Shown: one piece after another, positions 1-64,000 of the stretch
Layout: every line of letters starts with the position of its first letter
How positions within the stretch are numbered: the stretch's first letter is position 1
DNA from: Candidatus Palauibacter polyketidifaciens
Lineage (GTDB): Bacteria > Gemmatimonadota > Gemmatimonadetes > Palauibacterales > Palauibacteraceae
Direction: 5' to 3'
NCBI RefSeq assembly: GCF_947581785.1
Contig: NZ_CANPVO010000025.1
Span: 1 to 64,000, forward strand
DNA: 64,000 bases
Program-made: the position numbers and the translations under genes
Notes under the pieces: generated by a model
Told to the model about the DNA's origin: nothing
The model's database searches: none
Seen by the model: the letters and a program-made list of their open reading frames with translations, nothing else

Positions 1-81
1 CGACAGACGACTTCGGACATCATGGGATTCCAAGCGTCCGACTTGCAGCGCTATTTGACCGAGGAGCGACGCAGAGCGTAG
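1..81 (+). CDS. C-terminal tail of an unidentified protein (cut by window edge)
   Basis: Frame 1 is open from the first base to a TAG at 79-81 and gives 26 residues ending in an Arg-rich helix-like tail (LTEERRRA). The gene begins outside the window and the fragment is too short to name. It converges with the minus-strand lipoprotein gene that ends at 138. Confidence 0.4.
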   Translation, partial: RQTTSDIMGFQASDLQRYLTEERRRA

Positions 82-137
82 CGATTCAGGCGAGATGTAT
101 CGCCGCTCGAACGCAGCAGGGCTTTTGCCACGGGCTG

Positions 138-2987
138 CTAAGTCCCCCCTTTGGCCTGCTCGGGGCGAAGCGGAGCAACCACAACCTGGTGAGCGTCGAA
201 TGCATCCAATCGGCGCAGCAGGACTGTGTCGCCTCGCGCGTCGAGCAACCGGTCCTCACCATCCATGCTCACCGTGAACAGCAGCCGCTCCCGGTCGATG
301 TCCCACACTCGCCACGTTACGCTATCCTGGCCGGGAAGCCGATAATCTCTCACCCAGAGTCTCGAATCGAAGTCCGTCAGCATCGCATCGATCGGGGGCG
401 CCACTTCGTTTGCCGGCCAGTCCGGCACAAGGGAGAGGAGTCGCTCCTTTACGTCCGACGGCGGGAACGGGAACCTGCCGTCCTCCGCGGCCTCAATGAG
501 CCATCCCCCTTGCTTCTGCCGCTGCGACGCCTCGGACTCTCGCCCCATCCGCACTTGGCCTGCGGACAGCCTGACGCCGGCGGGCATGGGAATACTGGCG
601 ACCGGCGCGCCGCTCCAGTCGAGTACCGAGATGGATCCCTGGTCAGTTTCGGCAACGACGAGACGGTCTGAGCTCGCCGCCTCCAATGTCCGGTGCCCAA
701 ACAACACGGGACGGTCGTGTCTCGTGTCGGAGTGCCGTTCGTTGCCTTGCGTCTCCGCGACCACCCGAACTCCGCCGTCGGCATCCACCGCCACATACCG
801 AGCTTGCCGCCAGTATCGACCTTTGGATTTCCGCACCATCGCACCGCCGTCTCTGTCGCGTAAGACCGTGCTGCCGTCTGGACGACGGGCTACCAGCCGC
901 GGTTGAAGGCTGTTGAGCGGAGCATCCAGGTAGCTTTGTGAGTGGCCGAAACCACCATCGTGGCCAATCGACACGATACGACCCCTGAGGAAGTCGCTAA
1001 CGATGACACCCTCCGACGTGCGAACCGCCCCCCCTATAAAGCCGAATTCCTCCGGCCCCCCTCCCTCGCGCCCCACCACTCGATGCTCCCCGGAGGCCAT
1101 GTCGACGATGTAGATCTCGGTGCGGTCCAACACAACGAGACCGCCGTCCGGCGTGAAGAAGCCGCCGCGGACGTCCAGCAGCCGCTCGGAAAGATCCCTG
1201 TGCTCCGACGAATCGAAGACCGGGTCGGTCGAGGGACGACGCGGGGCGCGCTGCCGCGTTGGGGCGGCTATCCGGTCGAGGAACGGTCCCACGTCCAGAA
1301 GCACGATGTCGTCGCGCTTCCGGAGTTCGCGGAGGAACGGCCCCTTGTGGCCCGCTCCGTAGGTGAGGAGGAAGCGGACTCCTTCCCCCCGGTGACGGTC
1401 CAGCCCGTCCTCGATGTACGCCAAGTGCGAGGCGTTGATCGCATCCCACCCCCCGGGACCCAGTTCCGCGTCGAACAGGCGGGCATACGTCCGCATGCGG
1501 ATGTCGTAGGCTTCGTCGTAGGCGTCGGTGTGGATCCAGCGCGGGTCGTCCGCCGCGCCCGCGGCGAGCGCTTCGGATGACGCCTCCGCGGCCGCCCGGT
1601 ATTCGGCCCATCCTTCGGCCCGGTCGGGGTCCCGCGAGTAGGCGTCGAGATACGCGGCCCGGAAGTCCGACATCGGTTCGGTCCAGCCCGCCGTGGGGAT
1701 GACGTCGAACTCCAGTTCGCGGGAGAGGGGGAAGAGTCCGTCCATGTACTCGGGGAAGCGGCGGACCCGCGGCTCCTCCACCATCCCCGTGGCTTCGAAC
1801 TCGGCCCATGCCCGGTCCCAGCGGTTGGGCGGGATCTCCGTCAGCCAGTAGTCCGGATCGATCTCACGCACCAGGTCTCTCACGACTTCCAGACTGAACA
1901 TCTCGCTGGTCTCGTGACCCGAGTGGATCACCCCGAGCACGACGACCTCGTTCAGCGTCGCCGCGCCCCCGGAGGGAGCAGGCGACGCCGGCGCGGCCGG
2001 CACCAGTTCAACGAGCGTCCCCGAGATCTCGTTCGCCACGAACACGCGCTCGCCGTCCGGGTGCACGCGGAGGACGATGGGTTGCTCGCCGACCTCCAGC
2101 CGCTGCACGACGGCCCGGGATTCGAGGTCGACGACGGAGACGGTGCTCCCGCCCGCGTTGTTGACCAGCGCGTACCGACCGTCTCCCGGCACCACGGCCG
2201 AGAACGGCCGGGGGCCGATGCCCTCCGAGACGCGGCCCGTGACCGCGAAGGACGCGGTGTTGATGAAGGCGACCTCGTCGGATCCGCCACAGGCGACAAT
2301 GTACGTGACCTGGTCGGGCGTGAGCGCGCCCCCCGGCGGGCCGGGACACACCTCGACCGTGGCGTCCAGCTCACCGTTCAGGAGGTCGATGACGCTGACC
2401 GATCCCGCGTCGAGGTTGGGGACGAAGGCGTGGGATCCGTCCCACATCACATCCGCGGGATATGGGCGATCGCCGGTGGCATGGAACCCCCGCGGCGCGC
2501 CCTCGCGGGTGTCCACCGTCCACAGCCGGTCGGAGAACTCGGTCGTGATCCAGGTCTCTCCGCGCACCGTCCCGGGCGTGAACAGCGACGGACCCGCCCC
2601 GACGCCCCACACGGCGCCAGTGACGATCCGGCCCTCGTCGTCGAGCCGTATGAGCGTCGAGTCCCGGAACTGGCTCACGAGCCAGCCGCCTTCGACGCGG
2701 ATGAGGTCGAGCGGCGTGTCCCCGGCCTCCCACCGCGCCACGACGGCGGACTCGGAGAGGTCCACGACCGCGATCCCGCCTTCGCCGCTTAAGGCGACCC
2801 AGGCGGTGTCGCCGTCCGGGCTGAACCGGATTCCGTGCGGACCCGCCCCCACGTCGATCGTCGCGCCGACCCGGAAAAGCCCGTCGGTGTCGACCGACCC
2901 ACGCGGCGATTCGCCGCAGGCCGCCGCGAGCGCCGCCGCGACGACTGCGCCCACGAGGGCTTGGTGCGAGCGTTCGAGTTGTCTCAT
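138..2987 (-). CDS. Large lipoprotein: YVTN-type propeller + TraB/EreA-like domain + second 6-bladed propeller
   Basis: About 949 aa. I chose the ATG at 2987 because AGGGAG lies just upstream and it places a lipoprotein signal at the N-terminus (hydrophobic run then LAAAC). Residues about 30-330 are YVTN-like beta-propeller repeats (phrases such as FSPDGDTAWVA and HPDGERVFVANE). Residues about 340-600 look like the TraB/GumN/EreA superfamily, with LGVIHSGHE near its start and TYGAGHK near its end. Residues about 620-949 are a 6-bladed propeller of the kind found in the gene at 44758-46077 (GREGGGPEEFG). The three-part fusion is unusual. The C-terminal third has visibly lower GC and less biased codons than the N-terminal part. 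Probably anchored in the envelope; substrate unknown. The propeller assignments are firmer than the middle domain. Confidence 0.75.
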   Translation of the reverse strand: MRQLERSHQALVGAVVAAALAAACGESPRGSVDTDGLFRVGATIDVGAGPHGIRFSPDGDTAWVALSGEGGIAVVDLSESAVVARWEAGDTPLDLIRVEGGWLVSQFRDSTLIRLDDEGRIVTGAVWGVGAGPSLFTPGTVRGETWITTEFSDRLWTVDTREGAPRGFHATGDRPYPADVMWDGSHAFVPNLDAGSVSVIDLLNGELDATVEVCPGPPGGALTPDQVTYIVACGGSDEVAFINTASFAVTGRVSEGIGPRPFSAVVPGDGRYALVNNAGGSTVSVVDLESRAVVQRLEVGEQPIVLRVHPDGERVFVANEISGTLVELVPAAPASPAPSGGAATLNEVVVLGVIHSGHETSEMFSLEVVRDLVREIDPDYWLTEIPPNRWDRAWAEFEATGMVEEPRVRRFPEYMDGLFPLSRELEFDVIPTAGWTEPMSDFRAAYLDAYSRDPDRAEGWAEYRAAAEASSEALAAGAADDPRWIHTDAYDEAYDIRMRTYARLFDAELGPGGWDAINASHLAYIEDGLDRHRGEGVRFLLTYGAGHKGPFLRELRKRDDIVLLDVGPFLDRIAAPTRQRAPRRPSTDPVFDSSEHRDLSERLLDVRGGFFTPDGGLVVLDRTEIYIVDMASGEHRVVGREGGGPEEFGFIGGAVRTSEGVIVSDFLRGRIVSIGHDGGFGHSQSYLDAPLNSLQPRLVARRPDGSTVLRDRDGGAMVRKSKGRYWRQARYVAVDADGGVRVVAETQGNERHSDTRHDRPVLFGHRTLEAASSDRLVVAETDQGSISVLDWSGAPVASIPMPAGVRLSAGQVRMGRESEASQRQKQGGWLIEAAEDGRFPFPPSDVKERLLSLVPDWPANEVAPPIDAMLTDFDSRLWVRDYRLPGQDSVTWRVWDIDRERLLFTVSMDGEDRLLDARGDTVLLRRLDAFDAHQVVVAPLRPEQAKGGT

Positions 2988-3105
2988 CTTTGACTCCCTG
3001 GCCGGTCCCAATCACGGCGGCGCAAGCTCGTCCGCGTTCGGACACGACGCAACGAGGGATCGGGCCGTGCGGAATCTCCCGAGACCCGGAGGACGGACGA
3101 ACGTC

Positions 3106-4017
3106 ATGTACGCCTGGAGAGGGCCCGGCCGTAGGCCTCACGCGACGCTGGCAACGATGCTGGCAGTGCTGATGACGCTCGGGTGCGGCGACGCCACGGG
3201 TCCCGAACCGCCCGCGGCGGGCGAGATCGTCTTCACCTCGATCCGCGAGAGATTCATGCGCATCTGGGTGGCGAACGCGGACGGGACGGGACAGCGGCCC
3301 CTCACGCCGGAAGGGGAGACGAGCCTCGAGCCCAGCTGGGCGCCGGACGGCTCGCGGATCGTGTTCACGAGCTGGCTCGACGGGAACCCCGACATTTTCC
3401 TCATGGACGCGGACGGCTCGGACTGGAGGCCGGTGACGCGGGACACGGCGTACGACCGGTCCGGGCGCCTGTCCCCGGACGGGAGGCGCGTGGTCTTCGT
3501 CTCCGAGCGCACGGGGGATCCGGACATCTGGGTGATCGAAGTGGATGGATCGAATCCGGTCAACCTCACGCGGAGCCCATCGTCCTTCGACGTGGACCCG
3601 GACTGGTCGCCCGACGGCGCCCGGATCGTCTTTGCCTCGGACCGCGACGGGAACCGGCGGTTCTCGCTGTGGACGATGCGGGCCGATGGGACGGGGCTCA
3701 CGCGACTTCCCGCCGAGGGCGGCGCGCGTTCCCCGTCCTGGTCGCCGGATGGATCGCGGATCGCGTTTACGTCCTACCGGGACATCGGCGACGCGGAGAT
3801 CTACGTGATGCGGGCCGATGGGAGCGGCCAGACCAACCTCTCAGGCCGGGCCGGAGTGGATGAACTGCCGCGCTGGTCGCCGGACGGCAAGTTCATCCTC
3901 TTCTCGACGAAGCGCGACGGGAACTCCGAGATCTACGCGATGCGCGCGGACGGATCGGGGCCGGTGAACCTCTCGCGCCACCCGCGCTGGGATGCCATGG
4001 CCGCATGGAGGCCGTAG
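3106..4017 (+). CDS. TolB-like beta-propeller lipoprotein (PD40 repeats)
   Basis: 303 aa. The ATG at 3106 follows GGAGGA by about 13 nt and starts a lipoprotein signal with lipobox LMTLGC. The mature part is six or seven repeats of the PD40/WD40-like type: each has W-S/A-PDGSRIVF-TS followed by IY/WVM-ADGSG-NLT. This is the propeller of TolB and of protein-dependent lipoproteins such as the DPP/TolB families, but the protein lacks the N-terminal TolB domain and any peptidase domain. A binding or scaffold role at the outer or cytoplasmic membrane is inferred. It starts divergently from the fusion lipoprotein at 2987; the two share an intergenic region of about 120 bp. Confidence 0.8.
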   Translation: MYAWRGPGRRPHATLATMLAVLMTLGCGDATGPEPPAAGEIVFTSIRERFMRIWVANADGTGQRPLTPEGETSLEPSWAPDGSRIVFTSWLDGNPDIFLMDADGSDWRPVTRDTAYDRSGRLSPDGRRVVFVSERTGDPDIWVIEVDGSNPVNLTRSPSSFDVDPDWSPDGARIVFASDRDGNRRFSLWTMRADGTGLTRLPAEGGARSPSWSPDGSRIAFTSYRDIGDAEIYVMRADGSGQTNLSGRAGVDELPRWSPDGKFILFSTKRDGNSEIYAMRADGSGPVNLSRHPRWDAMAAWRP

Positions 4018-4073
4018 TGTGCGTGCGGCGCCCGGGGTCGGGCCCACCGTCAACTTTTGCGGGGATCAGCCGA

Positions 4074-5786
4074 ATGATGTGCATGCGCGACGTTGCCACG
4101 ACTCTCGTCCTCGCCGTCCTCCCCGTGACCGCGGCCGCCTGCGGCACCGCGGATGCGGAGAGCCTGAGGAACTCGTCAAGTCAGGAGGCCGCGATGAATG
4201 CTCCGGGGTCCATGGCGGGGCGATCCACCGTCTACGCTCCGAACGGAATGGTCGCGACGAGTCAGCCCATGGCGTCGAGCGTCGCGCTCGGCGTGCTGCG
4301 CGACGGCGGCAACGCCTTCGACGCGGCGATCGCGGCCTCGTCCGTGCTCTCGCTCGTCGAACCGCACATGACGGGGCTGGGCGGCGACCTGTTCGCGCTC
4401 TTCTGGTCTGCGGAGGAGGGGCGGCTCGTCGGCCTGGACGCGACCGGCCGCGCGGGGACCCACATGACGCCGGAACGGATCCGGGCGGACGGCTACGACC
4501 GCGTGCCGGGCTCGGGGCCGGGGGCGGTGACCGTGCCGGGGGCGATCGCGGGCTGGGGCGCCCTCAACGAGAAGTATGGGAGCCGACCGCTCGCCGAAAT
4601 CGTGGCGCCGGCCATCGCGCTGGCCGAGGAGGGCTTCCCCGTCACGCCGATCATCGCGGGGCAGTGGCAGGGGCAGTTGAGCAAGCTGCAGGCGGATCCG
4701 GGGGCGGCGGCGACCTACCTCATCGACGGCGAGCGGGCACCCGAAGCGGGCGAGTGGTTCCGGAACCCCGACTTCGCGCGCTCGCTGCGCACGATCGGGG
4801 CGGAAGGCCCGGCCGCCATGTACGGCGGGGAGCTGGGCACGCGCGTAGCGGAGGGACTGGCGGAACTCGGCGGCTACCTCACGCCGGAGGACATGGCCGC
4901 GATGGAGGTGCGCTGGGTCGAGCCGCTGTCGATGGACTACAAGGGCTGGACGGTCTGGGAACTGCCCCCGGCCGGCCAGGGAGTCGCCGCCCTGCAGATG
5001 CTGGGGATGCTCGAGCCGTTCGACCTGGCGAGCATGGGGCACAACTCGCCCGAGTACCTCCACCACCTGATCGAGGCGAAGAAGGTGGCCTTCGCGGACC
5101 TGGCCCGGCACGTCGGGGATGCCGATCACATGGAGATCGACCCGAAGGAGTTGCTGGACCCCGACTACCTCGCGGCGCGGCGGGCGCTCATCAACCCGGC
5201 CGTGGCCGCCGAGCGGGTCGAGCCCGGTGAATTCGCAACCGCCACGGAGACGATCTACCTCTCGGTCGCCGACCGATACGGGAACATGGTCTCGTTCATC
5301 CACTCGATCTACGGCTCGTTCGGTTCGGGCGTCGTCGTGCCGGGGACGGGCTTCGTGCTGCAGAACCGGGGCGCCGGCTTCACGCTCGAGGACGGACACC
5401 CGAACCAGGTCGCGCCCGGCAAGCGGCCGTTCCACACCCTCATCCCGGGGTTCGTGACCCGGGACGGGGAGCCGCTGATGGCGTTCGGCGTCATGGGCGG
5501 GTCGATGCAGCCGCAGGGACACACTCAGGTCGTCCTCAACATGATCGAGTTCGGGATGGACCCGCAGCAGGCGATCGACGCGGCGCGGTTCCGCCACATG
5601 GGTGGCCTGCGCGTCGCGGTCGAGAGGCTGACCGACGGACTCGAAGACGGCATGGGCGCGTTCGGCCACGAACTCGTGGACTGGGAGAGCGCCTCGTTCG
5701 GCGGGGGTCAGCTGGTCATGAAGCTGGACCGCGGCTGGGCCGGCGCGTCAGACCCCCGCAAGGACGGCCTCGCCATCGGCCACTGA
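4074..5786 (+). CDS. Gamma-glutamyltransferase-family Ntn hydrolase, lipoprotein-type export signal
   Basis: About 570 aa. The first methionines (MMCMRD) lead into a hydrophobic segment and a possible lipobox ending at Cys23. The protein has the GGT fold: conserved GGNAFDAAIA near residue 75, EPHMTGLGGD near 100, and the autoprocessing site where the small subunit would begin at Thr393 (TIYLSVADRYGN). The FGSGVVVPGTGFVLQNRG segment resembles the YwrD/HpxW subgroup more than classical glutathione GGT. It would be made as a precursor, cleave itself before Thr393 and act as an amidohydrolase or gamma-glutamyl transferase in the envelope; the true substrate cannot be read from sequence. It lies 56 bp after the TolB-like gene on the same strand. 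A strong hairpin overlaps its stop codon. Confidence 0.85.
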   Translation: MMCMRDVATTLVLAVLPVTAAACGTADAESLRNSSSQEAAMNAPGSMAGRSTVYAPNGMVATSQPMASSVALGVLRDGGNAFDAAIAASSVLSLVEPHMTGLGGDLFALFWSAEEGRLVGLDATGRAGTHMTPERIRADGYDRVPGSGPGAVTVPGAIAGWGALNEKYGSRPLAEIVAPAIALAEEGFPVTPIIAGQWQGQLSKLQADPGAAATYLIDGERAPEAGEWFRNPDFARSLRTIGAEGPAAMYGGELGTRVAEGLAELGGYLTPEDMAAMEVRWVEPLSMDYKGWTVWELPPAGQGVAALQMLGMLEPFDLASMGHNSPEYLHHLIEAKKVAFADLARHVGDADHMEIDPKELLDPDYLAARRALINPAVAAERVEPGEFATATETIYLSVADRYGNMVSFIHSIYGSFGSGVVVPGTGFVLQNRGAGFTLEDGHPNQVAPGKRPFHTLIPGFVTRDGEPLMAFGVMGGSMQPQGHTQVVLNMIEFGMDPQQAIDAARFRHMGGLRVAVERLTDGLEDGMGAFGHELVDWESASFGGGQLVMKLDRGWAGASDPRKDGLAIGH

Positions 5787-5804
5787 CGACCGACGGCGAG
5801 GCCC
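5767..5804 (+). terminator. Hairpin overlapping the GGT stop codon
   Basis: GGCCTCGCC at 5767 pairs with GGCGAGGCC ending at 5804, continued by TCGG/CCGA after one mismatch, giving a roughly 13-bp stem over a 10-nt loop that contains the TGA of the GGT gene. There is no T-tract after it, so it is a terminator-like hairpin rather than a canonical intrinsic terminator. Confidence 0.45.
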
Positions 5805-5860
5805 CGGACAAGCAGGCCTATTCTGCGCGTCACTCGCCCTGAAGGTAACGCGCCACGCCG

Positions 5861-6646
5861 CTAGTCAGAGTCCGGCAGCCAGAGAAGTGACAGGATCTGC
5901 CCCAGACTAGGGATGGCATGCGTACTCTCAAGGAGGCGTACTCCACGCGCTCCCGGGTCGTCTAGCCACTCCGCCGCGTCCACGTGCTCACAATGGGGAT
6001 TCGTCGGCTCTCCACGCGTGACCGACGCCGCCAATGTGCCACCGCGGACTTTCTGCCCGCGGGTAGCCATGTGGTAGTAGAAGTTTGAGCGCTCCTGCCA
6101 TTCCACGTATCCGTTTCGGGTTGCAATCAAGGCGCAGCTTTCGTTGGAGACCTGAACAATCCGACGCGCGGCGGCAGTGATTGAGACGTTGTAGTGACCA
6201 GGGGACGACAACCGATGGGCTGCCTCGACGCTTACGTCGAGTTGTCGCGCATCTGCTCTGAATAGCTTGGCGGGCATCAAGAGTTCAGCCGCGAACGAAT
6301 TGGCTTCCCACTCCAGTTGACGGCCGAAACCCTCGGTTGCTTGGAGCGACGACTCCTTGCAGCGGCGCTGCTCTTTTTTGTGCGTCGGGATATGGTAGTG
6401 CGCGAGTTCATGCGCGATCGAGAAACGACGGCGGCCTGTGCTTTGACCCGGCTCGAGAAAGATCGCCCCACCGTCTGCGTAAGGATTTGGCATGAGGCAT
6501 GCGGTACAGCCGGGGTCGGGTTCGTCGAAATCGATGATCTCGATGCCATCCCGCGCGGCGATCTCGGTCAGATCGCATTGCCGTACGTCTCGGAGCTTGA
6601 GGGCTTGACGAAAATGCTGTGCGAACCGGAGGCCTTCCGGATTCAC
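5861..6646 (-). CDS. ImmA/IrrE family metallo-endopeptidase
   Basis: 261 aa. The zinc-peptidase motif HELAH occurs at residues 79-83 within FSIAHELAHYHIP, with a second-half motif EWEANSFAAELLMP that supplies the third ligand of the ImmA family. Proteins of this family cleave or control a partner repressor, as ImmA does for ImmR. Its start codon overlaps the stop of the XRE regulator by the four bases ATGA, so the two are translationally coupled and form a regulator-protease pair. The C-terminal 90 residues are not part of the peptidase core and I do not recognise them. It sits at the edge of a restriction-modification island, a common place for such pairs. Confidence 0.85.
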   Translation of the reverse strand: MNPEGLRFAQHFRQALKLRDVRQCDLTEIAARDGIEIIDFDEPDPGCTACLMPNPYADGGAIFLEPGQSTGRRRFSIAHELAHYHIPTHKKEQRRCKESSLQATEGFGRQLEWEANSFAAELLMPAKLFRADARQLDVSVEAAHRLSSPGHYNVSITAAARRIVQVSNESCALIATRNGYVEWQERSNFYYHMATRGQKVRGGTLAASVTRGEPTNPHCEHVDAAEWLDDPGARGVRLLESTHAIPSLGQILSLLWLPDSD

Positions 6647-6981
6647 GCTTGTTCGTCTCCATCCTCATCGATGCCGTGCGTCGTTCGGAGAAACTGCGCG
6701 AACTGACTGAGCTGGCGGCGGGCACTCTCTGAGAGGCCCCGGAATTCCCGGAAGTATGCTTCTTCCTCAGGATTCAAATCGCTGATCTCCGTCTCCCCCA
6801 AGACGTATCCGATGGTAACACTCAGAGCAGTCGCGAGTCTGCGGAGCATGTCGTACGACGGGTTACGCTCACCAGCCTCAATCTGCGAAATCGTTGATTG
6901 GGACGTTCCGACCAACTCCGCGAATTGAGTCTGCGACAGCCCCTGATCCTCACGTATCTGCTGCAATCGTGCACCGAGCTC
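6643..6981 (-). CDS. XRE-family transcriptional regulator, partner of the ImmA-like protease
   Basis: 112 aa. A typical helix-turn-helix occupies residues 4-60 (LSQTQFAELVGTSQSTISQIEAGERNPS). The GTG at 6981 is preferred over the GTG at 7011 because AAGGAGG ends five bases before it and lies inside the longer reading. The C-terminal segment is acidic. It probably represses the divergent promoters in the 7.0-kb intergenic region and is inactivated by the coupled ImmA-like protease, as in ImmR/ImmA; this is inference from the family. Confidence 0.85.
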   Translation of the reverse strand, partial: ELGARLQQIREDQGLSQTQFAELVGTSQSTISQIEAGERNPSYDMLRRLATALSVTIGYVLGETEISDLNPEEEAYFREFRGLSESARRQLSQFAQFLRTTHGIDEDGDEQA

Positions 6982-7021
6982 CACGGCTTCCTCCTTTTCG
7001 CGGATTATCACGATGTTGCTT

Positions 7022-7060
7022 GCGATGCATCGCTATACGGTATTATCCTGTTTAGCGATG
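7022..7060. promoter_or_regulatory. Candidate operator: three GCGATG half-sites between divergent genes
   Basis: GCGATGCATCGC at 7022-7033 is a perfect 12-bp palindrome. A further copy of the half-site lies at 7055-7060, making CATCGCTA (7028-7035) and TAGCGATG (7053-7060) a perfect 8-bp inverted repeat with 17 bp between. TATTAT/GATAAT-like -10 sequences sit in the gap. The site is 40-80 bp upstream of the XRE start, which fits autoregulation by that protein. Confidence 0.45.
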
Positions 7061-7271
7061 GCTGGTGCCACGATTACGAATACACCGCTCCGGTGCCGGT
7101 CGCAACGCCGACGGGACGAGCGAGGTGGGCGAGATATGGACCTCCGTGAACTTCGAGCGTTTGGCGTGGCCGCTGACAAGCCGGAAACCGGGGTATCGAT
7201 CCAGCCAGGCGGGTACATCGAACTCGGACGAGGACCCGTCTCAAGATCTGCTCCGGGGAAGGAGTTGTATC

Positions 7272-7415
7272 ATGTCAAACGACAAGCCGCAGGAACCGGT
7301 GGATCCCCACAAAAAGCCGGATGTCGAGAAGCCGGACGATCATCGTCCGCCGATAACGCCGGTTCGTCCGCCGATAAGACCCGTTCGCCCGCACACACCC
7401 TCGGGCATCGGCTGA
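7272..7415 (+). CDS. Small proline/lysine-rich peptide upstream of the E2-like protein
   Basis: 47 aa starting MSNDKPQEPVDPHKK and ending SGIG. The ATG at 7272 has a strong Shine-Dalgarno sequence (GGAAGGAG) about 6 nt upstream. The middle carries a repeated RPPI-x-PVRP unit. It has no recognisable domain and looks disordered. Its TGA overlaps a CTG that begins the readable frame of the E2-like gene (CTGA), so the two are probably co-translated. The C-terminal glycine next to an E2-like enzyme is suggestive but proves nothing. I do not recognise the gene. Confidence 0.55.
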   Translation: MSNDKPQEPVDPHKKPDVEKPDDHRPPITPVRPPIRPVRPHTPSGIG

Positions 7416-8023
7416 ACAGGGCGCTGGGGCTCGAAGAGTTACAGCGCTGGTATCCGACCGCCGCAGTACGCAACAGCTCCTCGAGCCTCGCCCATCTATC
7501 AACCCATGTCGGCGTGATTCGACCGTTGCCGTATCGTGGCCGATTGGTGCTGGAAATCCCGCTGAACGGCCCTTACAGAGTTCCGTCACGACTGCCCTCC
7601 ACCACCAACACGTATGTTCCGGATGTACGCATTTGGGCTACGTGGGAGGACGGCGTGCGTCCCGCAGGCTATCATGTTTACCCCGACGCCAGCCTCTGCA
7701 CGCACATGCAGGGGGAGTGGATCTGGGGGGTGAGTCCGCTGCACGATCTCGTGGACTGGTCGGTGCTCTGGCTAGCGAAGTCCCTGCACCTGCAACTCCT
7801 GAACCGGTGGCCTGGTCCCCAACATTGTTCCGCTAACGTCGCGATGAAGCGAGGGATGTTGGACGAGTACTGCCGGTGTGGGAAGCACGCGCGATATCGT
7901 GAATGCCACTACGCCCAGGATCGTAACTGGTCTCGGTATGAACTCTTCCGGGAAGAACGGGAGGGGGCCGCAGAATACCTTTCGGAACTCCGGCGAAGTG
8001 GCCGGCCAGCCGGACCACTGTAG
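7412..8023 (+). CDS. E2-like (ubiquitin-conjugating fold) protein with C-terminal SEC-C-like zinc motif
   Basis: About 203 aa. The body reads as a prokaryotic E2-like domain: an N-terminal helix (LEELQRWYP), beta strands ending in RLVLEIPL, a PDVRIW strand, and the active-site-like segment HVYPDASLC with Cys96, followed by W/L-rich helices (WSVLWLAKSLHLQLLNRW). Residues 154-166 (CRCG, then CH) resemble a SEC-C metal-binding motif. Such proteins occur in CBASS type II and other Ub-like conjugation operons, but no E1, JAB protease or nucleotide cyclase is nearby. No ATG/GTG/TTG fits the start: the frame opens at a CTG (7412) overlapping the upstream stop; a GTG at 7514 would remove the first helix. 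The open frame further upstream does not look like protein. Converges with the restriction enzyme gene. Confidence 0.55.
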   Translation: MNRALGLEELQRWYPTAAVRNSSSSLAHLSTHVGVIRPLPYRGRLVLEIPLNGPYRVPSRLPSTTNTYVPDVRIWATWEDGVRPAGYHVYPDASLCTHMQGEWIWGVSPLHDLVDWSVLWLAKSLHLQLLNRWPGPQHCSANVAMKRGMLDEYCRCGKHARYRECHYAQDRNWSRYELFREEREGAAEYLSELRRSGRPAGPL

Positions 8024-8076
8024 GGCGCCACGCACCCGTGAACTGAAATCCCTTACCGTTCTTGACCCTGGTTTTG

Positions 8077-9015
8077 TCATTTCCTCGGTCCCAGATACCG
8101 GTCTCCATCGTAGTGGATCATGTGATCTGGCACCTCGGCCACCCAGACTTCCGTCTCCCACGAGATGTTTCTGAGGTGCTTCTGAAACTCCCGGAAATCA
8201 GGAAAGGCACTCACGTAGACGACGCTTGCCGGACAAGCCGTCAGCATCTCTTCGAGCTCAACGACGCGCTTCGGCGACACGGGACCGTGTGAGGTCACGG
8301 CCTCCACCAAGAACAACCAGTTACGCTCGTCATCGTACAGCACGACGTCCGGCAGCTTGTCGTGATCATTGATTGGGATGCCGAGCCGTTGCAGCGCTAC
8401 GTCGTCGACAAGCAGGTCCTTCTTTGCCGTATCGCCCATGTACAGCAGCTGAGCGCCGGGCGCGAAGCGTGGCGCGAATTGCTCGACGATCACCTTCTGT
8501 AGCTCGTTATGCTTCCCCGGAGAGAGTCGTAGTTCGGTCCCATCCCCAACCGTGACCGGAATCATCGCCCGGTCCCGGTCTCTCGCATAGCGCTCCGCGA
8601 GAGATCCCTGCTCGCCGAGGAAGGTGGTGCGCGCGCTAGGCCATTCGTCCCCGCCGTACGTCCGCACAGCTGTCAGCGCTGCCTTCGTGATCGCGTAATG
8701 CGCGCGCGGGCTATTCGTCGGCAGATGGGGCTCAAACGGGTTGTAATCGGCGATCCCGCCCTGCATGAACTGATGAAGCACCTGGCGCCGGAAGGTCTCC
8801 CTGGTGTTGGGTGCGTACTCGATACCGTAGTGCTCCCTGACATGGCTCATGATGCTCTTGGTCACGGTGCATCCTGTCCGGCTCGCGGCCGACCAGGGGT
8901 CATCGGGTTTCAGGCCGCACAACGCCAGCAACGTGAGCCCGGACATGCGGTTGGTCTGCGCCGGCGGCATACCGAGAGCTTCGAGGATCTCCTGCGCCTC
9001 TTCAATCGTTGGCAA
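8077..9015 (-). CDS. Type II restriction endonuclease, BsuBI/PstI family
   Basis: About 312 aa, close to the 316-326 aa of BsuBI and PstI. The characteristic catalytic region PDVVLYDDERNWLFLVEAVTSHGPVSPKR-type lies near residues 215-245 (D...E-x-V, with the family-typical SHGPVS). I chose the TTG at 9015: it is preceded by an AGGG sequence, begins LPTIEEAQEIL, and overlaps the end of the methyltransferase gene by 14 bp; an ATG about 20 codons later is the alternative. By family it would cut CTGCAG or a related palindrome when unmethylated. It is read after and coupled to the methyltransferase, so protection is made first. Confidence 0.88.
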   Translation of the reverse strand: MPTIEEAQEILEALGMPPAQTNRMSGLTLLALCGLKPDDPWSAASRTGCTVTKSIMSHVREHYGIEYAPNTRETFRRQVLHQFMQGGIADYNPFEPHLPTNSPRAHYAITKAALTAVRTYGGDEWPSARTTFLGEQGSLAERYARDRDRAMIPVTVGDGTELRLSPGKHNELQKVIVEQFAPRFAPGAQLLYMGDTAKKDLLVDDVALQRLGIPINDHDKLPDVVLYDDERNWLFLVEAVTSHGPVSPKRVVELEEMLTACPASVVYVSAFPDFREFQKHLRNISWETEVWVAEVPDHMIHYDGDRYLGPRK

Positions 9016-10669
9016 GGGCCCTGTCCCCTTCGTCCACCGGTGTCTGCAGGAGAGTGGTAACGAGCTCTTCCAAGCCGTTCGTGCGATTCGGAAGGTGTCT
9101 CGCCTGCTTGCCGAGAGCCCGGATCGTTTCACGTGGTGGAAGTGGCATGGCCCGAATCTCCGTAGCACTCACCTGCGTGTTGCCGCTCATGGCCCTGAAG
9201 TAAGTGTCGAGCAACTCGCTATTGAAGAGAGCCGCCAACCCCCAGGTTTCGTCTGCGGACAGGGCTCCGCCGGGTCGATGGATGTAGTTCAGGTGATTCT
9301 CGAACCCCACGGCGGGCGTTGTGAGATCGTCCGCAAGGTAAGGGGCTGCCGTCAATCTGCGCGGTTCCTCCTTGGCGCTGAATCGGCGCAGGAGCACGTA
9401 GTTCCGGTTGGGGAGGAGCAGGGACCCCGCCCCGGATTGCGCGATATACTCCGGCTTATGCCGGTTCAGAGGCCAAGTAGTCCGCATCGCCCTTACGTGG
9501 TTCATCCAGAGTAGGGGTACGTGGGTTGCGGGCACGGCACCGCTCTTTCGGATGAGCGACTCCGCGCGGAAGGGGACGACGCGGCCTGTGGAGATGTTGA
9601 GGCCCAAGCTCTGAAGGGTATTCGGCCATGAATCCACGAGCGTAATGATCTCGTCGACCCTCTCGTCCGGCGACAATCGCAAAACTCGACCCGAGGAGGT
9701 GACGTCGAGAATCCCGGCGGCGGGAACTGTGCGCTGGTCCGCATGGCCAAGATCGTCCACCCCGGCACTTGCAGAAACGGCGATGGAGAAGGCCGTGTCG
9801 CTACAGTGCCAGTTGGGCTCGCGAAGACCGGTGAAGATCACGCTTTCCTGCAACACGTCATCGCGCCTGAAAGCGGCGCGGCGCGATTCGAACAGGTGAA
9901 TCTCGGCCGGTCGAATCTGATCGAAGAAAACGCTCCGGAAGCGCCGGAAGTACGGCCCCGAAGCGAAGCTGCGGGGGACGATGAATACGAAACTGCCGCC
10001 GTCGCGAAGAAGCATCGCGCTGACGGCCATGAAGAGCGCATAGATGTTCGGCTGGCCATGAACTACGGAGGAAGCCGCCAGAGCGCGCGGGTCGCCCTTC
10101 CCGATCTTGAAGTAGGGCGGGTTGGAGATCACGACGTCGAAATCCGGGTCTCGCGGGCCGGTCGTGAAGAGATCGTTGGCCGCACCCAGACTCTCAGCGT
10201 TGGCGAGAACAAAGTCAGCTGCCTCTACGCGAACATCCACCTTGAGGTCGCGTGACCGTCGGACCCAATTCACCAAGTAGGTCAAGACAGCTTGTAGGGG
10301 CTCGATAAGATCCTTATCGATTTCGAAAGCGACGACTTCGATGTGCTCCGGAACTGGATCGCGAGAAACAAGAGATTCGATTGCAGAGCAGCAAAGGACT
10401 CCGGCTCCGGCGGCCGGATCCAGGACGCGAACGCGCTCTGCGCTCGACGGAATCCGGGCGGCCATGAAATCGGCGACCGGCACGGGCGTCAGGTAGAGCC
10501 CGTGATCTTTCCTGTGCCGAGTCGACTTGCGCGACACGTACCACTCGCCGACCCGGTCGGCATATGCGACAGGCCGCTCTCCGGATCTGGGCAGCGGCAT
10601 GCCCATGGCATCGGGCTCCCGGCCGCGAGCCTCGATCCGTTTCCTGCTTTCCTGCTGTTGAACCGTCAT
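9002..10669 (-). CDS. N6-adenine DNA methyltransferase of the BsuBI/PstI-type R-M system
   Basis: About 555 aa. AdoMet motif I is DPAAGAGVL at about residue 84, and catalytic motif IV is NPPY at 183-186, the order of gamma-class adenine methyltransferases. A C-terminal half (about 300-555) would be target recognition. The ATG at 10669 follows GAGGTGGGG directly and is preferred to the upstream in-frame Met. It methylates the site recognised by the neighbouring nuclease and is transcribed first. Codon use and GC are lower than in the flanking metabolic genes, consistent with horizontal transfer of the island. Confidence 0.9.
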   Translation of the reverse strand: MTVQQQESRKRIEARGREPDAMGMPLPRSGERPVAYADRVGEWYVSRKSTRHRKDHGLYLTPVPVADFMAARIPSSAERVRVLDPAAGAGVLCCSAIESLVSRDPVPEHIEVVAFEIDKDLIEPLQAVLTYLVNWVRRSRDLKVDVRVEAADFVLANAESLGAANDLFTTGPRDPDFDVVISNPPYFKIGKGDPRALAASSVVHGQPNIYALFMAVSAMLLRDGGSFVFIVPRSFASGPYFRRFRSVFFDQIRPAEIHLFESRRAAFRRDDVLQESVIFTGLREPNWHCSDTAFSIAVSASAGVDDLGHADQRTVPAAGILDVTSSGRVLRLSPDERVDEIITLVDSWPNTLQSLGLNISTGRVVPFRAESLIRKSGAVPATHVPLLWMNHVRAMRTTWPLNRHKPEYIAQSGAGSLLLPNRNYVLLRRFSAKEEPRRLTAAPYLADDLTTPAVGFENHLNYIHRPGGALSADETWGLAALFNSELLDTYFRAMSGNTQVSATEIRAMPLPPRETIRALGKQARHLPNRTNGLEELVTTLLQTPVDEGDRALAND

Positions 10670-10795
10670 CCCCACCTCGCCTCTACCCTGCCTCCCACTC
10701 ACCCGCGACAAACGTCGGGTCGAGGATCATCGGGCCGTCAACTTCCACACCGTACACGGCGAACGTCGAGCGAGGCAAACCGACATGTTCCGACC

Positions 10796-13700
10796 TTAGC
10801 CGCCGGGGAGGGGGCGGCCGGGGGTCCAGGGGGCGCCGGCGGCTTCGAGCGCGGTCTCGGCGCCGGCGAAGGCGCCGTCCATGAAGTTCCGGAACTCGGC
10901 GAGCCAGTCGCCGAAGTCCGTCTCGGCGATCTCCAGGTTGCGGCGGTGGGTCGCCGTCGGCGTCTGGCGCGTGTCCCAGTGGCCGCCGATCACCCGTCCC
11001 ACGCGGTTCGAGATCGAGGGCACGGTGGACTCGTTGAGGCGCTGCCGGGCCGGGTCGCCGAATAGCCGGATCGAGAAGTCCTGCAGGCCGGCGCCGAGCG
11101 TATCGAGGTCGCCGAACAGTTCCAGCGGGGCGTCCGGCGCCTCGAGAAGCGCGGCCCGCATGTGACGCAGCCGATCGCGGGCGCGGCCGATCTCCTCGCC
11201 CGCCGAGGCGATGCGGCGGCTCAACTCCGACGCCTCGTTCTGGAAGGCGACGACGGCCCCGAAGTCCGTTCCCGGCTCCGCCGTGGGCACCGCTTTCACC
11301 TCGAACGCCTGCGCCCGGCCGACCTCCCGCGCGCCGTCGGCCGTCACCACGACGAGTTGCGCGGAGTATTCGCCGGGGGCGACGAGAGGCCCCTGGGGCG
11401 GTCCCACCCACGGCGGCGTGAAGCCGGGGACCGTGAGGTCGATCGGATCGGGCGCCGGGGACCGCAGATCCCAGCTCACGCGGTGCAGCCCTTCCCTCGC
11501 GGGGCCGGCGACCCAGCGCACGGTCCGCCCGTCCGCATCGGCGATCGCGACCAGCGCCCGGGGTCCGCTCTCCGTCGCCTCCTGGTTCAGCACGTCGTAG
11601 CCGGGGAACGCCACATCTCCCCCGCCCGCTCGCACCTCCCCTTCGGCGGCGCGGCGGGCCTCCGCCATCGTCGTCGATGTCTCAGGCAGATAGTAGGAGA
11701 TCACGGCGCCGAAGTCCGGGTTCGGCGCGGTGTAGTCGTCCGTCCCGAGCGTCGGCTTGCCGCGCGCCTGCAGGGGCACGGACGGGATGTACCACCACGC
11801 GTCGCGCACCGGGAACAGCGCGCCGCCATCGGCGGCGGCCATGGCCGTATTCTCGCCGCCCGCCAGTTCGCGCAGCGGCGTGTAGTCGTCGAGCACGTAG
11901 AAGCCGCGGCCGAAAGTCGACCCGACCACGTCGTTGTCCCGCCGCTGGACCTCCAGATCTCGGTGCGGGATCGTGGGGCCCGGAAGCATGTGCCAGTTCT
12001 CGCCCCCGTTCACGCTCGCGTACATCCCGAACTCGGCTCCGAGGAAGAGGAGGTTCGGGTTCAGGTGGTCCTGCTCGATCGCCCACAGGATCGTGCCGTC
12101 CGGCAGGTCGCCGGAGATCGACTGCCAGGAGAGCCCCGCGTCGTCGCTCCGGAAGAGGAGCGGCCGGAAGTCGCCCTCCTTGTGGTTGTCCGCCACCGCG
12201 AACACAGTCGAGGCGAGGTGCTGCGAGGCTTCGATGTCGTTGATGAACGCCCGTTCCGGCACGCCGGGCAGCGGGGCCGCGAGCCGCCAGTTCGCCCCGC
12301 CGTCCTCCGTCACGTGGATGAGGCCGTCATCGCTCCCCGTGTAGATCACGCCCGCCGTGACCGGCGACTCGGAGATCCCCGTGAGGGTCGCGTACTTCGA
12401 CATGGCGCCGTTGTCGATGAGGTCGTCGACGCTCCACACCCGCCCCATGAACTCCAGCTCGTAGCGGTTCACGTTCGTCGTCAGGTCGCCGCTGATCGCG
12501 GTCCACGAGTTGCCCCGGTCGTCGCTCGCCCACACGCGCTGCGAGCCGTGGTAGATTCGGTCGGCGTCGTGCGGACTGATGAGGACGGGCGAGTCCCAGT
12601 TCCAGCGTTCGGGCGGGTCGCCGGGCGCGGGCTGCGCCTGGATGTCGAGCGCCTCCTCGCTCTTCCGGTCGTAGCGGTAGAGGTTCCCCTGCTGCGTCTG
12701 CAGGTAGAGGATGTCCGGATCCCGCGGGTCGATCTGGACCGCGTACCCGTCCGCCCCCATCGGCGCGTACCAGTCCCGGTTCCGGACCCCCTCGACGTTC
12801 GTCGTGCGGGCGGGACCCCACAGCGTGCCGAGATCCTGCGCCCCGCCGAGCACGTTGTAGAACGGCTCCGCGTTGTCGAGCGCGAGCTTGTAGAACTGCG
12901 AGATGGGCAGGTTCGGGAAGTGACGGAAGGTGCGGCCGTCGTCGAAGCTCTCGTACAGGCCGGCGTCCGTCCCCACCAGCAGGTGCAGCGGGTCCTCGGG
13001 ATCGACCCAGAGGGCGTGGTTGTCGCTGTGCTTGTCGCGCGCCGTCTCGAGGTTCCCGAACGTCGCGCCCCCGTCCCGCGTGACCTGGATGAAGACGTCC
13101 ATCTGGTACACGACGTCCGCGTCGTGCGGGGAGGCTTCGATCTCCTGGTAGTAGTGGGGACCCGTGCCCCCGGAGATGTACGAGTTCCGCCGCTCCCAGC
13201 TCTCCCCCTTGTCGAGGGACCGGTAGAAGCCGCGCTCGTCGTCGTTCGCCTCGATGGTCGCGTACACGACCTCGGGGTTCGCCGGGGTGACGGCGAGTCC
13301 GATCTTTCCCACATCGCCGCCCGGGAGTCCCGCCGTAATCCGGCGCCAGCCCTCGCCGCCATCGCTGGACTTGTAGATGCCGGAGTTGGGGCCGCCGGCG
13401 AGGTGCCCCCAGATCTTCCGCCGCCGCTCGTACGCCGCCGCGTAGATCATGTCCGGGTTGCCGGGGGCGAACTCGATGTCGGTGACGCCGGTGTTCTCGT
13501 CGATCCCCAGCACGAGCCGCCAGGAGTCGCCGCCGTCGGTGGACTTGTAGACGCCGCGCTCACCGCCCGCGGCCCAGAGCGACCCCTCCGCCGCCACGAG
13601 GATGACGTCGCTGTCGCGCGGGTCGACGAGGATCTTGCCGATGTGCTCCGAGGTGGGGAGCCCGACGTTCTCCCACGTCTCCCCGCCGTTGCGGCTGCGG

Positions 13701-14128
13701 TAGACGCCGTCCCCCCAGCCGACGTGGCGCCCGCTCACGTTCTCTCCCGTCCCCACCCAGATCACGTCCGGGTTGTTGGGGTCGATCGCGACATCGCCGA
13801 TCGAGTACACGGACTCGTCCTCGAAGATCGCGTCCCACGTCACGCCCGCGTTCGTCGTCTTCCACACGCCGCCCGAGCCGACCGCGATGTACCAGGTGCT
13901 GCTCCGGTGCGGGTGCACGGCGATGTCCGCGATCCGGCCGCCCATCAACGCGGGGCCGATCTCGCGCAACGGCAGGCCGGCCACCACCTCCGCCACCAGC
14001 TCCTGATCGACCTCCTGCGCCCGAACCTCCGGGGTCAACGGAGGAAAGATTCCGGGAACTCCCATGAAGACGCCCCAAACGAGCGCCAGCCGCGCGGGCG
14101 ACGCACCATGTCTCGTCGAGTCTCTCAT
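10796..14128 (-). CDS. Exported BNR/sortilin (VPS10)-like multi-propeller protein
   Basis: About 1110 aa. The ATG at 14128 has GGAGAG upstream and begins a signal peptide ending near VRAQE; the in-frame Met at 14230 is less likely. Residues about 50-780 contain repeated BNR/Asp-box motifs (S-x-DGG-x-SW, T-x-NAG-x-TW), each preceded by a P-x-DP-x-VIWVGTG/EN-type strand: the two-propeller architecture of sortilin/VPS10 and of large secreted BNR proteins. The last 250 residues add an Ig-like segment and a helical region with Leu/Arg pairs. Such proteins are abundant in Gemmatimonadota and Bacteroidota; their ligand is usually unknown, and no catalytic residues can be assigned. Confidence 0.85.
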   Translation of the reverse strand: MRDSTRHGASPARLALVWGVFMGVPGIFPPLTPEVRAQEVDQELVAEVVAGLPLREIGPALMGGRIADIAVHPHRSSTWYIAVGSGGVWKTTNAGVTWDAIFEDESVYSIGDVAIDPNNPDVIWVGTGENVSGRHVGWGDGVYRSRNGGETWENVGLPTSEHIGKILVDPRDSDVILVAAEGSLWAAGGERGVYKSTDGGDSWRLVLGIDENTGVTDIEFAPGNPDMIYAAAYERRRKIWGHLAGGPNSGIYKSSDGGEGWRRITAGLPGGDVGKIGLAVTPANPEVVYATIEANDDERGFYRSLDKGESWERRNSYISGGTGPHYYQEIEASPHDADVVYQMDVFIQVTRDGGATFGNLETARDKHSDNHALWVDPEDPLHLLVGTDAGLYESFDDGRTFRHFPNLPISQFYKLALDNAEPFYNVLGGAQDLGTLWGPARTTNVEGVRNRDWYAPMGADGYAVQIDPRDPDILYLQTQQGNLYRYDRKSEEALDIQAQPAPGDPPERWNWDSPVLISPHDADRIYHGSQRVWASDDRGNSWTAISGDLTTNVNRYELEFMGRVWSVDDLIDNGAMSKYATLTGISESPVTAGVIYTGSDDGLIHVTEDGGANWRLAAPLPGVPERAFINDIEASQHLASTVFAVADNHKEGDFRPLLFRSDDAGLSWQSISGDLPDGTILWAIEQDHLNPNLLFLGAEFGMYASVNGGENWHMLPGPTIPHRDLEVQRRDNDVVGSTFGRGFYVLDDYTPLRELAGGENTAMAAADGGALFPVRDAWWYIPSVPLQARGKPTLGTDDYTAPNPDFGAVISYYLPETSTTMAEARRAAEGEVRAGGGDVAFPGYDVLNQEATESGPRALVAIADADGRTVRWVAGPAREGLHRVSWDLRSPAPDPIDLTVPGFTPPWVGPPQGPLVAPGEYSAQLVVVTADGAREVGRAQAFEVKAVPTAEPGTDFGAVVAFQNEASELSRRIASAGEEIGRARDRLRHMRAALLEAPDAPLELFGDLDTLGAGLQDFSIRLFGDPARQRLNESTVPSISNRVGRVIGGHWDTRQTPTATHRRNLEIAETDFGDWLAEFRNFMDGAFAGAETALEAAGAPWTPGRPLPGG

Positions 14129-14299
14129 CTCGCTGCTCTCCTTCTTGCCGCGGGCAGGCAGCCCGTGCCGGGTTTCCGCGAAGATTCCGCCGGATACGCT
14201 ATCCCGGGAGATACGGGTCAGACAGAGCACGGCGAGCGACGAGGTGACGCGGCGGATGGAGGGGGAGTGCGACGCGGGGCGGTCTGCCGAGAGTTCGCG

Positions 14300-14701
14300 T
14301 CAGTTCCTGCGGGGCGACCGGGAACGCCAGGCCGCGGCCAGCGCCCGGTCGAACGTCATAAGGTCGTCGGGTTGACGGCGAATGCAGCACGCGAGGTGGA
14401 CGAGATCGCGCGCCTCGAGTTCCGGATGTCGGACTACCATGTCACAGGCCATTTGCACGTCCTCACGGTGGACGGACCAGACCTCGGTCACGGTGGCTTC
14501 AACAAGATCGAACGCCGGGCGCAGTCGGTGTTGCTGATCCCTGCTGACGTAGACGTGCAGGAGTTCCTGAAGAATCTCGGCGGACGTCACGAGCGGGGTA
14601 TTCCGCTCCCTCGACCGCTCGAAGAAGGATCGGGCCTCGTCTCGGCGGGGATCTTCGGAACCGACGAAGTACATGAAGACGTTGGCGTCGACGAAGATCA
14701 G
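14300..14701 (-). CDS. PIN-domain ribonuclease toxin (VapC-like)
   Basis: About 133 aa. The PIN pattern is present: FVDANVFMYF at the start, TSAEILQELLH, then RDLVHLACCIRR and MTFDRAL at the end, providing the four acidic metal ligands. It follows the antitoxin with a CTG (14701) that overlaps the antitoxin TGA as CTGA; no ATG, GTG or TTG gives the complete first strand, so a CTG start is likely. VapC toxins cleave tRNA or rRNA when freed from VapB; the target here is unknown. Confidence 0.82.
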   Translation of the reverse strand: MIFVDANVFMYFVGSEDPRRDEARSFFERSRERNTPLVTSAEILQELLHVYVSRDQQHRLRPAFDLVEATVTEVWSVHREDVQMACDMVVRHPELEARDLVHLACCIRRQPDDLMTFDRALAAAWRSRSPRRN

Positions 14702-14979
14702 AGGAGGCCCAGCTTTCTCGCGGAACTGAGCTTCCCTTCGCCGATCAGGCGCTTGGTCTCCTCCCAGTCCGGCTCCTTGGCGCCGGGGGGATGCATCGCG
14801 TCGCACTTGGCGGCGAACGCCTTGAGTTCCTCTACGGTGAACAGACGCGGACGGGCGGCCTCCAGCTTCTCGTCGGCTGCCTCGCGCAGCCATTGCCCGA
14901 GGGACTTCCCCTCACGCTCCGCCTCCGCCTGGTAGCTGATCTTGGCGGTCTCCTTAACGACGAAGTGGATCCTCGACAT
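14698..14979 (-). CDS. Antitoxin partner of the PIN toxin
   Basis: 93 aa starting MSRIHFVVKETAKISYQ. The ATG at 14979 has GAGAGGGG upstream; an ATG at 15000 would add seven residues. An N-terminal beta strand and helix fit a small dimeric DNA-binding antitoxin, and the C-terminal part (RLFTVEELKAFAAKCD) would wrap the toxin. I do not recognise a specific family; the role rests on its size and its coupled position before the PIN gene. Confidence 0.7.
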   Translation of the reverse strand: MSRIHFVVKETAKISYQAEAEREGKSLGQWLREAADEKLEAARPRLFTVEELKAFAAKCDAMHPPGAKEPDWEETKRLIGEGKLSSARKLGLL

Positions 14980-14993
14980 TGACCCCTCTCGGA

Positions 14994-15018
14994 TGTGCAT
15001 ATTTTTGACACATGCACA
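14994..15018. promoter_or_regulatory. Candidate operator of the 14.3-15.0 kb toxin-antitoxin pair
   Basis: TGTGCAT (14994-15000) and ATGCACA (15012-15018) form a perfect 7-bp inverted repeat with 11 bp between, 15-40 bp upstream of the antitoxin ATG. The A/T-rich gap fits a -10 region. Autoregulation by the toxin-antitoxin complex is the usual arrangement and is inferred here. Confidence 0.45.
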
Positions 15019-15042
15019 ACATGATGGTGCATGGCGGTCGAG

Positions 15043-16623
15043 TCAACCTCCGAGGGGCGGGGCGGCGGGCGGCGAGCGGCGGTGGTTCGTCGCCTGTTCG
15101 TAGGCGTAGCCGAAGCCGAGGAGCATCGCCTCCGTGAACGGGCGTCCGAGGAACTCGAGACCCACCGGGAGGCCGTCGTCCGTGAACCCGGCGGGCACCG
15201 TGAGCGCGGGGAGCGCCGTGAGCGGGCTCAGCGAGCGGTTGTCGCCGAGGGCGTAGCGGTCGGCCGGGGCGGGGTTCGTCTCCACATCCTCGGCGATCAG
15301 GTCCGGAGGGTGGTCGAAGGTGGCGTAGACGAAGGCGTCGAGGTCGTGCTCGGCCATCGTCGCGATGACGTCCTCCCTCACCTGGTCGCGCGCCAGGAGG
15401 TATTCCAGGTAGCCGGGGTCGCGGGTCGTCTTCCCGAGGAGGTCGGCCATGCCGGCGGCCCGCCACGGATTCACGCGGCCGGAGAGGAGGATCGACGCGA
15501 GTGTGCGGTACGGCGGGTCGCGGAGTTCGGCGAGGTAGGCGTCGGTCACTTCCTCCGTCTCGTAGGAGTTGGCGCCGAAGATGGCCGCCACGCCTTCGAT
15601 CCCGGGGATGGCGACGTCGAACACCTCGGCCCCGAGGTCGCGGAGAGTCCCTATCGCCGCCTCCATCCGGGCGCGCACCTGCCGGAAGCCTTCCGATGAC
15701 GTGTCAACGGACCGGTCCATCGGCTCGCGGATGACGCCGATCCGGGCCCCCGCCAGCGCATCCGCGTCGAGTCCGTCCGCGTAGGATTCCGGGATCTGTC
15801 CCACGGAGTACGCCGTCACGGGATCGTTCGGGTCGAAACCGGCGATGACATCGAGGAGGATGGCCGCGTCCATCACGGTGCGGGTCATCGGGCCCATGGT
15901 GTCCGTGGTGGGGTTGGCGGGCATCATCCCGAAGCGGCTCACGAGGGGAAGCGTGGGACGGAGGCCGACGAGCGAGGCGACGGCCGCCGGTCCGCGGATG
16001 GATCCGCCCGTGTCCTCGCCGATGCCGATCATGCCGAGGTTCGCCGCCACACCGGAACCGGTCCCGCCGGAGGAACCGCTCGGGTTGCGCTGCGGGTCGT
16101 ACGCGTTGCGGATGATCCCGAACCCGGACCCCACGTAGCGCGAGGCGAATTCGCCCATGTTGGTCTTCGCGATGATGAGGGCGCCGGCGTCCTTCATGCG
16201 CGTGACGATGGTTCCGTCGCGCTCCGACATGTAGCCGGCGAAGAGGGCCGACCCGTAGGTCGTCGGCATGTCGCTCGTCTCGACCTGGTCCTTGAGGAGG
16301 ACGGGGATGCAGTGCAGCGGTCCCGTGAGGCCGCCGGACGCGAAGGCGGCGTCGAGGCTTCGGGCTTCCTCGAGGGCCCGCGGGTTGACGACCGCGATCG
16401 AGTTGAGCCGCGGCCCCTGCTGGTCGTACGCGTCGATCCGGGCCAGGTAGCGCGCGACGAGCCCCTCGCAGGTGAGGTCGCCCGACCGGAAAGCCGCGTG
16501 GACCTCCGCGACCGTCGCCTCCTCGACCTCGAAGGCCTGTGGGTGGAGCGGGACAGGGGCCGCGGCGAACGCCAGGACGAATGAGAGGGCCAACCGGATT
16601 GCGATCGACGTTCGAGCAGACAT
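15043..16623 (-). CDS. Exported amidase-signature hydrolase
   Basis: 526 aa with an N-terminal signal peptide (hydrophobic residues 8-25, cleavage near HPQA). The amidase-signature Ser-cisSer-Lys triad is visible: Lys in LLKDQVETSD, the Gly/Ser-rich stretch NPSGSSGGTGSG, and the nucleophile Ser in GEDTGGSIRGPA. Family members hydrolyse amides such as those of aryl, peptide or glutamyl substrates; the substrate here is unknown. The export signal sets it apart from GatA. An AGGTG ribosome site lies before the ATG. Confidence 0.9.
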   Translation of the reverse strand: MSARTSIAIRLALSFVLAFAAAPVPLHPQAFEVEEATVAEVHAAFRSGDLTCEGLVARYLARIDAYDQQGPRLNSIAVVNPRALEEARSLDAAFASGGLTGPLHCIPVLLKDQVETSDMPTTYGSALFAGYMSERDGTIVTRMKDAGALIIAKTNMGEFASRYVGSGFGIIRNAYDPQRNPSGSSGGTGSGVAANLGMIGIGEDTGGSIRGPAAVASLVGLRPTLPLVSRFGMMPANPTTDTMGPMTRTVMDAAILLDVIAGFDPNDPVTAYSVGQIPESYADGLDADALAGARIGVIREPMDRSVDTSSEGFRQVRARMEAAIGTLRDLGAEVFDVAIPGIEGVAAIFGANSYETEEVTDAYLAELRDPPYRTLASILLSGRVNPWRAAGMADLLGKTTRDPGYLEYLLARDQVREDVIATMAEHDLDAFVYATFDHPPDLIAEDVETNPAPADRYALGDNRSLSPLTALPALTVPAGFTDDGLPVGLEFLGRPFTEAMLLGFGYAYEQATNHRRSPPAAPPLGG

Positions 16624-16770
16624 GGCAGCACCTGTCCTCGGGGAGATTCGATGAGCAGCCGTTGATATGAGGGCGTATCCTCAACTTTAGCGAGACCTGA
16701 TCCGACCGGAAGACGTTTCCGGTTTCTCGATCCCGACCGCAACGCAGCCGACGTGCTTGACCGCGATTCT

Positions 16771-16804
16771 GTCCAACACAATAATCTAGACATGTGTATT
16801 GGAC
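16771..16804. promoter_or_regulatory. Promoter/operator of the Phd-VapC pair
   Basis: GTCCAA at 16771 and TTGGAC at 16799-16804 form the outer arms of an inverted repeat, extended inside by CACA and TGTG. ATAATC in the middle resembles a -10 box. The site ends 13 bp before the antitoxin ATG, where Phd/YefM dimers normally bind for autoregulation. Confidence 0.45.
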
Positions 16805-16817
16805 ATAGGGAGTCCCG

Positions 16818-17072
16818 ATGAATGAGTGGCCGTTGCATGATGCCAAGAACCGGTTCAGCGCGGTCGTCGCGGCCGCCGTGGCCGGAGAACCGCAGCGCGT
16901 GACGCGACGGGGTAAGCCGGCCGTCGTAGTGGTGGCCGTGGAGGAGTACGAGCGACTCCGAAAGAAGGAGGCGGCGGCCGCACCGAGCCTGGCGGAGGTG
17001 CTGCTCGCAATTCCCCGGGACGACGGTGAATTCGAGCGGCGGCCTTTGACCCTTCGGCGGGTCGATCTCTGA
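16818..17072 (+). CDS. Phd/YefM-type antitoxin
   Basis: 84 aa. The sequence MNEWPLHDAKNRFSAVV...GEPQRVTRRGKPAVVVVAVEEYERL is the classical Phd/YefM fold: an N-terminal DNA-binding half and a C-terminal toxin-binding tail (residues 55-84). It has an AGGGAG ribosome site and its TGA overlaps the ATG of the PIN toxin gene by one base (TGATG). Confidence 0.9.
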   Translation: MNEWPLHDAKNRFSAVVAAAVAGEPQRVTRRGKPAVVVVAVEEYERLRKKEAAAAPSLAEVLLAIPRDDGEFERRPLTLRRVDL

Positions 17073-17491
17073 TGTTCCTGGTCGACACCGACGTTCTTTC
17101 GGCGCTCCGTCAACATGAACGCAGCCGCTCGATCGTCCGGTGGGTGGCGAGTCAGCGTACGGGCGACCTGTACCTCAGCGTGGTCTCTATCGGGGAGATC
17201 GAGCGGGGGATCGAGAAACAGCGACGCCGCAATCCGGACTTCGCGGACACGCTGGGCGGGTGGCTCGACGACGTCATCAGACTGTACGGGGACCGCATTC
17301 TGCCCGTAGACCTTCCCACGGCCAGGCGCTGGGGACGCCTCTCGCAGACTCTGGGCCGCCAGGACGCGGACCTCTTGATCGCCGCCTCGGCGCTGGAGCG
17401 CGGGCTGACGGTCGTCTCGCGCAATGTTCGGCACTTCGAGCCGACCGGGGTGGCGGTCCTGGATCCCTCCGCTCCGGCGGGAGCAGGCTAG
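17072..17491 (+). CDS. PIN-domain ribonuclease toxin (VapC-like)
   Basis: 139 aa. FLVDTDVLSALR at the N-terminus, VSIGEIERGIE, then GRQDADLLIAASALERGLTVVSRN carry the PIN acidic ligands. Paired and translationally coupled with the Phd-type antitoxin. Its TAG stop at 17489-17491 lies inside the palindrome CTAG, whose complement is the stop codon of the convergent M20 peptidase gene. Confidence 0.9.
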   Translation: MFLVDTDVLSALRQHERSRSIVRWVASQRTGDLYLSVVSIGEIERGIEKQRRRNPDFADTLGGWLDDVIRLYGDRILPVDLPTARRWGRLSQTLGRQDADLLIAASALERGLTVVSRNVRHFEPTGVAVLDPSAPAGAG

Positions 17492-18771
17492 CGCGACCGC
17501 CGGATGCCGCAGAAGCGGATCGCCGTGACGGCGAGGATACGGGCCAGTTCGACGAGGTCGGCGGCGCGAACGCTCTCGTCGGGACGGTGGGCCTCGCGGA
17601 CGTCGCCGGGGCCGAAGAGCACCGTGGGCACGCGGCCGTGGTTGACGAGGAGCCGCATGTCCGCGCCGTACCGCACGCCCCCGATGCGGGCGTCCGTGCC
17701 GCCGAGCGACCGCACGGCACCGGCCAGGGTGCCGACCACGGGGTCGCTCGCGTCCGTGCGGGCGGCCGCGAACTGCGCCCCGACCCACTCGACGGCGGGC
17801 GGGTGGTCGCGCAGCCATGCGTCGCCGGAAGCAGCCTCGGCCACGGCGTCCTCCAGCGCGCGTCGCGCCCCGGCGAGGTCCTCCCCGGGCGCGACGCCGT
17901 AGCGACCCTCCGCGACGAGGCTCTCCGCCACCGTCGAGGGCCAGATCCCGGCCCGGAGCCGTCCCATGGTCAGGGCGTACGGCAGCGTTTCCCCGCGGAA
18001 CAGCGGATCGGCGACGTCGCGGTTCCGTTCCGCCTCCAACGCCCGGAGCCGCCGGAAGATCGGGATGAACTTCTCGACCGGGTCCACGCCTTCCTCCCGC
18101 ATGGCCCCGTGCGCGGCGAGACCGGGGACGGTGAGGCGGAAGCTGAGCGCGCCGGCCTGCGCGGGCGCGATGACGAACCCGGTCGGCTCGACGACGATCG
18201 CTCCATCCCCGGTGTGCCCGCGCTCGATCGTGGCCAGCATGCCGGAGCCGCCGTCCTCCTCGCCGATCACGCTCTGGACCTGGAGGGCGCCGGCCAGTTC
18301 GATCCCCGCGTCGCGCAGCGCCCGCGCCGCCGCCAGCGCGCCGCACAGCTGCCCCTTCATGTCCACGACCCCGCGCCCGAACAGCCGCCCGCCGCGCTGC
18401 GTGAGTTCGAAGGGTGGGTGCGTCCAGCGCTCGGCCTCTCCCGCGGGGACGACGTCGACGTGGCCGTTGAGGATCAGCGTCCGGCCCTCGCCGCGGCCCA
18501 TGCTGCCGACGACCCCGAGACCTTCGCGACGCTCCACGTCGGCCGTGTACGCGGGGTGCCGGCGCAGCCGCTCGAAGTCGATTTCCCACACGTCCGTCTC
18601 GACGCCGAGATCGCACATCTCCTCGGCCACGCGCTCCTGGGCCGGCGTTTCCCGGTTCGCGACGCTTTCGATCGCGACAAGGTCGGCGAGGAGCGCGAAC
18701 AGCCGTTCCGCGTCCACCGCCTCCGCCGCGCGGCGTTCCTCGGACGACAGCGCGCCGCCGTCGCCCGGCAT
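17488..18771 (-). CDS. M20-family metallopeptidase (ArgE/DapE/carboxypeptidase type)
   Basis: About 427 aa. Metal-site motifs of M20: LILNGHVDVVP (first His/Asp) near residue 110, GRGVVDMKG near 140, and the catalytic/bridging EE in VIGEEDGGSG near 170; a later AHG in the lid domain and a C-terminal H in REAHRPDES. The ATG at 18771 follows GGGGAGGAG by five bases and is preferred to the ATG at 18792. The family deacylates N-acyl amino acids or trims peptides; specificity cannot be read. Confidence 0.88.
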   Translation of the reverse strand: MPGDGGALSSEERRAAEAVDAERLFALLADLVAIESVANRETPAQERVAEEMCDLGVETDVWEIDFERLRRHPAYTADVERREGLGVVGSMGRGEGRTLILNGHVDVVPAGEAERWTHPPFELTQRGGRLFGRGVVDMKGQLCGALAAARALRDAGIELAGALQVQSVIGEEDGGSGMLATIERGHTGDGAIVVEPTGFVIAPAQAGALSFRLTVPGLAAHGAMREEGVDPVEKFIPIFRRLRALEAERNRDVADPLFRGETLPYALTMGRLRAGIWPSTVAESLVAEGRYGVAPGEDLAGARRALEDAVAEAASGDAWLRDHPPAVEWVGAQFAAARTDASDPVVGTLAGAVRSLGGTDARIGGVRYGADMRLLVNHGRVPTVLFGPGDVREAHRPDESVRAADLVELARILAVTAIRFCGIRRSR

Positions 18772-18920
18772 GGTCTCCTCCCCCGTACCCATACGCGGAG
18801 TATGTCACGGATCGGCTTCCCGGGTCGACCCTGTCGCGGCGGCCTCGTCCGGGCGCTGCGCAACGGCTACCGTACCGGCTGGAGTGGAACTCAGCGTAAA
18901 CGAACCACGGAGTATGATCG

Positions 18921-20411
18921 ATGCGCGTCCGGACACGTCGTTACTTCACCGGGTGGGCCGCCACGAGGCGGGCGACGACCCTGGCCAAGGTGACCCTGAC
19001 CACAGCGACCCTTGCGGTCGGGCTCGTGGCCGCCGTTCCTGTCGCAGCGCAGTCCGTCACGCCCGAGGGGGACCCGGGCCTTGGCCGTCTTCTGGCCGAG
19101 ATCGAGCGGCTGGCCCCGAGCAGCGGGGGCACGGTGGGCGTGGGCGCCGTCCACATCGAGACGGGCCGCGCGGTGTGGTTCAACGAGGACGAGCGCTTCC
19201 CGATGGCCTCGACCTACAAGGTGCCGATCGCGGTCCAACTCCTGTCCCGGGTCGACCGGGGCGAGATCACGCTCGCGGACATGGTTGAACTCGAACCCGG
19301 CGACATCCATCCCGGCAGCGGCACGATCTCGAACCTGTTCGACGACCCGGGGGTGGCGCTCTCCCTCCGGAACCTGCTCGAACTCATGCTCCTCATCTCC
19401 GACAACAGCGCGACGGACCTCACCCTCACCGCGGCCGGCGGCCCGGACGCCGTGAATGCCCGCATGAGTGAACTGAACGTGGACGGCCTGAGCGTGAACC
19501 GTCCGACATCCGTCCTCATCGGGGACTACTCGGGCGTCGAGACCCCGGCGGACGGACGGATTTCGATGGCGGAGTTCCGCGAACGCGCGGGCGAGGTCTC
19601 CGCCTCGGAGCGGGAGGCGGCCCGCGAGGCGTTCTCGACCGACCTGCAGGACACCTCGACACCCCGCGCCATGGCTCACCTCCTGGCGATGACCTGGGCG
19701 GGGAAGGCGCTGGGCTCGAAGAACACGGAGGTCTTCAAGGACGTCATGCTGCGCGTCCAGACGGGCACCGGCCGCATCAAGGGCGTGCTGCCGCCCGGCA
19801 CACCCGTCGGCCACAAGACGGGAACCATCGGCGGGACCACGAACGACGTCGGATACATCTACCTTCCGGATGACGCGGGACACGTGATCACGGTCCTCTT
19901 CGTGAAGGACTCGGAGCGGCCCGTCCCGGCCCGGGAGGCGACGATCGCCCAGATCTCGCGCGCGATCTACGACTACTTCCTCTTCAACCCGGGGACCCCG
20001 GCAGACCCGTCCGCCGACCGCGCCAACCCCCGCTACGGCGTGTGGAAGTTGCGCTCCGACGCGCCGGCCCCGGCCCTCAACGTCATGACCTATGACCCAT
20101 GGGGGGACGGCGGGATGAAGATCACCGTCGAGTCCACGAACGCCCGCGGCGGCGAAGCGAAGTGGAGTTACGAGACGATGTTCGACGGAGAATTCCGGCC
20201 CGTGACGGGGCGGGACGGGGTCGAGACGGCGGTGGAAGTCGTCGACCGCTACACGAACCGGATCACGAGCCGGCGGGACGGCCGCGTCACGCAGGTCATC
20301 ATCAACGTCCTTTCCGAGGACGGAAACCGGATCGACAACGAGTACCGGAGCACGGACGCGGACGGGAACGAACGCGTCTCGCATGCGGTGTACGAGCGCA
20401 TCGGCAGGTGA
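18921..20411 (+). CDS. Class A beta-lactamase-like serine hydrolase with C-terminal extension
   Basis: 496 aa with a long n-region and a signal peptide ending near VAAQ. The class A motifs SxxK (STYK, residues 97-100), SDN (160-162) and KTG (299-301, HKTGTIGG) are present. The omega-loop motif RxEPELN with the general-base Glu166 is missing: the SDN-to-TTP region (about 185-245) is replaced by a longer segment. About 150 residues after the fold form a beta-rich, lipocalin-like extension of unknown role. It could be a beta-lactamase with altered chemistry or a peptidoglycan/ester hydrolase. Its stop is 8 bp before the FAD oxidoreductase ATG, so they are likely co-transcribed. Confidence 0.85.
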   Translation: MRVRTRRYFTGWAATRRATTLAKVTLTTATLAVGLVAAVPVAAQSVTPEGDPGLGRLLAEIERLAPSSGGTVGVGAVHIETGRAVWFNEDERFPMASTYKVPIAVQLLSRVDRGEITLADMVELEPGDIHPGSGTISNLFDDPGVALSLRNLLELMLLISDNSATDLTLTAAGGPDAVNARMSELNVDGLSVNRPTSVLIGDYSGVETPADGRISMAEFRERAGEVSASEREAAREAFSTDLQDTSTPRAMAHLLAMTWAGKALGSKNTEVFKDVMLRVQTGTGRIKGVLPPGTPVGHKTGTIGGTTNDVGYIYLPDDAGHVITVLFVKDSERPVPAREATIAQISRAIYDYFLFNPGTPADPSADRANPRYGVWKLRSDAPAPALNVMTYDPWGDGGMKITVESTNARGGEAKWSYETMFDGEFRPVTGRDGVETAVEVVDRYTNRITSRRDGRVTQVIINVLSEDGNRIDNEYRSTDADGNERVSHAVYERIGR

Positions 20412-20419
20412 AGAACGCG

Positions 20420-21727
20420 ATGTCCCGGGACTACGACGCGATCGTCATCGGGGCCGGCGTCATCGGCGTCTGCACCGGGTTCGAACTCGCCAAGCGCGGG
20501 TTCCGGACGCTCAACGTCGATAAGCTCCCCGCCGCCGGCTACGGCTCGACCTCGAACACCTGCGCGATCATCCGTCTCCATTACTCGACGCCCGACGGCG
20601 TGGCGATGGCGCGCGAGTCGTACTTCTACTGGCTCGACTGGGGGAAGTACGTCGGCGTGCCGGACCCTTCCGGGCTGGCCCGCTACGTCAACACCGGCTG
20701 CCTCGTCACGAAGACGGAGAAGAACCACTACCTGCAGCGGGTGAAAGAGAGTCTCGACGAACTCCACGTCGCGTACGAGGACCTAGACGCGGAGGGGATG
20801 CGCGAAAAGCTCTCCGTCCTCGACACGCGGCAGTTCGGCCCTCCCGTGACGGAGGAGGACCCGGCGTTCGGCCGGCCGACGGGCGGGAACGTGGCCGGGG
20901 CCGTCTATATCCCGGAATCCGGCTACATCAACGACCCGCAACTCTGCTGCCACAACATTCAACTCGGGTGCGAGGCGCACGGAGGCGAGTTCCGCTTCAA
21001 CACGGAGGTGACTGAGATCCTCCGGGGGGGCGGGAGGGTCGCGGGCGTCCGCCTGAAGGACGGGTCCGAGGTGCGGGCGCCCGTCGTGGTGAACGTGGGC
21101 GGTCCCCATTCCTTCGTCATCAACCGGATGGCGGGGGTCGAGGAAGAGATGAACATCAAGACGCGCGCGCTGAAGCAGGAGGTCTGTCACGTCCCCGCGC
21201 CGGAGGGTGTCGACTATAACGTCGTCGGGATGCTGATCTCGGACAGCGATATCGGGTGCTATTCGAGGCCCGAGGTCGGCAACCATATTCTGATCGGTTC
21301 CGAGGATCCGCCCTGCGACGATCTGGAGTGGGTGGAGGACCCGGACGACTATGACAATACCTTCAGTTATCAGTGGAAAACGCAGGTCCTGCGCGAAGCG
21401 CAGCGGGTGCAGGGACTTCCCGTGCCCCAGGCGCGGCAGGGACTCGTCGACCTCTATGACGTGTCGGACGACTGGATCCCCATCTATGACAAATCGGACC
21501 TCCCCGGCTTCTACATGGCGGTGGGGACGTCCGGGAACCAGTTCAAGAACGCGCCCGTCGCGGGCCAACTCATGGCCGAACTCATCGAGCAGGTCGAGGG
21601 CGGGCGCGACCATGACGCGGATCCGGTCCGGTTCCATATGAAATATACGAGACGGGACTGCGATATCGGGTTCTTCAGTCGGCTCCGGACGATGAATCCC
21701 GATTCGTCCTATTCGGTCATCGGCTGA
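20420..21727 (+). CDS. FAD-dependent oxidoreductase (DAO family, sarcosine-oxidase-beta-like)
   Basis: 435 aa. The N-terminal dinucleotide-binding motif is DAIVIGAGVIGVCTGFELAKRG; the C-terminal GTSGNQFKNAPVAGQLMAELI closes the FAD site as in sarcosine/dimethylglycine-type enzymes. It would oxidise an N-methylated or secondary amino acid. It stands directly before soxB, which is itself a DAO enzyme, so the cluster carries two related oxidases. The ATG at 20420 fits the start of the Rossmann strand. Confidence 0.85.
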   Translation: MSRDYDAIVIGAGVIGVCTGFELAKRGFRTLNVDKLPAAGYGSTSNTCAIIRLHYSTPDGVAMARESYFYWLDWGKYVGVPDPSGLARYVNTGCLVTKTEKNHYLQRVKESLDELHVAYEDLDAEGMREKLSVLDTRQFGPPVTEEDPAFGRPTGGNVAGAVYIPESGYINDPQLCCHNIQLGCEAHGGEFRFNTEVTEILRGGGRVAGVRLKDGSEVRAPVVVNVGGPHSFVINRMAGVEEEMNIKTRALKQEVCHVPAPEGVDYNVVGMLISDSDIGCYSRPEVGNHILIGSEDPPCDDLEWVEDPDDYDNTFSYQWKTQVLREAQRVQGLPVPQARQGLVDLYDVSDDWIPIYDKSDLPGFYMAVGTSGNQFKNAPVAGQLMAELIEQVEGGRDHDADPVRFHMKYTRRDCDIGFFSRLRTMNPDSSYSVIG

Positions 21728-21752
21728 CCCCTCGCCCGTCGACTCGCATTCC

Positions 21753-23027
21753 GTGAGCTTCGGATCGCGCTTCGGATCGCTTTGGAGGCTGAAGTCCGCG
21801 CTGGGAGCGGGGGTCGTTCGCCCGGGCCGATTGTGGGAGGAGAGGCCACTCCGCCGCCACTACGATGTCGTGATCATCGGCGGCGGCATCCACGGGCTCG
21901 CCACGGCCTGGTATCTCGCGAAGGACCACGGGGTCCGGGACATCGCGGTGCTCGAGAGCGAGTACGTCGGGTTCGGGGGGTCGGGGCGGAACACCGCGAT
22001 CGTCCGGGCGAACCAGCGCACGCAGGAGAACGTCCCGCTCTACGACGAGGGCCTGAAGCTGTGGCCCATCCTCACGGACGAACTCGACTTCAACCTCATG
22101 TTCCACAACTGCGGCAACCTCAACCTCGCCCACAGCGAGGCGGCGGTCGCCGCGTTCCGGCTCTCCGTCAATACGGCGAACTTCTGCGGCGTGCGCTCGG
22201 AACTGGTGGACCCGCAACAGTGCAAGGAACTGGTCCCGGCGCTGGACGTGTCGGACCGGCCCGCGCACCCGATCCAGGCGGGCATGTACCACCCGCCGGG
22301 CGGCGTGGTGCGCCACGACGCGGTGGTGTGGGGACTCGCCCGGGGCGCCAGCCTGCACGGGGCCTCGATCCACCAGGGCGTCGAGGTTCAGGGGATCGAC
22401 ACGGAGAGCGGGCGGGTAACGGGCGTGCGGACGAGCGCAGGGCCGATCGGGTGCCGGAAGCTGGGGATCATGGCGGGGGGATACGGGCCGGCGATCGCGG
22501 CGATGCTCGACATCGAGCTGCCGGTGAACCCGCTCACGATCCAGGCGATGGTGACGCAGCCGCTCAAGCCGTTCCTCCACCACGTCGTGAGTTCGGGCGC
22601 CTACCACGTCTACGCGAACCAGACGCTTAAGGGGGAGATCGCGACGGGCGCGCACATGGACCCGCAGGTGAACTACACGACGGACGTCACCGCGGGCTAC
22701 TTCAAGCACCAGGCCGAAGCGCTGACGGACTTCATGCCGTGCCTGAAGGGCGTGCGGTTTCTGAGGGTCTGGGCGGGGCTGGCCGACATGACGCCGGACA
22801 TGGCGCCGATCCTCGACGGCAACTTCGCGCACGAGGGGCTCTATCTGGACGTGGGCTGGGGGTACTTCGGCTTCAAGTCCGGGCCCGTGGCGGGGAAGTA
22901 CATGGCCGAGTTCATGGCGCGGGAGGAGGCGCCGGAGATCCTGAAGCCGTTCGCGCTCCGCCGCTTCCTCGAGAACCGGTACATGGGGGAGACGGCGACG
23001 ACGATGAAGTACGGCCAGTGGGACTGA
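21753..23027 (+). CDS. soxB: Sarcosine oxidase beta subunit
   Basis: 424 aa from a GTG at 21753. The FAD-binding motif is YDVVIIGGGIHGLATAWYLAKDHG near residue 38, followed by VGFGGSGRNTAIVRAN. The RHDAVVWGLARGA segment matches the site where heterotetrameric sarcosine oxidases bind FMN covalently through His. Together with soxD, soxA and soxG it forms the enzyme that oxidises sarcosine to glycine with formation of methylene-tetrahydrofolate and H2O2. The N-terminal extension SFGSRFGSLWRL is typical of SoxB. Note that soxB here is unrelated to the thiosulfate-oxidation gene of the same name. Confidence 0.9.
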   Translation: MSFGSRFGSLWRLKSALGAGVVRPGRLWEERPLRRHYDVVIIGGGIHGLATAWYLAKDHGVRDIAVLESEYVGFGGSGRNTAIVRANQRTQENVPLYDEGLKLWPILTDELDFNLMFHNCGNLNLAHSEAAVAAFRLSVNTANFCGVRSELVDPQQCKELVPALDVSDRPAHPIQAGMYHPPGGVVRHDAVVWGLARGASLHGASIHQGVEVQGIDTESGRVTGVRTSAGPIGCRKLGIMAGGYGPAIAAMLDIELPVNPLTIQAMVTQPLKPFLHHVVSSGAYHVYANQTLKGEIATGAHMDPQVNYTTDVTAGYFKHQAEALTDFMPCLKGVRFLRVWAGLADMTPDMAPILDGNFAHEGLYLDVGWGYFGFKSGPVAGKYMAEFMAREEAPEILKPFALRRFLENRYMGETATTMKYGQWD

Positions 23028-23079
23028 CCGTGGACCCGACCGTGGACGCACCTGTGGACCCGACCCGGGAGCGCCGCTC

Positions 23080-23433
23080 GTGACCTTCCGGTTGACGTGC
23101 CCGGTGTGCGGGAAGCGCGACGTCTACGAGTTCACGTACGGGGGGCCGGAGCGGGGCCCGAGGCCGCAGGAAGCGTATCCGGGGTCCGGAGCGGATCCCG
23201 AGGCCGGAGCGAATCCCGAGGCCGGAGCGGGCCTCGCGGCGGGGGCCGAGGCGCACTTTCGCTGGGCGCAGTTCCGCATGAACCGCCCGGAGCCGCAGGA
23301 GGAGTGGTGGCACCACGCGGCCGGCTGCGGCATTTGGTTCTCGACCTGGCGCGACCCGGCCACGAACCGGGAGGCGCGGCCCGGCGGCGGGGAGACGAGC
23401 GGGGACGAGGCAAGCGGGGGCGACTCTCGGTGA
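23080..23433 (+). CDS. soxD: Sarcosine oxidase delta subunit, zinc-binding
   Basis: 117 aa from GTG at 23080 with GGGAGCG upstream. The zinc ligands of the delta subunit are recognisable: CPVCGKR at the N-terminus and HHAAGCGIW near residue 85, in the family context EFTYGGPE...RP...WFSTWRDP. An insertion of about 20 residues between the halves consists of three six-residue repeats (GADPEA, GANPEA, GAGLAA). Its TGA overlaps the GTG of the soxA-soxG gene (GTGA). Confidence 0.88.
   Translation: MTFRLTCPVCGKRDVYEFTYGGPERGPRPQEAYPGSGADPEAGANPEAGAGLAAGAEAHFRWAQFRMNRPEPQEEWWHHAAGCGIWFSTWRDPATNREARPGGGETSGDEASGGDSR
23186..23239 (+). repeat. Three 18-bp tandem repeats inside soxD
   Basis: Units 23186-23203, 23204-23221 and 23222-23239 each begin CCGGAGCG. 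They preserve the frame and encode the six-residue GA-x-PEA repeat in the linker between the two zinc-binding halves of SoxD, which points to recent slippage expansion. Confidence 0.7.
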
Positions 23434-26400
23434 GCCGGCTGCCTCCTTCCCCGACCGAGCGGATCGACCGCTCCAGGCCGCTCGGTTTTCGCTGGTGCGG
23501 GCGCACGCTGGAGGGTTTCGAGGGAGATACGGTCGCCTCGGCGCTCTGGGGGGCGGGGGTCCGCACCCTCGGCCGCAGCTTCGAATATCACCGGCCCCGG
23601 GGGCTGTACGACCTGGAGGGGGAAGGGTCGAGCCAGCTCGTCTCGATCGACGGCATCCCGAACCAGTCGGCGGGGACGACGCCGCTGCGCGAGGGGATGG
23701 AGGTCGGCGCGCAGAACGTGCGGGGAGATCCGCGTTTCGACGTGTACGGCCTTCTCGACCGGCTCGACCGGTTCATGCCGGCGGGCTTCTACTACCGGCT
23801 CTTCCACCGGCCCGCGTGGGCCGCCCGGTTCTTCCAGGAACGAATGCGGGGGCTGGCCGGCCTGGGCGTGCTGCGGCTCGACGTCCCGGACCGGGGGGAG
23901 CACGCCGAACGCTACCTCAAGGCCGACGTGGCGGTGGTCGGCGGCGGTCCGGCGGGGTTGTCGGCCGCGCTGGAGGCGGGCCGGCTCGGCCTTCGCGTGT
24001 GCCTGTTCGAACGCCGGCCGTGGCTGGGGGGACATCTCGACTGGCGCGTGCGGGACGGTCGTTCGCTCGCCGGGGAGGTGTCCGCCCTCGCCGACGAACT
24101 CGAGCGCATGGAATTTGTGCGCGTGTTCCGGCATGCACCGGTCACGGGGATCTGGGGGGAGAACCTCCTCACGGGCTTCCAGTGTCGGAGTACCGGCCGC
24201 CGGGCCGGCAGCCGGACGGACAGCGCGACGGCGGCCGCCTTCGACGAGACGCACTGGGAGTGCCGTGCCCGAGCCGTGGTGGTCGCGACGGGTTCGATCG
24301 AACGGCCGCTGGTGTTCGAGCACAACGACCGGCCGGGCGTGACGCAGGTCGACACGGCGATCCGGCTCGCGCGGACGTACGGGGTCCGGCCGGGCGCAGC
24401 CGCCGTCTTCAGCGTGGGCGACGACCTCGGGCTGGAGGCAGCGGTGGATCTGGCGTCGCTCGGAGTGGATGTGCGCCTGGTCGCGGATGCGCGGCACGAG
24501 GGTCACGACGAGGCTCTGGTGGATGCGCTGGTCGAGGCGGGGATCGACTTCCGGCCGGGGTGGGCCGCGAGTCGCGTGCGCGGGCGGAGCCGCGTCCGTC
24601 GTGTCGAACTGGCGGCCCGGACGACGACCGGCGCGGGGAGCGGCGCGTCGGTCGGATCCAGGGGTGGCGGGACGGGCGACTCGCTGCGCGTGGCGTGCGA
24701 TCTGCTGGTGGCGAGCGCGGGACGCCAGCCGGACATCGGCGTCCTCTCGTGTGCCGGCGCGCGGTTCCGCCGCGGCGAGCGCACCCGGACCTTCGAGCTC
24801 GAGCGCCTGCCGCCCGACGTGTTCGCCGCGGGCGGCGTCCTTCGGCTCACCGATCTCGAGGCGCTCACATCTTCCGGGCGGATCGCGGGGCTCGAGGCCG
24901 CCACAGCGTGCGGCGCGAACGTGGCGAGTCCGCTGGCTCGGGAGCGCGCCCGGCTGGCAGACCGGCCGGGGCCCGCCCGGGGCTCCTCGATCGTCCGGGG
25001 ACCCATCACCGAACGCCGCCTCGCCCCCGGCCGCAAGGCGTTCCTCGACTTCGACGAGGACGGTACCTGGAAGAACGCGGCCCAGAGCGCCGCCTACGCC
25101 TTCGACGTGCCCGAACTCGCGAAGCGCTTCGGGAACTTCGGGCTCGGCCCCGGCCAGTACCGCGTGCCGGGCCAGAACCTCGCCATGGCGATGGCCGAGA
25201 TCGCGGGGCGGCCGGTCGGCAGCTTCGCCGCCACGACGGTGCGCCCGCCGGTCATCCCCCCTTCCCTCGCGACGCTCGCGGGCCCGAACCACGACGTCCA
25301 CAAACGGACCCCGCTCCACGACGACCAGGCCGCGCGGGGCGCCGTGTTCCGCCGGGCGGGGCCGTGGCTGCGGGCGCGCTACTTCAGCGAGGACCGGGAG
25401 TGTCTCGAGGAGATCCGCAACGTGCGCGAGAACGTCGGCCTCCTCGACAGTTCGCCGCTGGGGAAGTTCCGGATCTGGGGACCCGACGCCCTGCGCGCCC
25501 TCCAGCGCGTCTACGTCTCCGACATGACGCGGGCGCGGCCCGGCCGCTGCACGTACTCGGCGATGTGCAACGACACCGGCAACGTCATCGACGACGGCGT
25601 CGTCGTGCGGACGGGCGACGACGAGTTCTACTTCACGACGAGTTCGAACCGGGCGGGGACCACCGTCGAGTGGCTTCGCTTCCACACGCGATACGACGGG
25701 TGGGACTACAACCTCGTGAACCTCACAGACGCGCTCGCCTCCATCAACGTGGCGGGGCCGAACGCCCGGCGCGTGCTGGAGAAGATCACGCGTGCGGAGC
25801 TGTCGGACGACGCGTTCCCGTATCTCGGCTGCCGCGAGATCGAGGTGGGAGACGGCGTCGCTGCGCGGTGTCTGCGCCTCGGGTTCGTGGGCGAGTTGTC
25901 CTATGAACTCCACGTGCGGGCGAGCCATGCCCGGTACGTGTGGGATCTGCTGTGGGAGGCCGGGGCGGAGTACGGCATCCGTCCGTTCGGGCTCGAAGCG
26001 CAGAACTGCCTGCGGGCCGAGAAGGGACACGTGATCATCGGGACGGAGTCCGAGCAGCGCGTCACCCTCCTCGACATCGGCATGGGCTGGCTCTGGGACC
26101 GCGGGGACACGGCCTCCGGCAAGGTGGGCGCCGCGGCGCTCCGCTACTGCGAGGGGCAGTCCGGGCGGCTGAAGCTCGTGGGACTCCGGGTCGACGACCC
26201 CGCGGGCGACGCGGGTGCCGGGGCCGCTCGCGACCCCGCTCACCGGCCCGAGGACGGAGCGCTCGTCGTGGACGGTGACCGGATCGCCGGCTTCGTCTGC
26301 ACCACGCGGCACAGCGAGACGCTGGGCTGGCAGTACGGACTGGCCCTCGTCGAGGACCGGCTGGCGGAGCGGGGCCGATCGCTCGACCTGTACGAGTCGC

Positions 26401-27176
26401 TGGGCCGGCGGACCGTGCGCTCGACCGCAACCGTGGTGCCTCCCCACTTCCATGATCCGAGAGGGCAGCGCCTGCGGATCGCCGCCGAGGGGCGCCCACG
26501 CCGGCCCGGCGAGGCGCCATCGCAGCCGGCGCCCGCGGCCCATCGCCGGTCTCCGGTCCGCTTCGACGCCGCGCCCGCCCGCACCGAGCGCCGCGCCGGC
26601 TGGAACGTCGTGCTCGACTACGAATCGGACCCCGCCCCCGCCGACGTCATGCGCCAGGCCGGCCTCATCGACCTCAGCCACCGCGCCCGCTGGGATGTCC
26701 AGAACCGGGACATCCGGACCGTGCGGCCGTTCGGCCTCGACGTGCCCGGCACTCCCGGGGAAGTCGCGGTCCGCGACGGGCTGTTGATCAACCGGATGAA
26801 CGGAACCCAGGCCTCCGTCTGGCACGTCGGACCCGGGGCGGCGCCCGCCACGCCGGACGGTCCGCACTATACGGACACGACCGACTCCCACTGCTGGCTC
26901 GCCCTCCTCGGAGACTCCGTTCCGGAGGTGCTGGAGTGCGTCACCAACCTCGACCTCTTCGACCCTGCGCGCGCGCGGCCGCTCCTGACGCAGGGGCCCG
27001 TCCTGCATGTACCTTGTCAGATCGTCACCTGGCGGGACGACGCCGTCCTCCTCATCTGCAGCCGGGGTTACGCGCAGACTTTCGTCGAAGCACTCCTCGA
27101 ATCAGGCCGCCACGCGGGTCTGCACCCGGCCGGTGAGCGGCTCTTTACCGACTGGGTGCACGCGCTGGGGAACTGA
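23430..27176 (+). CDS. soxA: Fused sarcosine oxidase alpha and gamma subunits (SoxA-SoxG)
   Basis: About 1248 aa. Residues 15-110 match the N-terminal SoxA region (GFRWCGRTLEGFEGDTVASALWGAGVRTLGRSFEYHRPRG-type). The FAD/NAD-binding motif VAVVGGGPAGLSAALEAGRLG starts near 168. Residues about 630-1010 are the GcvT/aminomethyltransferase-like domain that binds tetrahydrofolate (FGLEAQNCLRAEKGHVIIGTE). After a Pro/Arg-rich linker (about 1010-1045), residues 1045-1248 read as the gamma subunit SoxG (DLSHRARWDVQ, NRMNGTQASVWHVG, VLHVPCQIVTW). SoxA and SoxG are normally separate genes; the frame runs through with no stop, so this is a genuine fusion. The start GTG overlaps the soxD stop. Confidence 0.88.
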   Translation: MSRLPPSPTERIDRSRPLGFRWCGRTLEGFEGDTVASALWGAGVRTLGRSFEYHRPRGLYDLEGEGSSQLVSIDGIPNQSAGTTPLREGMEVGAQNVRGDPRFDVYGLLDRLDRFMPAGFYYRLFHRPAWAARFFQERMRGLAGLGVLRLDVPDRGEHAERYLKADVAVVGGGPAGLSAALEAGRLGLRVCLFERRPWLGGHLDWRVRDGRSLAGEVSALADELERMEFVRVFRHAPVTGIWGENLLTGFQCRSTGRRAGSRTDSATAAAFDETHWECRARAVVVATGSIERPLVFEHNDRPGVTQVDTAIRLARTYGVRPGAAAVFSVGDDLGLEAAVDLASLGVDVRLVADARHEGHDEALVDALVEAGIDFRPGWAASRVRGRSRVRRVELAARTTTGAGSGASVGSRGGGTGDSLRVACDLLVASAGRQPDIGVLSCAGARFRRGERTRTFELERLPPDVFAAGGVLRLTDLEALTSSGRIAGLEAATACGANVASPLARERARLADRPGPARGSSIVRGPITERRLAPGRKAFLDFDEDGTWKNAAQSAAYAFDVPELAKRFGNFGLGPGQYRVPGQNLAMAMAEIAGRPVGSFAATTVRPPVIPPSLATLAGPNHDVHKRTPLHDDQAARGAVFRRAGPWLRARYFSEDRECLEEIRNVRENVGLLDSSPLGKFRIWGPDALRALQRVYVSDMTRARPGRCTYSAMCNDTGNVIDDGVVVRTGDDEFYFTTSSNRAGTTVEWLRFHTRYDGWDYNLVNLTDALASINVAGPNARRVLEKITRAELSDDAFPYLGCREIEVGDGVAARCLRLGFVGELSYELHVRASHARYVWDLLWEAGAEYGIRPFGLEAQNCLRAEKGHVIIGTESEQRVTLLDIGMGWLWDRGDTASGKVGAAALRYCEGQSGRLKLVGLRVDDPAGDAGAGAARDPAHRPEDGALVVDGDRIAGFVCTTRHSETLGWQYGLALVEDRLAERGRSLDLYESLGRRTVRSTATVVPPHFHDPRGQRLRIAAEGRPRRPGEAPSQPAPAAHRRSPVRFDAAPARTERRAGWNVVLDYESDPAPADVMRQAGLIDLSHRARWDVQNRDIRTVRPFGLDVPGTPGEVAVRDGLLINRMNGTQASVWHVGPGAAPATPDGPHYTDTTDSHCWLALLGDSVPEVLECVTNLDLFDPARARPLLTQGPVLHVPCQIVTWRDDAVLLICSRGYAQTFVEALLESGRHAGLHPAGERLFTDWVHALGN

Positions 27177-27198
27177 GGCGTTCCCGCGGGAACGCCTC
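27175..27198. terminator. Perfect 24-bp palindrome between convergent genes
   Basis: GAGGCGTTCCCG followed at once by its exact complement CGGGAACGCCTC. It begins at the soxA-soxG stop codon and lies 18 bp before the end of the convergent PLP-enzyme gene. As RNA the loop would need to open a few pairs, but a 10-bp stem remains in both directions. There is no T-tract. A bidirectional terminator is the simplest reading. Confidence 0.55.
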
Positions 27199-27215
27199 CG
27201 GTGCGATCCGGGAGC

Positions 27216-28343
27216 TCAGGAGGTGGCGGCGAGGGCCCGGTCCAGGTCCTCTTTGAGGTCCTCGACGTGCTCGAGGCCGACGGACATCCGGAGCAGGTTC
27301 TCCGGCGCACGGGTCGCCGCCCCTTCGACGGACGCCCGGTGCTCGATGAGGGAGTGGGTCCCCCCGAGGCTCGTGGCCCGGGCAATCACCTTCACGTTGG
27401 CCGCGACCGCGAAGGCTTCCTCCCGCCCGCCCGCAACATCGAACGATAACATCCCCCCGAAGTCCGACATCTGACGCGCGGCGAGCGCATGCCCGGGGTT
27501 GTCCCGAAGACCCGGATAGTAGACGCGCGCGACGCGCGGATGAGCGTCGAGGAAGCGGGCAAGCTCCATGGCGTTGGAGCAGTGCATGGCCATGCGCGCG
27601 GCGAGGGATTCGAGTCCGCGTCGCGTGAGCCAGGCGTCGAAGGGCGAGGGCACGAGGCCACCGTCCTTCTGGATCTTCCGCAGCGCTTCAAGCGTCCCGC
27701 CCGACTCGCGCACGATCACCGCGCCCCCGGTCACGTCGCTGTGGCCGCCGAAGTACTTGGTCGTGGAGTGCATTACGAGATCCATGCCGAGATCGAGCGG
27801 CCGCTGCAGGAGCGGCGTCGCCCACGTGTTGTCGCAGCACGAGATCGCCCCGCCCTCCCGCGCGATTCCGGCGATCGCCTCGATGTCGGAGATGCGGATG
27901 AGCGGGTTCGACGGCGTCTCCATCCACACGAGACGGGTGTGCGGCCGCATGGCCGAGCGGACGGCATCGAGGTCGGTCATGTCGACGAAGCTCGCCTCGA
28001 TTCCGCGCTCCGCGAACGAATCCCGGAGGAGAACGCCGGTCCCGTAGTACGCATCGTCCGCCGCGACGACGTGTTCCCCGGGCGAGAGCGAGAAGATGAC
28101 GGCGAACGTCGCCGCCATCCCCGAGGGGAACGCGACGGCTTCCGGCCCGCCTTCCAGCGCGGCCAACGCCGCCTCCAGCAGGGCCCGGTTCGGATTCCCG
28201 CTGCGGGAGTAGTCGAACCCCCCGGGGTACGACCCGTCCTCCCCGCGCTCGAAGGTGGTCGAGAGCGTGATCGGGGGCGCGATCGCCCGGCTCGTCCCGT
28301 CCGGGTCCATGCCCGTCTTCACCGCCAGCGTTTCGATTCGCAT
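27216..28343 (-). CDS. Cystathionine gamma-synthase/lyase-family PLP enzyme
   Basis: 375 aa; start ATG 28343 has GGAAAGG just upstream. Family signatures: DYSRSGNPNRALLE, AFPSGMAA, WMETPSNPLIRISDIEAI, and the PLP lysine Lys196 in MHSTTKYFGGHSDVTGG. The C-terminus carries LGGTHSLIEHRAS and LRMSVGLEHVEDLKEDL. Either cystathionine gamma-synthase, gamma-lyase or methionine gamma-lyase; sequence alone does not decide. It is not adjacent to the methionine operon at 34.5-39.3 kb, which has its own PLP enzyme, so a transsulfuration or degradative role is plausible. Confidence 0.88.
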   Translation of the reverse strand: MRIETLAVKTGMDPDGTSRAIAPPITLSTTFERGEDGSYPGGFDYSRSGNPNRALLEAALAALEGGPEAVAFPSGMAATFAVIFSLSPGEHVVAADDAYYGTGVLLRDSFAERGIEASFVDMTDLDAVRSAMRPHTRLVWMETPSNPLIRISDIEAIAGIAREGGAISCCDNTWATPLLQRPLDLGMDLVMHSTTKYFGGHSDVTGGAVIVRESGGTLEALRKIQKDGGLVPSPFDAWLTRRGLESLAARMAMHCSNAMELARFLDAHPRVARVYYPGLRDNPGHALAARQMSDFGGMLSFDVAGGREEAFAVAANVKVIARATSLGGTHSLIEHRASVEGAATRAPENLLRMSVGLEHVEDLKEDLDRALAATS

Positions 28344-28366
28344 TTCGACCTTTCCGGGGCTCTGGA

Positions 28367-28834
28367 TCAGCGTCGTCGGGCTCGGAGGGACCCGCCGATG
28401 AGGACGCCGACGGGACCGATGACGAGCATCGCGATGGGATACCATGCGGGTCCGTACGGGTCGCCGGAGGCGGAGAGGCCGGCGAGCGAGGCGAGGCTGA
28501 AGAAGACGAGAATCGCCGCCAGGACGCCGGCGTGGAGCCGTGGCGCGCCCGGAGCCGCCAGCGCCGCGAGGAAGCCCGCCAGGATGGTAACGGCGAGTCG
28601 CACGCCCAGACTCGTGAAGATGAACGCGGCGCCCGGAGCCATCTCCGGTTCCACGCCGAAGAGCGACAGCATCAGCCGCCCGCTAAGGACCGACCCCAGC
28701 GTCAGCGCGACGAACCCCAGGATGACGGCCGCGACGCTGCGTAAAATCGAGGCGTCGTTCATGCGCGACCATGTCTCGACCGCCTCGTCGAGGTCGGGGC
28801 GGTAGCCCGGAGGCGGCGACTCGGACTGCGTCAT
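28367..28834 (-). CDS. Small integral membrane protein of unknown function
   Basis: 155 aa. The ATG at 28834 has GGAGAGAGACGG upstream. Four hydrophobic segments can be seen (from ILRSVAAVILGFVALTLGSVL through to YPIAMLVIGPVGVLIGGSL), the first after a charged 30-residue N-terminus. No family recognised. It lies 23 bp upstream of the PLP-enzyme gene on the same strand and is likely co-transcribed with it. Confidence 0.75.
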   Translation of the reverse strand: MTQSESPPPGYRPDLDEAVETWSRMNDASILRSVAAVILGFVALTLGSVLSGRLMLSLFGVEPEMAPGAAFIFTSLGVRLAVTILAGFLAALAAPGAPRLHAGVLAAILVFFSLASLAGLSASGDPYGPAWYPIAMLVIGPVGVLIGGSLRARRR

Positions 28835-28967
28835 CCGTCTCTCTCCATGACGGGCAGGGCGATATGCGATGCCTTCCATTTGTCCATCGGTTCCCCCTCC
28901 CCAAGATTCACGCGCGTCTTTATGGTTCTCGAAGATGATACGACTCCCGGCCACCGAGCGAGTGACG

Positions 28968-29306
28968 ATGAATCCCGCCGCAACCGACACGCTGGACCTG
29001 CAGACCATCCCGGGCGTGGGGCCGAGCATCGCGCGCGACCTGACGGAACTGGGCATCGGCCGGGTGCGGGATCTCGAAGGACGCGACCCCAACGAACTCT
29101 ATGACCGCCTCTCCGAGCAGCGCGGCGTGAGCATGGATCCATGCGTGCTGTACGTCTTCCGCTGCGCCGTCTACTTCGCGGAGACCCACGCCGGGGAGGC
29201 CGGAAGGCCCGACCGCGAACTGCCGAGCGCCGAGCGCGAACTGCTCAAGTGGTGGAACTGGAAGGGCCGCGTCCACGCCAACGAGCGCCCCGGCGCGCCC
29301 GCCTGA
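28968..29306 (+). CDS. Cdd1-like helix-hairpin-helix protein
   Basis: 112 aa. TIPGVGPSIARDLTELGIGRVRDLEGRDP is a helix-hairpin-helix segment as in the Cdd1/pathogenicity-locus and mitomycin-resistance-like family, followed by the conserved DPCVLYVFRCAVYFAET and KWWNWKG. Expected to bind DNA or a nucleic-acid partner; biochemical role unknown. Followed 16 bp later by the alkyltransferase-like gene on the same strand, which suits a DNA-repair pairing. Confidence 0.8.
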   Translation: MNPAATDTLDLQTIPGVGPSIARDLTELGIGRVRDLEGRDPNELYDRLSEQRGVSMDPCVLYVFRCAVYFAETHAGEAGRPDRELPSAERELLKWWNWKGRVHANERPGAPA

Positions 29307-29322
29307 CGGACGATCGGTAACC

Positions 29323-29664
29323 ATGGCTTCGGATCTCCACGAGCGCATCTGCGACGTCGTTGCCCGGATTCCCGCCGGTCGCGTCGCCACCTACGGGCAG
29401 GTCGCCCAACTCGCCGGACTCGGCGGACAGGCCCGTCTCGTGGGCTACGCGCTCTATGCCTCCGACCGGCCGCTCCCCTGGCACCGCGTGATCAACGCGC
29501 GCGGCGAGATCAGTCCCCGCGGCGACTCGTACTCCGAGATGATCCAGTACCAGTTGCTCGCGAACGAAGGGGTGGAGTTCGACAAGTGGGGACGAATCTC
29601 GCTCAAGCGCTTTCGCTGGAACGGGGAGATGCCGCCCCCCACCGGCTCCTCGCCTCCCTCCTGA
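29323..29664 (+). CDS. Alkyltransferase-like protein (Cys replaced by Trp)
   Basis: 113 aa, only the C-terminal MGMT DNA-binding domain. The winged-helix (RVATYGQVAQLAGLGGQARLVGYALY) and the site loop are intact, but the active-site PCHR is PWHR at residues 52-55. This is the hallmark of ATL proteins, which bind O6-alkylguanine without dealkylating it and pass the lesion to nucleotide excision repair. The tail beyond residue 100 is Pro/Ser-rich. Confidence 0.9.
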   Translation: MASDLHERICDVVARIPAGRVATYGQVAQLAGLGGQARLVGYALYASDRPLPWHRVINARGEISPRGDSYSEMIQYQLLANEGVEFDKWGRISLKRFRWNGEMPPPTGSSPPS

Positions 29665-29678
29665 TTCCGGAGCGCCTT

Positions 29679-31250
29679 ATGCGTACGTTTGCCGCCTTCC
29701 TCCTCGTCGCGCTGGCCGCCGTCGGCTTCGAGGCGCAGTTGCATGGGCAGGAGACCCGCGTCGAGACCGCCAGCGGGAACGTCGACGGCGTCCTCGTCGA
29801 CGGCATCCGCTCCTACAGGGGGATTCCGTTCGCGGCGCCGCCGGTGGGGGACCGGCGCTGGAAGCCGCCCCAGCGGGTCGAAGCGTGGGGGCGGCGGACG
29901 TTGCGCGCGCACAGCTTCGGCCCGGAGTGCATGCAGACTCCGTACGGCGCGGGCTCGTTTTTCGGAGGTCCCCCCGCCCCGACGGCGGAGGACTGCCTGT
30001 ACCTCAACGTCTGGACCGGGGCCGCCGACGCCTCCGAGCGGCGACCGGTCATGGTCTGGATCCACGGGGGCGCGCTCACGCGGGGGTCCGGCTCCACCGG
30101 CATCTACGACGGGACGGCGCTGGCGGAGAAGGGCGCCGTCGTCGTCACGATCAACTACCGGCTCGGACCGTTCGGCTACCTCGCACATCCGCTTCTCACG
30201 GCCGAGTCCGAACACGGATCGTCCGGCAACTACGGCGTCCTCGACCAAGTTGCCGCGCTCGAGTGGGTGCGGGACAACATCGCGGCCTTCGGCGGGGACC
30301 CGGACCGCGTGACGATCTTCGGCGAGTCGGCCGGCTCGTGGAGCGTGAACACGCTGATGGCGACGCCGCTGGCCGCGGGCCTCTTCCACCGCGCCATCGG
30401 ACAGAGCGGGGGGCGCTTCGGACCCATGATGCGCCTTTCGGAAGCGCCGGAGGGCGGACGCTCCGCCGAGGAGATCGGCGCGGCGCTCCTCGGGGCGCTC
30501 GGGGCGGAGACCCTGGAGGACATGCGGAAACTCTCCGCCGCGAGCGTGATGGCGGGACTCGACACGCCGGCCGGACGCGGCTTCAGGACGGCGGAGAACG
30601 TGGACGGCTGGGTGCTGCCGACGGACGTGTCGACGGCGTTCGCCGACGGAACGCACAACAACGTCCCGGTGCTCGTGGGGTTCAACGCGGATGAGATGAC
30701 CTCTCTCTCGTCCCCGAGATCGGTGCCCGAGACGCTCGAGGCGTGGCGCGAGTGGGTGGCGGGCCGCGTCGGGGACGATGCGGAGCGCTTCGACGTCGCC
30801 TACCCCGTGGAGGAGGAAGGCGAGATCTTCGACGCCTTCATGCGGAGCCGCGGCGACGCGCTGTTCGGCATCCAGATGCGGACGTGGGCGCGGGCGTCGG
30901 AAGCCGCCGGCGCGGGTGCGTGGCTCTACTACTTCACGCACGAGCCGCCGGGACCCGCGAAGGACTATCTCAAGTCGTACCACGCGGCGGAGATCGTGTA
31001 CGCCTTCGGCAACGTCGGTCCCGGCGAACGGGAAGCCGCGGACCGCCGGCTGGCGCAGACGATGTCCTCCTACTGGGTGAACTTCGCCGCGGACGGCGAC
31101 CCGAACGGTCCCGGACTGCCCCCGTGGCCGGCCTACACGCGCGACTCCGAGGCCCATCTCGTGCTGGGGCCCACGGTGGAGGCGGGAAGCGAACTCCGCG
31201 ACGTCCAGCTCGACTTCTGGGACCGGCGCCTCCGCGCCGGGACGCCGTGA
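29679..31250 (+). CDS. Secreted type B carboxylesterase
   Basis: 523 aa. The ATG at 29679 has GGAG upstream and begins a signal peptide cleaved near LHGQ. Type B carboxylesterase features: EDCLYLNVW, the oxyanion HGGAL, nucleophile Ser207 in GESAGS, a Glu/Asp in the GFNADEMTS region and the catalytic His in KSYHAAEIVYAFG. The family hydrolyses esters, including p-nitrobenzyl and aromatic esters; substrate unknown. It ends 40 bp before the selenoprotein gene. Confidence 0.9.
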   Translation: MRTFAAFLLVALAAVGFEAQLHGQETRVETASGNVDGVLVDGIRSYRGIPFAAPPVGDRRWKPPQRVEAWGRRTLRAHSFGPECMQTPYGAGSFFGGPPAPTAEDCLYLNVWTGAADASERRPVMVWIHGGALTRGSGSTGIYDGTALAEKGAVVVTINYRLGPFGYLAHPLLTAESEHGSSGNYGVLDQVAALEWVRDNIAAFGGDPDRVTIFGESAGSWSVNTLMATPLAAGLFHRAIGQSGGRFGPMMRLSEAPEGGRSAEEIGAALLGALGAETLEDMRKLSAASVMAGLDTPAGRGFRTAENVDGWVLPTDVSTAFADGTHNNVPVLVGFNADEMTSLSSPRSVPETLEAWREWVAGRVGDDAERFDVAYPVEEEGEIFDAFMRSRGDALFGIQMRTWARASEAAGAGAWLYYFTHEPPGPAKDYLKSYHAAEIVYAFGNVGPGEREAADRRLAQTMSSYWVNFAADGDPNGPGLPPWPAYTRDSEAHLVLGPTVEAGSELRDVQLDFWDRRLRAGTP

Positions 31251-31290
31251 TGGCGAGGCGAGCCTCAGGACTACTGTGGGGAGTGCCGCG

Positions 31291-31950
31291 GTGAGCGGGT
31301 CGCTCTGCCGGCGACTCGCCGAGATCCGCGCGCAGAAGGAGGCCGCCCGACCGGTAGCCGCCACGGCGGTCATGCACGCCGGCACGGAGGCACTGCGAAG
31401 TTCCGGCATCCTCGACCGAATCCCCGGCGTGGGCGACCGGGCGCCGCTCTTCGCCCGCCCGAGCGTGGCCGGCCCCACGGTCCGGCTGAAGTCGCTCCTG
31501 AAGCGCGGCCCCGTGGTGCTCAGCTTCTTCCGCGGCCGCTGGTGACCGTACTGCCGCGAAGAGCAGGTCGCTCTTCAGTCGGTTCTTCCGGAGATCGAAG
31601 CGAAGGGCGCGCGACTCGTCACGCTCTCTCCGCAGCTCGCCGAGTTCGCCCGCGGCTGGGTCGAGGAGGACGGCATCGAGTTCGACGTCCTGCTGGACCT
31701 CGGGCTGGGGGTCGCTCGTGACTACGGCCTGACGTTCCGGGTCGAGGGCGAACTGCGCGCGCTCTACCGCGACGGCCTCGGCATCGATCTCGCCCGCTTC
31801 AACGGCGACGAATCCTGGGAACTCCCGCTCACGTCCACCTTCGTCATCGACCGCTCGGGGACCATCGTGTACGCCTCCGCCGACCCCGACTACACCGTCC
31901 GGGCCGAGCCGGCCGACGTCGCCGCCGCCATCCCGCCCTCCAACTCATAG
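31291..31950 (+). CDS. Selenocysteine-containing peroxiredoxin-like protein (in-frame UGA, UxxC)
   Basis: About 219 aa when the TGA at 31543-31545 is read as selenocysteine. The frame before it (from GTG 31291, after GGGGAG; GTG 31276 is an alternative) ends LSFFRGRW, and the same frame after it continues PYCREEQVAL. Peroxiredoxin-like proteins have F-RG-WCPYC here, so the UGA sits on the peroxidatic cysteine and gives UPYC (Sec85, Cys88). The downstream part is full-length family sequence: ARLVTLSPQ, DVLLDLGLGVARDYGL, STFVIDRSGTIVYA, ending in TAG 31948-31950. A hairpin with an AGGTC loop follows the UGA at bacterial SECIS distance. Expected to be a thiol/selenol peroxidase or related redox enzyme. 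A standard gene caller would split it at the UGA. Confidence 0.88.
31558..31576 (+). promoter_or_regulatory. Bacterial SECIS-like hairpin after the UGA codon
   Basis: GAAGAGC (31558-31564) pairs perfectly with GCTCTTC (31570-31576) over the loop AGGTC. The stem starts 12 nt and the loop 19 nt after the UGA. The core GCAGGUC matches the upper stem-loop of the E. coli fdhF SECIS, including the GU in the loop that SelB contacts. The right arm uses GCT and CTT codons, atypical in this high-GC gene, as expected if base pairing is under selection. Confidence 0.82.
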
Positions 31951-32072
31951 GTGCCTGCGGAGCCGCCCCCCCCGTCTCGATCAGCGACTCCGCCTGATGA
32001 CATCATTGACTGCAATGAGATCAACCCGCAAGTTACGTTTTGCACAAACTCCAGACTGACGGTGGTAGAGAC

Positions 32073-32318
32073 GTGGCGAGTATCACGATTCGGAATCTGG
32101 GTGACGGGGTGAAACGCCGGCTTCGGATTAGAGCGGCGGAGCATAATCGTTCCATGGAAGAGGAAGCGCGGGTGATTCTCCGCGAGACAGTCGGCCAGGA
32201 AAAGATGCCCGCGAAGGGCCTGGGGACTGCGATCCATGAACTGTTCGCGCCCCTGGGTGGCGTGGAGCTCGAGATTCCCCCGCGCGAGCCGATGCGCGAA
32301 CCGCCACGGTTCGACTGA
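32073..32318 (+). CDS. FitA-like ribbon-helix-helix antitoxin
   Basis: 81 aa from GTG 32073 with GGTAGAG upstream. ASITIRNLGDGVKRRLRIRAAEHNRSMEEEARVILRE is the FitA-type ribbon-helix-helix; the C-terminal GLGTAIHELFAPLGGVELEIP is the toxin-wrapping peptide. A perfect 11-bp palindrome TGATGACATCA at 31995-32005 lies about 70 bp upstream and is a candidate operator. Next to the FitB-like toxin. Confidence 0.9.
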   Translation: MASITIRNLGDGVKRRLRIRAAEHNRSMEEEARVILRETVGQEKMPAKGLGTAIHELFAPLGGVELEIPPREPMREPPRFD

Positions 32319-32327
32319 GTCGCACCG

Positions 32328-32750
32328 ATGTTCATCCTCGACACGAATGTCGTCTCAGAGTTGATGCGCGGGGTCCCGCAGCCTGAAGTGCTCGCATGGG
32401 TCGACGCCCGCGCGAGGCGGGATCTCTTCGTCACTGCGATCACAGAGGCGGAGATCCGAACCGGCATCGCCATCCTGCCAGCCGGCAGGCGCCGACGGGA
32501 TCTGGCGCATGCAGCAGATCGGTTCTTTGCGGACTTCTTCACGAACCGCGTGCTGCCGTTCGACGGTTCCGCAGCGAGGGCCTACGCGGAGATCACGGCC
32601 GAGCGACGGGCCGCTGGACGCCCGATCAGCCAATTCGACTGTCAGATCGCGGCCGTCACTCGTTGCCGAGGCGCTGCGCTGGCGACGCGAAACGTGAGGG
32701 ATTTCAAGAGCGCCGGGATCGAAGTGCTGGATCCCTGGGCTGACGTCTGA
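32328..32750 (+). CDS. FitB/VapC-like PIN-domain toxin
   Basis: 140 aa. MFILDTNVVSELMR, VTAITEAEIRTGIAILPAGRRR and FDCQIAAVTRCRGAALATRNVRDF are the diagnostic PIN elements of the FitB branch. Begins 9 bp after the antitoxin and ends 7 bp before the CocE-like hydrolase gene on the same strand. Confidence 0.92.
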   Translation: MFILDTNVVSELMRGVPQPEVLAWVDARARRDLFVTAITEAEIRTGIAILPAGRRRRDLAHAADRFFADFFTNRVLPFDGSAARAYAEITAERRAAGRPISQFDCQIAAVTRCRGAALATRNVRDFKSAGIEVLDPWADV

Positions 32751-32757
32751 GGACGCC

Positions 32758-34482
32758 GTGCACGAGTCCCTGCAGGAGGTGCGGCTTCTGCATGGGCTTC
32801 CCGGGCGGATGCGGGACGGCGTGCGGCTTTCGGCGGATGTCTATCTGCCGGCTTCCGGAGGCCCCTTCCCCACCATCCTGACGCGGACGCCGTACGAGAG
32901 CGGCCGGGACGTGTTCATCGAGACCGGCATCTGGTGGGCGGAGCGCGGGTACGCGTTCGTGGTCCAGGACTGTCGCGGCCGGTTCGGGTCCGAGGGCGTG
33001 TTCCACGCGTATCTCCCCGAGATCGAGGATGGGTACGACACGCTGGAGTGGGTGGCGGGGCAGGCGTGGTGCAACGGGAAGATCGGGATGTGGGGGCGCA
33101 GCTACGGCGGCCTCACGCAGTGGCTCAGCGCGCCGCTCGGAAGCCCGCACCTCGCCTGCATGGCGCCGCACGTGATCTGCGACGACCACTTCGGCGACTG
33201 TCACTACCTGGGCGGCGCCTTCCAGTTGCTCCTCTCGCTCGGCGCGGCCGCGATCTGGGAGACAAACCTCGCGATCGTGACCGGCAGGCAGGCCGCCCGC
33301 CTGTTCCAGAACCCGAAGTTCTGGGCCCACCTGCCGATCATCGAGATGGACGAGCGCGCGATCGGGCGGAAGATCCCGTACTGGCGGGAGTGGCTGGAGC
33401 ACCCGACGCGGGACGAGTACTGGCGCCGCTTCAGGGTCACTGATCAATACGGCGGTGTCACGGCGCCGGGGTTTCAGCAGGGCGGGTGGTACGATGCGTA
33501 TGCGGGGTCGGCGCTCCGCAACCACGAGGGGATGACGGCGGGAGCCGCGACTTCCCGGGCCCGCGCGCAGAACCGGACGCTCATCGGCCCCTGGTCGCAC
33601 GAAGTCCCGGAGACGAGGACGGTCGGGGATCTCGACTTCGGACCCGACGCCTGGGTGGACGTGCGGGAGGAGGAGCGGCGCTGGTTCGACTGGCAGCTTC
33701 GCGGCGTGGACGACGGGATCGGCGACGACCCGCCGCTGCGCTGGTTCACGACGGGCGCCGATCGGTGGCGCGAGGGCGCGGAATGGCCGCCGCCGGGGAC
33801 GGAGGAGGTGCCCTGGTATCTGCGCAGCCACGGGCGCGCGAACCGGAGCGGCGACGCCTGGCTGGATCCGGAGCCGCCGGGGGACGAGCCGCCGGATCGC
33901 TTCGAGTACGATCCCCGCGACCCGGCGCCGTCGCTCGGGGGCAACCTCTCTTCCCGGCTGATCACGACCCACGCCGAGACGCCGATGCGGGGCGGCCCCG
34001 TCGAGCAGGCGCCGCTCGAGCGGCGGCCCGACGTGCTCGTCTACACCTCGCGGGCCCTGGAGAGCGATCTGGAGGTCACGGGGCCGGTCGAGGTCGTGCT
34101 CTACGCCGAGTCGTCGGCGCGCGACACGGACTTCGTGGCGCGGGTGACGGACGTCGATCCGGCCGGAGGATCGTTCGTCCTCACGGAGGGGATTCTGCGC
34201 GCGCGGTATCGTGGCGGGCTCGACCGAACGGAGCTTCTGGAGCCGAACGTAGCAACGGAGTTCCGCATCCAGCTCTATCCGATGAGCCACGTGTTCCGCG
34301 CTGGCCACCGGATCCGGCTTCAGATCACGAGCAGCTGCTTCCCCCGCTTCAGCCGCAACCTCAACACGGGAGAGGACGTGGGGACCGGCACGCGCATGCG
34401 GACGGCCCGCAACACGGTCCTGCACTCCGCCGCATATCCTTCATGCGTGCGGCTTCCCGTCGCGACGGCGCCATTCGGCTGA
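32758..34482 (+). CDS. CocE/NonD-family alpha/beta-hydrolase
   Basis: 574 aa from GTG 32758. The N-terminal alpha/beta-hydrolase domain has MRDGVRLSADVYLPA, the oxyanion context RTPY, and nucleophile Ser115 in MWGRSYGG; the Asp is in GGWYDAYAG and the His in GPWSHE. The C-terminal 200 residues are the jelly-roll domain of the X-prolyl dipeptidyl-peptidase/cocaine-esterase group (LEVTGPVEVVLYAESSARDTDFVARVTDV). Probably cytoplasmic, as no signal peptide is visible. Substrate could be an ester, acyl amide or peptide. Confidence 0.9.
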   Translation: MHESLQEVRLLHGLPGRMRDGVRLSADVYLPASGGPFPTILTRTPYESGRDVFIETGIWWAERGYAFVVQDCRGRFGSEGVFHAYLPEIEDGYDTLEWVAGQAWCNGKIGMWGRSYGGLTQWLSAPLGSPHLACMAPHVICDDHFGDCHYLGGAFQLLLSLGAAAIWETNLAIVTGRQAARLFQNPKFWAHLPIIEMDERAIGRKIPYWREWLEHPTRDEYWRRFRVTDQYGGVTAPGFQQGGWYDAYAGSALRNHEGMTAGAATSRARAQNRTLIGPWSHEVPETRTVGDLDFGPDAWVDVREEERRWFDWQLRGVDDGIGDDPPLRWFTTGADRWREGAEWPPPGTEEVPWYLRSHGRANRSGDAWLDPEPPGDEPPDRFEYDPRDPAPSLGGNLSSRLITTHAETPMRGGPVEQAPLERRPDVLVYTSRALESDLEVTGPVEVVLYAESSARDTDFVARVTDVDPAGGSFVLTEGILRARYRGGLDRTELLEPNVATEFRIQLYPMSHVFRAGHRIRLQITSSCFPRFSRNLNTGEDVGTGTRMRTARNTVLHSAAYPSCVRLPVATAPFG

Positions 34483-34551
34483 GCGTCGCCGCCGGGCTGG
34501 GCGTCGCCTCGCCGGCATCGTCATTTTGCCGGCATCGCCGCCTCCCCGGCG

Positions 34552-35520
34552 TCAGAGCGAGGCTCGAAGGGCTTCCTCGTAGTCGGGCGCGTGTAGCAGG
34601 AAGGCGTCGTGCCCGGCGTCCGAGTTCAGAATCCGCAGGTGCGAGGGCGCGCCGATCCGATTTGCGGTCTCCCGGAGCAGCCAGGGCGGCACCAGCGTGT
34701 CCTCCTCCCACCCGATGAGCCAGGCGGGGACGCCGAGTTCCTCCGGACGCAGGTCGCACAGATCGACCGAAGCCGACAGCGTCAGAAAGGTCTCCGCCGG
34801 GAACCGATCCGCAAACTCCCGTCCCCGTTCCTCCAGGTAGCGGCCAACGGCGTAGACCGGGGCGCCATCCTCCCACTCCCAGTCGTGCGGGAAGCGGGCG
34901 TCGAGCCCGGCCGCCGACTTGTAGGTCGTGAACGCCAGCGCCCTGGCGAGAGCCACGCCTTCGCTCCCCCGGCCGTGCCGGAGCGCGAACTCGACGATCC
35001 ACCGTTGCACCGCGTGTATTCCGATGGCCTGCGGATGGCCGCGGTGCGCCGCGCCGATCAGAACGACGCCGCCAACACGGGCGGGATGGCGGACCCCCAT
35101 CGCCAGCGCGACCATCCCCCCGTACGAGGCGCCCAGCATGCGGTGGGCCCGTTCGACGCCGAGGTGGCGCAGCACAACCGCCACGGCCTCCGCCTGATCG
35201 CCGGGCGTGATGTGAATCCGGTCCGGCGAAAGACCCTTCGAAGGGTCGGCGAACTCCGTCGACTCGAACGTCCCGGGAGACCCGAGGAAGTCGATCGCGA
35301 GCAGCCGCCAGCGGTTGGTATCGATGGCCAGATCCGGGCCCACCAGCTTCCGCCACCAGCCGGGCGCTGGATCCAGGACGTTCGCGCAGACGTGGCGGTC
35401 GGCGGAGATCCCCCCCATGGCGACGAGCAGCGGCGCGCCCTCGGGCCCGGCGAGCTCGTAGCGCACCCGGAAGCGAGCGTCGACCCCGGCCGCGAATTCC
35501 GGCCTCCACTCCGCCGGCAT
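34552..35520 (-). CDS. metX: Homoserine O-acyltransferase (MetX)
   Basis: About 322 aa. Nucleophile in GASYGGMVALAMG (Ser122), N-terminal LVAMGGISADRHV, and C-terminal LNSDAGHDAFLL supplying the catalytic His, as in the alpha/beta-hydrolase MetX family. It activates homoserine by acetylation or succinylation, the first committed step to methionine. The ATG at 35520 has GGAGGGG upstream; a TTG at 35562 behind GGAGAAG is a possible earlier start, and the long open frame above that lies inside a riboswitch. A SAM-I riboswitch on the same strand ends 108 nt before the start. Confidence 0.88.
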   Translation of the reverse strand: MPAEWRPEFAAGVDARFRVRYELAGPEGAPLLVAMGGISADRHVCANVLDPAPGWWRKLVGPDLAIDTNRWRLLAIDFLGSPGTFESTEFADPSKGLSPDRIHITPGDQAEAVAVVLRHLGVERAHRMLGASYGGMVALAMGVRHPARVGGVVLIGAAHRGHPQAIGIHAVQRWIVEFALRHGRGSEGVALARALAFTTYKSAAGLDARFPHDWEWEDGAPVYAVGRYLEERGREFADRFPAETFLTLSASVDLCDLRPEELGVPAWLIGWEEDTLVPPWLLRETANRIGAPSHLRILNSDAGHDAFLLHAPDYEEALRASL

Positions 35521-35628
35521 CGCGACGGCACCCCTCCGACCCTCCGGCAGCACGGCGTTCAATCGGCTTCTCCATGTTTTGCGCGACGCCAACTCCGGAG
35601 CAGCCGACCGACCCGTGCGGGTGCGACG

Positions 35629-35749
35629 CTCATCTCTCGGATCCCCGTTCAAGGGTCCGCAGGAGTTGGCACCGCTGGGCTGCGCGTGAACGCGCGTGCC
35701 CCGGTTGCCCCGGCTTCAAAGGGCCCGTCCCTCAGCCGGTCTCGATGAG
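35629..35749 (-). ncRNA. SAM-I (S-box) riboswitch controlling metX
   Basis: Read on the minus strand, the P1 arms are CTCATC and GATGAG. Between them come the SAM-I core elements in order: GAGACCGG, GAGGGACGGGCCC, GCCGGGGCAACC, and GGTGCCAACTCCTGC. It lies directly upstream of metX. No terminator with a T-tract is apparent, so control of translation initiation or Rho-type termination is as likely as intrinsic attenuation. Confidence 0.88.
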
Positions 35750-35831
35750 TAGCGGCCGAACCTGGCGGCTTCGGCAGCGGAGGTCAACTTGACGCGCGGC
35801 CCACGACCCTGTAGCCTCTGCGCCCTCAACG

Positions 35832-35944
35832 CTCATCGAGACCGGTCGAGGGACAGGCCCGAAGACACCGGGGCAACCTGTGGAAGGTGGCTCTTCCACT
35901 GATGTGCCAACTCCTGCGACGGATGTGATCCGTTGGTAGATGAG
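35832..35944 (+). ncRNA. SAM-I (S-box) riboswitch controlling the aspartokinase-asd-metY genes
   Basis: P1 arms CTCATC (35832) and GATGAG (ending 35944) enclose GAGACCGG, GAGGGACAGGCCC, GACACCGGGGCAACC, a TGGAAG...CTTCCA helix, GTGCCAACTCCTGC and GGATG...ATCC. This is a second SAM-I aptamer, divergent from the first and sharing its core almost base for base. It lies about 100 nt before the TTG start of the aspartokinase-like gene. Confidence 0.9.
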
Positions 35945-36042
35945 TCGCCCGCCGCGCTTCGTTAGCACGGCAGCTGTCGTTTCCAGGGCGTCGCTTCTCC
36001 GGAGTCCGCTGAGTGTGAATCGAGACTCGGGGAGGCGTTTCA

Positions 36043-36822
36043 TTGCGCGAAGTTCGCCGCGTTCACGTACTCAAATTCGGCTCATCCGTGCTGGCGCGTC
36101 CGGCCGCGTACCGGTCGGTGGCCGAGGAGATCCGGGCCGAAGTCGCCGGTGGCGCGAACGTCGTCGCGGTCGTGTCGGCCATGGGTGACACAACCGACGA
36201 TCTGCTCGCCGCGGCGCGCGAAGTCGCTCCGTCGCTCCCGGACGATCTCATGGGGTCGCTTCTGGCGACGGGCGAAGAAGCGTCCGTCGCCCTGCTCCGC
36301 CTCGCGCTGGCGACGGCCGGCGTGCGCGCCGTGGGCATGTCGTTCTGGCACCTGCCCGTCCGCACGCAGGGTCCGCTGGGATCCGCCGATCCGGTGGCGG
36401 TGGATGCCCGCCGGATCGAGACGACCTTCGCGGCCCACGATGCGATCGTCCTTCCCGGGTTCGTGGGCGTCGACGAGACCGGGGTGACGTCGCTGCTGGG
36501 GAGGGGAGGATCCGATCTCACGGCCCTCTTCCTGGGCCACGCGCTCGGCGCGACAGAGGTTCGCCTCGTGAAGGATGTGGACGGGATCTTCCCGGCCGAT
36601 CCGAAGCGGTTCCCCGACATCGCGCCGCTGCGCACGGCGACGTGGAGAGAGGCCCGGCGGACGGCCGGTGGCGTCGTCCAGGACCGGGCGCTGCGTTTCG
36701 CCGAAGACCACCGAATCCCGTTCCGCGTCGCGGCCCCCGGCGGCACCGGCACGTGGGTCGGCCGGCACGACCCGGCACATGACCGCAACAGCGGCCGGAA
36801 AGCGAGCGCCCGATGCGCATGA
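36043..36822 (+). CDS. Aspartokinase-like kinase without an ACT domain
   Basis: 259 aa from TTG 36043, with GGGGAGG about 10 nt upstream. The amino-acid-kinase fold shows VLKFGSSVL near the start, LLATGEEASVALL, the Asp/substrate motif LLGRGGSDLTALFLG and KDVDGIFPADPK. It ends after the catalytic domain, so the regulatory ACT domains of common aspartokinases are missing; control may rest on the riboswitch alone. Predicted to make aspartyl-phosphate for the asd gene, which overlaps it by 10 bp. Confidence 0.8.
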   Translation: MREVRRVHVLKFGSSVLARPAAYRSVAEEIRAEVAGGANVVAVVSAMGDTTDDLLAAAREVAPSLPDDLMGSLLATGEEASVALLRLALATAGVRAVGMSFWHLPVRTQGPLGSADPVAVDARRIETTFAAHDAIVLPGFVGVDETGVTSLLGRGGSDLTALFLGHALGATEVRLVKDVDGIFPADPKRFPDIAPLRTATWREARRTAGGVVQDRALRFAEDHRIPFRVAAPGGTGTWVGRHDPAHDRNSGRKASARCA

Positions 36823-37853
36823 CCCGTCGGTTGGACGAACGCCTGCCGGTCGCCGTCCTGGGCGCGACCGGGATCGTCGGACAGCGGCTGATCCGGATGC
36901 TGGACGGGCACCCCTCCCTCCGGCTCGCCTCCGTCGCGGCATCGGAGAGGCGCGCGGGCGAGAGGTACGGCAACGCCGTCCGTTGGAGCCTCGGCGGCGA
37001 CCCGCCCCCGGAGGCGGCCGGACTGCCGCTCCGCGTCGTCACGGACCCACCGGAATGCCGGATCGTGCTGTCCGCGCTTCCGTCGGGGGTGGCGCGCGAA
37101 CTCGAGCCGGCGCTCGCGGAGGCCGGGCACATCGTGAGCACGAACGCCTCGGTTCACCGGCTGAGGGCGGACGTGCCGCTGCTGGTGCCGGAGGTCAACC
37201 CGCAGGCGCTGGCCCTCACCGCCGAACAACCCTGGTCGGAAGGGGGAGGCCGGCTCGTCGCCAACCCGAACTGCGTGGTTGCGGGACTGGCGCTGGCCCT
37301 CGCCCCGCTGCACGACGCCTTCGGGATCGAGGCCGCCACGGTCGTCACCCTCCAGGCGGTGACCGGCGGCGGCCTGACCGGAGTCGGTTCCGTCCAGATC
37401 GGGGGAAACGCCATCCCCTGGATCCCCGGCGAGGAAGAGAAGATCGAACCGGAACTCAACAAGATCCTGGGGTCGGAGATCGCCGTGGCGGTGAGCGTCA
37501 ATCGAGTCGCGGTGCTTGACGGCCACACGGCGAACGTGTTCCTGAAGTTCGCGTCCCCGGCGAGTCCGGGAGCCGCGGCCCGGGCGCTGGCGGAGTTCCG
37601 GGCTCCGCCGTCGCTGCCGGCCCTGCCTTCGCTTCCCGAACGGCCGCTCATCGTGCGCTCGGAGCCGGACCGTCCGCAGCCGCGCCTGGACATCGGCGCG
37701 GCCGGCGGGATGGCGGCGAGCGTGGGCAGGATCCGCGCCGCGCCGCCGCACGACCTCGCAATGACCGTGGTCGCGCACAACGGCGTCCGGGGCGCGGCCG
37801 GCGCCTGTTTGGCCAACGCCGAATTCTGTCTCGCGGGCTGCGCGCGGGGCTGA
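36813..37853 (+). CDS. asd: Aspartate-semialdehyde dehydrogenase
   Basis: 346 aa. NADP motif AVLGATGIVGQRLIRML at the N-terminus; catalytic Cys154 in VANPNCVVAGLALAL; LQAVTGGGLTGVGS; and HTANVFLKF near the substrate site. The NPNC form and the length match the archaeal/fungal-type branch of ASA dehydrogenase. Supplies aspartate semialdehyde toward homoserine; a homoserine dehydrogenase is not in the window. Confidence 0.9.
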   Translation: MRMTRRLDERLPVAVLGATGIVGQRLIRMLDGHPSLRLASVAASERRAGERYGNAVRWSLGGDPPPEAAGLPLRVVTDPPECRIVLSALPSGVARELEPALAEAGHIVSTNASVHRLRADVPLLVPEVNPQALALTAEQPWSEGGGRLVANPNCVVAGLALALAPLHDAFGIEAATVVTLQAVTGGGLTGVGSVQIGGNAIPWIPGEEEKIEPELNKILGSEIAVAVSVNRVAVLDGHTANVFLKFASPASPGAAARALAEFRAPPSLPALPSLPERPLIVRSEPDRPQPRLDIGAAGGMAASVGRIRAAPPHDLAMTVVAHNGVRGAAGACLANAEFCLAGCARG

Positions 37854-37971
37854 TCGACACGGAGTACAGCTCCGCGTTCGACGGCCGTCCCGCAGCGACG
37901 AAACGATCGGCCGGAGGCGCGGATATTCACCGCCCGAGAGATCGGGCCCCATTGGAGAGAAGACGGAGATC

Positions 37972-39267
37972 ATGAGAGACGAGACCGTAGCAATCCACCT
38001 CGGATACGAATCCGAGCCCACGACGCACGCGGTCGCGGTGCCGCTGTACCAGACCGTGGCGTACGAGTTCGACGACGCGCAGCACGGCGCGGACCTCTTC
38101 AACCTCGAGGTCGAAGGCAACATCTATTCCCGCATCATGAACCCCACGCAGGCCGTCCTTGAGGAGCGACTCGCCCAGCTCGAACGCGGCCTGGCGACGC
38201 TTGCGCTCTCCTCCGGCAGCGCGGCCGTCAACTACTCGATCCTCAATCTCGCCGCCTCGGGCGACAACATCGTCTCGGTGCCCCAGTTGTACGGCGGCAC
38301 CTACACGCTCTTCGCCCACATGCTCCCGCAGCTGGGGATCGAAGTGCGCTTCGCCGAGGGCGACGGCCCGGACGACCTGGCCAAGCTGATCGATGACCGT
38401 ACGAAGGCGGTGTTCGTCGAGAGCATCGGAAACCCGGCGGGCAACATCGTGGACCTCGCGGCCGTCGCCGACGTGGCGCACGCCCACGGCGTCGCCACCA
38501 TCGTCGACAACACGGTCGCCACGCCCGCGCTCCTCAAGCCGATCGAACACGGCTTCGACATCGTCGTGCACTCGCTGACGAAGTACATCGGCGGGCACGG
38601 CAACTCCCTCGGCGGCGCGATCGTCGATTCCGGGGAATTCCCGTGGACCGAGCACGCGAGCCGCTATCCGCAGTTCACGACGCCGGAGCCCAGCTACCAC
38701 GGGGTCGTCTACACGGAGGCGCTCGGGCCGGCCGCCTACATCGGGCGGGCGCGCACGGTACCGCTGCGCAACACGGGGTCGGCGATCTCGCCCTTCAACG
38801 CGTTCCAGATCATCCAGGGGATCCAGACACTGAACCTCCGCATCGAGCGCCACTCCGAGAACGCGCTGGCGGTGGCGAAGCACTTGGAGGACCACCCGGT
38901 CGTGGAGTGGGTGAGCTACGCCGGACTGCCGGGCGATCCGTACCACGAGCTGGCCCTGAAGTACCTGGGCGGCCGGGCCTCGGGGATCCTGACCTTCGGG
39001 GTGAAGGGCGGCTTCGAGGCGGGCGTGAAGTTCTACGACGCGCTCGAGCTGTTCAAGCGGCTCGTGAACATCGGGGATGCCAAGTCGCTGGCGTGCCACC
39101 CGGCCTCCACGACGCACCGGCAGCTCACCGAGGAAGAGCAGATCAGCGTCGGCGTGCGTCCGGAGACCATCCGGCTCTCCGTAGGCATCGAGCACATCGA
39201 TGACATCATCGAGGACCTCGACCGCGCGCTGGACGTGGCGGCGTCCGCCCGGCCGGTCGCCGCATGA
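37972..39267 (+). CDS. metY: O-acetylhomoserine sulfhydrylase (MetY family)
   Basis: 431 aa. Typical MetY length and features: ETVAIHLGYESEPTTHAVAVPLYQTVAYEF, IYSRIMNPTQAVLEERLA, the PLP lysine Lys204 in HSLTKYIGGHGNSLGG, and the C-terminal LACHPASTTHRQLTEEEQ that distinguishes sulfhydrylases from cystathionine gamma-synthase. Converts O-acylhomoserine plus sulfide to homocysteine. A 118-bp gap after asd may hold its own promoter; it belongs functionally with metX on the other strand. Confidence 0.92.
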   Translation: MRDETVAIHLGYESEPTTHAVAVPLYQTVAYEFDDAQHGADLFNLEVEGNIYSRIMNPTQAVLEERLAQLERGLATLALSSGSAAVNYSILNLAASGDNIVSVPQLYGGTYTLFAHMLPQLGIEVRFAEGDGPDDLAKLIDDRTKAVFVESIGNPAGNIVDLAAVADVAHAHGVATIVDNTVATPALLKPIEHGFDIVVHSLTKYIGGHGNSLGGAIVDSGEFPWTEHASRYPQFTTPEPSYHGVVYTEALGPAAYIGRARTVPLRNTGSAISPFNAFQIIQGIQTLNLRIERHSENALAVAKHLEDHPVVEWVSYAGLPGDPYHELALKYLGGRASGILTFGVKGGFEAGVKFYDALELFKRLVNIGDAKSLACHPASTTHRQLTEEEQISVGVRPETIRLSVGIEHIDDIIEDLDRALDVAASARPVAA

Positions 39268-39369
39268 CCGACCCGAGCGGCCGCCGTTGACCGTCGGGCG
39301 GGGCGCCGGCTACGGTAGCGGACGCCTCGCCCGACCGCGGCAACCTCACCGCAGGAGCGTTTCCATCCC

Positions 39370-41070
39370 TTGAGCGCCCTGGATTGGCTGATCGTCCTCG
39401 GACTGAACGGTGCGATCATCGCCTACGGGCTGCGCCGCGCGCGCGGCACCTCCACGAGCGGCGAGTGGTTCCTGAGTTCGCGCGCGCTTCCGTGGTGGGC
39501 GGTCGGCCTGTCCCTGTTCGCGACGAACATGGACAACTCGGAGTTCGTGTCGGCCACGGGGACGATCGCGAGCGAGGGCCTGCATTTCCTCTCCGCGCAC
39601 ACGTTCGGCGGACTCGTCGGGGTGACGATCGCGACCTTCCTCATCGTCCCCGCCATCTACCGGGCCGGGCTGTACACCAACTCCGAGTACCTCGAGCACC
39701 GCTTCGGTCCGGGGACGCGGGTCCTCGGCGCGCTGATCCAGATCCAGTACCGGACCTCCGTGCTGGGACTCATGATCTGGTCCGTCCATCTCACGCTGGT
39801 CGGGGTCGGCGGCCTGAGGCCGGCACTGTCCTGGGCACTGATCGTGTCACTCGTCCTCCTGTCCGGGGTCTACACGGCCGTGGGCGGGTTGCGGGCCGTC
39901 GTTGCGACGGACGTGCTGCAGAGCGTGCTCGTGATGGCGGGAGGTCTCGCGGTGTGCATCGCCGTGTGGCAGGCCGTGGGCGGCTGGAACGCGATGGTCG
40001 CGCAACTGGAGAGCCTGGGGACGACGGCCGAGGGACTCGCGCCGGGGCTCGCCGCCGCGGACCTGGTCCATGTGAGCGCCTTTCGGGGACGGGACGGGAC
40101 CACGTCGCCCGCCGTCATCTTCATCGCGTGGATCCTCATCTCCTCCGGCTGGTGGACGGTGAGCCACACCTCGACGCAGCGGATGATGGGCGCCCGCTCG
40201 CTGTGGGACATGAAGATGGCGGGGGTCCTGGGTGTCGGCGTGAGCCTCGTCATCCTGCTCTTCACGGGCATGCTCGGGCTCTTCGGGCGGGCGCAGTTCC
40301 CGGTTTTCGCCCGGCCCGACGAAATGTACCCCCACCTGATCTCCACCTACCTCGGGATCGGCGCCAAGGGGCTCGTCGTGGCCGGGGTCGTGAGCGCCGC
40401 GGTGAGCACGTTCGACTCGATGGGCTCTTCGATGTCGGCCGTCTTCACGCGTGATATCTATGCACGCTTCATCTCGCGGGACCGACACGACGCCCACTAC
40501 CTCCGCGTGGGACGCATGGCGACGGTCGCGATCCTGGTGCTGGGGTTCGCCTACTTGCCGCTGATCCTGCGCGCGCCGACGATGCTCGCCGCCTTCCGCT
40601 CGGTCACATCGGTGTTCGTCACGCCGCTCCTCATCGTCTACCTGGTCGGCGCCGTCACGCGCACGAACCGGCGGGTGGGGATGGCCGGCCTGGCGACGGG
40701 GGGGCTGTACGGCGTCGTGGGTTTCGTGGACCGCGAGGTGATCGACGTGTCCTGGCTGCCATCCTGGCTGACCGGTCAGTGGGAGGCGTTCGTGTGGGCG
40801 GTCGCGTTCACGGCCGCCGGCTGCGCCTTTGCGGCGCTCCACCCCCGCTGGCGGGAGACGGTCGGTGTCGGGACGGCCGGTGTCGAGGCGGCTGCCGGCG
40901 ACGCGTCGCCCCCGGGCGCCGACGACTGGCTGGCGAAGAGCTCCGGCGAGCTCGGCCCGATCCGCCTTCACCCCTTCAGCGAACGCGTGCCGCTGTTGGC
41001 CAGCCCCGCGCTCTACACGGGACTTCTCGCCGCGATCTCGGCCTGGCTCGTCTTCGGCGTGTTCTGGTAA
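39370..41070 (+). CDS. Sodium:solute symporter (SSS family)
   Basis: 566 aa from TTG 39370. Around 13 hydrophobic segments; the SSS signatures are SGEWFLSSRALPWWAVGLSLFATN near the N-terminus and GLVVAGVVSAAVSTFDSMGSSMSAVFTRDIYARF in the middle, which carries the Na2-site Ser residues. The last 80 residues are a cytoplasmic loop plus one more segment. Substrate unknown (sugars, amino acids or organic acids in this family). Separated by 120 bp from the following two-subunit symporter. Confidence 0.88.
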   Translation: MSALDWLIVLGLNGAIIAYGLRRARGTSTSGEWFLSSRALPWWAVGLSLFATNMDNSEFVSATGTIASEGLHFLSAHTFGGLVGVTIATFLIVPAIYRAGLYTNSEYLEHRFGPGTRVLGALIQIQYRTSVLGLMIWSVHLTLVGVGGLRPALSWALIVSLVLLSGVYTAVGGLRAVVATDVLQSVLVMAGGLAVCIAVWQAVGGWNAMVAQLESLGTTAEGLAPGLAAADLVHVSAFRGRDGTTSPAVIFIAWILISSGWWTVSHTSTQRMMGARSLWDMKMAGVLGVGVSLVILLFTGMLGLFGRAQFPVFARPDEMYPHLISTYLGIGAKGLVVAGVVSAAVSTFDSMGSSMSAVFTRDIYARFISRDRHDAHYLRVGRMATVAILVLGFAYLPLILRAPTMLAAFRSVTSVFVTPLLIVYLVGAVTRTNRRVGMAGLATGGLYGVVGFVDREVIDVSWLPSWLTGQWEAFVWAVAFTAAGCAFAALHPRWRETVGVGTAGVEAAAGDASPPGADDWLAKSSGELGPIRLHPFSERVPLLASPALYTGLLAAISAWLVFGVFW

Positions 41071-41190
41071 CCGCAGTCGCTGCGCGAGGCGTGACACTGG
41101 CGCGCCGCCCACCCGGGCCGCAGCCTTGGGCGACGCCGAAGTGAAGTCCTGGCAACCCGCAGAAGTTCGGACCCGCACGCTGGGAGACCC

Positions 41191-41496
41191 ATGAATCATC
41201 CCGCAGCAGGCCGCGATCATCTGGAGTACTGGCGCCGCAACCTCCGCTATGTGGGGACGCTCCTCGCGATCTGGGCGCTGGCGTCCTACGGCGCCGGGAT
41301 CGTGTTCGCCGATGCGCTCGACACGATCCGGATCCCGGGCACGGGCTTTCCGCTCGGGTTCTGGTTCGCGCAGCAGGGTGCGATCTACGTCTTCGTCGTC
41401 CTCATCTTCGTCTACGTCTTCCTCATGAACCGGCTCGACCGGGAGTTCGACGTCGACGAGCGTGACGACGTAGCCGGAGAGGAGGGCGCGGCATGA
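41191..41496 (+). CDS. Small subunit of a sodium/solute symporter (DUF4212)
   Basis: 101 aa with two membrane spans: YVGTLLAIWALASYGAGIVFA and GAIYVFVVLIFVYVFLMNRLD, and the family motif YWRRNLRY before the first and GFWFAQQG before the second. The short C-terminus is acidic. Its stop overlaps the start of the large subunit gene by four bases (ATGA), which is the standard arrangement of the DUF4212/VC_2705 acetate-type symporters. Confidence 0.92.
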   Translation: MNHPAAGRDHLEYWRRNLRYVGTLLAIWALASYGAGIVFADALDTIRIPGTGFPLGFWFAQQGAIYVFVVLIFVYVFLMNRLDREFDVDERDDVAGEEGAA

Positions 41497-43214
41497 CGGT
41501 TCTCCAGTGGACGGCGACGCTCGTCGGACTTTCGTTCGCGCTCTACATCGGGATCGCGATCTGGTCGCGGGCCCACTCCACGAGCGAGTTCTACGTGGCG
41601 GGCAAGGGGGTCCATCCCCTGGCCAACGGGATGGCGACGGCGGCGGACTGGATGTCGGCCGCTTCCTTCATCTCGATGGCCGGGATCATCTCCTTCCTGG
41701 GGTACGACGGCTCGGTCTACCTGATGGGGTGGACGGGCGGGTACGTGCTCCTGGCGCTGCTGCTCGCTCCGTATCTGCGGAAGTTCGGCGCGTTCACCGT
41801 CCCCGACTTCGTGGGCGAGCGCTACTACTCCCAGACGGCGCGGGTCGTGGCCGTCATCTGCGCGATCTTCGTCTCCTTCACCTACGTGGCGGGCCAGATG
41901 CGCGGCGTGGGGATCGTGTTCAGCCGCTTCCTCGAGATCGACATTACGCTGGGCGTCGCCATCGGGATGGGGATCGTCTTCTTCTACGCGGTGCTCGGGG
42001 GGATGAAGGGGATCACCTACACGCAGGTCGCACAGTACTGCGTGCTCATCTTCGCGTACATGGTGCCCGCGATCTTCCTGTCGATGCTCGTCACGGGGAT
42101 CCCGATTCCGCAGATCGGGCTCGGGGCGGCGGATCAGGAGACGGGGACGTTCCTGCTCGACCGGCTGAACGGCCTGCACCAGGAGCTGGGCTTCACCGCC
42201 TACACGGACGGGACGAAATCGACGCTCGACGTGCTGGCGATCACGGCCGCGCTCATGGTGGGGACGGCGGGGCTGCCGCACGTCATCATCCGCTTCTACA
42301 CGGTGCCGAAGGTGAGGGACGCACGGATCAGCGTGGGCTGGGCGCTCGTGTTCATCGCGCTCCTCTACACGGCGGCGCCGGCGGTGGCGGTGTTCGCGAG
42401 GACGAACCTGCTCAACACGGTGACGGACCAGCCGTACGCGGAGATGCCGGAGTGGTTCACGAAGTGGGAGACGACGGGGTTGATCTCGTACGAGGACCAC
42501 AACGCGGACGGACTCATCCAGTACGTGGGACCGGAGGCGGTGGACGCGGCGGGCGCGCCCGTGCAGAACGAACTCACGATCGACCGCGACATCATGGTGC
42601 TCGCGAACCCGGAGATCGCGCGGCTGCCGAACTGGGTGGTGGGACTGGTCGCGGCGGGCGGGCTGGCCGCGGCGCTCTCGACGGCGGCCGGACTCCTGCT
42701 CGTACTCTCGGCGGCGATCAGCCACGACCTGCTCAAGCGCAACTGGCGGCCGGACATCAGCGAGCGGGGCGAACTCATCGCGGCGCGGTTGAGCGCCGGG
42801 TTCGCCGTCGTCGTGGCGGGTTACCTGGGGATGAATCCACCGGGCTTCGTAGCGGAGGTCGTCGCGTTCGCGTTCGGGCTCGCGGCGTCGTCGTTCTTCC
42901 CGGTCATCATCCTCGGCATCTTCTCGAAGCGGCTCAACCGGGAGGGGGCGATCGCGGGCATGCTGTGCGGAATCACGCTCACGGCCGCCTACATCGTCTA
43001 CTTCAAGTTCGTGAACCCGGCGGCGAACGTGGCGGAGAACTGGTGGTTCGGGATCTCGCCCGAGGGGATCGGGGCGGTGGGAATGACGGTGAACTTCGCC
43101 GTGGCGTCCGTCGTGTCCCGCTTCACGCCGCCGCCGCCGGCCGAGGCCCAGCGGCTGGTGGAGCGGATCCGGCTCCCGCGCGGGGCAGGCGAGGCACACG
43201 AAATCAGCGGCTGA
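41493..43214 (+). CDS. Large subunit of a sodium/solute symporter (ActP/VC_2705-like)
   Basis: 573 aa, about 13 membrane spans. Signatures: STSEFYVAGKGVHPLANGMATAADWMSAASFISMAG, VPDFVGERYYSQTARVVAVICAIFVSFTYVAGQM, and GLAAALSTAAGLLLVLSAAISHDLLKRN, all typical of the acetate permease-like SSS branch. Likely takes up a short organic acid such as acetate or pyruvate with Na+. Works with the DUF4212 subunit just upstream. Confidence 0.92.
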   Translation: MTVLQWTATLVGLSFALYIGIAIWSRAHSTSEFYVAGKGVHPLANGMATAADWMSAASFISMAGIISFLGYDGSVYLMGWTGGYVLLALLLAPYLRKFGAFTVPDFVGERYYSQTARVVAVICAIFVSFTYVAGQMRGVGIVFSRFLEIDITLGVAIGMGIVFFYAVLGGMKGITYTQVAQYCVLIFAYMVPAIFLSMLVTGIPIPQIGLGAADQETGTFLLDRLNGLHQELGFTAYTDGTKSTLDVLAITAALMVGTAGLPHVIIRFYTVPKVRDARISVGWALVFIALLYTAAPAVAVFARTNLLNTVTDQPYAEMPEWFTKWETTGLISYEDHNADGLIQYVGPEAVDAAGAPVQNELTIDRDIMVLANPEIARLPNWVVGLVAAGGLAAALSTAAGLLLVLSAAISHDLLKRNWRPDISERGELIAARLSAGFAVVVAGYLGMNPPGFVAEVVAFAFGLAASSFFPVIILGIFSKRLNREGAIAGMLCGITLTAAYIVYFKFVNPAANVAENWWFGISPEGIGAVGMTVNFAVASVVSRFTPPPPAEAQRLVERIRLPRGAGEAHEISG

Positions 43215-43256
43215 CGCGTCGGCGGGTCGGGCGGGAGCCTTGGGGTCGTGGGGCGA

Positions 43257-44036
43257 TCAGCGGCCGAGACGGCGCACGAGGACGAGGCGGAGGAGAGCGA
43301 ACCGCTCGTCGAAGCCGTAGCGGCAGGGGCTCGGGAGCCCGGTCGGTCCACAGACGCCGGCGTTGACGCCAAGCCGATTTTCCGCCTGGTGGACGGTTTC
43401 GCCGAAATCGTTGTAGAGGCCTTCGAATCGGAGGGTCCAGGCACTCGCCACCGGCATTTCGATGCCGACCCCGGCGACCCATCCGACCCGCGTCGGCCGC
43501 TCGTCGAAGGAATCGTCGGGGTCCAACTGCAGGCGATCGTCCGTTCCCGGGTCGAGATCGGTGAACGAGTTGGAGATTCCGGCCACCGACGCGCCGCCGG
43601 CGACGAACACGCTGACGCGCCCGAGGGACCTCCGAACGCCGATGCGCGCCGTCCCGGCCCAGTGCAACTCCGCCGCCGCCGTCTCGTCCATTCCGGCCGC
43701 ATCCAGTTGTCCGGGGGACGCGGACAGACCGCTGAACGCCCCGTCCGCCTCGAACAGGAGCTGTACGCTCCCCAGGCGGAAGTACCGCCCCGCCAGCACA
43801 CCGGCCGCGAGTCCGGTGTCACCGTACTCGAACGCCTGGCCCGGGACGCCGTTCGACCCCGTGAAGCCGTCGATGTCGGTCATGCGAACGTCCACCGAGC
43901 CCGGCCCCGCGAATGCGCCGATGTAGCTCCCCGCCTGACCGGAACCGACCGTGCCGTCCTGCGCCTGCGCGGTGCCCACGACCGCCAGCAGACTCACGAG
44001 CGCCGCGGCGGAACAGCTGCGGCTGCAGGAACTCAA
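43257..44036 (-). CDS. Outer-membrane beta-barrel protein (opacity-type)
   Basis: About 259 aa from a TTG at 44036 that follows GGAGA and yields a signal peptide ending in GTAQAQ; the open frame further upstream overlaps the antitoxin gene and is not protein-like. Alternating short hydrophobic strands with aromatic ends (GVLAGRYFRLGSVQLLFEADGAF, WTLRFEGLYNDFGE, FALLRLVLVRRLGR at the C-terminus) indicate an 8-stranded barrel of the OmpA/opacity class. Ligand unknown. Confidence 0.72.
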   Translation of the reverse strand: MSSCSRSCSAAALVSLLAVVGTAQAQDGTVGSGQAGSYIGAFAGPGSVDVRMTDIDGFTGSNGVPGQAFEYGDTGLAAGVLAGRYFRLGSVQLLFEADGAFSGLSASPGQLDAAGMDETAAAELHWAGTARIGVRRSLGRVSVFVAGGASVAGISNSFTDLDPGTDDRLQLDPDDSFDERPTRVGWVAGVGIEMPVASAWTLRFEGLYNDFGETVHQAENRLGVNAGVCGPTGLPSPCRYGFDERFALLRLVLVRRLGR

Positions 44037-44071
44037 GCTTCTCCAGGGCGGGCCGACGGACGCTCCACCTC

Positions 44072-44356
44072 TTATGGCGACTGCACCAGCGCAGGCCTCA
44101 CGGCGTTGGGATCGTGCTTGATGATGCGCAGAAGCGCCGCAGCCGGGCCGCTGACGCGTCGTCTCCCCTGCTCCCACTTCCGATAGCCGGAGAGGCTCAT
44201 TCCCATCAGGGCCGCCATTTGAGCCTGTGTAAGCTTCGCCTCCATACGAACTTCGCGCGGGGAGATCGGGGCGTGAACGATGGCGGGACCCTCCCCCTTC
44301 GCATCGTCCAAGGCCTCGTTCAAGGACTGGATCAGGTCTTCTCCAAACGTGCTCAT
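44072..44356 (-). CDS. NadS/HigA-type XRE antitoxin
   Basis: 94 aa. The motif REVRMEAKLTQAQMAALMGMSLSGYRKWEQGRRRVSGPAAALLRII is the NadS-branch XRE fold. Its ATG overlaps the stop of the upstream toxin remnant by ATGA. The DNA-binding half is intact, but its toxin partner has lost its core. Confidence 0.88.
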   Translation of the reverse strand: MSTFGEDLIQSLNEALDDAKGEGPAIVHAPISPREVRMEAKLTQAQMAALMGMSLSGYRKWEQGRRRVSGPAAALLRIIKHDPNAVRPALVQSP

Positions 44357-44487
44357 TTCCCCTGCCTTCCTTGAAGCTTGATGGCGGCGATGAGCGCAGC
44401 CACCGCTCGGCGCTCGCCGCGGGTCAGGTCGGTCTTGTCGGACTTCGAGTGACGGGAGAAGGTTGGTGTCTCAGCGACGGTGTGCAT
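44353..44487 (-). pseudogene. Internally deleted RelE/HigB (NadT)-type toxin gene
   Basis: 44 aa: the N-terminal MHTVAETPTFSRH is joined directly to SKSDKTDLTRGERRAVAALIAAIKLQ, which is the usual C-terminal end of this toxin branch (KTDLT...E-R-A). The roughly 60 residues that carry the fold core and the arginine-rich catalytic strand are absent, yet the frame and the ATGA coupling to the antitoxin are kept. The product should be inactive as a nuclease. Confidence 0.65.
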
Positions 44488-44661
44488 GGCGCATGGTAAC
44501 CCAATGGGGTACTCACGACAATCCCGAAAACCCTGCCCACATGCCGGCCCGACGGAACGCCAAAGGACCGAATCACGGCAGGAAATCACATAAGTTCAAT
44601 CAGGACTGCACGATCTGCGCTTCTTGCCGCTAGACCGCATCTAGTTCCACCGTTTTAATAT

Positions 44662-44705
44662 AGCGGGAAAACGGCGTCGAATAGCGGGAATCCCCGTCGT
44701 CGACC
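44662..44705. repeat. Left copy of a GCGGGAA repeat, possible element end
   Basis: AGCGGGAA occurs at 44662-44669 and again at 44683-44690 (21-bp period). The second copy continues into a 23-bp stretch (44683-44705) that matches 18 of 23 positions of the stretch at 51831-51853 beside the integrase gene. The area 44490-44757 has no gene. Confidence 0.35.
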
Positions 44706-44757
44706 AGGTGGATGGCCGTCACCCGGGCGGGGTCGGGCTTCACCACCCCGAGGTGGC

Positions 44758-46077
44758 CTACCCGCCGGATGGCACCTCGATCAGATCGTACACACGTACG
44801 TATTCGATGCCGAGCACGTCCTTCCACACACCCAGCACATAGTCGGGGCCGATATCGTACGGGAGGAAGCCCCCCGGCAGCGTCACTGTACCGCTGGAAC
44901 CTAGTTGACGCGACGGATCGACGACGATCCAGCGGGACGGGTCACTCTCCTCGAGCTCCGGGTCGTAAATCTTCCGCCACACTTTTCCGTCCGCCTGGAC
45001 CGCCAGCGCCGTGAAGGCCGGCAGGACCGCCGATGCCGATCCGGAAGACAGAAACTCCTCGTATCGCCCTCGCCATTCCCGCCGTTCGCTACGGCGAGCA
45101 AATCTGGCAACCCATTCGTCGACCCACGCCTCGCGAACTCCTTCCGGCACCTCCCTCATCGGTAGAGATCCCCCGAAGGAGGTTCGCATCGTTCCATCCG
45201 CGTCAAAGGTGCTGACGAAATACCCGAGGACAGGTCCGATGGCGATCCGGTCGCCGCGCGCCGCTACCACCACCTTACGAAGGAACGGTAAGGGGACTAA
45301 CTGTCCGCTTATGTTAATGGTCTCGGCGTCCCGCCTGATGCTTCTTTGGGAGAGAGTCTCAGTCCCCGGTATCGGTCTCAGGAAGGAGGAGACGCGTCCC
45401 AGGGTATCGATGAGGACGGGCTGAACCACCGGGGCACTGTGGACCAGCATGCTACCCGGATTATCTCCGTACCGCGTCTCGACGCCGGCCCCCTCGACCT
45501 CCCGGAACCCTACCACGGATCCGTTTTCAAGCAACCCGCGCGCCTCGATACCCTTTTCCGTTCCGCCAAGCCCCCGGGGTACTTGGTAGGTGTGGTCGCG
45601 CCCCCCATCGATCGAGAAAAGGGTCACGCGCGCCAGAATGACATCCAACGCCGCGATCCGTCCGTCCTCAAGTTCCGCGACCCTGTACAGCCCCCTGAAT
45701 TCGCCCGGTCCGTCTCCCGCGCGGCCGAGCGACCTCACGTAGGCGCCGCGCGAATCGAAGAACTTCAGGGCCCGCGAACCTCCATCCGCCACGAGAAATC
45801 CGCCATCTCTCAGGCGAATCGCGTCGGTGACCCCGAAGAGGGCGGAGGCGTCGTCGTCAACGGATCCGATCTGGACTCGTGGTTCCTCGGACACGCGATA
45901 GGAAACCGGCAACTCCTGACCTGCCTTACCGGCCACGAGCGACGCCGGGAATCCGGCATACCCCCCGGAGATCAGGGCAAGGAACAACGTCCAGCCCCGT
46001 AGCCGGTTGCTCATGCGCCGCGCTCGAAGGTCAATCGTCACAAGGGACGTGTCCGTAGTGTGGGTAGGCAGATTCAT
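44758..46077 (-). CDS. Exported 6-bladed beta-propeller protein
   Basis: 439 aa. The ATG at 46077 is favoured by an AGGTGAAG site; an ATG at 46014 has no clear ribosome site but would give a shorter n-region before the membrane segment RGWTLFLALISGGYAGF. Propeller signatures: FGVTDAIRLRDGGFLVADGGSRALKFFDSRGAYVRSLGRAGDGPGEF and RIAALDVILARVTLFSIDG. The same type of propeller forms the C-terminus of the fusion lipoprotein at 138-2987. It follows a small Cys-rich secreted peptide gene on the same strand. GC and codon bias are lower than in the metabolic genes. Confidence 0.78.
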   Translation of the reverse strand: MNLPTHTTDTSLVTIDLRARRMSNRLRGWTLFLALISGGYAGFPASLVAGKAGQELPVSYRVSEEPRVQIGSVDDDASALFGVTDAIRLRDGGFLVADGGSRALKFFDSRGAYVRSLGRAGDGPGEFRGLYRVAELEDGRIAALDVILARVTLFSIDGGRDHTYQVPRGLGGTEKGIEARGLLENGSVVGFREVEGAGVETRYGDNPGSMLVHSAPVVQPVLIDTLGRVSSFLRPIPGTETLSQRSIRRDAETINISGQLVPLPFLRKVVVAARGDRIAIGPVLGYFVSTFDADGTMRTSFGGSLPMREVPEGVREAWVDEWVARFARRSERREWRGRYEEFLSSGSASAVLPAFTALAVQADGKVWRKIYDPELEESDPSRWIVVDPSRQLGSSGTVTLPGGFLPYDIGPDYVLGVWKDVLGIEYVRVYDLIEVPSGG

Positions 46078-46117
46078 GCCGCAACTTCACCTGTTGCTGC
46101 AATGCCTGCCGCGAACG

Positions 46118-46405
46118 CTACCGGAAGCACATGCAGCTAGATTCCACGACATCACCGTCCAAGTTGCAAGCGACTTGGCAGTTTGCGCTCGTGCCGGGGG
46201 GGCAGGCCAAGTCGTGCACCGCGCTGATCAACTCCCACCAGTCCTCGCAGCGGTCAGCAGCGTCATCCGCTTGGGCGCACACCGGATCAGCACCGACGAT
46301 CCCAAAAGTGTAGGTGCTGTCCACAGGGGTGAGCGTAAACACCAGCGCGATGCAGCATGCGGGGAGCAGGGCGGCCAATCCGTTCTTGAGCTTTCTCAGG
46401 ATCAT
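46118..46405 (-). CDS. Small secreted Cys-rich peptide upstream of the beta-propeller
   Basis: About 95 aa. Start ATG 46405, after GGAGGAG with short spacing. A signal-peptide-like N-terminus (MILRKLKNGLAALLPACCIALVFTL) is followed by an acidic domain with eight cysteines (spacing from VCAQ through CMCF at the very C-terminus), which suggests disulfides. No family recognised. Position just before a secreted 6-bladed propeller resembles the short-peptide/propeller pairs (NVEALA type) of Bacteroidota, but the sequence itself does not match them. Confidence 0.55.
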   Translation of the reverse strand: MILRKLKNGLAALLPACCIALVFTLTPVDSTYTFGIVGADPVCAQADDAADRCEDWWELISAVHDLACPPGTSANCQVACNLDGDVVESSCMCFR

Positions 46406-46529
46406 CTCCTCCAGCAGAATGAATAAGCCAACATTGAACGTAACCGTACACCCCTCAAGGCGTTTCGTCAACTGCGGGCACCTGAGGACGGTCGCTTACG
46501 ACGAATGGATGCGCGCCACGTCCGGCCCC

Positions 46530-46858
46530 GCTCCGGCCCACCATCCGCCCGCTCTTCAAGGCCGCCGATCATGTCCGCATGCACCCAGCCTCGGGGTTGT
46601 CCGCCGAGGATCGGGACCGGGTTGCGGACACCCTCGAAGCGCCGTGGGGCATCCGCCAGGGAGCGGCGGCTCCGGGAGGTGTTCGCGCCCGATGAGGTCG
46701 CGTCCGGAGAGTTGACGCTCAGGATCGCCGATGTCGTGAACGAACTAGGGCTACAGCCGTGGAAGCCGCCCGAGCCGCTCGATCCCAGGGAGGAGGAAAA
46801 GGTGAACCTAATCGTCCGGAATGGGGATTCTGGAAGCAGTCCGTTGACTGAGATGTAA
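46530..46858 (+). pseudogene. Possible frameshifted gene remnant; remainder to 47160 has no gene
   Basis: Two frames read as continuous protein only when joined: LFKAADHVRMHPASGLSAEDRDRVADTLEAPWG (46545-46655) in one, and REVFAPDEVASGELTLRIADVVNELGLQPWKPPEP to 46858 in another. I do not recognise the product. Between 46859 and 47160 I see no gene, only short frames without ribosome sites. Confidence 0.25.
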
Positions 46859-47160
46859 TCCCAGGCGCTACCAATCCACCCGATGAAAACCGAAATTCCA
46901 CCGAAAACCTAATGGTACGTCCCACCTAATGCAAAAATACAGAGGGACGAGCCGTCTCGGCCTGAACGTCCAGAACCTGTTTTGAGGAACGTGGCAACGC
47001 ATCCAGGCATCCTCCCGCTTCATACGCGACGATGAAGGAAGCGCACCCCGAACATGCGTCCGTACGCAAGCCAATCCAGTCGCCCCAAGAATGAGCTCCA
47101 GAGTTCGCTCGTAACCCCTTACCGGTCATGGGTCATTCTACCACGATCCAATAACGAGGG

Positions 47161-48345
47161 TCATCGCTCGAACCTTTCCCCGCCGCGGTCCGGGCCTCTG
47201 GGACGCGGCTGCTGCGGTACAATGCGGGTGATGCTCGGGCCGCGCGCCCGCGTCCCTTCGCGGTCCCTCATCTCCCGCGCCCACCGCTCCGCGTCCCGCA
47301 GCCCCCTTCCGTAGTTCTCTCGCACCTTCCGCTCGATCTCCCGGGCGCTTTCGCCGTGCGCCTTGCCTAGCGCGGCCCGCTCGTGCTTGTGGTACCGGTC
47401 GAGTTCCTCGCGCCAGCCCTCGACCAGATCGCCCCGGCCACGGATCGCCCCGACCAACTCCCGCAACGAGCGCTCGACCCCCCAGATCCGTAGCCGGCCG
47501 CGGACGGTGCGGCTCTCGCGGTCGAGCCTCTGCCGCGTGTCCTCCTGCCGCTTGTGCAACTCGGCCCATTCCTTCCGCGCCTGGGTCTCGAGCCGCCAGA
47601 ACCCCAGCCACCGCCCGTCCTCGACCTTCTCCCAAGCCTGCGCCTCGGCGCGCCGCCAAGCCTCCATGTCGACCCGCTTCTCGTCGACCGGTCCCCTCGC
47701 CCGCCTCGCCCGCCTGGGCAGCATCCCCTCGCGGCGGTAGCGCGCCCAATGAAGCGGCCGCTCCCACGGGTTGCGAACCACCTCCTGGCCCGCGCGCCGC
47801 CGTGCGTTGTTCTTGACCCGCTCCTCGCACCGGATCCGGCCTTGTTCCCGCTCGAAGCCCTCGGCCCAGCGCGACAGCCGGAGCTTGCTGTTGCCCAGCT
47901 TCGCCGCCTTCCCGGTCGCCGGATCGACACGGTTCGCGATCACATGGACATGGGGGTGCCGCGTGTCCTCGTGCGCGACGATCAGCGCCTCGTGGTGCTC
48001 AAGCCCCAGCGCTTCAAGGCTCCCGTCCACTGCCCGGCTCATCTCCCGCCTGTCGGGCGTCTCGTCCCGCGCCCAGCTGAGCGAGTAGTGCAGGACCGGC
48101 TTCGCCAGCTTCCGGCCCCCTTGCGCCCCGCCCGCCAGCCGCTTGAGGTCGGGAGCCGCCTTCGCGGTCGCGGCCATCAGCCGCGCAGCACGCTCCGGTC
48201 GGACGGTTGCAAGGTTCCGGGTGTCGGTCCACCCGACACGCTCCGAGGTCTCCGGGCGGCGGTCGTCCGGCTCCGGGGCATCATGCAGGCAGTACGCCGC
48301 GACTCCGGCGAACGACCGCCCCAGTCCGTTGATCTTCGGGATCAT
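47161..48345 (-). CDS. Relaxase of a mobilizable element (MobA-like)
   Basis: 394 aa. The relaxase metal motif HEDTRHPHVHVIANRV lies at residues 125-140 with the expected His-x-His; Tyr18 in GVAAYCLHDA is the likely nicking tyrosine. The C-terminal half is Arg/Glu-rich and helical. The ATG at 48345 overlaps the mobC stop (ATGA). It would nick oriT and lead one strand into a conjugation channel supplied by another element. Confidence 0.88.
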   Translation of the reverse strand: MIPKINGLGRSFAGVAAYCLHDAPEPDDRRPETSERVGWTDTRNLATVRPERAARLMAATAKAAPDLKRLAGGAQGGRKLAKPVLHYSLSWARDETPDRREMSRAVDGSLEALGLEHHEALIVAHEDTRHPHVHVIANRVDPATGKAAKLGNSKLRLSRWAEGFEREQGRIRCEERVKNNARRRAGQEVVRNPWERPLHWARYRREGMLPRRARRARGPVDEKRVDMEAWRRAEAQAWEKVEDGRWLGFWRLETQARKEWAELHKRQEDTRQRLDRESRTVRGRLRIWGVERSLRELVGAIRGRGDLVEGWREELDRYHKHERAALGKAHGESAREIERKVRENYGRGLRDAERWAREMRDREGTRARGPSITRIVPQQPRPRGPDRGGERFER

Positions 48346-48686
48346 CGGTCCAGCGCCTCGCCGGTCAGCAGACCGGCCGCGAGTTCGGCCACCCGCTCGA
48401 CCGCCTCCAGCGTCCCGGTCGGTGCCGAGGCCCCCGAGTTCAGGGCGCGGGCGATCTGGTTGAGATTGACGCCGATCCGGTGGAGCTCGACCCGCTCCCT
48501 GGCGCCGAGACGGTGTACGGCCGCCACGCGGACCGGCTGCCCCAGCGCCCTCCGGCGCATGTAGCCGCCCGTCGTCATGCGGGCCTCTGCGGCCCGCTTG
48601 GCGATCTCCGCGGCCTCCGCGGCCGTGACGCGCACGCCGATCGTGCGGCTCCTGCGTTCGGCCTCGGGCTTCCGGGGACGAACCAA
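48342..48686 (-). CDS. MobC-like mobilization accessory protein
   Basis: 114 aa from a TTG at 48686 with AAGGAGG eight bases upstream. RTIGVRVTAAEAAEIAKRAAEARMTTGGYMRRRAL is a ribbon-helix-helix-like DNA-binding start, and RVELHRIGVNLNQIARALNSG is the conserved MobC motif. It assists the relaxase at oriT. Confidence 0.85.
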   Translation of the reverse strand: MVRPRKPEAERRSRTIGVRVTAAEAAEIAKRAAEARMTTGGYMRRRALGQPVRVAAVHRLGARERVELHRIGVNLNQIARALNSGASAPTGTLEAVERVAELAAGLLTGEALDR

Positions 48687-48731
48687 ATCGGGCGGCCTCC
48701 TTGTGGCGCGCGAAGATGTCGTTGCGGGGGT

Positions 48732-48773
48732 CCGGGGGTATCCCCCGGCCAGAGGTTTTCGTGAAGCGAAAAC
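48732..48773. other. Two adjacent inverted repeats upstream of mobC: candidate oriT region
   Basis: CCGGGGG-TAT-CCCCCGG (48732-48748) is followed by GTTTTCG-TGAAG-CGAAAAC (48755-48773); both stems are perfect. They lie within the 400-bp gap between mobC and the unknown gene, just upstream of mobC, where oriT usually occurs. The sequence CATCTG after the second stem is near the nic consensus of MOBP systems but not identical. The rest of 48774-49083 has no gene. Confidence 0.4.
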
Positions 48774-49083
48774 ACATCTGGCTCCTCCACAAACCGGAGA
48801 AACACACGCCCCCGTGGCGCGCACGCGCCAAAGCCGACCGGGGCGCCAACTCTGGACGACGGGCCCGCCCTGCGCGAAGTTTCAAAACGTGCAGATCGGG
48901 CCTGCGCACTCCGCAGACGAGCCGCGCCTAGTCAATCGCAATGAAGACCCGCTTTCAGCGGATCATCGCGCTAGCCTCGGGCTCCAGCCAGTCGTCGTGC
49001 TCCGCCCTGAGAGGCCGCTCGGCGAACCCACACGGAGGCTGTCCGTCCTCTTGACCCGCGGGGAACCCAGTGCAAAGACCGGA

Positions 49084-50067
49084 TTACGGGTGATCGACCG
49101 GATCCGGGCGGGGGGCAGGGGCGTCCCATTGGGGCGAACCCGACCACAGGCGATAGACGGGGCGGCGACGACGGCTTCCGGGGACATCAGACTTACCGAC
49201 GACGATCATCTCATGGGTTGCGTTGACAATGCGAGCGCGGAAGACGAGGTCGGTGCGGATGTGCCGAATCAAGCGCTCGACAGGAGAGGCAACCACCGCC
49301 GCAGGCGTGTTGGCTGACTCGGCCAGGAGTTCCTGGAATCTTCCCGTGAGGTACAGCGCCGCGTAGAGAACCACGATGTGAACGTACGACAGACATCCGA
49401 AGTACACCGAATTGACCAAGCGGTACTTCATGTTCCTGCCCTTGTCGATGTCCTCAGGATTCACGCCGACCGCAACCCAAGCAGGCAGTTCGTTGGTGTG
49501 CGCGCCCTCGTAGTCGGCTACGATCTTCAGCGCGTCTCGGACGGTGTAACTGACTGAGTTGACCTGCACAGCCTTGGCGTCTAGCCAAGCGTCCAATGCA
49601 ATGGGTCGCGATGTGAGATCGAAAGGGGTGTGAATCGCGCACCAACCGTCGTCGAGGAAGTCGACACCGTAGAGTCTTCCGATCTCGATTTCGTGTTGGG
49701 TCTCGGGGACCACCACTGCCTGCTTCTTCCCCGTCGCGTAGCCGAGGACCCATTCTCGGCGCTCAGAGCGCCACGACATCGTTGCGCGGCGGTATCGACC
49801 TTTTCGACCGCCGAGGGGATGGAAGGTTGGGCTAACGATGGTCTTCTTGAGTAGTGCGCCTTCGCTGTCGACGCAGAGTTTCCGCACGGGAACTGAGATC
49901 TGGCGGACGACGGCCTGGAGCACACGCCAGCCTCCGTCGGTGTCGAACAGCGACTGCTTTCCCTGCAAGCTGTCGACGGCCGAGCCGAGATCCATTACAG
50001 TGTCGAGAAGGGTGCTGACGGTCATCCCATGCACATCGGGATGTAGCTGCCAGGGTGCGTCGGACAA
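49084..50067 (-). CDS. Hypothetical protein of the mobilizable element
   Basis: 327 aa, start ATG 50067. A well-formed, fully open frame with mixed alpha/beta composition and a hydrophobic stretch around residues 215-245 (YFGCLSYVHIVVLYAALYL). I see no known motif. It sits between mobC and the integrase and has lower GC than the chromosomal genes, which suits accessory cargo. Confidence 0.7.
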   Translation of the reverse strand: MSDAPWQLHPDVHGMTVSTLLDTVMDLGSAVDSLQGKQSLFDTDGGWRVLQAVVRQISVPVRKLCVDSEGALLKKTIVSPTFHPLGGRKGRYRRATMSWRSERREWVLGYATGKKQAVVVPETQHEIEIGRLYGVDFLDDGWCAIHTPFDLTSRPIALDAWLDAKAVQVNSVSYTVRDALKIVADYEGAHTNELPAWVAVGVNPEDIDKGRNMKYRLVNSVYFGCLSYVHIVVLYAALYLTGRFQELLAESANTPAAVVASPVERLIRHIRTDLVFRARIVNATHEMIVVGKSDVPGSRRRRPVYRLWSGSPQWDAPAPRPDPVDHP

Positions 50068-50435
50068 GTCGGTACTCCTCAGTGTTCAGTGGGCGCGACC
50101 CCAGACTGCGGCGAGAGATCTGCTCCGGTGTCCTACTGGCCACCATAAGCCCCCGCAGCCGCGGTCTGGTCGGCGGAGTCTGCCAGCGACGTGGCACACC
50201 CGGCTCTTGGTTTGGCCGACCGGCCGACCATCACCGCGCCAAGCTCCTGAAGCCCCCGTAGCTGTCGGACGCTCGCGTTCACTAGTGATCGGGTCAAGTT
50301 TCTGAACGTAACACTCGCCGGAGACTACACAGAAGCCACCCGAGGGGATGGCCGGATTGCGGTTGCACTCTACGGATCGGCCGAAAGTCGGGTGCTTTGG
50401 GGGGACCTCCGTCATGACCGCGTGCCGTTGCAGCC
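50068..50435. other. Intergenic stretch without a recognisable gene
   Basis: Only short frames without ribosome sites. It separates the divergent unknown gene and the integrase group and must hold their promoters; I cannot place -10/-35 boxes with confidence. Confidence 0.4.
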
Positions 50436-50645
50436 GTGCCACGTCGGGAAGTTCTGCTTCTTGACCGACGGGTTCACGATGGCAAGACCCCCATCGCGGC
50501 ACGGGCCCGCTACGCCTGGAATCGCCCATGGCGGGACCTTCTCACGCAATCCAAGGAAGGCCGCCACGCACTGGCAGAGACACCCTCTCTCCGCGATACT
50601 TTGCTCGCGCAGATCGTGCGGTCCATCACGAGAGGAATCGAATGA
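50436..50645 (+). CDS. Small protein coupled to the integrase, possible excisionase-like
   Basis: 69 aa from a GTG at 50436. Its TGA at 50643-50645 overlaps the integrase ATG (ATGA), the arrangement of translationally coupled genes. The sequence (RPWRDLLTQSKEGRHALAETPSLRDTLLAQIVRSITRGIE) looks helical and basic. It might be an excisionase or recombination factor, but no motif supports this. Confidence 0.35.
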   Translation: MPRREVLLLDRRVHDGKTPIAARARYAWNRPWRDLLTQSKEGRHALAETPSLRDTLLAQIVRSITRGIE

Positions 50646-51805
50646 TGGCACGCACGAAACGAAGTCGGCGCTCCTACGGTGCCGGCGAATGGGGCCGGAA
50701 CCGGGTCCGGGCGTTCCCCGACCCGAAGACCGGCCTGTTCCAGTTGGAGTGGCGCGAGGACGGGCGAAGGCTCACCCGGTCGCTGGGACACCGCGACTGG
50801 TCGCGGGCGAAGCGGCAGGCCGACGAGGCCGCCGCGGGCTTCGCGATACACGAGCCCAACGACAAGGCGGAAGCCGAGCCGGAGCCGCTCACGCTGGGGA
50901 CGCTATTTGACATCTACGGTGAGGAGGTGACACCCACCAAGGGCGCGAATACGCGAGGGCACGACCGGGCCGCCATGAGCATGTTCCTCCGCTTCTTCGG
51001 ACGGAACCGCGACCCGGCAACGCTCTCCCAGCGCGACTGGGACCGCTTCATTCGGGAGCGCCGGGCTGGCAGGATCGGCCGGAGCGGGAGGCCCGTGGGC
51101 GACCGGACGGTGGAATACGACCTCAAGTTCCTGATCGCAGTTCTGAATTGGGCCGCGAGGTCGAGGGACGAACGGGGCCACCCGCTTCTCGACCGGAACC
51201 CGCTCAAGGGCCTCAGGAAGCCGACGGAGAAGAACCCGACTCGGGTAGTGCTCGCCGAGGACGAGTACTTGGCGCTCCTCAAGGTGGCACGCCGGGTGGA
51301 CTGGCGGTTCCGCGTAGCGCTCGTGCTCGCACACGAGACGGGACACCGGATCGGAGCCATCAGAAAACTCCGTTGGTGCGACATCGATTTCGAGGGCGGA
51401 ACGATCCTCTGGCGCGCCGAGCACGACAAGGCGGGTCACGAACACGTCACGCCCCTGACCTCCGAAGCGCTCTCCGTTCTCGAAGAGGCGCGGAGGATGA
51501 ACCCCGGAACCGGCAAAGTGCCGGTGCTGCCTGCGCCCAGGAATCCGCTGGCATGTCCGGACGGCAGCAGGTTGCGCGCTTGGTGGAGGAAGGCCCAGAT
51601 CCTTGCGGGACTGGATCCGATGCCCGGCAGAACTTGGCATTCTCTGAGACGGAAGTTCGCTTCCGACCTCATGGACCAGCCGCTCAAGATCCTCTGCGAG
51701 CTCGGAGGCTGGAAGAACGCCAAAACGGTGCTCGAATGCTACCAGCGCCCCGACGCGGGACAGCTTCGGAAGGCTCTGGAAGCTCGTCGGCGGTCTCAAG
51801 CCTGA
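50642..51805 (+). CDS. Tyrosine recombinase/integrase
   Basis: About 387 aa. An N-terminal DNA-binding and SAM-like core domain (residues about 30-190) precedes the catalytic domain. Catalytic residues: Arg226 in HETGHRIGAI, Lys253, His333-x-x-Arg336 in HSLRRKF, and Tyr367 in TVLECY. The second His/Trp position is Trp357 (LGGWKNA), an accepted variant. The ATG has GAGAGG upstream. It is the integration enzyme of the element, adjacent to the putative right end. Confidence 0.92.
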   Translation: MMARTKRSRRSYGAGEWGRNRVRAFPDPKTGLFQLEWREDGRRLTRSLGHRDWSRAKRQADEAAAGFAIHEPNDKAEAEPEPLTLGTLFDIYGEEVTPTKGANTRGHDRAAMSMFLRFFGRNRDPATLSQRDWDRFIRERRAGRIGRSGRPVGDRTVEYDLKFLIAVLNWAARSRDERGHPLLDRNPLKGLRKPTEKNPTRVVLAEDEYLALLKVARRVDWRFRVALVLAHETGHRIGAIRKLRWCDIDFEGGTILWRAEHDKAGHEHVTPLTSEALSVLEEARRMNPGTGKVPVLPAPRNPLACPDGSRLRAWWRKAQILAGLDPMPGRTWHSLRRKFASDLMDQPLKILCELGGWKNAKTVLECYQRPDAGQLRKALEARRRSQA

Positions 51806-51811
51806 GACCGC

Positions 51812-51853
51812 CAATTGGCGGGAATCAATTGGCGGGAACCCGCGTTGTCGATC
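51812..51853. repeat. Right copy of the GCGGGAA repeat next to the integrase
   Basis: CAATTGGCGGGAA occurs at 51812-51824 and 51826-51838 (14-bp period, separated by one base). The second copy extends into the 23-bp stretch 51831-51853 shared, with five differences, with 44683-44705. It begins 7 bp after the integrase stop: an integrase-binding site or element end is likely. Confidence 0.4.
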
Positions 51854-52047
51854 ACGTAAACCTAGTTACATCAACACGATGAGAATCGACACGCACATGC
51901 CGGCCCGGCAGGTTGCCTGAAGCGACCCGGCATCGCGCACCGCGCCCCTCACGTCCGCGCTTGACGGCGTGTACCACAGGTCATGCATCCGGTAAGGCGC
52001 CGGAGTCCGACATCGACATCGCACGAAGGCGGGCAAGGGAGTTCGTC

Positions 52048-52335
52048 ATGGTTGACGAAAGGGGAGGCGTCGGTTCGTCGTTCGAGGATTATCTCCGGGA
52101 ACAGGGGACGCTGGAGGAAACAACGGCTGCGGCCGTCAAGCGCGTCATCGCGTGGCAATTGAAGGAGGCCATGGCTACGGAACGCCTGAGCAAGAATGCG
52201 ATGGCGAGGAAGATGAACACGAGCCGCAGCCAACTGGACCGGATACTGGACCCCGACAATGATCGGATACAACTCGCCATGCTGATAGGGGCTGCCGAGG
52301 CACTGGGGCGGCGCCTCCGAATCGAACTCGTGTAG
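52048..52335 (+). CDS. Orphan XRE-type antitoxin-like regulator
   Basis: 95 aa from ATG 52048 with AGGGAG upstream. The helix-turn-helix is AMATERLSKNAMARKMNTSRSQLDRILDPDNDRIQLAMLIGAAEALGRRL, the form found in HigA-like antitoxins and phage regulators. No toxin gene is next to it: the preceding 240 bp to the integrase have no credible frame. May control element genes or be a remnant of a toxin-antitoxin pair. Confidence 0.75.
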   Translation: MVDERGGVGSSFEDYLREQGTLEETTAAAVKRVIAWQLKEAMATERLSKNAMARKMNTSRSQLDRILDPDNDRIQLAMLIGAAEALGRRLRIELV

Positions 52336-52344
52336 CCGCGTCGG

Positions 52345-53019
52345 TCAGCGGATGGTGGGACCGCCGGTTCGGTTGTCGGGGACGAAGCGGTCGCGCGCGG
52401 GCATCCGTGTGTCGACGACCATCGCGGAGTCGACGACGGCGTCCGCCGGCAGGAGATCGTTGAAGTAGAGCATGGCGCCGACCACGGCGTAGACTTCTTC
52501 GTCCGTCATCGTGCCCGGCAGGTCGAAGGGCATGGCGCGGCGGGTGTAGTCGAACAGCGTCGTCGCGTACGGCCAGTAGTTGCCGACGGTGGAGCGCAGA
52601 GTGCGGTCGTTCGCGAACGGGAATTCGTCACCCGGGATACGGCCCGTGATGATGTCGTTCGGCCCTTCGCGCCCCGTGGGTCCGTGGCAGAGAACACAGC
52701 GGTGGCGCTCCCACACCTCCAGTCCCTCCGCGACGGTGCCCTCTCCGGGCGGCAGGCCTGCGCCGTCTGGACCGATGTCGATGTCCCAGGCCGCGATCTG
52801 CGATACCGTCGCGGGCGTCCCGAAGCCGTACACGGGCTCGTCCGCGCCCGCCCGCCCGGTCATCCCGTCGCCCGGATCGGTCGTCACGACCGTAGCCGCG
52901 CCGGGTGCGGCGTTGCCGGCCTCCACGCCGCCCGCGGAGTCGTCCGCACCGCAGGCCGCCAGCGCCGGCACGACGGCCGCCACCACCACCAGCCGCGAGA
53001 CCGCATTGGCGCGGCTCAT
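52345..53019 (-). CDS. c-type cytochrome lipoprotein of the sulfite dehydrogenase
   Basis: 224 aa. A lipoprotein signal (LAAC, Cys23) is followed by a Gly/Asp-rich linker and a monoheme cytochrome domain with CVLCH at 108-112 and the distal Met probably in RAMPFDLPG. The start ATG overlaps the SoxC-like gene stop by ATGA. It would accept electrons from the molybdenum subunit and pass them to the respiratory chain; comparable to SoxD/SorB-type subunits. Confidence 0.85.
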   Translation of the reverse strand: MSRANAVSRLVVVAAVVPALAACGADDSAGGVEAGNAAPGAATVVTTDPGDGMTGRAGADEPVYGFGTPATVSQIAAWDIDIGPDGAGLPPGEGTVAEGLEVWERHRCVLCHGPTGREGPNDIITGRIPGDEFPFANDRTLRSTVGNYWPYATTLFDYTRRAMPFDLPGTMTDEEVYAVVGAMLYFNDLLPADAVVDSAMVVDTRMPARDRFVPDNRTGGPTIR

Positions 53020-54281
53020 ACCGGCGCGAACTCGATCGATCCGTCGCGGGCCACACGCCACCCGCGGATCGCGTTGGAGTGGTAGCGCGTGCCGGGCCCG
53101 CGCGCGTCGAGGACCTGCTGCCGAACCGGCTGCGTGTACCCCGTTTCGTCGGTGGCGCGGCTCAGCAGGTGCGCCGGACCGCCGTCCCACTCCCAGCCGT
53201 GGCGGAACCGCGTCGTGCACTTGGGCAGCACGGGTTCCTGGAGCACCGCGTCGTGCCACGAGTCGCCGCCGTCCGTGCTCACCTCCACGCGTTCGATCAG
53301 ACCCCGGCCGGTCCAGGCGTAGCCGGAGATCTCGACGAATCCCGGCCCCGGCAGCCGCCGCGGGTAGGTGGGATGGGTGATGATCGACTTCGCATCCATC
53401 ACGAAGGAGAACTGCCGCGATGTCCCGTCCGGGAGCGGATCCGTGTACTTGGACGTCTCATCGCGGAACATCGACGGCCGGTCAGAGAGTTCGATTCGGC
53501 GGATCCACTTCACGCTCGCGTTGCCCTCCCACCCGGGCAGGAATACCCGCGCGGGATAGCCCTGCTCCGGCCGGATCGCCTCGCCGTTCTGGGCGTAGGC
53601 GATCATTGCGTCGTCCCACGCCTTCTCCATCGGGATGCTGCGGCCCATGACCGCCGCGTCCGATCCCTCGGCGAGGAACCAGGTCGCGTCCGCGTGCGCC
53701 CCCACTTCCTCGAACAGCGTCGAAAGCGCGACGCCGGACCACTCGCTCGTGCTCAGAAGGCCGTCGATCGACTGCGGGGTGTTCTGCGGGCTGGGCGAAG
53801 GGGAGTACGCACCGCCGCCGTTCCCGGAACACTCGATGAAGAGCAGCTTTGAGATCTGCGGGAAGCGCTTGAGGTCCTCGAGCGTGAACAGCGTCGGCCG
53901 GTCGACCATGCCGTGGATGAGGAGGCGGTAGCTCGCCGGATCGATCTGCGGGATCCCGTGGTGGTGCCGCTCGAAGTGAAGATCGGCCGGGGTCATGATC
54001 CCGTGCAGATCCTGGAGCGGGGTCCGCGACGAGCCGCCCATCGAACCGGACAGGAGCTTCTCCGGCGTCTCGTGCGGAGAGCGGGACCCGACCGTGACGG
54101 GACGCGCGCCCGGCACCTTCGTCGGATCCGGCGCCTCCTGGACCAGTCCGCGCGTCGCGCCCGCCGTAATCGCGCCCCCGGCGGCGGCCGCCGCCCCGGC
54201 GATCAAAGCTCGCCGCGTGAGTCCGGAGCTCTCGTCTCGGTCGTTCACGTCGCCTCCGTTTCCGTCGGTCTCGTGCCCCAC
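53016..54281 (-). CDS. soxC: Sulfite dehydrogenase, molybdopterin subunit (SoxC/SorA-like)
   Basis: 421 aa with a twin-arginine-type N-terminus (LTRRALIAGAAAAAGG). The molybdenum cysteine is Cys141 in LLFIECSGNGG; GIPQIDPASYRLLIHGMV, LPGWEGNASVKWIRRIEL and the C-terminal dimer domain (SFVMDAKSIITHPTYP...DSWHDAVL) are typical of SoxC-type enzymes. It oxidises sulfite (or S-oxide intermediates) in the periplasm. With the coupled cytochrome it forms a two-gene unit; no other thiosulfate-oxidation sox genes are present. Confidence 0.9.
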   Translation of the reverse strand: MGHETDGNGGDVNDRDESSGLTRRALIAGAAAAAGGAITAGATRGLVQEAPDPTKVPGARPVTVGSRSPHETPEKLLSGSMGGSSRTPLQDLHGIMTPADLHFERHHHGIPQIDPASYRLLIHGMVDRPTLFTLEDLKRFPQISKLLFIECSGNGGGAYSPSPSPQNTPQSIDGLLSTSEWSGVALSTLFEEVGAHADATWFLAEGSDAAVMGRSIPMEKAWDDAMIAYAQNGEAIRPEQGYPARVFLPGWEGNASVKWIRRIELSDRPSMFRDETSKYTDPLPDGTSRQFSFVMDAKSIITHPTYPRRLPGPGFVEISGYAWTGRGLIERVEVSTDGGDSWHDAVLQEPVLPKCTTRFRHGWEWDGGPAHLLSRATDETGYTQPVRQQVLDARGPGTRYHSNAIRGWRVARDGSIEFAPV

Positions 54282-54375
54282 CTCCGCCCCGTCCCGCGCA
54301 CCACCTCACATGTGCGCGCTGACCACAGTTGCCGCCTTCACGGCGGCCAGCAAGGGCCGCCCCGGCGACCGGCCT

Positions 54376-55524
54376 TCAGCGCGACGCGTGCCACTCCTGC
54401 AGGATCTCCGCCTCACGCTCCGCCGGGAGTCCCGGCCGCATCTCCGCCTGCCGCTCCGCCGAACGCGAGAAATGGAAGTCCAGCGTCGCCTGCGTCGTAT
54501 CCGCCAGCGAGCGGAACGTCATCCCGTGCGCGACTTCGTTGGAGAGGTCGAAGCGCGCGAACCCTTCCGATCCCGGAGTCGGAGGCCGCCACACCGGCAT
54601 CTCGGCGTAGGGCCGCACGTCGCGCTCGGCGAGGAATTCGCGCGGCACCCACGTGAACGTCGTTTCAGCGGTCGTCACGGCGCGGATGCCGTACAGGAGT
54701 TCGGACATCGGCCGCGGCGTCGCGGGTCCCACGAGGTTGAAGATGCCCGTGTGCCCGCGGTCCGAGGACAGCGCCATGAAGTCGCCGAGATCGCGCACGT
54801 CGATGATCTGCACCGGGTCCGTCCCGTCGCCGGGAGACAGCACCTCGCCGCCCCGGTGGATCCGCACCGGCCAGTACGTGAAGCGGTCCGTGGGATCGTC
54901 GGGGCCGATGATGAGGCCCGGGCGGAAGATCCCGTACCGGTCGGGGAAGATCCTCATCGCCTCCCGCTCGGACTCCGCCTTCGCGAGGCCGTAGGGCAGC
55001 CGCGTGATGTCGGCAGTCGCACGGTCCACGCCGGCGGTCTCGTACGTGTAGGAGGGCACTGCGGACGTCATCGGCACGGTGGAGTGGCTCGCGTACGCCG
55101 AGCGTGAGGAGACGTAGTAGAAGTATCCCACCGAGTCGCGCAGGAACTCCCCGATGCTCGTCACCCAGTCGGGACGCGCCGTGGAGTTGTCGACGACGAC
55201 GTCCCACGTCCGGCCGCGCAGCGACTCGAAGTCCCCGTTCCGGTCCCCGACGAGTTCCTCCACGCCCTCGAACATGCCGGGGCGGTTGCCGCGGTTGAAG
55301 ATCGTCACTTCCAGCCCCTGCGCGAGCGCCGATCGAACCTGGTAGGGACCGATGAACCCGGTCCCGCCCAGGATGAGCAGCGTCCGGGCCTGCCCCGCGG
55401 GCGCCCGGTTCGCGGACGGCCGGGGCGCGAGGGCGCGGGCCGCACCGGGGACGCCGAACCCGAGGACGGCGCCCGCCGCAGCCGTGACCTTCAGAAAATC
55501 GCGCCGGTTCGAATCTGTGGACAT
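54376..55524 (-). CDS. Tat-exported NAD-dependent epimerase/dehydratase-family protein
   Basis: About 382 aa. The start ATG at 55524 gives a twin-arginine signal NRRDFLKVTAAAGAVLGFG; the longer open frame upstream is not protein-like. The extended SDR Rossmann motif is LLILGGTGFIGPYQV, with the YxxxK region as PYGLAKAESE. A Tat-exported SDR is unusual since NAD would have to be bound before export, as in glucose-fructose oxidoreductase-like proteins. Substrate unknown. Confidence 0.82.
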   Translation of the reverse strand: MSTDSNRRDFLKVTAAAGAVLGFGVPGAARALAPRPSANRAPAGQARTLLILGGTGFIGPYQVRSALAQGLEVTIFNRGNRPGMFEGVEELVGDRNGDFESLRGRTWDVVVDNSTARPDWVTSIGEFLRDSVGYFYYVSSRSAYASHSTVPMTSAVPSYTYETAGVDRATADITRLPYGLAKAESEREAMRIFPDRYGIFRPGLIIGPDDPTDRFTYWPVRIHRGGEVLSPGDGTDPVQIIDVRDLGDFMALSSDRGHTGIFNLVGPATPRPMSELLYGIRAVTTAETTFTWVPREFLAERDVRPYAEMPVWRPPTPGSEGFARFDLSNEVAHGMTFRSLADTTQATLDFHFSRSAERQAEMRPGLPAEREAEILQEWHASR

Positions 55525-55540
55525 CGTGAACTCCCTTTCT

Positions 55541-55582
55541 GGTTTCGTCTCTATGGTTTCGTCCTCATGGTTCCGTCTCAGT
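55541..55582. repeat. Three 14-bp imperfect tandem repeats upstream of the epimerase gene
   Basis: Units GGTTTCGTCTCTAT, GGTTTCGTCCTCAT and GGTTCCGTCTCAGT run without gaps, ending at the stop of the metallo-hydrolase gene and 17 bp before the epimerase start. On the coding strand each reads as GAGACGAAACC-like. Possible protein-binding or slippage-derived leader. Confidence 0.55.
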
Positions 55583-56681
55583 TCACGGTGCCGTCGAGCA
55601 GCTCGAAGATCCGCAGCACCGCGACCGGGTTCGCGCCCGGGCTGGCGATCCCGCCGAAGTTGTCGGCGTGTGCCGTAAGGTCGATGCGCGCCGCCGCGTC
55701 CTCGGCGCTCACTCCCTGACCGTGGAGCGTGGCGGACTGGTCCCACAGGTCCTGCATGTAGGCCTGCAGGTGGTCGATCCGCTCTCGCTCCCGGTACGGC
55801 TCGCCGTGGCCGGGGATGATCCAGTCGAAGTCGAGCGCCTTCAGGCGGTCGAGCGTCTCGATCCACTCGTTCACATACCCGTCGCCCATGTAGGGGAGAC
55901 CGGCGGTGAGCATGTCTCCGGTGATGATCACGCGGTCATCCGGCAGGTAGACGATGACATCGCCCTCCGTGTGGGCGCGCCCGAAGAAGTGGAACTGGAT
56001 CTCGCGTCCGCCCTTATGGAGCGTGAGTCGTTCCGAGAGCGTCGTGTTGGGGGGCGTGGGGACGACCTCCTGCAACTGGGCGTAGTAGGTCCGCTGACGT
56101 TCGAGCGTGGCCTCCAGTTCCGCTCGCGCCGTCGCGTCCGTCATCGTGTCGAGCGTCGCCTCCATCTGCTCGATCCGCCCGGGGATCGATCCCACGAAGA
56201 GTTCGTACGAGCGGCCCGAATTCGAGCGTCCCGCCGCGATCGCCGCCCGGGTCGCCTCGTGACTGATGATCTCGACCTCGGGCGGATACACCTGGTTGCC
56301 GTGCGCGTGGTCGAAGTGCCAGTGCGTGTTCGCCGCGTAGCGCACGGGGTTGTCGGTGATCGAGCGCAGGTCCTCGATGAGGGCGCTCGCCGCCGCGGGG
56401 GAAATGTGGGAATCGACGAGGAGCACGTCCGCCTCGTTCACGACCACACCGGCGTTCGATCCCACGACGAGGTCGCTTGCCCCGCGAGCGTGGTACACCC
56501 CCGGCACGACCTCCGTGAACGCGAAGTGGACAGCCTCCGTCGTCGCTGCCCCGCCCTCTGCGCCGCCGTCAGCCGCTCCGCCCACGTCCCCGTCGCCTGC
56601 CGGGGAGCACCCGGCAAAGAGCCACGCTCCGGCGAGGATGCCAGCCTGGACCGCCCTCCGGGTTATACGTTTGCTTCCCAC
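55578..56681 (-). CDS. Metallo-beta-lactamase-fold lipoprotein
   Basis: About 367 aa. The GTG at 56681 follows AGGAGG with ideal spacing; the GTG at 56711 lies before that site. Lipobox LFAGC. Metal motif THWHFDH (His110, His112, Asp114, His115), third-ligand GRAHTEGD, and GDML, as in class B-type hydrolases and glyoxalase II-like proteins. A helical insertion at about 190-225 and a C-terminal helix separate it from known class B1 enzymes. Probably a periplasmic hydrolase; beta-lactam activity cannot be assumed. Confidence 0.85.
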   Translation of the reverse strand: MGSKRITRRAVQAGILAGAWLFAGCSPAGDGDVGGAADGGAEGGAATTEAVHFAFTEVVPGVYHARGASDLVVGSNAGVVVNEADVLLVDSHISPAAASALIEDLRSITDNPVRYAANTHWHFDHAHGNQVYPPEVEIISHEATRAAIAAGRSNSGRSYELFVGSIPGRIEQMEATLDTMTDATARAELEATLERQRTYYAQLQEVVPTPPNTTLSERLTLHKGGREIQFHFFGRAHTEGDVIVYLPDDRVIITGDMLTAGLPYMGDGYVNEWIETLDRLKALDFDWIIPGHGEPYRERERIDHLQAYMQDLWDQSATLHGQGVSAEDAAARIDLTAHADNFGGIASPGANPVAVLRIFELLDGTVN

Positions 56682-56860
56682 CAACCGCCTCCTGTAGATC
56701 GTGGGGGACACCGCTCCCTTCGATCATACCACGTCGGCCAACCGCCGCTCAACGAGATGACCCCACACACCGTGAAGCATGTTGCTCAGGCCATGAAGAG
56801 GGCCGACCGGATCCACGTCGAGCGGATCCCGGCCCCCGTTTGATGCTCGACCCGGACTCC

Positions 56861-57700
56861 CTACGCGCCTCGGCCGGGTAACTGCAGCCTGCCCGGAAGC
56901 CCCACCACATAAGCCCGAACCTCCCGTTCGACGACGCTCATCTCGACCGCGCTTCCCGTGCCGTCGGCTGCCCGAAGCTCGGTGTAGAGTTCGATCGCGG
57001 CCTCGAGCGCGGCCACGCACGCCGCGGCGTCGACGCCTCCAACCGTCCGTTCGAGATCCGTCGCGAAGGCGGGGAGCCGGTCTTCGATCCGGCGCACGCC
57101 GGTGGCCGCCACGCCGGCCCGTCTGAACGCCAGCGGCGCCAGCACCACGGCCCGCCAAAACCCGAGACCGTCCAGCGCCTCGAAGATCTCGCCACGTTCG
57201 ATCTTGTCGGCGACGTAATGCGCCCAGATCCAGAAGCGATCCTCGATCCAGCCGGGATCCGCGGCCGGGTAGCGCGGTGCGGCACGGGCGAACGCGGCGC
57301 TCAGGCAGCCGTCGACCTCCCACAGGATGACCGGATCTTCGATCCGCTCGTGCACGTCGTCGAGCGACACGAACTTCAGGTCCACGTGCAGGAGGGGAGG
57401 ACCGTAGAGGCACACGAGCAGACGCGGCTCGCCGACGTGCTCCCCGGTGAAGCCCGCCAGAAACGAGGGGTCGAGGTCGGCGGCGACCGCCTGCTGCCGG
57501 TCGAGGATCTCCGGCCAGGCCGCCGGTTCCACCGCCAGCACGAGGTCGAGGTCGGAGAACTCGTCGATCTCGCCCGCGATGAACGAACCGCCCGCCGCCA
57601 GACCGACGACGCCGTCCACACCGGGTATCGCAGCCAGCGCGCGCTCGAGAAATGCCCGGTGCCGGACCGGCATATGGTTGTGTTGACAGGAACTCTCCAC
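56861..57700 (-). CDS. DNA polymerase beta-like nucleotidyltransferase domain protein
   Basis: 279 aa from GTG 57700 (ATG 57673 is possible). LAAGGSFIAGEIDEFSDLDLVLAVE is the nucleotidyltransferase signature (G-S, then two metal Asp in SDLDL), and VDLKFVSLDDV supplies the third acid. The C-terminal helical half resembles aminoglycoside adenylyltransferase-like proteins. Role unknown; the distance and orientation do not connect it to the E2-like protein at 7.4 kb. Confidence 0.72.
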   Translation of the reverse strand: MESSCQHNHMPVRHRAFLERALAAIPGVDGVVGLAAGGSFIAGEIDEFSDLDLVLAVEPAAWPEILDRQQAVAADLDPSFLAGFTGEHVGEPRLLVCLYGPPLLHVDLKFVSLDDVHERIEDPVILWEVDGCLSAAFARAAPRYPAADPGWIEDRFWIWAHYVADKIERGEIFEALDGLGFWRAVVLAPLAFRRAGVAATGVRRIEDRLPAFATDLERTVGGVDAAACVAALEAAIELYTELRAADGTGSAVEMSVVEREVRAYVVGLPGRLQLPGRGA

Positions 57701-57739
57701 CTTACTCGTCGATCCGTTGAAGGGTGCCGGGGCGCCGGG

Positions 57740-58621
57740 CTACAGTTCGGCGGTGAGGTGGGCGCGGTAGCCCTGGAGTTCGGCGCGTTCTTCCTCAGGT
57801 AGCTCCGGGTGGGTGAGGTCGAGTGTGGCGAGCTGGTCGCGCACGAGTTGGGCGACGAGCAGCCGCATCCAGGGCTTCGAGTCGGCGGGGATCGCGTACC
57901 ACGGCGCCCACGGGCGGGCGGTCGCGTTGATCGCGTCCTCGTAGGCAGCCATGTAGTCGTCCCAGTGCTGCCGTTCCTCGATGTCGGCGCGGTTGAACTT
58001 CCAGTTCTTGTCGGGGCGGTCGATGCGGCGGAGGAAGCGGCGGGCCTGCTCGTCCTTCGAGATGTTGAGCCAGAACTTCAGGATCACGGTCCCGTTCCGA
58101 GCCAGGTGCCGTTCATGGTCCCGGATCGACTGGTAGCGCTCCTCGCACCGTTCCATGATGGGCAGCCGGCGGGGCAGCTTCTGCCGATCGAGATACTCGG
58201 GGTGGACCCGCACGATGAGGACTTCCTCGTAATAGCTGCGGTTGAAGATCCCGATCCGGCCCTTCTCCGGGAGCCGGCGCGTCGTCCGCCACAGGAAGTC
58301 GTGTCTCGCCTCCAGGTTGGACGGCGCCTCGAAGGCGTTGATCCGGAAACCCGCGGGGTTCACGCCCGTCATGACCGCCCGCAGCGTCGAATCCTTGCCG
58401 GCCGCGTCCATCGCCTGAAAGACCAGCAGCACCGCGTAGTGGCGGTGCGCGTGCAGACGCCGCTGGAGCCGCGAGATCCTGCGTACCGTGCGCTTCAGTT
58501 CCTTTCTCATCTCGCGCTCGGAGGGCGCGTCGGGCGGCGGCGCCGTCACCGCGCGGGAGATGTCGAAGTCGCCGTCGTAGCTGATCCTGAACGGACTCTC
58601 CGGCGGCGAGAAGTCGATCAT
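57740..58621 (-). CDS. Polyphosphate kinase 2 (PPK2)
   Basis: 293 aa. Walker A is FQAMDAAGKDST at residues 68-79, the lid module follows as ARHDFLWRTTRRLPEKGRIGIFNRSYYEEVLIVRVHP, and the second strand motif is VILKFWLNISKDEQARRFLRR. Length and sequence fit the one-domain PPK2 that phosphorylates NDP or NMP from polyphosphate. Ends 40 bp after the nucleotidyltransferase start region; likely an operon. Confidence 0.92.
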   Translation of the reverse strand: MIDFSPPESPFRISYDGDFDISRAVTAPPPDAPSEREMRKELKRTVRRISRLQRRLHAHRHYAVLLVFQAMDAAGKDSTLRAVMTGVNPAGFRINAFEAPSNLEARHDFLWRTTRRLPEKGRIGIFNRSYYEEVLIVRVHPEYLDRQKLPRRLPIMERCEERYQSIRDHERHLARNGTVILKFWLNISKDEQARRFLRRIDRPDKNWKFNRADIEERQHWDDYMAAYEDAINATARPWAPWYAIPADSKPWMRLLVAQLVRDQLATLDLTHPELPEEERAELQGYRAHLTAEL

Positions 58622-58646
58622 GCCAAGCGGGTCGGGGCGCCGGATG

Positions 58647-60281
58647 TCAGAACCTCGAGCTGCGCAGCCAGGTGTCCGCGCGGACCCAGTAACGGTCGAA
58701 CTCGCGCCGCGCCTCCTGGGCCTGGGCCGTCTTCTTCTGCGCCTTGAGCGCCTGCGTGAGTCCGAACCAGGCCCAGCCCTGGTTGGGGAGATCTTCGAGC
58801 GCGCCGCGGTAGACCTGCTCCGCCTCCCCGGCCCGGTCGTTCTCGAGCAGGATCGCGCCGAGCGTATGCCGAACCGGCATGTGCCAGGCCCGCGGCTCCG
58901 AGTAGATGAGTCCGTCTTCCTTCTCGATCCCGTGCTTCAGGGCGGCCACGGCCTCCTCCGCCTTCCCCCTCGCGTTCAGGATCTCCCCGGCGAGGATCGA
59001 GCGCGGCAGCGCGACGACGTCCGCGAGCGGGCTGTAGCGGAAGGTGGCGGAGGGATCGGCGTCCTCGAGCGCTTCATCGATCTCCTCGAGGTGGTCCTGC
59101 GCGACATCGATGTGCCCCATGCGGAGGTAGGCGAGGCCGCGCGAGAAGCTCCACGCGACGACTTCCATCGGATCGTCCGACTTCGGACCGTCGCCCGCCA
59201 GAATCTCGCTCCAGCGGCCGAACGCCGCGTAGGTGAGCGGGATGTAGGCCCCCCACGGGCCGCGGTGTCCCGCCAGGTCCTTCGCGGCCTGGATCGCGAC
59301 GGCGCTCTGCCCGTCCATGACGGCGGCATTGAGCAGCATGTGCAGGTTGTGCGACGGGTAGACGCCGGGAGGCCCGCCGTGCTGGGCTTTTTGATCGGCG
59401 TGCCACGCCTGCTGGTTGCCGCGCACCGCGTCGCCCCAGCGGCCGATGTTCATGTAGATGTGCGTCGGCATGTGGTGGATGTGGCTCACCGCGATCTGGC
59501 TGCCGAGGTGGTCCGAACATGCTTCCGCCAGACCCGGATCCTGCGACGCCTCCACGAGGTGGATGTAGAGGTGGCAGGCGCCGGGGTGACGGATATCCCG
59601 CGCGAGGACGGTCTCGAGGATGGGGCGGATCTTCTTCACGTCCTTCGCTTCGAGATCCACATCTCCGCGCCGGGGGCGCAGCAGCATCCAGGCCTCGGCC
59701 TGCAGCGTGAGCACGTCCAGGTCGTCCGGGTAGCGCGCCGCGACCTTGTCCATCTCGCGCGCGTACAGCGTGTCGAGCATGCGGCGGCGGGAGCGCTCCG
59801 GGTCGGCCTCGAACCGCACGTCGAAGGCATCGATGAGCGCCTGTTCGACCTCGGTCGCTCCCGACCTGTGCTCCTTCGCCTTCTGCATGGCGGCGTGGGC
59901 CGAGCGTTCGTTGCCGGGCGACATGCCGCCGTTCAGGTACGGCGCCAGCGACCACGCCTCGCCCCAATAGCAGGAGGCGCACTCCGGGTCCTCCATCTGC
60001 GAGGCGCGGAACGACTCCTCGGCGGTCGACGTGCCGAAGGCGTACATGAAGAGGAGGCCCTCGTCGAAGTAGGCCTGCGCCTTCTCCGACGCCGTGGTGA
60101 CCGGCCGGTTGTGCGGACCGAGGTTGCCGTAGAGCGGCGTCGAGTTCCCGTCGCCGTTGCCCGCCTGCGCCGCGCCCCCCATGGAGGCGCCCGCCATCTG
60201 CGGCGCGTCGCGCTGCCCGCTCGAACACCCAGCCACCATCGCCGCCAGGCCCACCGCCAACATCAGATCACGTCGCCGCAT
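58647..60281 (-). CDS. TPR-repeat lipoprotein
   Basis: 544 aa. ATG 60281 has GAGGAGGAAG upstream; lipobox VAGC near residue 19. The helical body has tetratricopeptide-like pairs (KAQAYFDEGLLFMYAFGTSTAEESFRASQMEDPECASCYWG, LEEIDEALEDADPSATFRYSPLADVVALPRSIL, LPNQGWAWFGLTQALKAQKKTAQAQEARREF). The C-C pair in ECASCYW may bind metal or form a disulfide. A periplasmic scaffold role is inferred. Confidence 0.82.
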   Translation of the reverse strand: MRRRDLMLAVGLAAMVAGCSSGQRDAPQMAGASMGGAAQAGNGDGNSTPLYGNLGPHNRPVTTASEKAQAYFDEGLLFMYAFGTSTAEESFRASQMEDPECASCYWGEAWSLAPYLNGGMSPGNERSAHAAMQKAKEHRSGATEVEQALIDAFDVRFEADPERSRRRMLDTLYAREMDKVAARYPDDLDVLTLQAEAWMLLRPRRGDVDLEAKDVKKIRPILETVLARDIRHPGACHLYIHLVEASQDPGLAEACSDHLGSQIAVSHIHHMPTHIYMNIGRWGDAVRGNQQAWHADQKAQHGGPPGVYPSHNLHMLLNAAVMDGQSAVAIQAAKDLAGHRGPWGAYIPLTYAAFGRWSEILAGDGPKSDDPMEVVAWSFSRGLAYLRMGHIDVAQDHLEEIDEALEDADPSATFRYSPLADVVALPRSILAGEILNARGKAEEAVAALKHGIEKEDGLIYSEPRAWHMPVRHTLGAILLENDRAGEAEQVYRGALEDLPNQGWAWFGLTQALKAQKKTAQAQEARREFDRYWVRADTWLRSSRF

Positions 60282-60318
60282 CGGGCTTCCTCCTCATGTT
60301 CACCGCCCGTGGCCGGAG

Positions 60319-61938
60319 TCAGACCACGGGGCCCGCCGTACAGACCTCCGGCGGACAATCGTCCTCGTATTCCGTGAAGTTCTCCCTGAAGAGCCGCGCC
60401 AGGTGCGCCGCTTTCTCATCGTACGCCGCGGGGTCCGGCCACGTCGCGCGCGGCCGCAGGATCTCGCTCGGCACGCCCGGCACCTCGGTCACGACATGGA
60501 TCCCGAACACCGGGTCCGGCTCCGTCGGCGCGTCCGCCAGTTCGCCCGCGTGGATCGCGTCGACCATCCGGCGCGTGTGCGGCAGGTCGATCCGCGCCCC
60601 GACGCCGAACGGCCCGCCGCTCCAGCCCGTGTTCACGAGCCACACGTTCACGCCGTGCTCATGCATGCGGTCCGCGAGCAGCCGCGCGTACTTCGCCGGG
60701 TGCCATACGAGGAACGGGCCCCCGAAGCAGGGCGAGAAGGTGGCCACGGGGTCGGTGACGCCGACCTCCGTGCCCGCGACCTTCGCCGTGTACCCGCTGA
60801 TGAAGTGGTACATGGCCTGCTCGGGCGTCAACCGGCTCACCGGCGGCAGCACGCCGAAGGCGTCCGCCGTCAGGAAGATCACGTCCGTCGGGTGGCCCGC
60901 CACGCACGGCACCTGCGCGTTGTCGATGAACTCGATCGGGTAGCTGCCGCGCGTGTTCTGCGTGATCGACGAGTCCGACCAGTCCACGCTCCCGTCGTCG
61001 CGCAGCACGACGTTCTCCAGCACCGCGCCGTAGCGGAGCGCCCGGTAGATGTCGGGCTCCTTCTCCTCGGAGAGGTCGATCGTCTTCGCGTAGCAGCCGC
61101 CCTCGATATTGAAGATCCCCGAGTCGGTCCAGCAGTGCTCGTCGTCGCCGATGAGCCGCCGGTTCGGGTCGGCCGAGAGCGTCGTCTTCCCCGTCCCGGA
61201 GAGACCGAAGAGGAGCGACGAGGCCCCGGTCTCCGGGTCGGTCGTCGCCGAGCAGTGCATCGAGAGCACGTCCCGCCTCGGCATGAGGTAGTTCATGATC
61301 GTGAACACACCCTTCTTCATCTCCCCCGCGTACTCGGTCCCGAGGATGCAGGCCTCGTTGTCCGCGAAGGAGAGGTCCACGCTAGTCGGGGAGGTGACGC
61401 CCTCCACGGAGGGATCCGCCGCCTCCTGGCCCGCGTTGTAGACGACGAAATCGGGCTCGCCGAACGTCGCCAGCTCCGCGGGCGTGGGGCGGATGAGCAT
61501 GTTGTGCATGAAGAGGGCGTGGTACGGGCGGTTGCAGATGATCCGCACGTTGAGGCGGTACTCCGGGTCCCAGCCCGCGAAACCGTCGATGACGTAGAGG
61601 AGATCCTGCCGGTTCAGGAAGGCCCGGACGCGCGCCCGGTTCCGCAGGAAGCTCTCGCGCTCGAGGGGGAAGTTGACCGGACCCCACCAGACATCCCGCT
61701 CGGTCTCCGGATCGCACACCACGTGCTTGTCGTTCGGCGAGCGGCCGGTCTTGGCGCCGGAGAAAGCCACGAGCGCTCCGTTCGCCGCCTGGACCGCGCC
61801 GGGTTCGCGTCCGCTCAGGGCATCCGCGTAAGTCTCATCGACGGACGGATTCCGCTTGATGCGGGTGACGGTGATCCCGTGCGCGCTGAGGTCGAAGGTT
61901 CGATCGATGGTTCCGATCTCCGCTGTCTTGGTCGCCAT
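60319..61938 (-). CDS. pckA: ATP-dependent phosphoenolpyruvate carboxykinase
   Basis: 539 aa, the family norm. P-loop GLSGTGKTTLS at 245-255, preceded by the substrate-binding FSGAKTGRSPNDKHVV and followed by DDEHCWTDSGIFNIEGGCYAKTIDL and NTGWSGGPFGVGARIDL. Converts oxaloacetate plus ATP to PEP, feeding gluconeogenesis; fits growth on the organic acids and amino acids that other genes here transport or oxidise. No ribosome site is obvious, so the start may be leaderless or weak. Confidence 0.95.
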   Translation of the reverse strand: MATKTAEIGTIDRTFDLSAHGITVTRIKRNPSVDETYADALSGREPGAVQAANGALVAFSGAKTGRSPNDKHVVCDPETERDVWWGPVNFPLERESFLRNRARVRAFLNRQDLLYVIDGFAGWDPEYRLNVRIICNRPYHALFMHNMLIRPTPAELATFGEPDFVVYNAGQEAADPSVEGVTSPTSVDLSFADNEACILGTEYAGEMKKGVFTIMNYLMPRRDVLSMHCSATTDPETGASSLLFGLSGTGKTTLSADPNRRLIGDDEHCWTDSGIFNIEGGCYAKTIDLSEEKEPDIYRALRYGAVLENVVLRDDGSVDWSDSSITQNTRGSYPIEFIDNAQVPCVAGHPTDVIFLTADAFGVLPPVSRLTPEQAMYHFISGYTAKVAGTEVGVTDPVATFSPCFGGPFLVWHPAKYARLLADRMHEHGVNVWLVNTGWSGGPFGVGARIDLPHTRRMVDAIHAGELADAPTEPDPVFGIHVVTEVPGVPSEILRPRATWPDPAAYDEKAAHLARLFRENFTEYEDDCPPEVCTAGPVV

Positions 61939-62103
61939 GTGTCAGAATCGCCATATTCAAGGGAGGATCGGCGCCGGCGACGGACCACGGATTCGGACGT
62001 GTCCCGCGCGCCGGATCGAATCGGCGCCGACCGTCCGATTCAGGGGCAATCTGTTAAAATAAGCCTTCAGACTTGAGATGACTACCGAAACGGGGGAATC
62101 CTC

Positions 62104-63111
62104 ATGACCGGGCGCATACAATTCAACCCCTCCTCTACTCGTTCGCTGCGGCGCGGACTCGTGACCGCGCTCTGCGGGCTGGCGGCGCTGTGGACGGCGC
62201 CGGCGGCGCCGATGGCCGCCCAGGAAGCGGACGACCCGCCGTGGCGCTGGTCCGAAGCGCGCGTGTTCGAGGCCGTTAACCGGGTACGGGCCGGGCGCGA
62301 CCTGAACCCGGACTCGTGGCCGGACGGCGGCCGCGTCGCCGTGCTGCTCTCCTTCGACGTGGACAACGAGACGGTCTGGCTGCGGAACGGCGACACCAAC
62401 GTGGGCGGGCTCTCGCAGGGGGAGTACGGCTCGCGCGTCGCCCTCGGCCGCGTCATCGACCTGCTCGACGAGTACGGGATCGCCGCCTCGTTCTTCGGCC
62501 CCGCGCTCAGCTTCAGCCTGGCGCCGCACCAGGTCGACATGATCCAGGCCTCGGGCCGCCACGAGATCGGCGTCCACGGCTGGATCCACGAGCGCAACGC
62601 CACGCTCCCGCGCGATGAGGAGGAGCGCCTGCTGCGCATGGCCATCGAGCGGCTGACGGAACTCACGGGCGAACGCCCGGTCGGCTACCGCGCGCCGTCG
62701 TGGAACTTCAGCGACTCGACGCTCGACCTCCTGCTCGAGATGGACTTCCTGTACGACTCCTCGCTCATGGCGGACGACCGACCCTACGAGATCAACCAGA
62801 ACGGCGAGCCCACGGGGCTCGTCGAACTCCCGGTGGACTGGATCCTGGACGACGCGCCGCTCTTCAACCCGCTCGGCGACCGCTACTCCAACCCGCGCGA
62901 GGTGCTGGAGGTGTACAAGGACGAGTTCGACGTGGCCTGGGAGGAGGGGACGATGTTCCTCCTCACCATGCACCCGCACTACATCGGGCACCGCTCCCGG
63001 ATCGTGATCCTGCGCGAACTCATAGAGCACATGCGCTCGAAGCCCGGCGTCTGGTTCGGAACGCACCGCGAAGCCGTCGAGTGGGTCCGCGCCCAGGCAT
63101 CGATGCCCTAG
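62104..63111 (+). CDS. Exported polysaccharide deacetylase (CE4 family)
   Basis: 335 aa, GGGGGAA upstream of the ATG. Signal peptide ends near PMAAQE. NodB-homology motifs: LLSFDVDNE (Asp85, Asp87), HEIGVHGWIHE (His158, His162), RAPSWNFSDSTLDLL and, at the end, LTMHPHYIGHRSRI. Deacetylates a polysaccharide or peptidoglycan in the envelope; some members instead act on imidic substrates such as allantoin. Confidence 0.9.
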   Translation: MTGRIQFNPSSTRSLRRGLVTALCGLAALWTAPAAPMAAQEADDPPWRWSEARVFEAVNRVRAGRDLNPDSWPDGGRVAVLLSFDVDNETVWLRNGDTNVGGLSQGEYGSRVALGRVIDLLDEYGIAASFFGPALSFSLAPHQVDMIQASGRHEIGVHGWIHERNATLPRDEEERLLRMAIERLTELTGERPVGYRAPSWNFSDSTLDLLLEMDFLYDSSLMADDRPYEINQNGEPTGLVELPVDWILDDAPLFNPLGDRYSNPREVLEVYKDEFDVAWEEGTMFLLTMHPHYIGHRSRIVILRELIEHMRSKPGVWFGTHREAVEWVRAQASMP

Positions 63112-63114
63112 CCG

Positions 63115-64000
63115 CTAGCGCGGAGCGGTCGCCTCGAGCAGGTCCAGGATGAAGGCGAACTCGAAGGCGAGTTCCTCGTACCGGCGGTCGCGGCCCGAGC
63201 CGCCGCCGTGGCCCGCATCCATGTGCGTCTTGAGGAGCAGGCGATTCTCGTCCGTCTTCGTCGCTCGCAGCTTCGCGACCCACTTCGCGGGCTCCCAATA
63301 CTGCACCTGCGAGTCGTGGAGCCCCGTCGTGACGAGCAGGTTCGGGTAGTCCTTCGCCTCCACCTGGTCGTAGGGGGAGTAGGAGAGCATGTAGCGGTAC
63401 GACTCGAGGTCCGCCGGGTTGCCCCACTCGTCCCATTCGAAGGTCGTGAGCGGGATCGACTCGTCCAGCATCGTCGTCACGACGTCGACGAAGGGCACGT
63501 GCGCGACGACGCCCCGGAACAGTTCCGGCCGCATGTTCACGACCGCGCCCATGAGCAGACCCCCGGCGCTCCCGCCGCGGGCGAAGAGCTTCTCGGGACT
63601 CGTGTAGCCTTCCGCGACGAGGAAATCCGCCGCGTCCACGTAGTCGGTGAAGGTGTTCTTCTTGTTGAACATCTTCCCGTCCTCGTACCACGCCCGGCCC
63701 AGTTCCTGTCCGCCGCGGATATGGGCGATCGCGTACACGAATCCGCGGTCGAGAAGACTCAGGCGCGTCGAGGAGAAGGTGGGCTCCATGCTCGCACCGT
63801 ATGAGCCGTAGGCGTAGAGGAGGAGGGGGTTGTCACCGTCCTTCTCGAGACCGCTCCGGTAAACGAGGGACACCGGGACTTCCACGGCGCCGTCGCGGGC
63901 GGGGGCATGCAGTCGCTCCACCACGTACTCCGCGCGGTCGTAGCCGCCGAGCACTTCGTCCTCCTTGAGCAGCGTGCGCTCGCGGGTGGACATATCGTAG
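63115..64000 (-). CDS. ptrB: Oligopeptidase B (S9A), C-terminal part
   Basis: The gene runs past the window end; about 295 codons are visible. Prolyl-oligopeptidase catalytic domain: [45 protein letters not shown], nucleophile Ser in [17 protein letters not shown], and the His in HMDAGHGG. The sequence before it ([21 protein letters not shown]) is the typical linker of PtrB from its propeller, so the apparent Met at 63993 is internal. Cleaves small peptides after Arg/Lys. Confidence 0.92.

Follow-up and report, generated by a model that had tools for sequence, protein, structure and literature searches.

What does an E2-like protein do in a bacterium when it lies beside a pair of regulators typical of antiphage immunity and no E1 or CD-NTase partner is encoded nearby? 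This question is raised by a stretch of 64,000 nucleotides from Candidatus Palauibacter polyketidifaciens (contig NZ_CANPVO010000025.1, positions 1 to 64,000; hereafter the window). An earlier note had described three adjacent modules there, all with a GC content below that of their surroundings: an XRE/ImmA pair, an E2-like protein with a small peptide and a PstI-type restriction-modification (R-M) system. All three are present (Table 1), and the GC content was measured at 0.59–0.63 within the island and 0.68–0.73 in the flanks.

The island and its cargo

In at least six congeners (L090, L091, L092, L069, L072, and L075), window position 5804 is joined straight to position 10797, with about 14 bp between them, which indicates that the island is one discrete insertion or replacement of about 5.0 kb. 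The R-M assignment proved right, as both BsuBI/PstI endonuclease domains and an adenine methyltransferase were detected with Pfam. The R-M system was nevertheless rejected as a component of the E2 module because the genes beside E2 differ among relatives: the arrangement of regulator and E2 recurs in other genomes, whereas the R-M genes do not recur beside E2, and they look like separate, ordinary cargo. Outside the island, on the minus strand at 14300-15000, the window also carries ORFs whose translations, on inspection, resemble a toxin of the VapC (PIN-domain) kind and an accompanying small antitoxin.

Table 1. Coordinates of the features discussed, in window positions.
Feature	Position	Strand	Evidence or remark
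Low-GC island	5805-10796	none	Missing from the corresponding site of six or more congeners
CapP-like ImmA/IrrE (M78) metallopeptidase	5861-6646	-	Pfam M78 2.4e-16; PADLOC capP 165.5 bits
CapH-like XRE repressor	6643-7011	-	HTH_3 9.6e-19; PADLOC capH 67.5 bits
Operator-like inverted repeat	7028-7060	none	16-nt arms, 81% complementary
E2-like protein, 295 aa	7136-8023	+	N-terminal module, disordered linker, UBC-like core, SEC-C-like zinc tail
N-terminal module (helix + beta hairpin)	7136-7234	+	Conserved across the family
Linker within the E2-like protein, predicted to be disordered	7247-7369	+	Largely overlaps the nested peptide ORF
Shine-Dalgarno site GGAAGGAG for the nested peptide	7257-7264	+	7 nt upstream of the peptide ATG
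Nested peptide gene, 47 aa (MSNDKPQEPVDPHKKPDVEKPDDHRPPITPVRPPIRPVRPHTPSGIG)	7272-7415	+	+1 frame, wholly inside the E2 gene
Putative catalytic Cys188	7697-7699	+	Invariant in the alignment
SEC-C-like zinc motif CxCG...CH (C246, C248, C257, H258)	7871-7909	+	Alignment, profile comparison
BsuBI/PstI-type restriction endonuclease	8077-9168	-	Pfam 1.2e-60 and 1.2e-40; separate cargo
N6-adenine methyltransferase of the R-M pair	9002-10711	-	Pfam Eco57I 4.5e-14; PADLOC MTase_II 335 bits; separate cargo

The E2-like protein and its divergent regulators

Relatives of the E2-like protein were collected from plasmids by tblastn and from genome contigs by a profile scan, which gave 41 loci; further ones came later from the class to which the window belongs. 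All of them extend the E2 frame upstream through the conserved N-terminal module, so that the start at 7412 given in the earlier note has been moved to the ATG at 7136. No family in Pfam, NCBIfam or PHROGs covers either the E2-like protein or the nested peptide described below, a sequence search of the PDB with the E2 profile returned chance matches only, and no relatives were found in the viral contigs and phages searched. When the E2 domains were compared with six CBASS E2s from PADLOC, hhalign gave a probability of 96 (E 2.7e-9) over 154 columns that span both the active cysteine and the zinc tail, and the PADLOC CBASS E2s in turn matched human UBE2W (E 1.4e-6). By profile comparison the protein is thus a remote homologue of the E2 enzymes of CBASS, and its tail is of the SEC-C zinc type. 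Cys188 is unchanged in 33 of 33 aligned sequences; the window protein carries HVY where most relatives carry HTN.

AlphaFold modeled the relative L045 with a mean pLDDT of 81.9, residues 36-80 alone being disordered, and the window protein more poorly (pLDDT 64.7, with residues 38-78 below 50). E2s led the Foldseek matches of both models, but these matches were weak and below significance (E > 0.3; TM to target 0.40–0.49).

Some copies are irregular or poorly annotated. At L012 (7200-8387) the E2 core is frameshifted, through an assembly error or in a broken copy, and the peptide is intact; records from Rhizobium phaseoli and R. etli plasmids match about 44% of E2 in two pieces, which suggests decayed copies. 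Gene callers can also miss E2: in the Rhizobium etli plasmid NZ_CP020910.1 (L002, 5732-6567) the peptide and E2 are annotated as separate hypothetical proteins, E2 from an internal start, with the upstream part of its frame left unannotated, and in Sulfitobacter an E2-matching stretch lies where no feature is annotated at all.

The idea that the XRE/ImmA pair controls E2 is well supported. In 38 of the 41 loci a regulator of the CapH/CapP or CapW type is encoded divergently next to the E2 relative, as an M78 protein with a separate or fused XRE domain in 31 of them and as a WYL (CapW-like) protein in seven, and in the window an inverted repeat, which is likely to be the operator, separates the divergent genes. 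By inspection, the true start of XRE is probably the GTG at 6984, behind AAGGAGG. The E2 of L044 resembles roseobacter E2s that stand under an M78 fusion, yet it has a WYL regulator; this indicates regulator swapping, and the divergent regulator is, judging from these gene arrangements, interchangeable. L014 (1727-4589) has neither M78 nor WYL ahead of E2; in their place stand a response regulator and a 754-aa ORF that may encode its sensor kinase. CapP and CapW have been reported to respond to ssDNA and to have CBASS, Bub, and further operons of immunity under their control, and the CapH/CapP homologues act through ssDNA-activated cleavage of the repressor (PMC13373217).

The absence of an E1, JAB or CD-NTase neighbor, which had already been remarked on, was borne out: none is encoded nearby, searches of the genome detected neither a JAB nor a SMODS CD-NTase, and the single ThiF copy of this genome lies on another contig. 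Similarly, no E1 (ThiF), JAB, ubiquitin-like or CD-NTase family recurred among the 124 neighbor proteins of 32 loci, where the 25 most frequent families were listed and a lone E1 beside one locus could escape the tally. Pfam and PADLOC revealed no CBASS effector-like gene in the window island. The neighbors of the E2 relatives are defense genes in some loci only. At L004 (7564-11651), on a Sulfitobacter plasmid, genes for a large AAA ATPase and a helicase adjoin E2; a GajA/GajB match was present among the scanned neighbors, and these adjoining genes are probably Gabija-like.

A peptide gene nested in the E2 gene

The most unusual feature of the locus is that its small peptide is dual-coding, which the earlier note missed. 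New here is that the predicted gene of this peptide sits within E2, shifted into the +1 frame and spanning the disordered linker; the overlap coincides with the region of low pLDDT both in the window protein and in a relative. The nested arrangement recurs at about 50 loci, almost all of them from proteobacteria or from the window genome's class, and every locus inspected has, across the linker, a +1-frame ATG ORF of about 37–63 codons behind a Shine-Dalgarno-like sequence. The typical peptide of the relatives reads EDPQPDHGKGPPEGKGRPxxPGRPVxPHRSSAQ.

Two signals indicate that both frames are under selection. Substitutions in the overlap cluster at third positions of the peptide frame and are synonymous there about twice as often as expected (329 vs. 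150, 192 vs. 94, and 128 vs. 63, in pairwise comparisons that are phylogenetically non-independent); the E2 frame in the same region shows no synonymous excess and no amino-acid constraint. In addition, peptide codons ending in T never occur where T would create a stop in the E2 frame (0 of 179, against 163 of 508 elsewhere, in 17 divergent representatives whose per-locus counts are phylogenetically non-independent), while the control in the E2 core gave no such effect (136/494 vs. 565/1815). Dual coding of E2 and peptide is thus strongly supported by the sequences. That the nested ORF is untranslated, its conservation being due to RNA structure or to the E2 linker, is accordingly very improbable: changes gather at peptide-frame third positions, where they are synonymous, and the E2 frame shows no constraint on its amino acids in the overlap.

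The window peptide is itself divergent. It is not recognized by the profile of proteobacterial peptides (-5.3 bits), and when used alone as a query it found no matches in plasmids. Against L088 and L094, which belong to the same class, it nevertheless scores above all 3000 shuffles, and its stretch PVRPHTPSG also occurs in the peptide nested at L100. It ends in GIG, from which a C-terminal-glycine tag had been considered; this idea was dropped because the C-termini vary among relatives, which speaks against a ubiquitin-style C-terminal tag.

Proposed function and comparison with known systems

The module itself, a CapH/CapP-type switch and a single transcript for an E2-like enzyme with a short disordered peptide nested inside it, is well supported by comparison among genomes. 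Because the E2/peptide pair recurs in many bacteria under switches familiar from antiphage immunity, it probably forms a module for stress or defense that has so far gone undescribed. We consider it about an even chance that this is a stand-alone conjugation module which DNA damage or phage induces and whose peptide serves E2 as substrate or cofactor. Judging from the published regulators, ssDNA arising from phage attack or DNA damage would activate the M78 protease, which would cleave the XRE repressor and allow E2 and peptide to be expressed together. The E2 cysteine may then drive an E1-independent modification; the peptide would be its substrate, its tag or a cofactor that it requires, and the cell would be protected from stress or arrested in growth. 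Inducibility is thus suggested by homologous regulators, and the peptide's role, the chemistry and the antiphage activity are put forward as hypotheses. This explanation draws on the E2 homology, the invariant cysteine and zinc ligands, the recurrence of the nested peptide, the dual-frame selection and the immunity-type regulators; the weak Foldseek matches, the HVY of the window protein, the failure of its peptide against the profile and the variable C-termini count against it. The reading of the earlier note, an undescribed conjugation-like or sensor system, is supported in part, with the R-M genes excluded. More tentatively, the module may be a minimal E1-free immune system of protein conjugation, in which a disordered peptide, overprinted in the gene of its own E2, acts as modifier or substrate.

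The module could instead serve a general DNA-damage or stress response rather than antiphage defense, a possible but less probable reading. Its regulators are responsive to ssDNA and to DNA damage generally, phage protection has not been shown for Bub operons under such regulators (PMC13373217), and the neighbors are only sometimes defense genes; however, such regulators are typical of immune operons, an R-M system shares the island, and probable Gabija-like genes lie beside the L004 E2. It is rather unlikely that the two products form a toxin-antitoxin-like pair, in which the nested peptide binds and neutralizes (or activates) the E2-like protein instead of being its substrate. Co-expression fixed on one transcript, a small disordered peptide and an M78/XRE or WYL switch that represses tightly would suit such a pair, whereas E2 retains an intact, invariant cysteine and is homologous to conjugating enzymes. 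That E2 acts in trans, drawing on an E1 and a ubiquitin-like protein from elsewhere in the cell, seems unlikely: the ThiF-family protein on another contig could supply the E1, but the genome yielded no JAB, and neither these families nor a ubiquitin-like one recurred among the most frequent neighbor families of the 32 loci. That the module is what remains of a CBASS locus after loss of the cyclase, as homology to CBASS E2s might suggest, is strongly disfavored by dozens of cyclase-free loci in which the N-terminal module, the cysteine and the nested peptide are all conserved.

If the stand-alone conjugation module is real, it would be a two-protein system that works with neither E1 nor a ubiquitin-like partner, as well as a dual-coding gene pair conserved widely among bacteria, raising the testable questions of how E2 works without E1 and what the hidden peptide does.

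Among known systems, the BsuBI/PstI type II R-M systems are represented in the island by both endonuclease domains and the methyltransferase, as ordinary cargo unlinked to E2 in relatives. Bub/Bil operons may share ubiquitin-like chemistry with the module, and Bub operons also carry CapW or CapH and CapP (PMC13373217); they differ in that no E1, JAB/peptidase or ubiquitin-like gene recurs beside E2 here, among the top families listed. The CapH/CapP and CapW systems are matched in divergent upstream position, in the capP and capH scores of Table 1 and in the WYL proteins of seven relatives, but the regulators here govern an E2-only operon, of a kind for which we found no description in the literature, as far as it was accessible. 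E2-only CBASS has already been described (PMC11153139), and the E2 of this type II short CBASS is similar in its core with a catalytic cysteine, its SEC-C-like tail and its lack of an E1. The module described here, by contrast, comes without a CD-NTase or effector and adds an N-terminal module and a nested peptide gene.

Follow-up and report, generated by a model that had tools for sequence, protein, structure and literature searches.

A predicted UxxC-type peroxiredoxin-like selenoprotein with a conserved SECIS-like hairpin in Candidatus Palauibacter polyketidifaciens

The window analyzed here, a stretch of 64,000 nucleotides from Candidatus Palauibacter polyketidifaciens, carries on its plus strand a gene (31291..31950) for a peroxiredoxin-like (Prx-like; AhpC/TSA) protein of 219 amino acids, in which an in-frame UGA codon (31543..31545, residue 85) is very probably read as selenocysteine (Sec). 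The original prediction of a selenoprotein is strongly supported by the Sec machinery of the genome, by conservation of either UGA or a Cys codon at this site, and by a conserved hairpin. The host genome is a draft of 3.2 Mb in 52 contigs, with a completeness of 97.3%.

The gene and its neighborhood

The gene starts with GTG, at a position common to the gene in relatives, and ends with TAG (31948-31950). When its sole in-frame TGA is counted as a residue, residues 84-88 read WUPYC, and Cys88 (31552..31554, plus strand) is the partner of Sec85 within UPYC; the in-frame UGA, the resumption of the frame up to the TAG, and the UPYC site had all been described correctly from the letters. The 219-residue product matches the Pfam domain AhpC-TSA (PF00578) with 84.8 bits (cut-off, 26 bits), and no NCBIfam model reached its own cut-off with this product. 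The SelL-related redox proteins (NF040769), a Trx-fold redox family like the predicted protein, were rejected as an assignment at 31.1 bits, which is far under the cut-off of 120 bits. A signal peptide was not seen by eye, and the predicted product is probably cytosolic.

Codon use resembles that of coding sequence before and after the UGA. Both strands of the window hold 1293 TGA triplets, 374 of them with 30 or more open codons in either direction, and the TGA at 31543 ranks first among these 374 when the two flanks are scored for coding-like codon use (score, 0.26); the second rank is taken by a TGA at 43212 on the plus strand (score, 0.12). A gene finder that treats UGA only as a stop would divide or overlook the Prx-like gene, and no NCBIfam model matches above its cut-off, so that automatic annotation may miss it in these genomes.

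The upstream neighbor is a carboxylesterase gene (29586..31250, plus strand; Pfam COesterase, 356 bits) with a TGA stop at 31248-31250, which is not part of the mechanism proposed below. A comparison of nine same-genus loci (up to 12.7 kb each) gave the same order in all nine: methyltransferase (PF01035), carboxylesterase, Prx-like gene, and X-Pro-peptidase-like hydrolase (PF02129). In the window, a pair of genes for a FitA-like RHH antitoxin and a PIN-domain protein (FitAB; 32073-32750) lies between the Prx-like gene and the hydrolase gene; this pair is present in two of the nine loci, and has therefore been either gained recently or lost repeatedly. The pair has the look of an insertion unrelated to the selenoprotein, and a functional link between the two was rejected, as the other seven same-genus loci showed no FitAB. 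The gene context as first described, i.e. next to a carboxylesterase and a FitAB pair, is thus right for this locus, but only the carboxylesterase is a constant neighbor (9/9) and FitAB is incidental.

Conservation of the UGA, the hairpin and the Sec machinery

Fifteen further genomes of the genus were compared. TGA is found at the site in each of the 13 orthologues that reach it (64-91% identity), two of which also cover the TAG, as their terminal stop; of the remaining two genomes, one has an orthologue that runs off its contig ahead of the site and the other has no match. The TGA is also kept in other genera, at 44-46% identity in full-length homologues and at 38% in a partial one. The TGA and hairpin are identical in another assembly of this species (G285, locus L142). 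When 298 genomes of Gemmatimonadota were drawn, most proved to be without the gene family at E <= 1e-30, the threshold for membership; 37 genomes carry it, 36 with TGA at the site and one (G318) without a stop, which has WCPYC instead.

A contig scan gave 202 loci, and the best 80 of these comprise 15 with UGA (U-forms) and 65 with Cys (C-forms). These 15 U-forms come from Gemmatimonad or Candidatus Palauibacter records, except for one record titled 'uncultured bacterium', and the C-forms among the best 80 come mainly from Acidobacteriota-type or proteobacterial records; 63 of the 65 C-forms have CxxC, and two (L074, L130) have CxxD. The peptide pattern used in the scan was written with Cys and may favor C-forms; for this reason, and because the best 80 of the 202 loci were evaluated, we do not claim that the Sec form is restricted to Gemmatimonadota. 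All 66 distinct non-U sequences have a Cys codon (TGC or TGT) at the site, so that the alignment of homologues suggested with the original prediction gave U in all but one of the 37 family-bearing genomes of Gemmatimonadota and Cys in the 66 non-U sequences. On a quick tree (103 rows, 37 of them U, some with long branches) the U-forms lie near a single clade, with three changes, and the sequence counts therefore overstate the number of independent events.

Downstream of the UGA lies a SECIS-like stem-loop (31558..31576, plus strand; GAAGAGC / AGGUC / GCUCUUC), with two exactly complementary arms of 7 bp (31558-31564 and 31570-31576) around the loop AGGTC; the small, G-containing apical loop is a feature that we take to be shared with the SECIS of E. 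coli fdhF. The stem begins 12 bases after the TGA, as originally described, and the loop 19 nt after it. The bacterial SECIS model, as given in the 2026 catalogue of selenoproteins, asks for a loop of 3-9 nt, a stem of 4-16 bp, a G in loop position 1 or 2, 16-37 nt from the UGA to the loop, and a minimum free energy of -7.5 kcal/mol or lower (PMC13188914); the window hairpin fits these constraints with a 5-nt loop, 7 bp, G as the second loop base, 19 nt, and -9.1 kcal/mol.

Taken in isolation, the hairpin is ordinary for GC-rich DNA. Its RNA fold has z = -1.57, with 13 of 200 shuffles folding equally well; synonymous re-sampling gave a hairpin at least as stable in 347 of 20000 cases; and an equally stable downstream hairpin is present at 286 of 3337 codon positions in eight ORFs of the window. 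An Rfam search of 31400-31700 returned no SECIS match, and only a chance match to the SAH riboswitch on the opposite strand (E = 1). The significance of the hairpin hence lies in its conservation, not in its own strength. The core GAGCNGNNNGCTY, i.e. GAGC-NGNNN-GCTY at fixed distance, is present in all 34 distinct U-form 63-mers and nowhere in the 66 distinct C-form 63-mers. An isolated hairpin of -7.5 kcal/mol or lower is formed by 16 of the 18 U-forms and by none of the 65 C-forms of the first set, and by 14 of 29 loci of the phylum draw, several of which repeat earlier loci; in the other 15 it is weaker.

Covariation within the stem exceeds that of shuffled alignments, with a score of 0.202 (mean of the shuffles, 0.105) in an alignment of 19 rows, and of 0.107 (mean of the shuffles, 0.062) in one of 27 rows; in neither case did any of 500 shuffles score as high. 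Compensatory changes are seen in the outer pairs (A-U to C-G or U-G; G-C to C-G). The counts of double-change pairs and of extra pair types lie inside those of the shuffles (97 and 43 of 500, respectively, for 19 rows; 200 and 121 of 500 for 27 rows). In the larger alignment, 9 to 11 of the 27 rows leave the three outer pairs unpaired and retain the four-pair core; the lower stem is thus lost in the wider family.

The 3' arm begins with a rare Ala codon, GCT (31570..31572, plus strand), which is used at this place in 34 of 34 U-forms and in none of the 66 C-forms; at the other Ala codons in one set of U-form genes, GCT accounts for 35 of 442. A departure of GCT and CTT from the local codon bias had been pointed out before, and both are indeed rare in the eight window ORFs taken as genes (GCT, 3% of Ala codons; CTT, 7% of Leu codons). 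The GCT in the 3' arm may have been kept for RNA pairing. The comparison of UGA and Cys forms inside one enzyme family makes the recoding hairpin visible as a UGA-linked sequence signature.

The genome of the window encodes the four components whose presence the original prediction had proposed to check: tRNA-Sec (79.9 bits; anticodon TCA by ARAGORN) and, by profile search, SelA (496 bits), SelB (370 bits) and SelD (375 bits). The genes for tRNA-Sec, SelB and SelA are carried on one contig (C14). The selD gene (contig C3:5640-6566; locus L049, 1501-2427, minus strand) has an in-frame TGA of its own, in GAGUACK, where U occupies what we take to be the usual catalytic place, which would make SelD a selenoprotein as well.

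Across genomes, tRNA-Sec was found in 38 of 39 distinct genomes with a U-form, i.e. 18 of 18 in a first set, to which the host genome belongs, and 20 of 21 in a second, with two repeat genomes, recognized by identical tRNA coordinates, entered once. The one U-form genome in which it was not found, G285, is the other draft assembly of this species (160 contigs). Genomes with a C-form contained it in 19 of 49 cases (18 of 48, representing 48 of the 65 C-form loci, plus one of one). Most close relatives have tRNA-Sec in any case (54 of 60 genomes), and the co-occurrence is therefore informative only in relation to the C-form set. One genome (G043) has two tRNA-Sec candidates, of 75.3 and 52.6 bits (C24:48420 and C24:133248). 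Together, the sequence data point to an active Sec trait in Gemmatimonadota.

Three readings without Sec were weighed against these data. The UGA could be a genuine stop that leaves a truncated protein of 84 residues and a decaying remainder, and UGA does terminate genes here, as in the adjoining carboxylesterase. However, decay would bring other stops and frameshifts; instead, the frame stays open beyond the UGA and its protein sequence is conserved in U-forms, and stops elsewhere in the frames of relatives, which the original prediction had named as evidence against itself, are absent, the single UGA keeping its place down to 44% identity. A pseudogene is thereby in effect refuted, and we consider it very improbable. 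That the TGA is a sequencing or assembly error for TGC or TGT has a probability close to nil: beyond the fact that the window belongs to a 52-contig draft assembly, nothing was found in its favor, and the TGA recurs in the other assembly of the species, in all 13 same-genus orthologues that cover the site, and in all but one of the 37 genomes of the phylum draw that carry the family. Decoding of the UGA as Cys or Trp by a different rule would agree with the Cys found at this site in homologues; it is nevertheless highly improbable in view of the other genes that UGA terminates here, the full Sec machinery in the genome, and a hairpin core that is tied to the UGA and absent from the C-forms.

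Probable position of Sec in the active site

Insertion of Sec at UGA 31543 thus remains the strongly preferred reading, and the position of this residue in the active site can be specified. A profile of 47 U- and C-forms aligned with 5epf, 2ywn and 2cx3 places residue 85 on Thr, Thr and Ser, respectively, and Cys88 on the conserved Cys of T/S-x-x-C, the residue that acts as peroxidatic Cys in peroxiredoxins. When aligned with ResA-type proteins by phmmer, residues 85 and 88 both fall on CxxC. From these peroxiredoxin and ResA-type alignments, Sec corresponds to the first Cys of a thioredoxin-like CxxC; the original assignment, Sec in place of the peroxidatic Cys, has to be corrected, since Sec85 aligns with Thr/Ser and it is Cys88 that aligns with the peroxidatic Cys. 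Cys88 is invariant in an alignment of 12 rows and conserved in at least 90% of the rows in the 47-row alignment. The peroxiredoxin motif PxxxT/SxxC is not preserved, with Arg81 at the place of Pro and Sec85 at that of Thr/Ser; WUPYC lies at the CxxC position of homologues, as in UxxC Prx-like proteins. The group cd02970 is presumably a CxxC Prx-like group and possibly the same structural subfamily as the window protein.

An AlphaFold2 model of the protein (mean pLDDT, 95.9) has a helix (residues 86-97) that begins right after residue 85. Its structural matches are to peroxiredoxins, Bcp4 and AhpE among them, and in Foldseek to ResA as well; the best ten VIA rows have Z scores of 19.2-20.5 and rmsd values of 1.7-2.2 over 147-156 aligned residues, with Z about 20 for Bcp4 and AhpE. 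Residues 1-40, mostly helical, are hardly covered in the structure matches. That the nearest folds are Bcp/AhpE peroxiredoxins, together with the Pfam AhpC-TSA match, would suit a true peroxiredoxin with Sec for the peroxidatic Cys, a reading that is compatible with Sec insertion; the alignment of Sec with Thr/Ser of the peroxiredoxin motif and of Cys88 with the peroxidatic Cys, and Arg81 in place of the Pro of PxxxTxxC, argue against it and make it unlikely.

We thus prefer a Prx-fold thiol/selenol oxidoreductase with Sec at the first-Cys place of CxxC. Judged from sequence and conservation, SelB with Sec-tRNA(UCA) would bind the stem-loop at 31558-31576, leading to insertion of Sec at UGA 31543. 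As motif and fold suggest, Sec85 at the N-terminus of the helix would act as the attacking selenol, Cys88 would resolve it through a Se-S bond, and a thioredoxin-type reductant would reopen this bond; candidate substrates are a hydroperoxide or a disulfide. We regard this chemistry of attack, resolution and reduction as somewhat probable. With Sec in the Thr slot and Cys88 in the peroxidatic slot, one helix turn would offer both a thioredoxin-like selenol and a peroxiredoxin-like thiol, and the protein might even be a self-resolving selenol peroxidase, a possibility that we consider doubtful; if true, such an enzyme would perhaps be important for oxidative life in these Gemmatimonadota lineages.

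Further Sec candidates and comparison with known systems

The same genome contains a second WUPYC gene (contig C48:11478-11497; locus L133, gene 1180-1881, plus strand), the 233-residue product of which matches AhpC-TSA with 103 bits and has, by eye, a lipoprotein-like N-terminus with LAGC; it is probably a second, exported Prx-like selenoprotein. Weak matches that resemble this gene, by similarity only and with one TGA each, were obtained in 13 of the 15 same-genus genomes. Three loci from other Gemmatimonadota genomes (L028, L031, L034) encode more distant Prx-like WUPYC proteins with TGA at the same place, and there seem to be several Sec-containing Prx-like proteins in Gemmatimonadota. Our literature search gave no description of such a Sec trait in Gemmatimonadota, with a SelD predicted to contain Sec and two Prx-like candidates in one genome.

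Our literature search, mostly at the level of titles and abstracts and leaving supplements aside, gave no account of Gemmatimonadota selenoproteins and, at the same level, no Gemmatimonadota host for a UxxC Prx-like selenoprotein. The main texts of a Palauibacterales paper and of two other Gemmatimonadota papers (PMC10469786, PMC11651109, PMC11596202) do not contain 'seleno', 'selenium', 'selenate' or 'peroxiredoxin'. Components of Sec synthesis and insertion are reported more widely: SelA and SelB are reported to co-occur in most sponge-symbiont bins of a set that spans various phyla and contains Gemmatimonadetes bins (PMC5649159), and selA, selB and selD are given for about half of the Challenger Deep MAGs (PMC8938466).

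UxxC redox selenoproteins are an established kind, as the original prediction held, and have been catalogued since 2005. The survey of that year gives 22 Prx-like sequences, of which 21 have UXXC and one has UXC, in contrast to the TXXU of Sec peroxiredoxins (PMC1088965); 'Prx-like 1' (pfam00578, UxxC) is given with 225 sequences in 2008 (PMC2398784); and Table 1 of the 2026 catalogue contains a Prx-like thiol:disulfide oxidoreductase (PF00578, UxxC/UxxU) and, as a further entry, a peroxiredoxin-like family protein (cd02970) with UxxS (PMC13188914), which differs from the UPYC of the window protein.

The kind, a UxxC Prx-like selenoprotein, is thus known, and new are this member and its lineage, for which no description was found. 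As described in those sources, the catalogued proteins share with the window gene the AhpC/TSA domain, the thioredoxin-like UxxC site and the existence of Cys homologues, a match that holds at the level of these descriptions and may or may not extend to the subfamily. The Sec peroxiredoxins share with it the Prx fold and PF00578; in their TxxU site, however, Sec is the peroxidatic residue, whereas in the window protein the predicted Sec occupies the Thr position and Cys88 the peroxidatic position.
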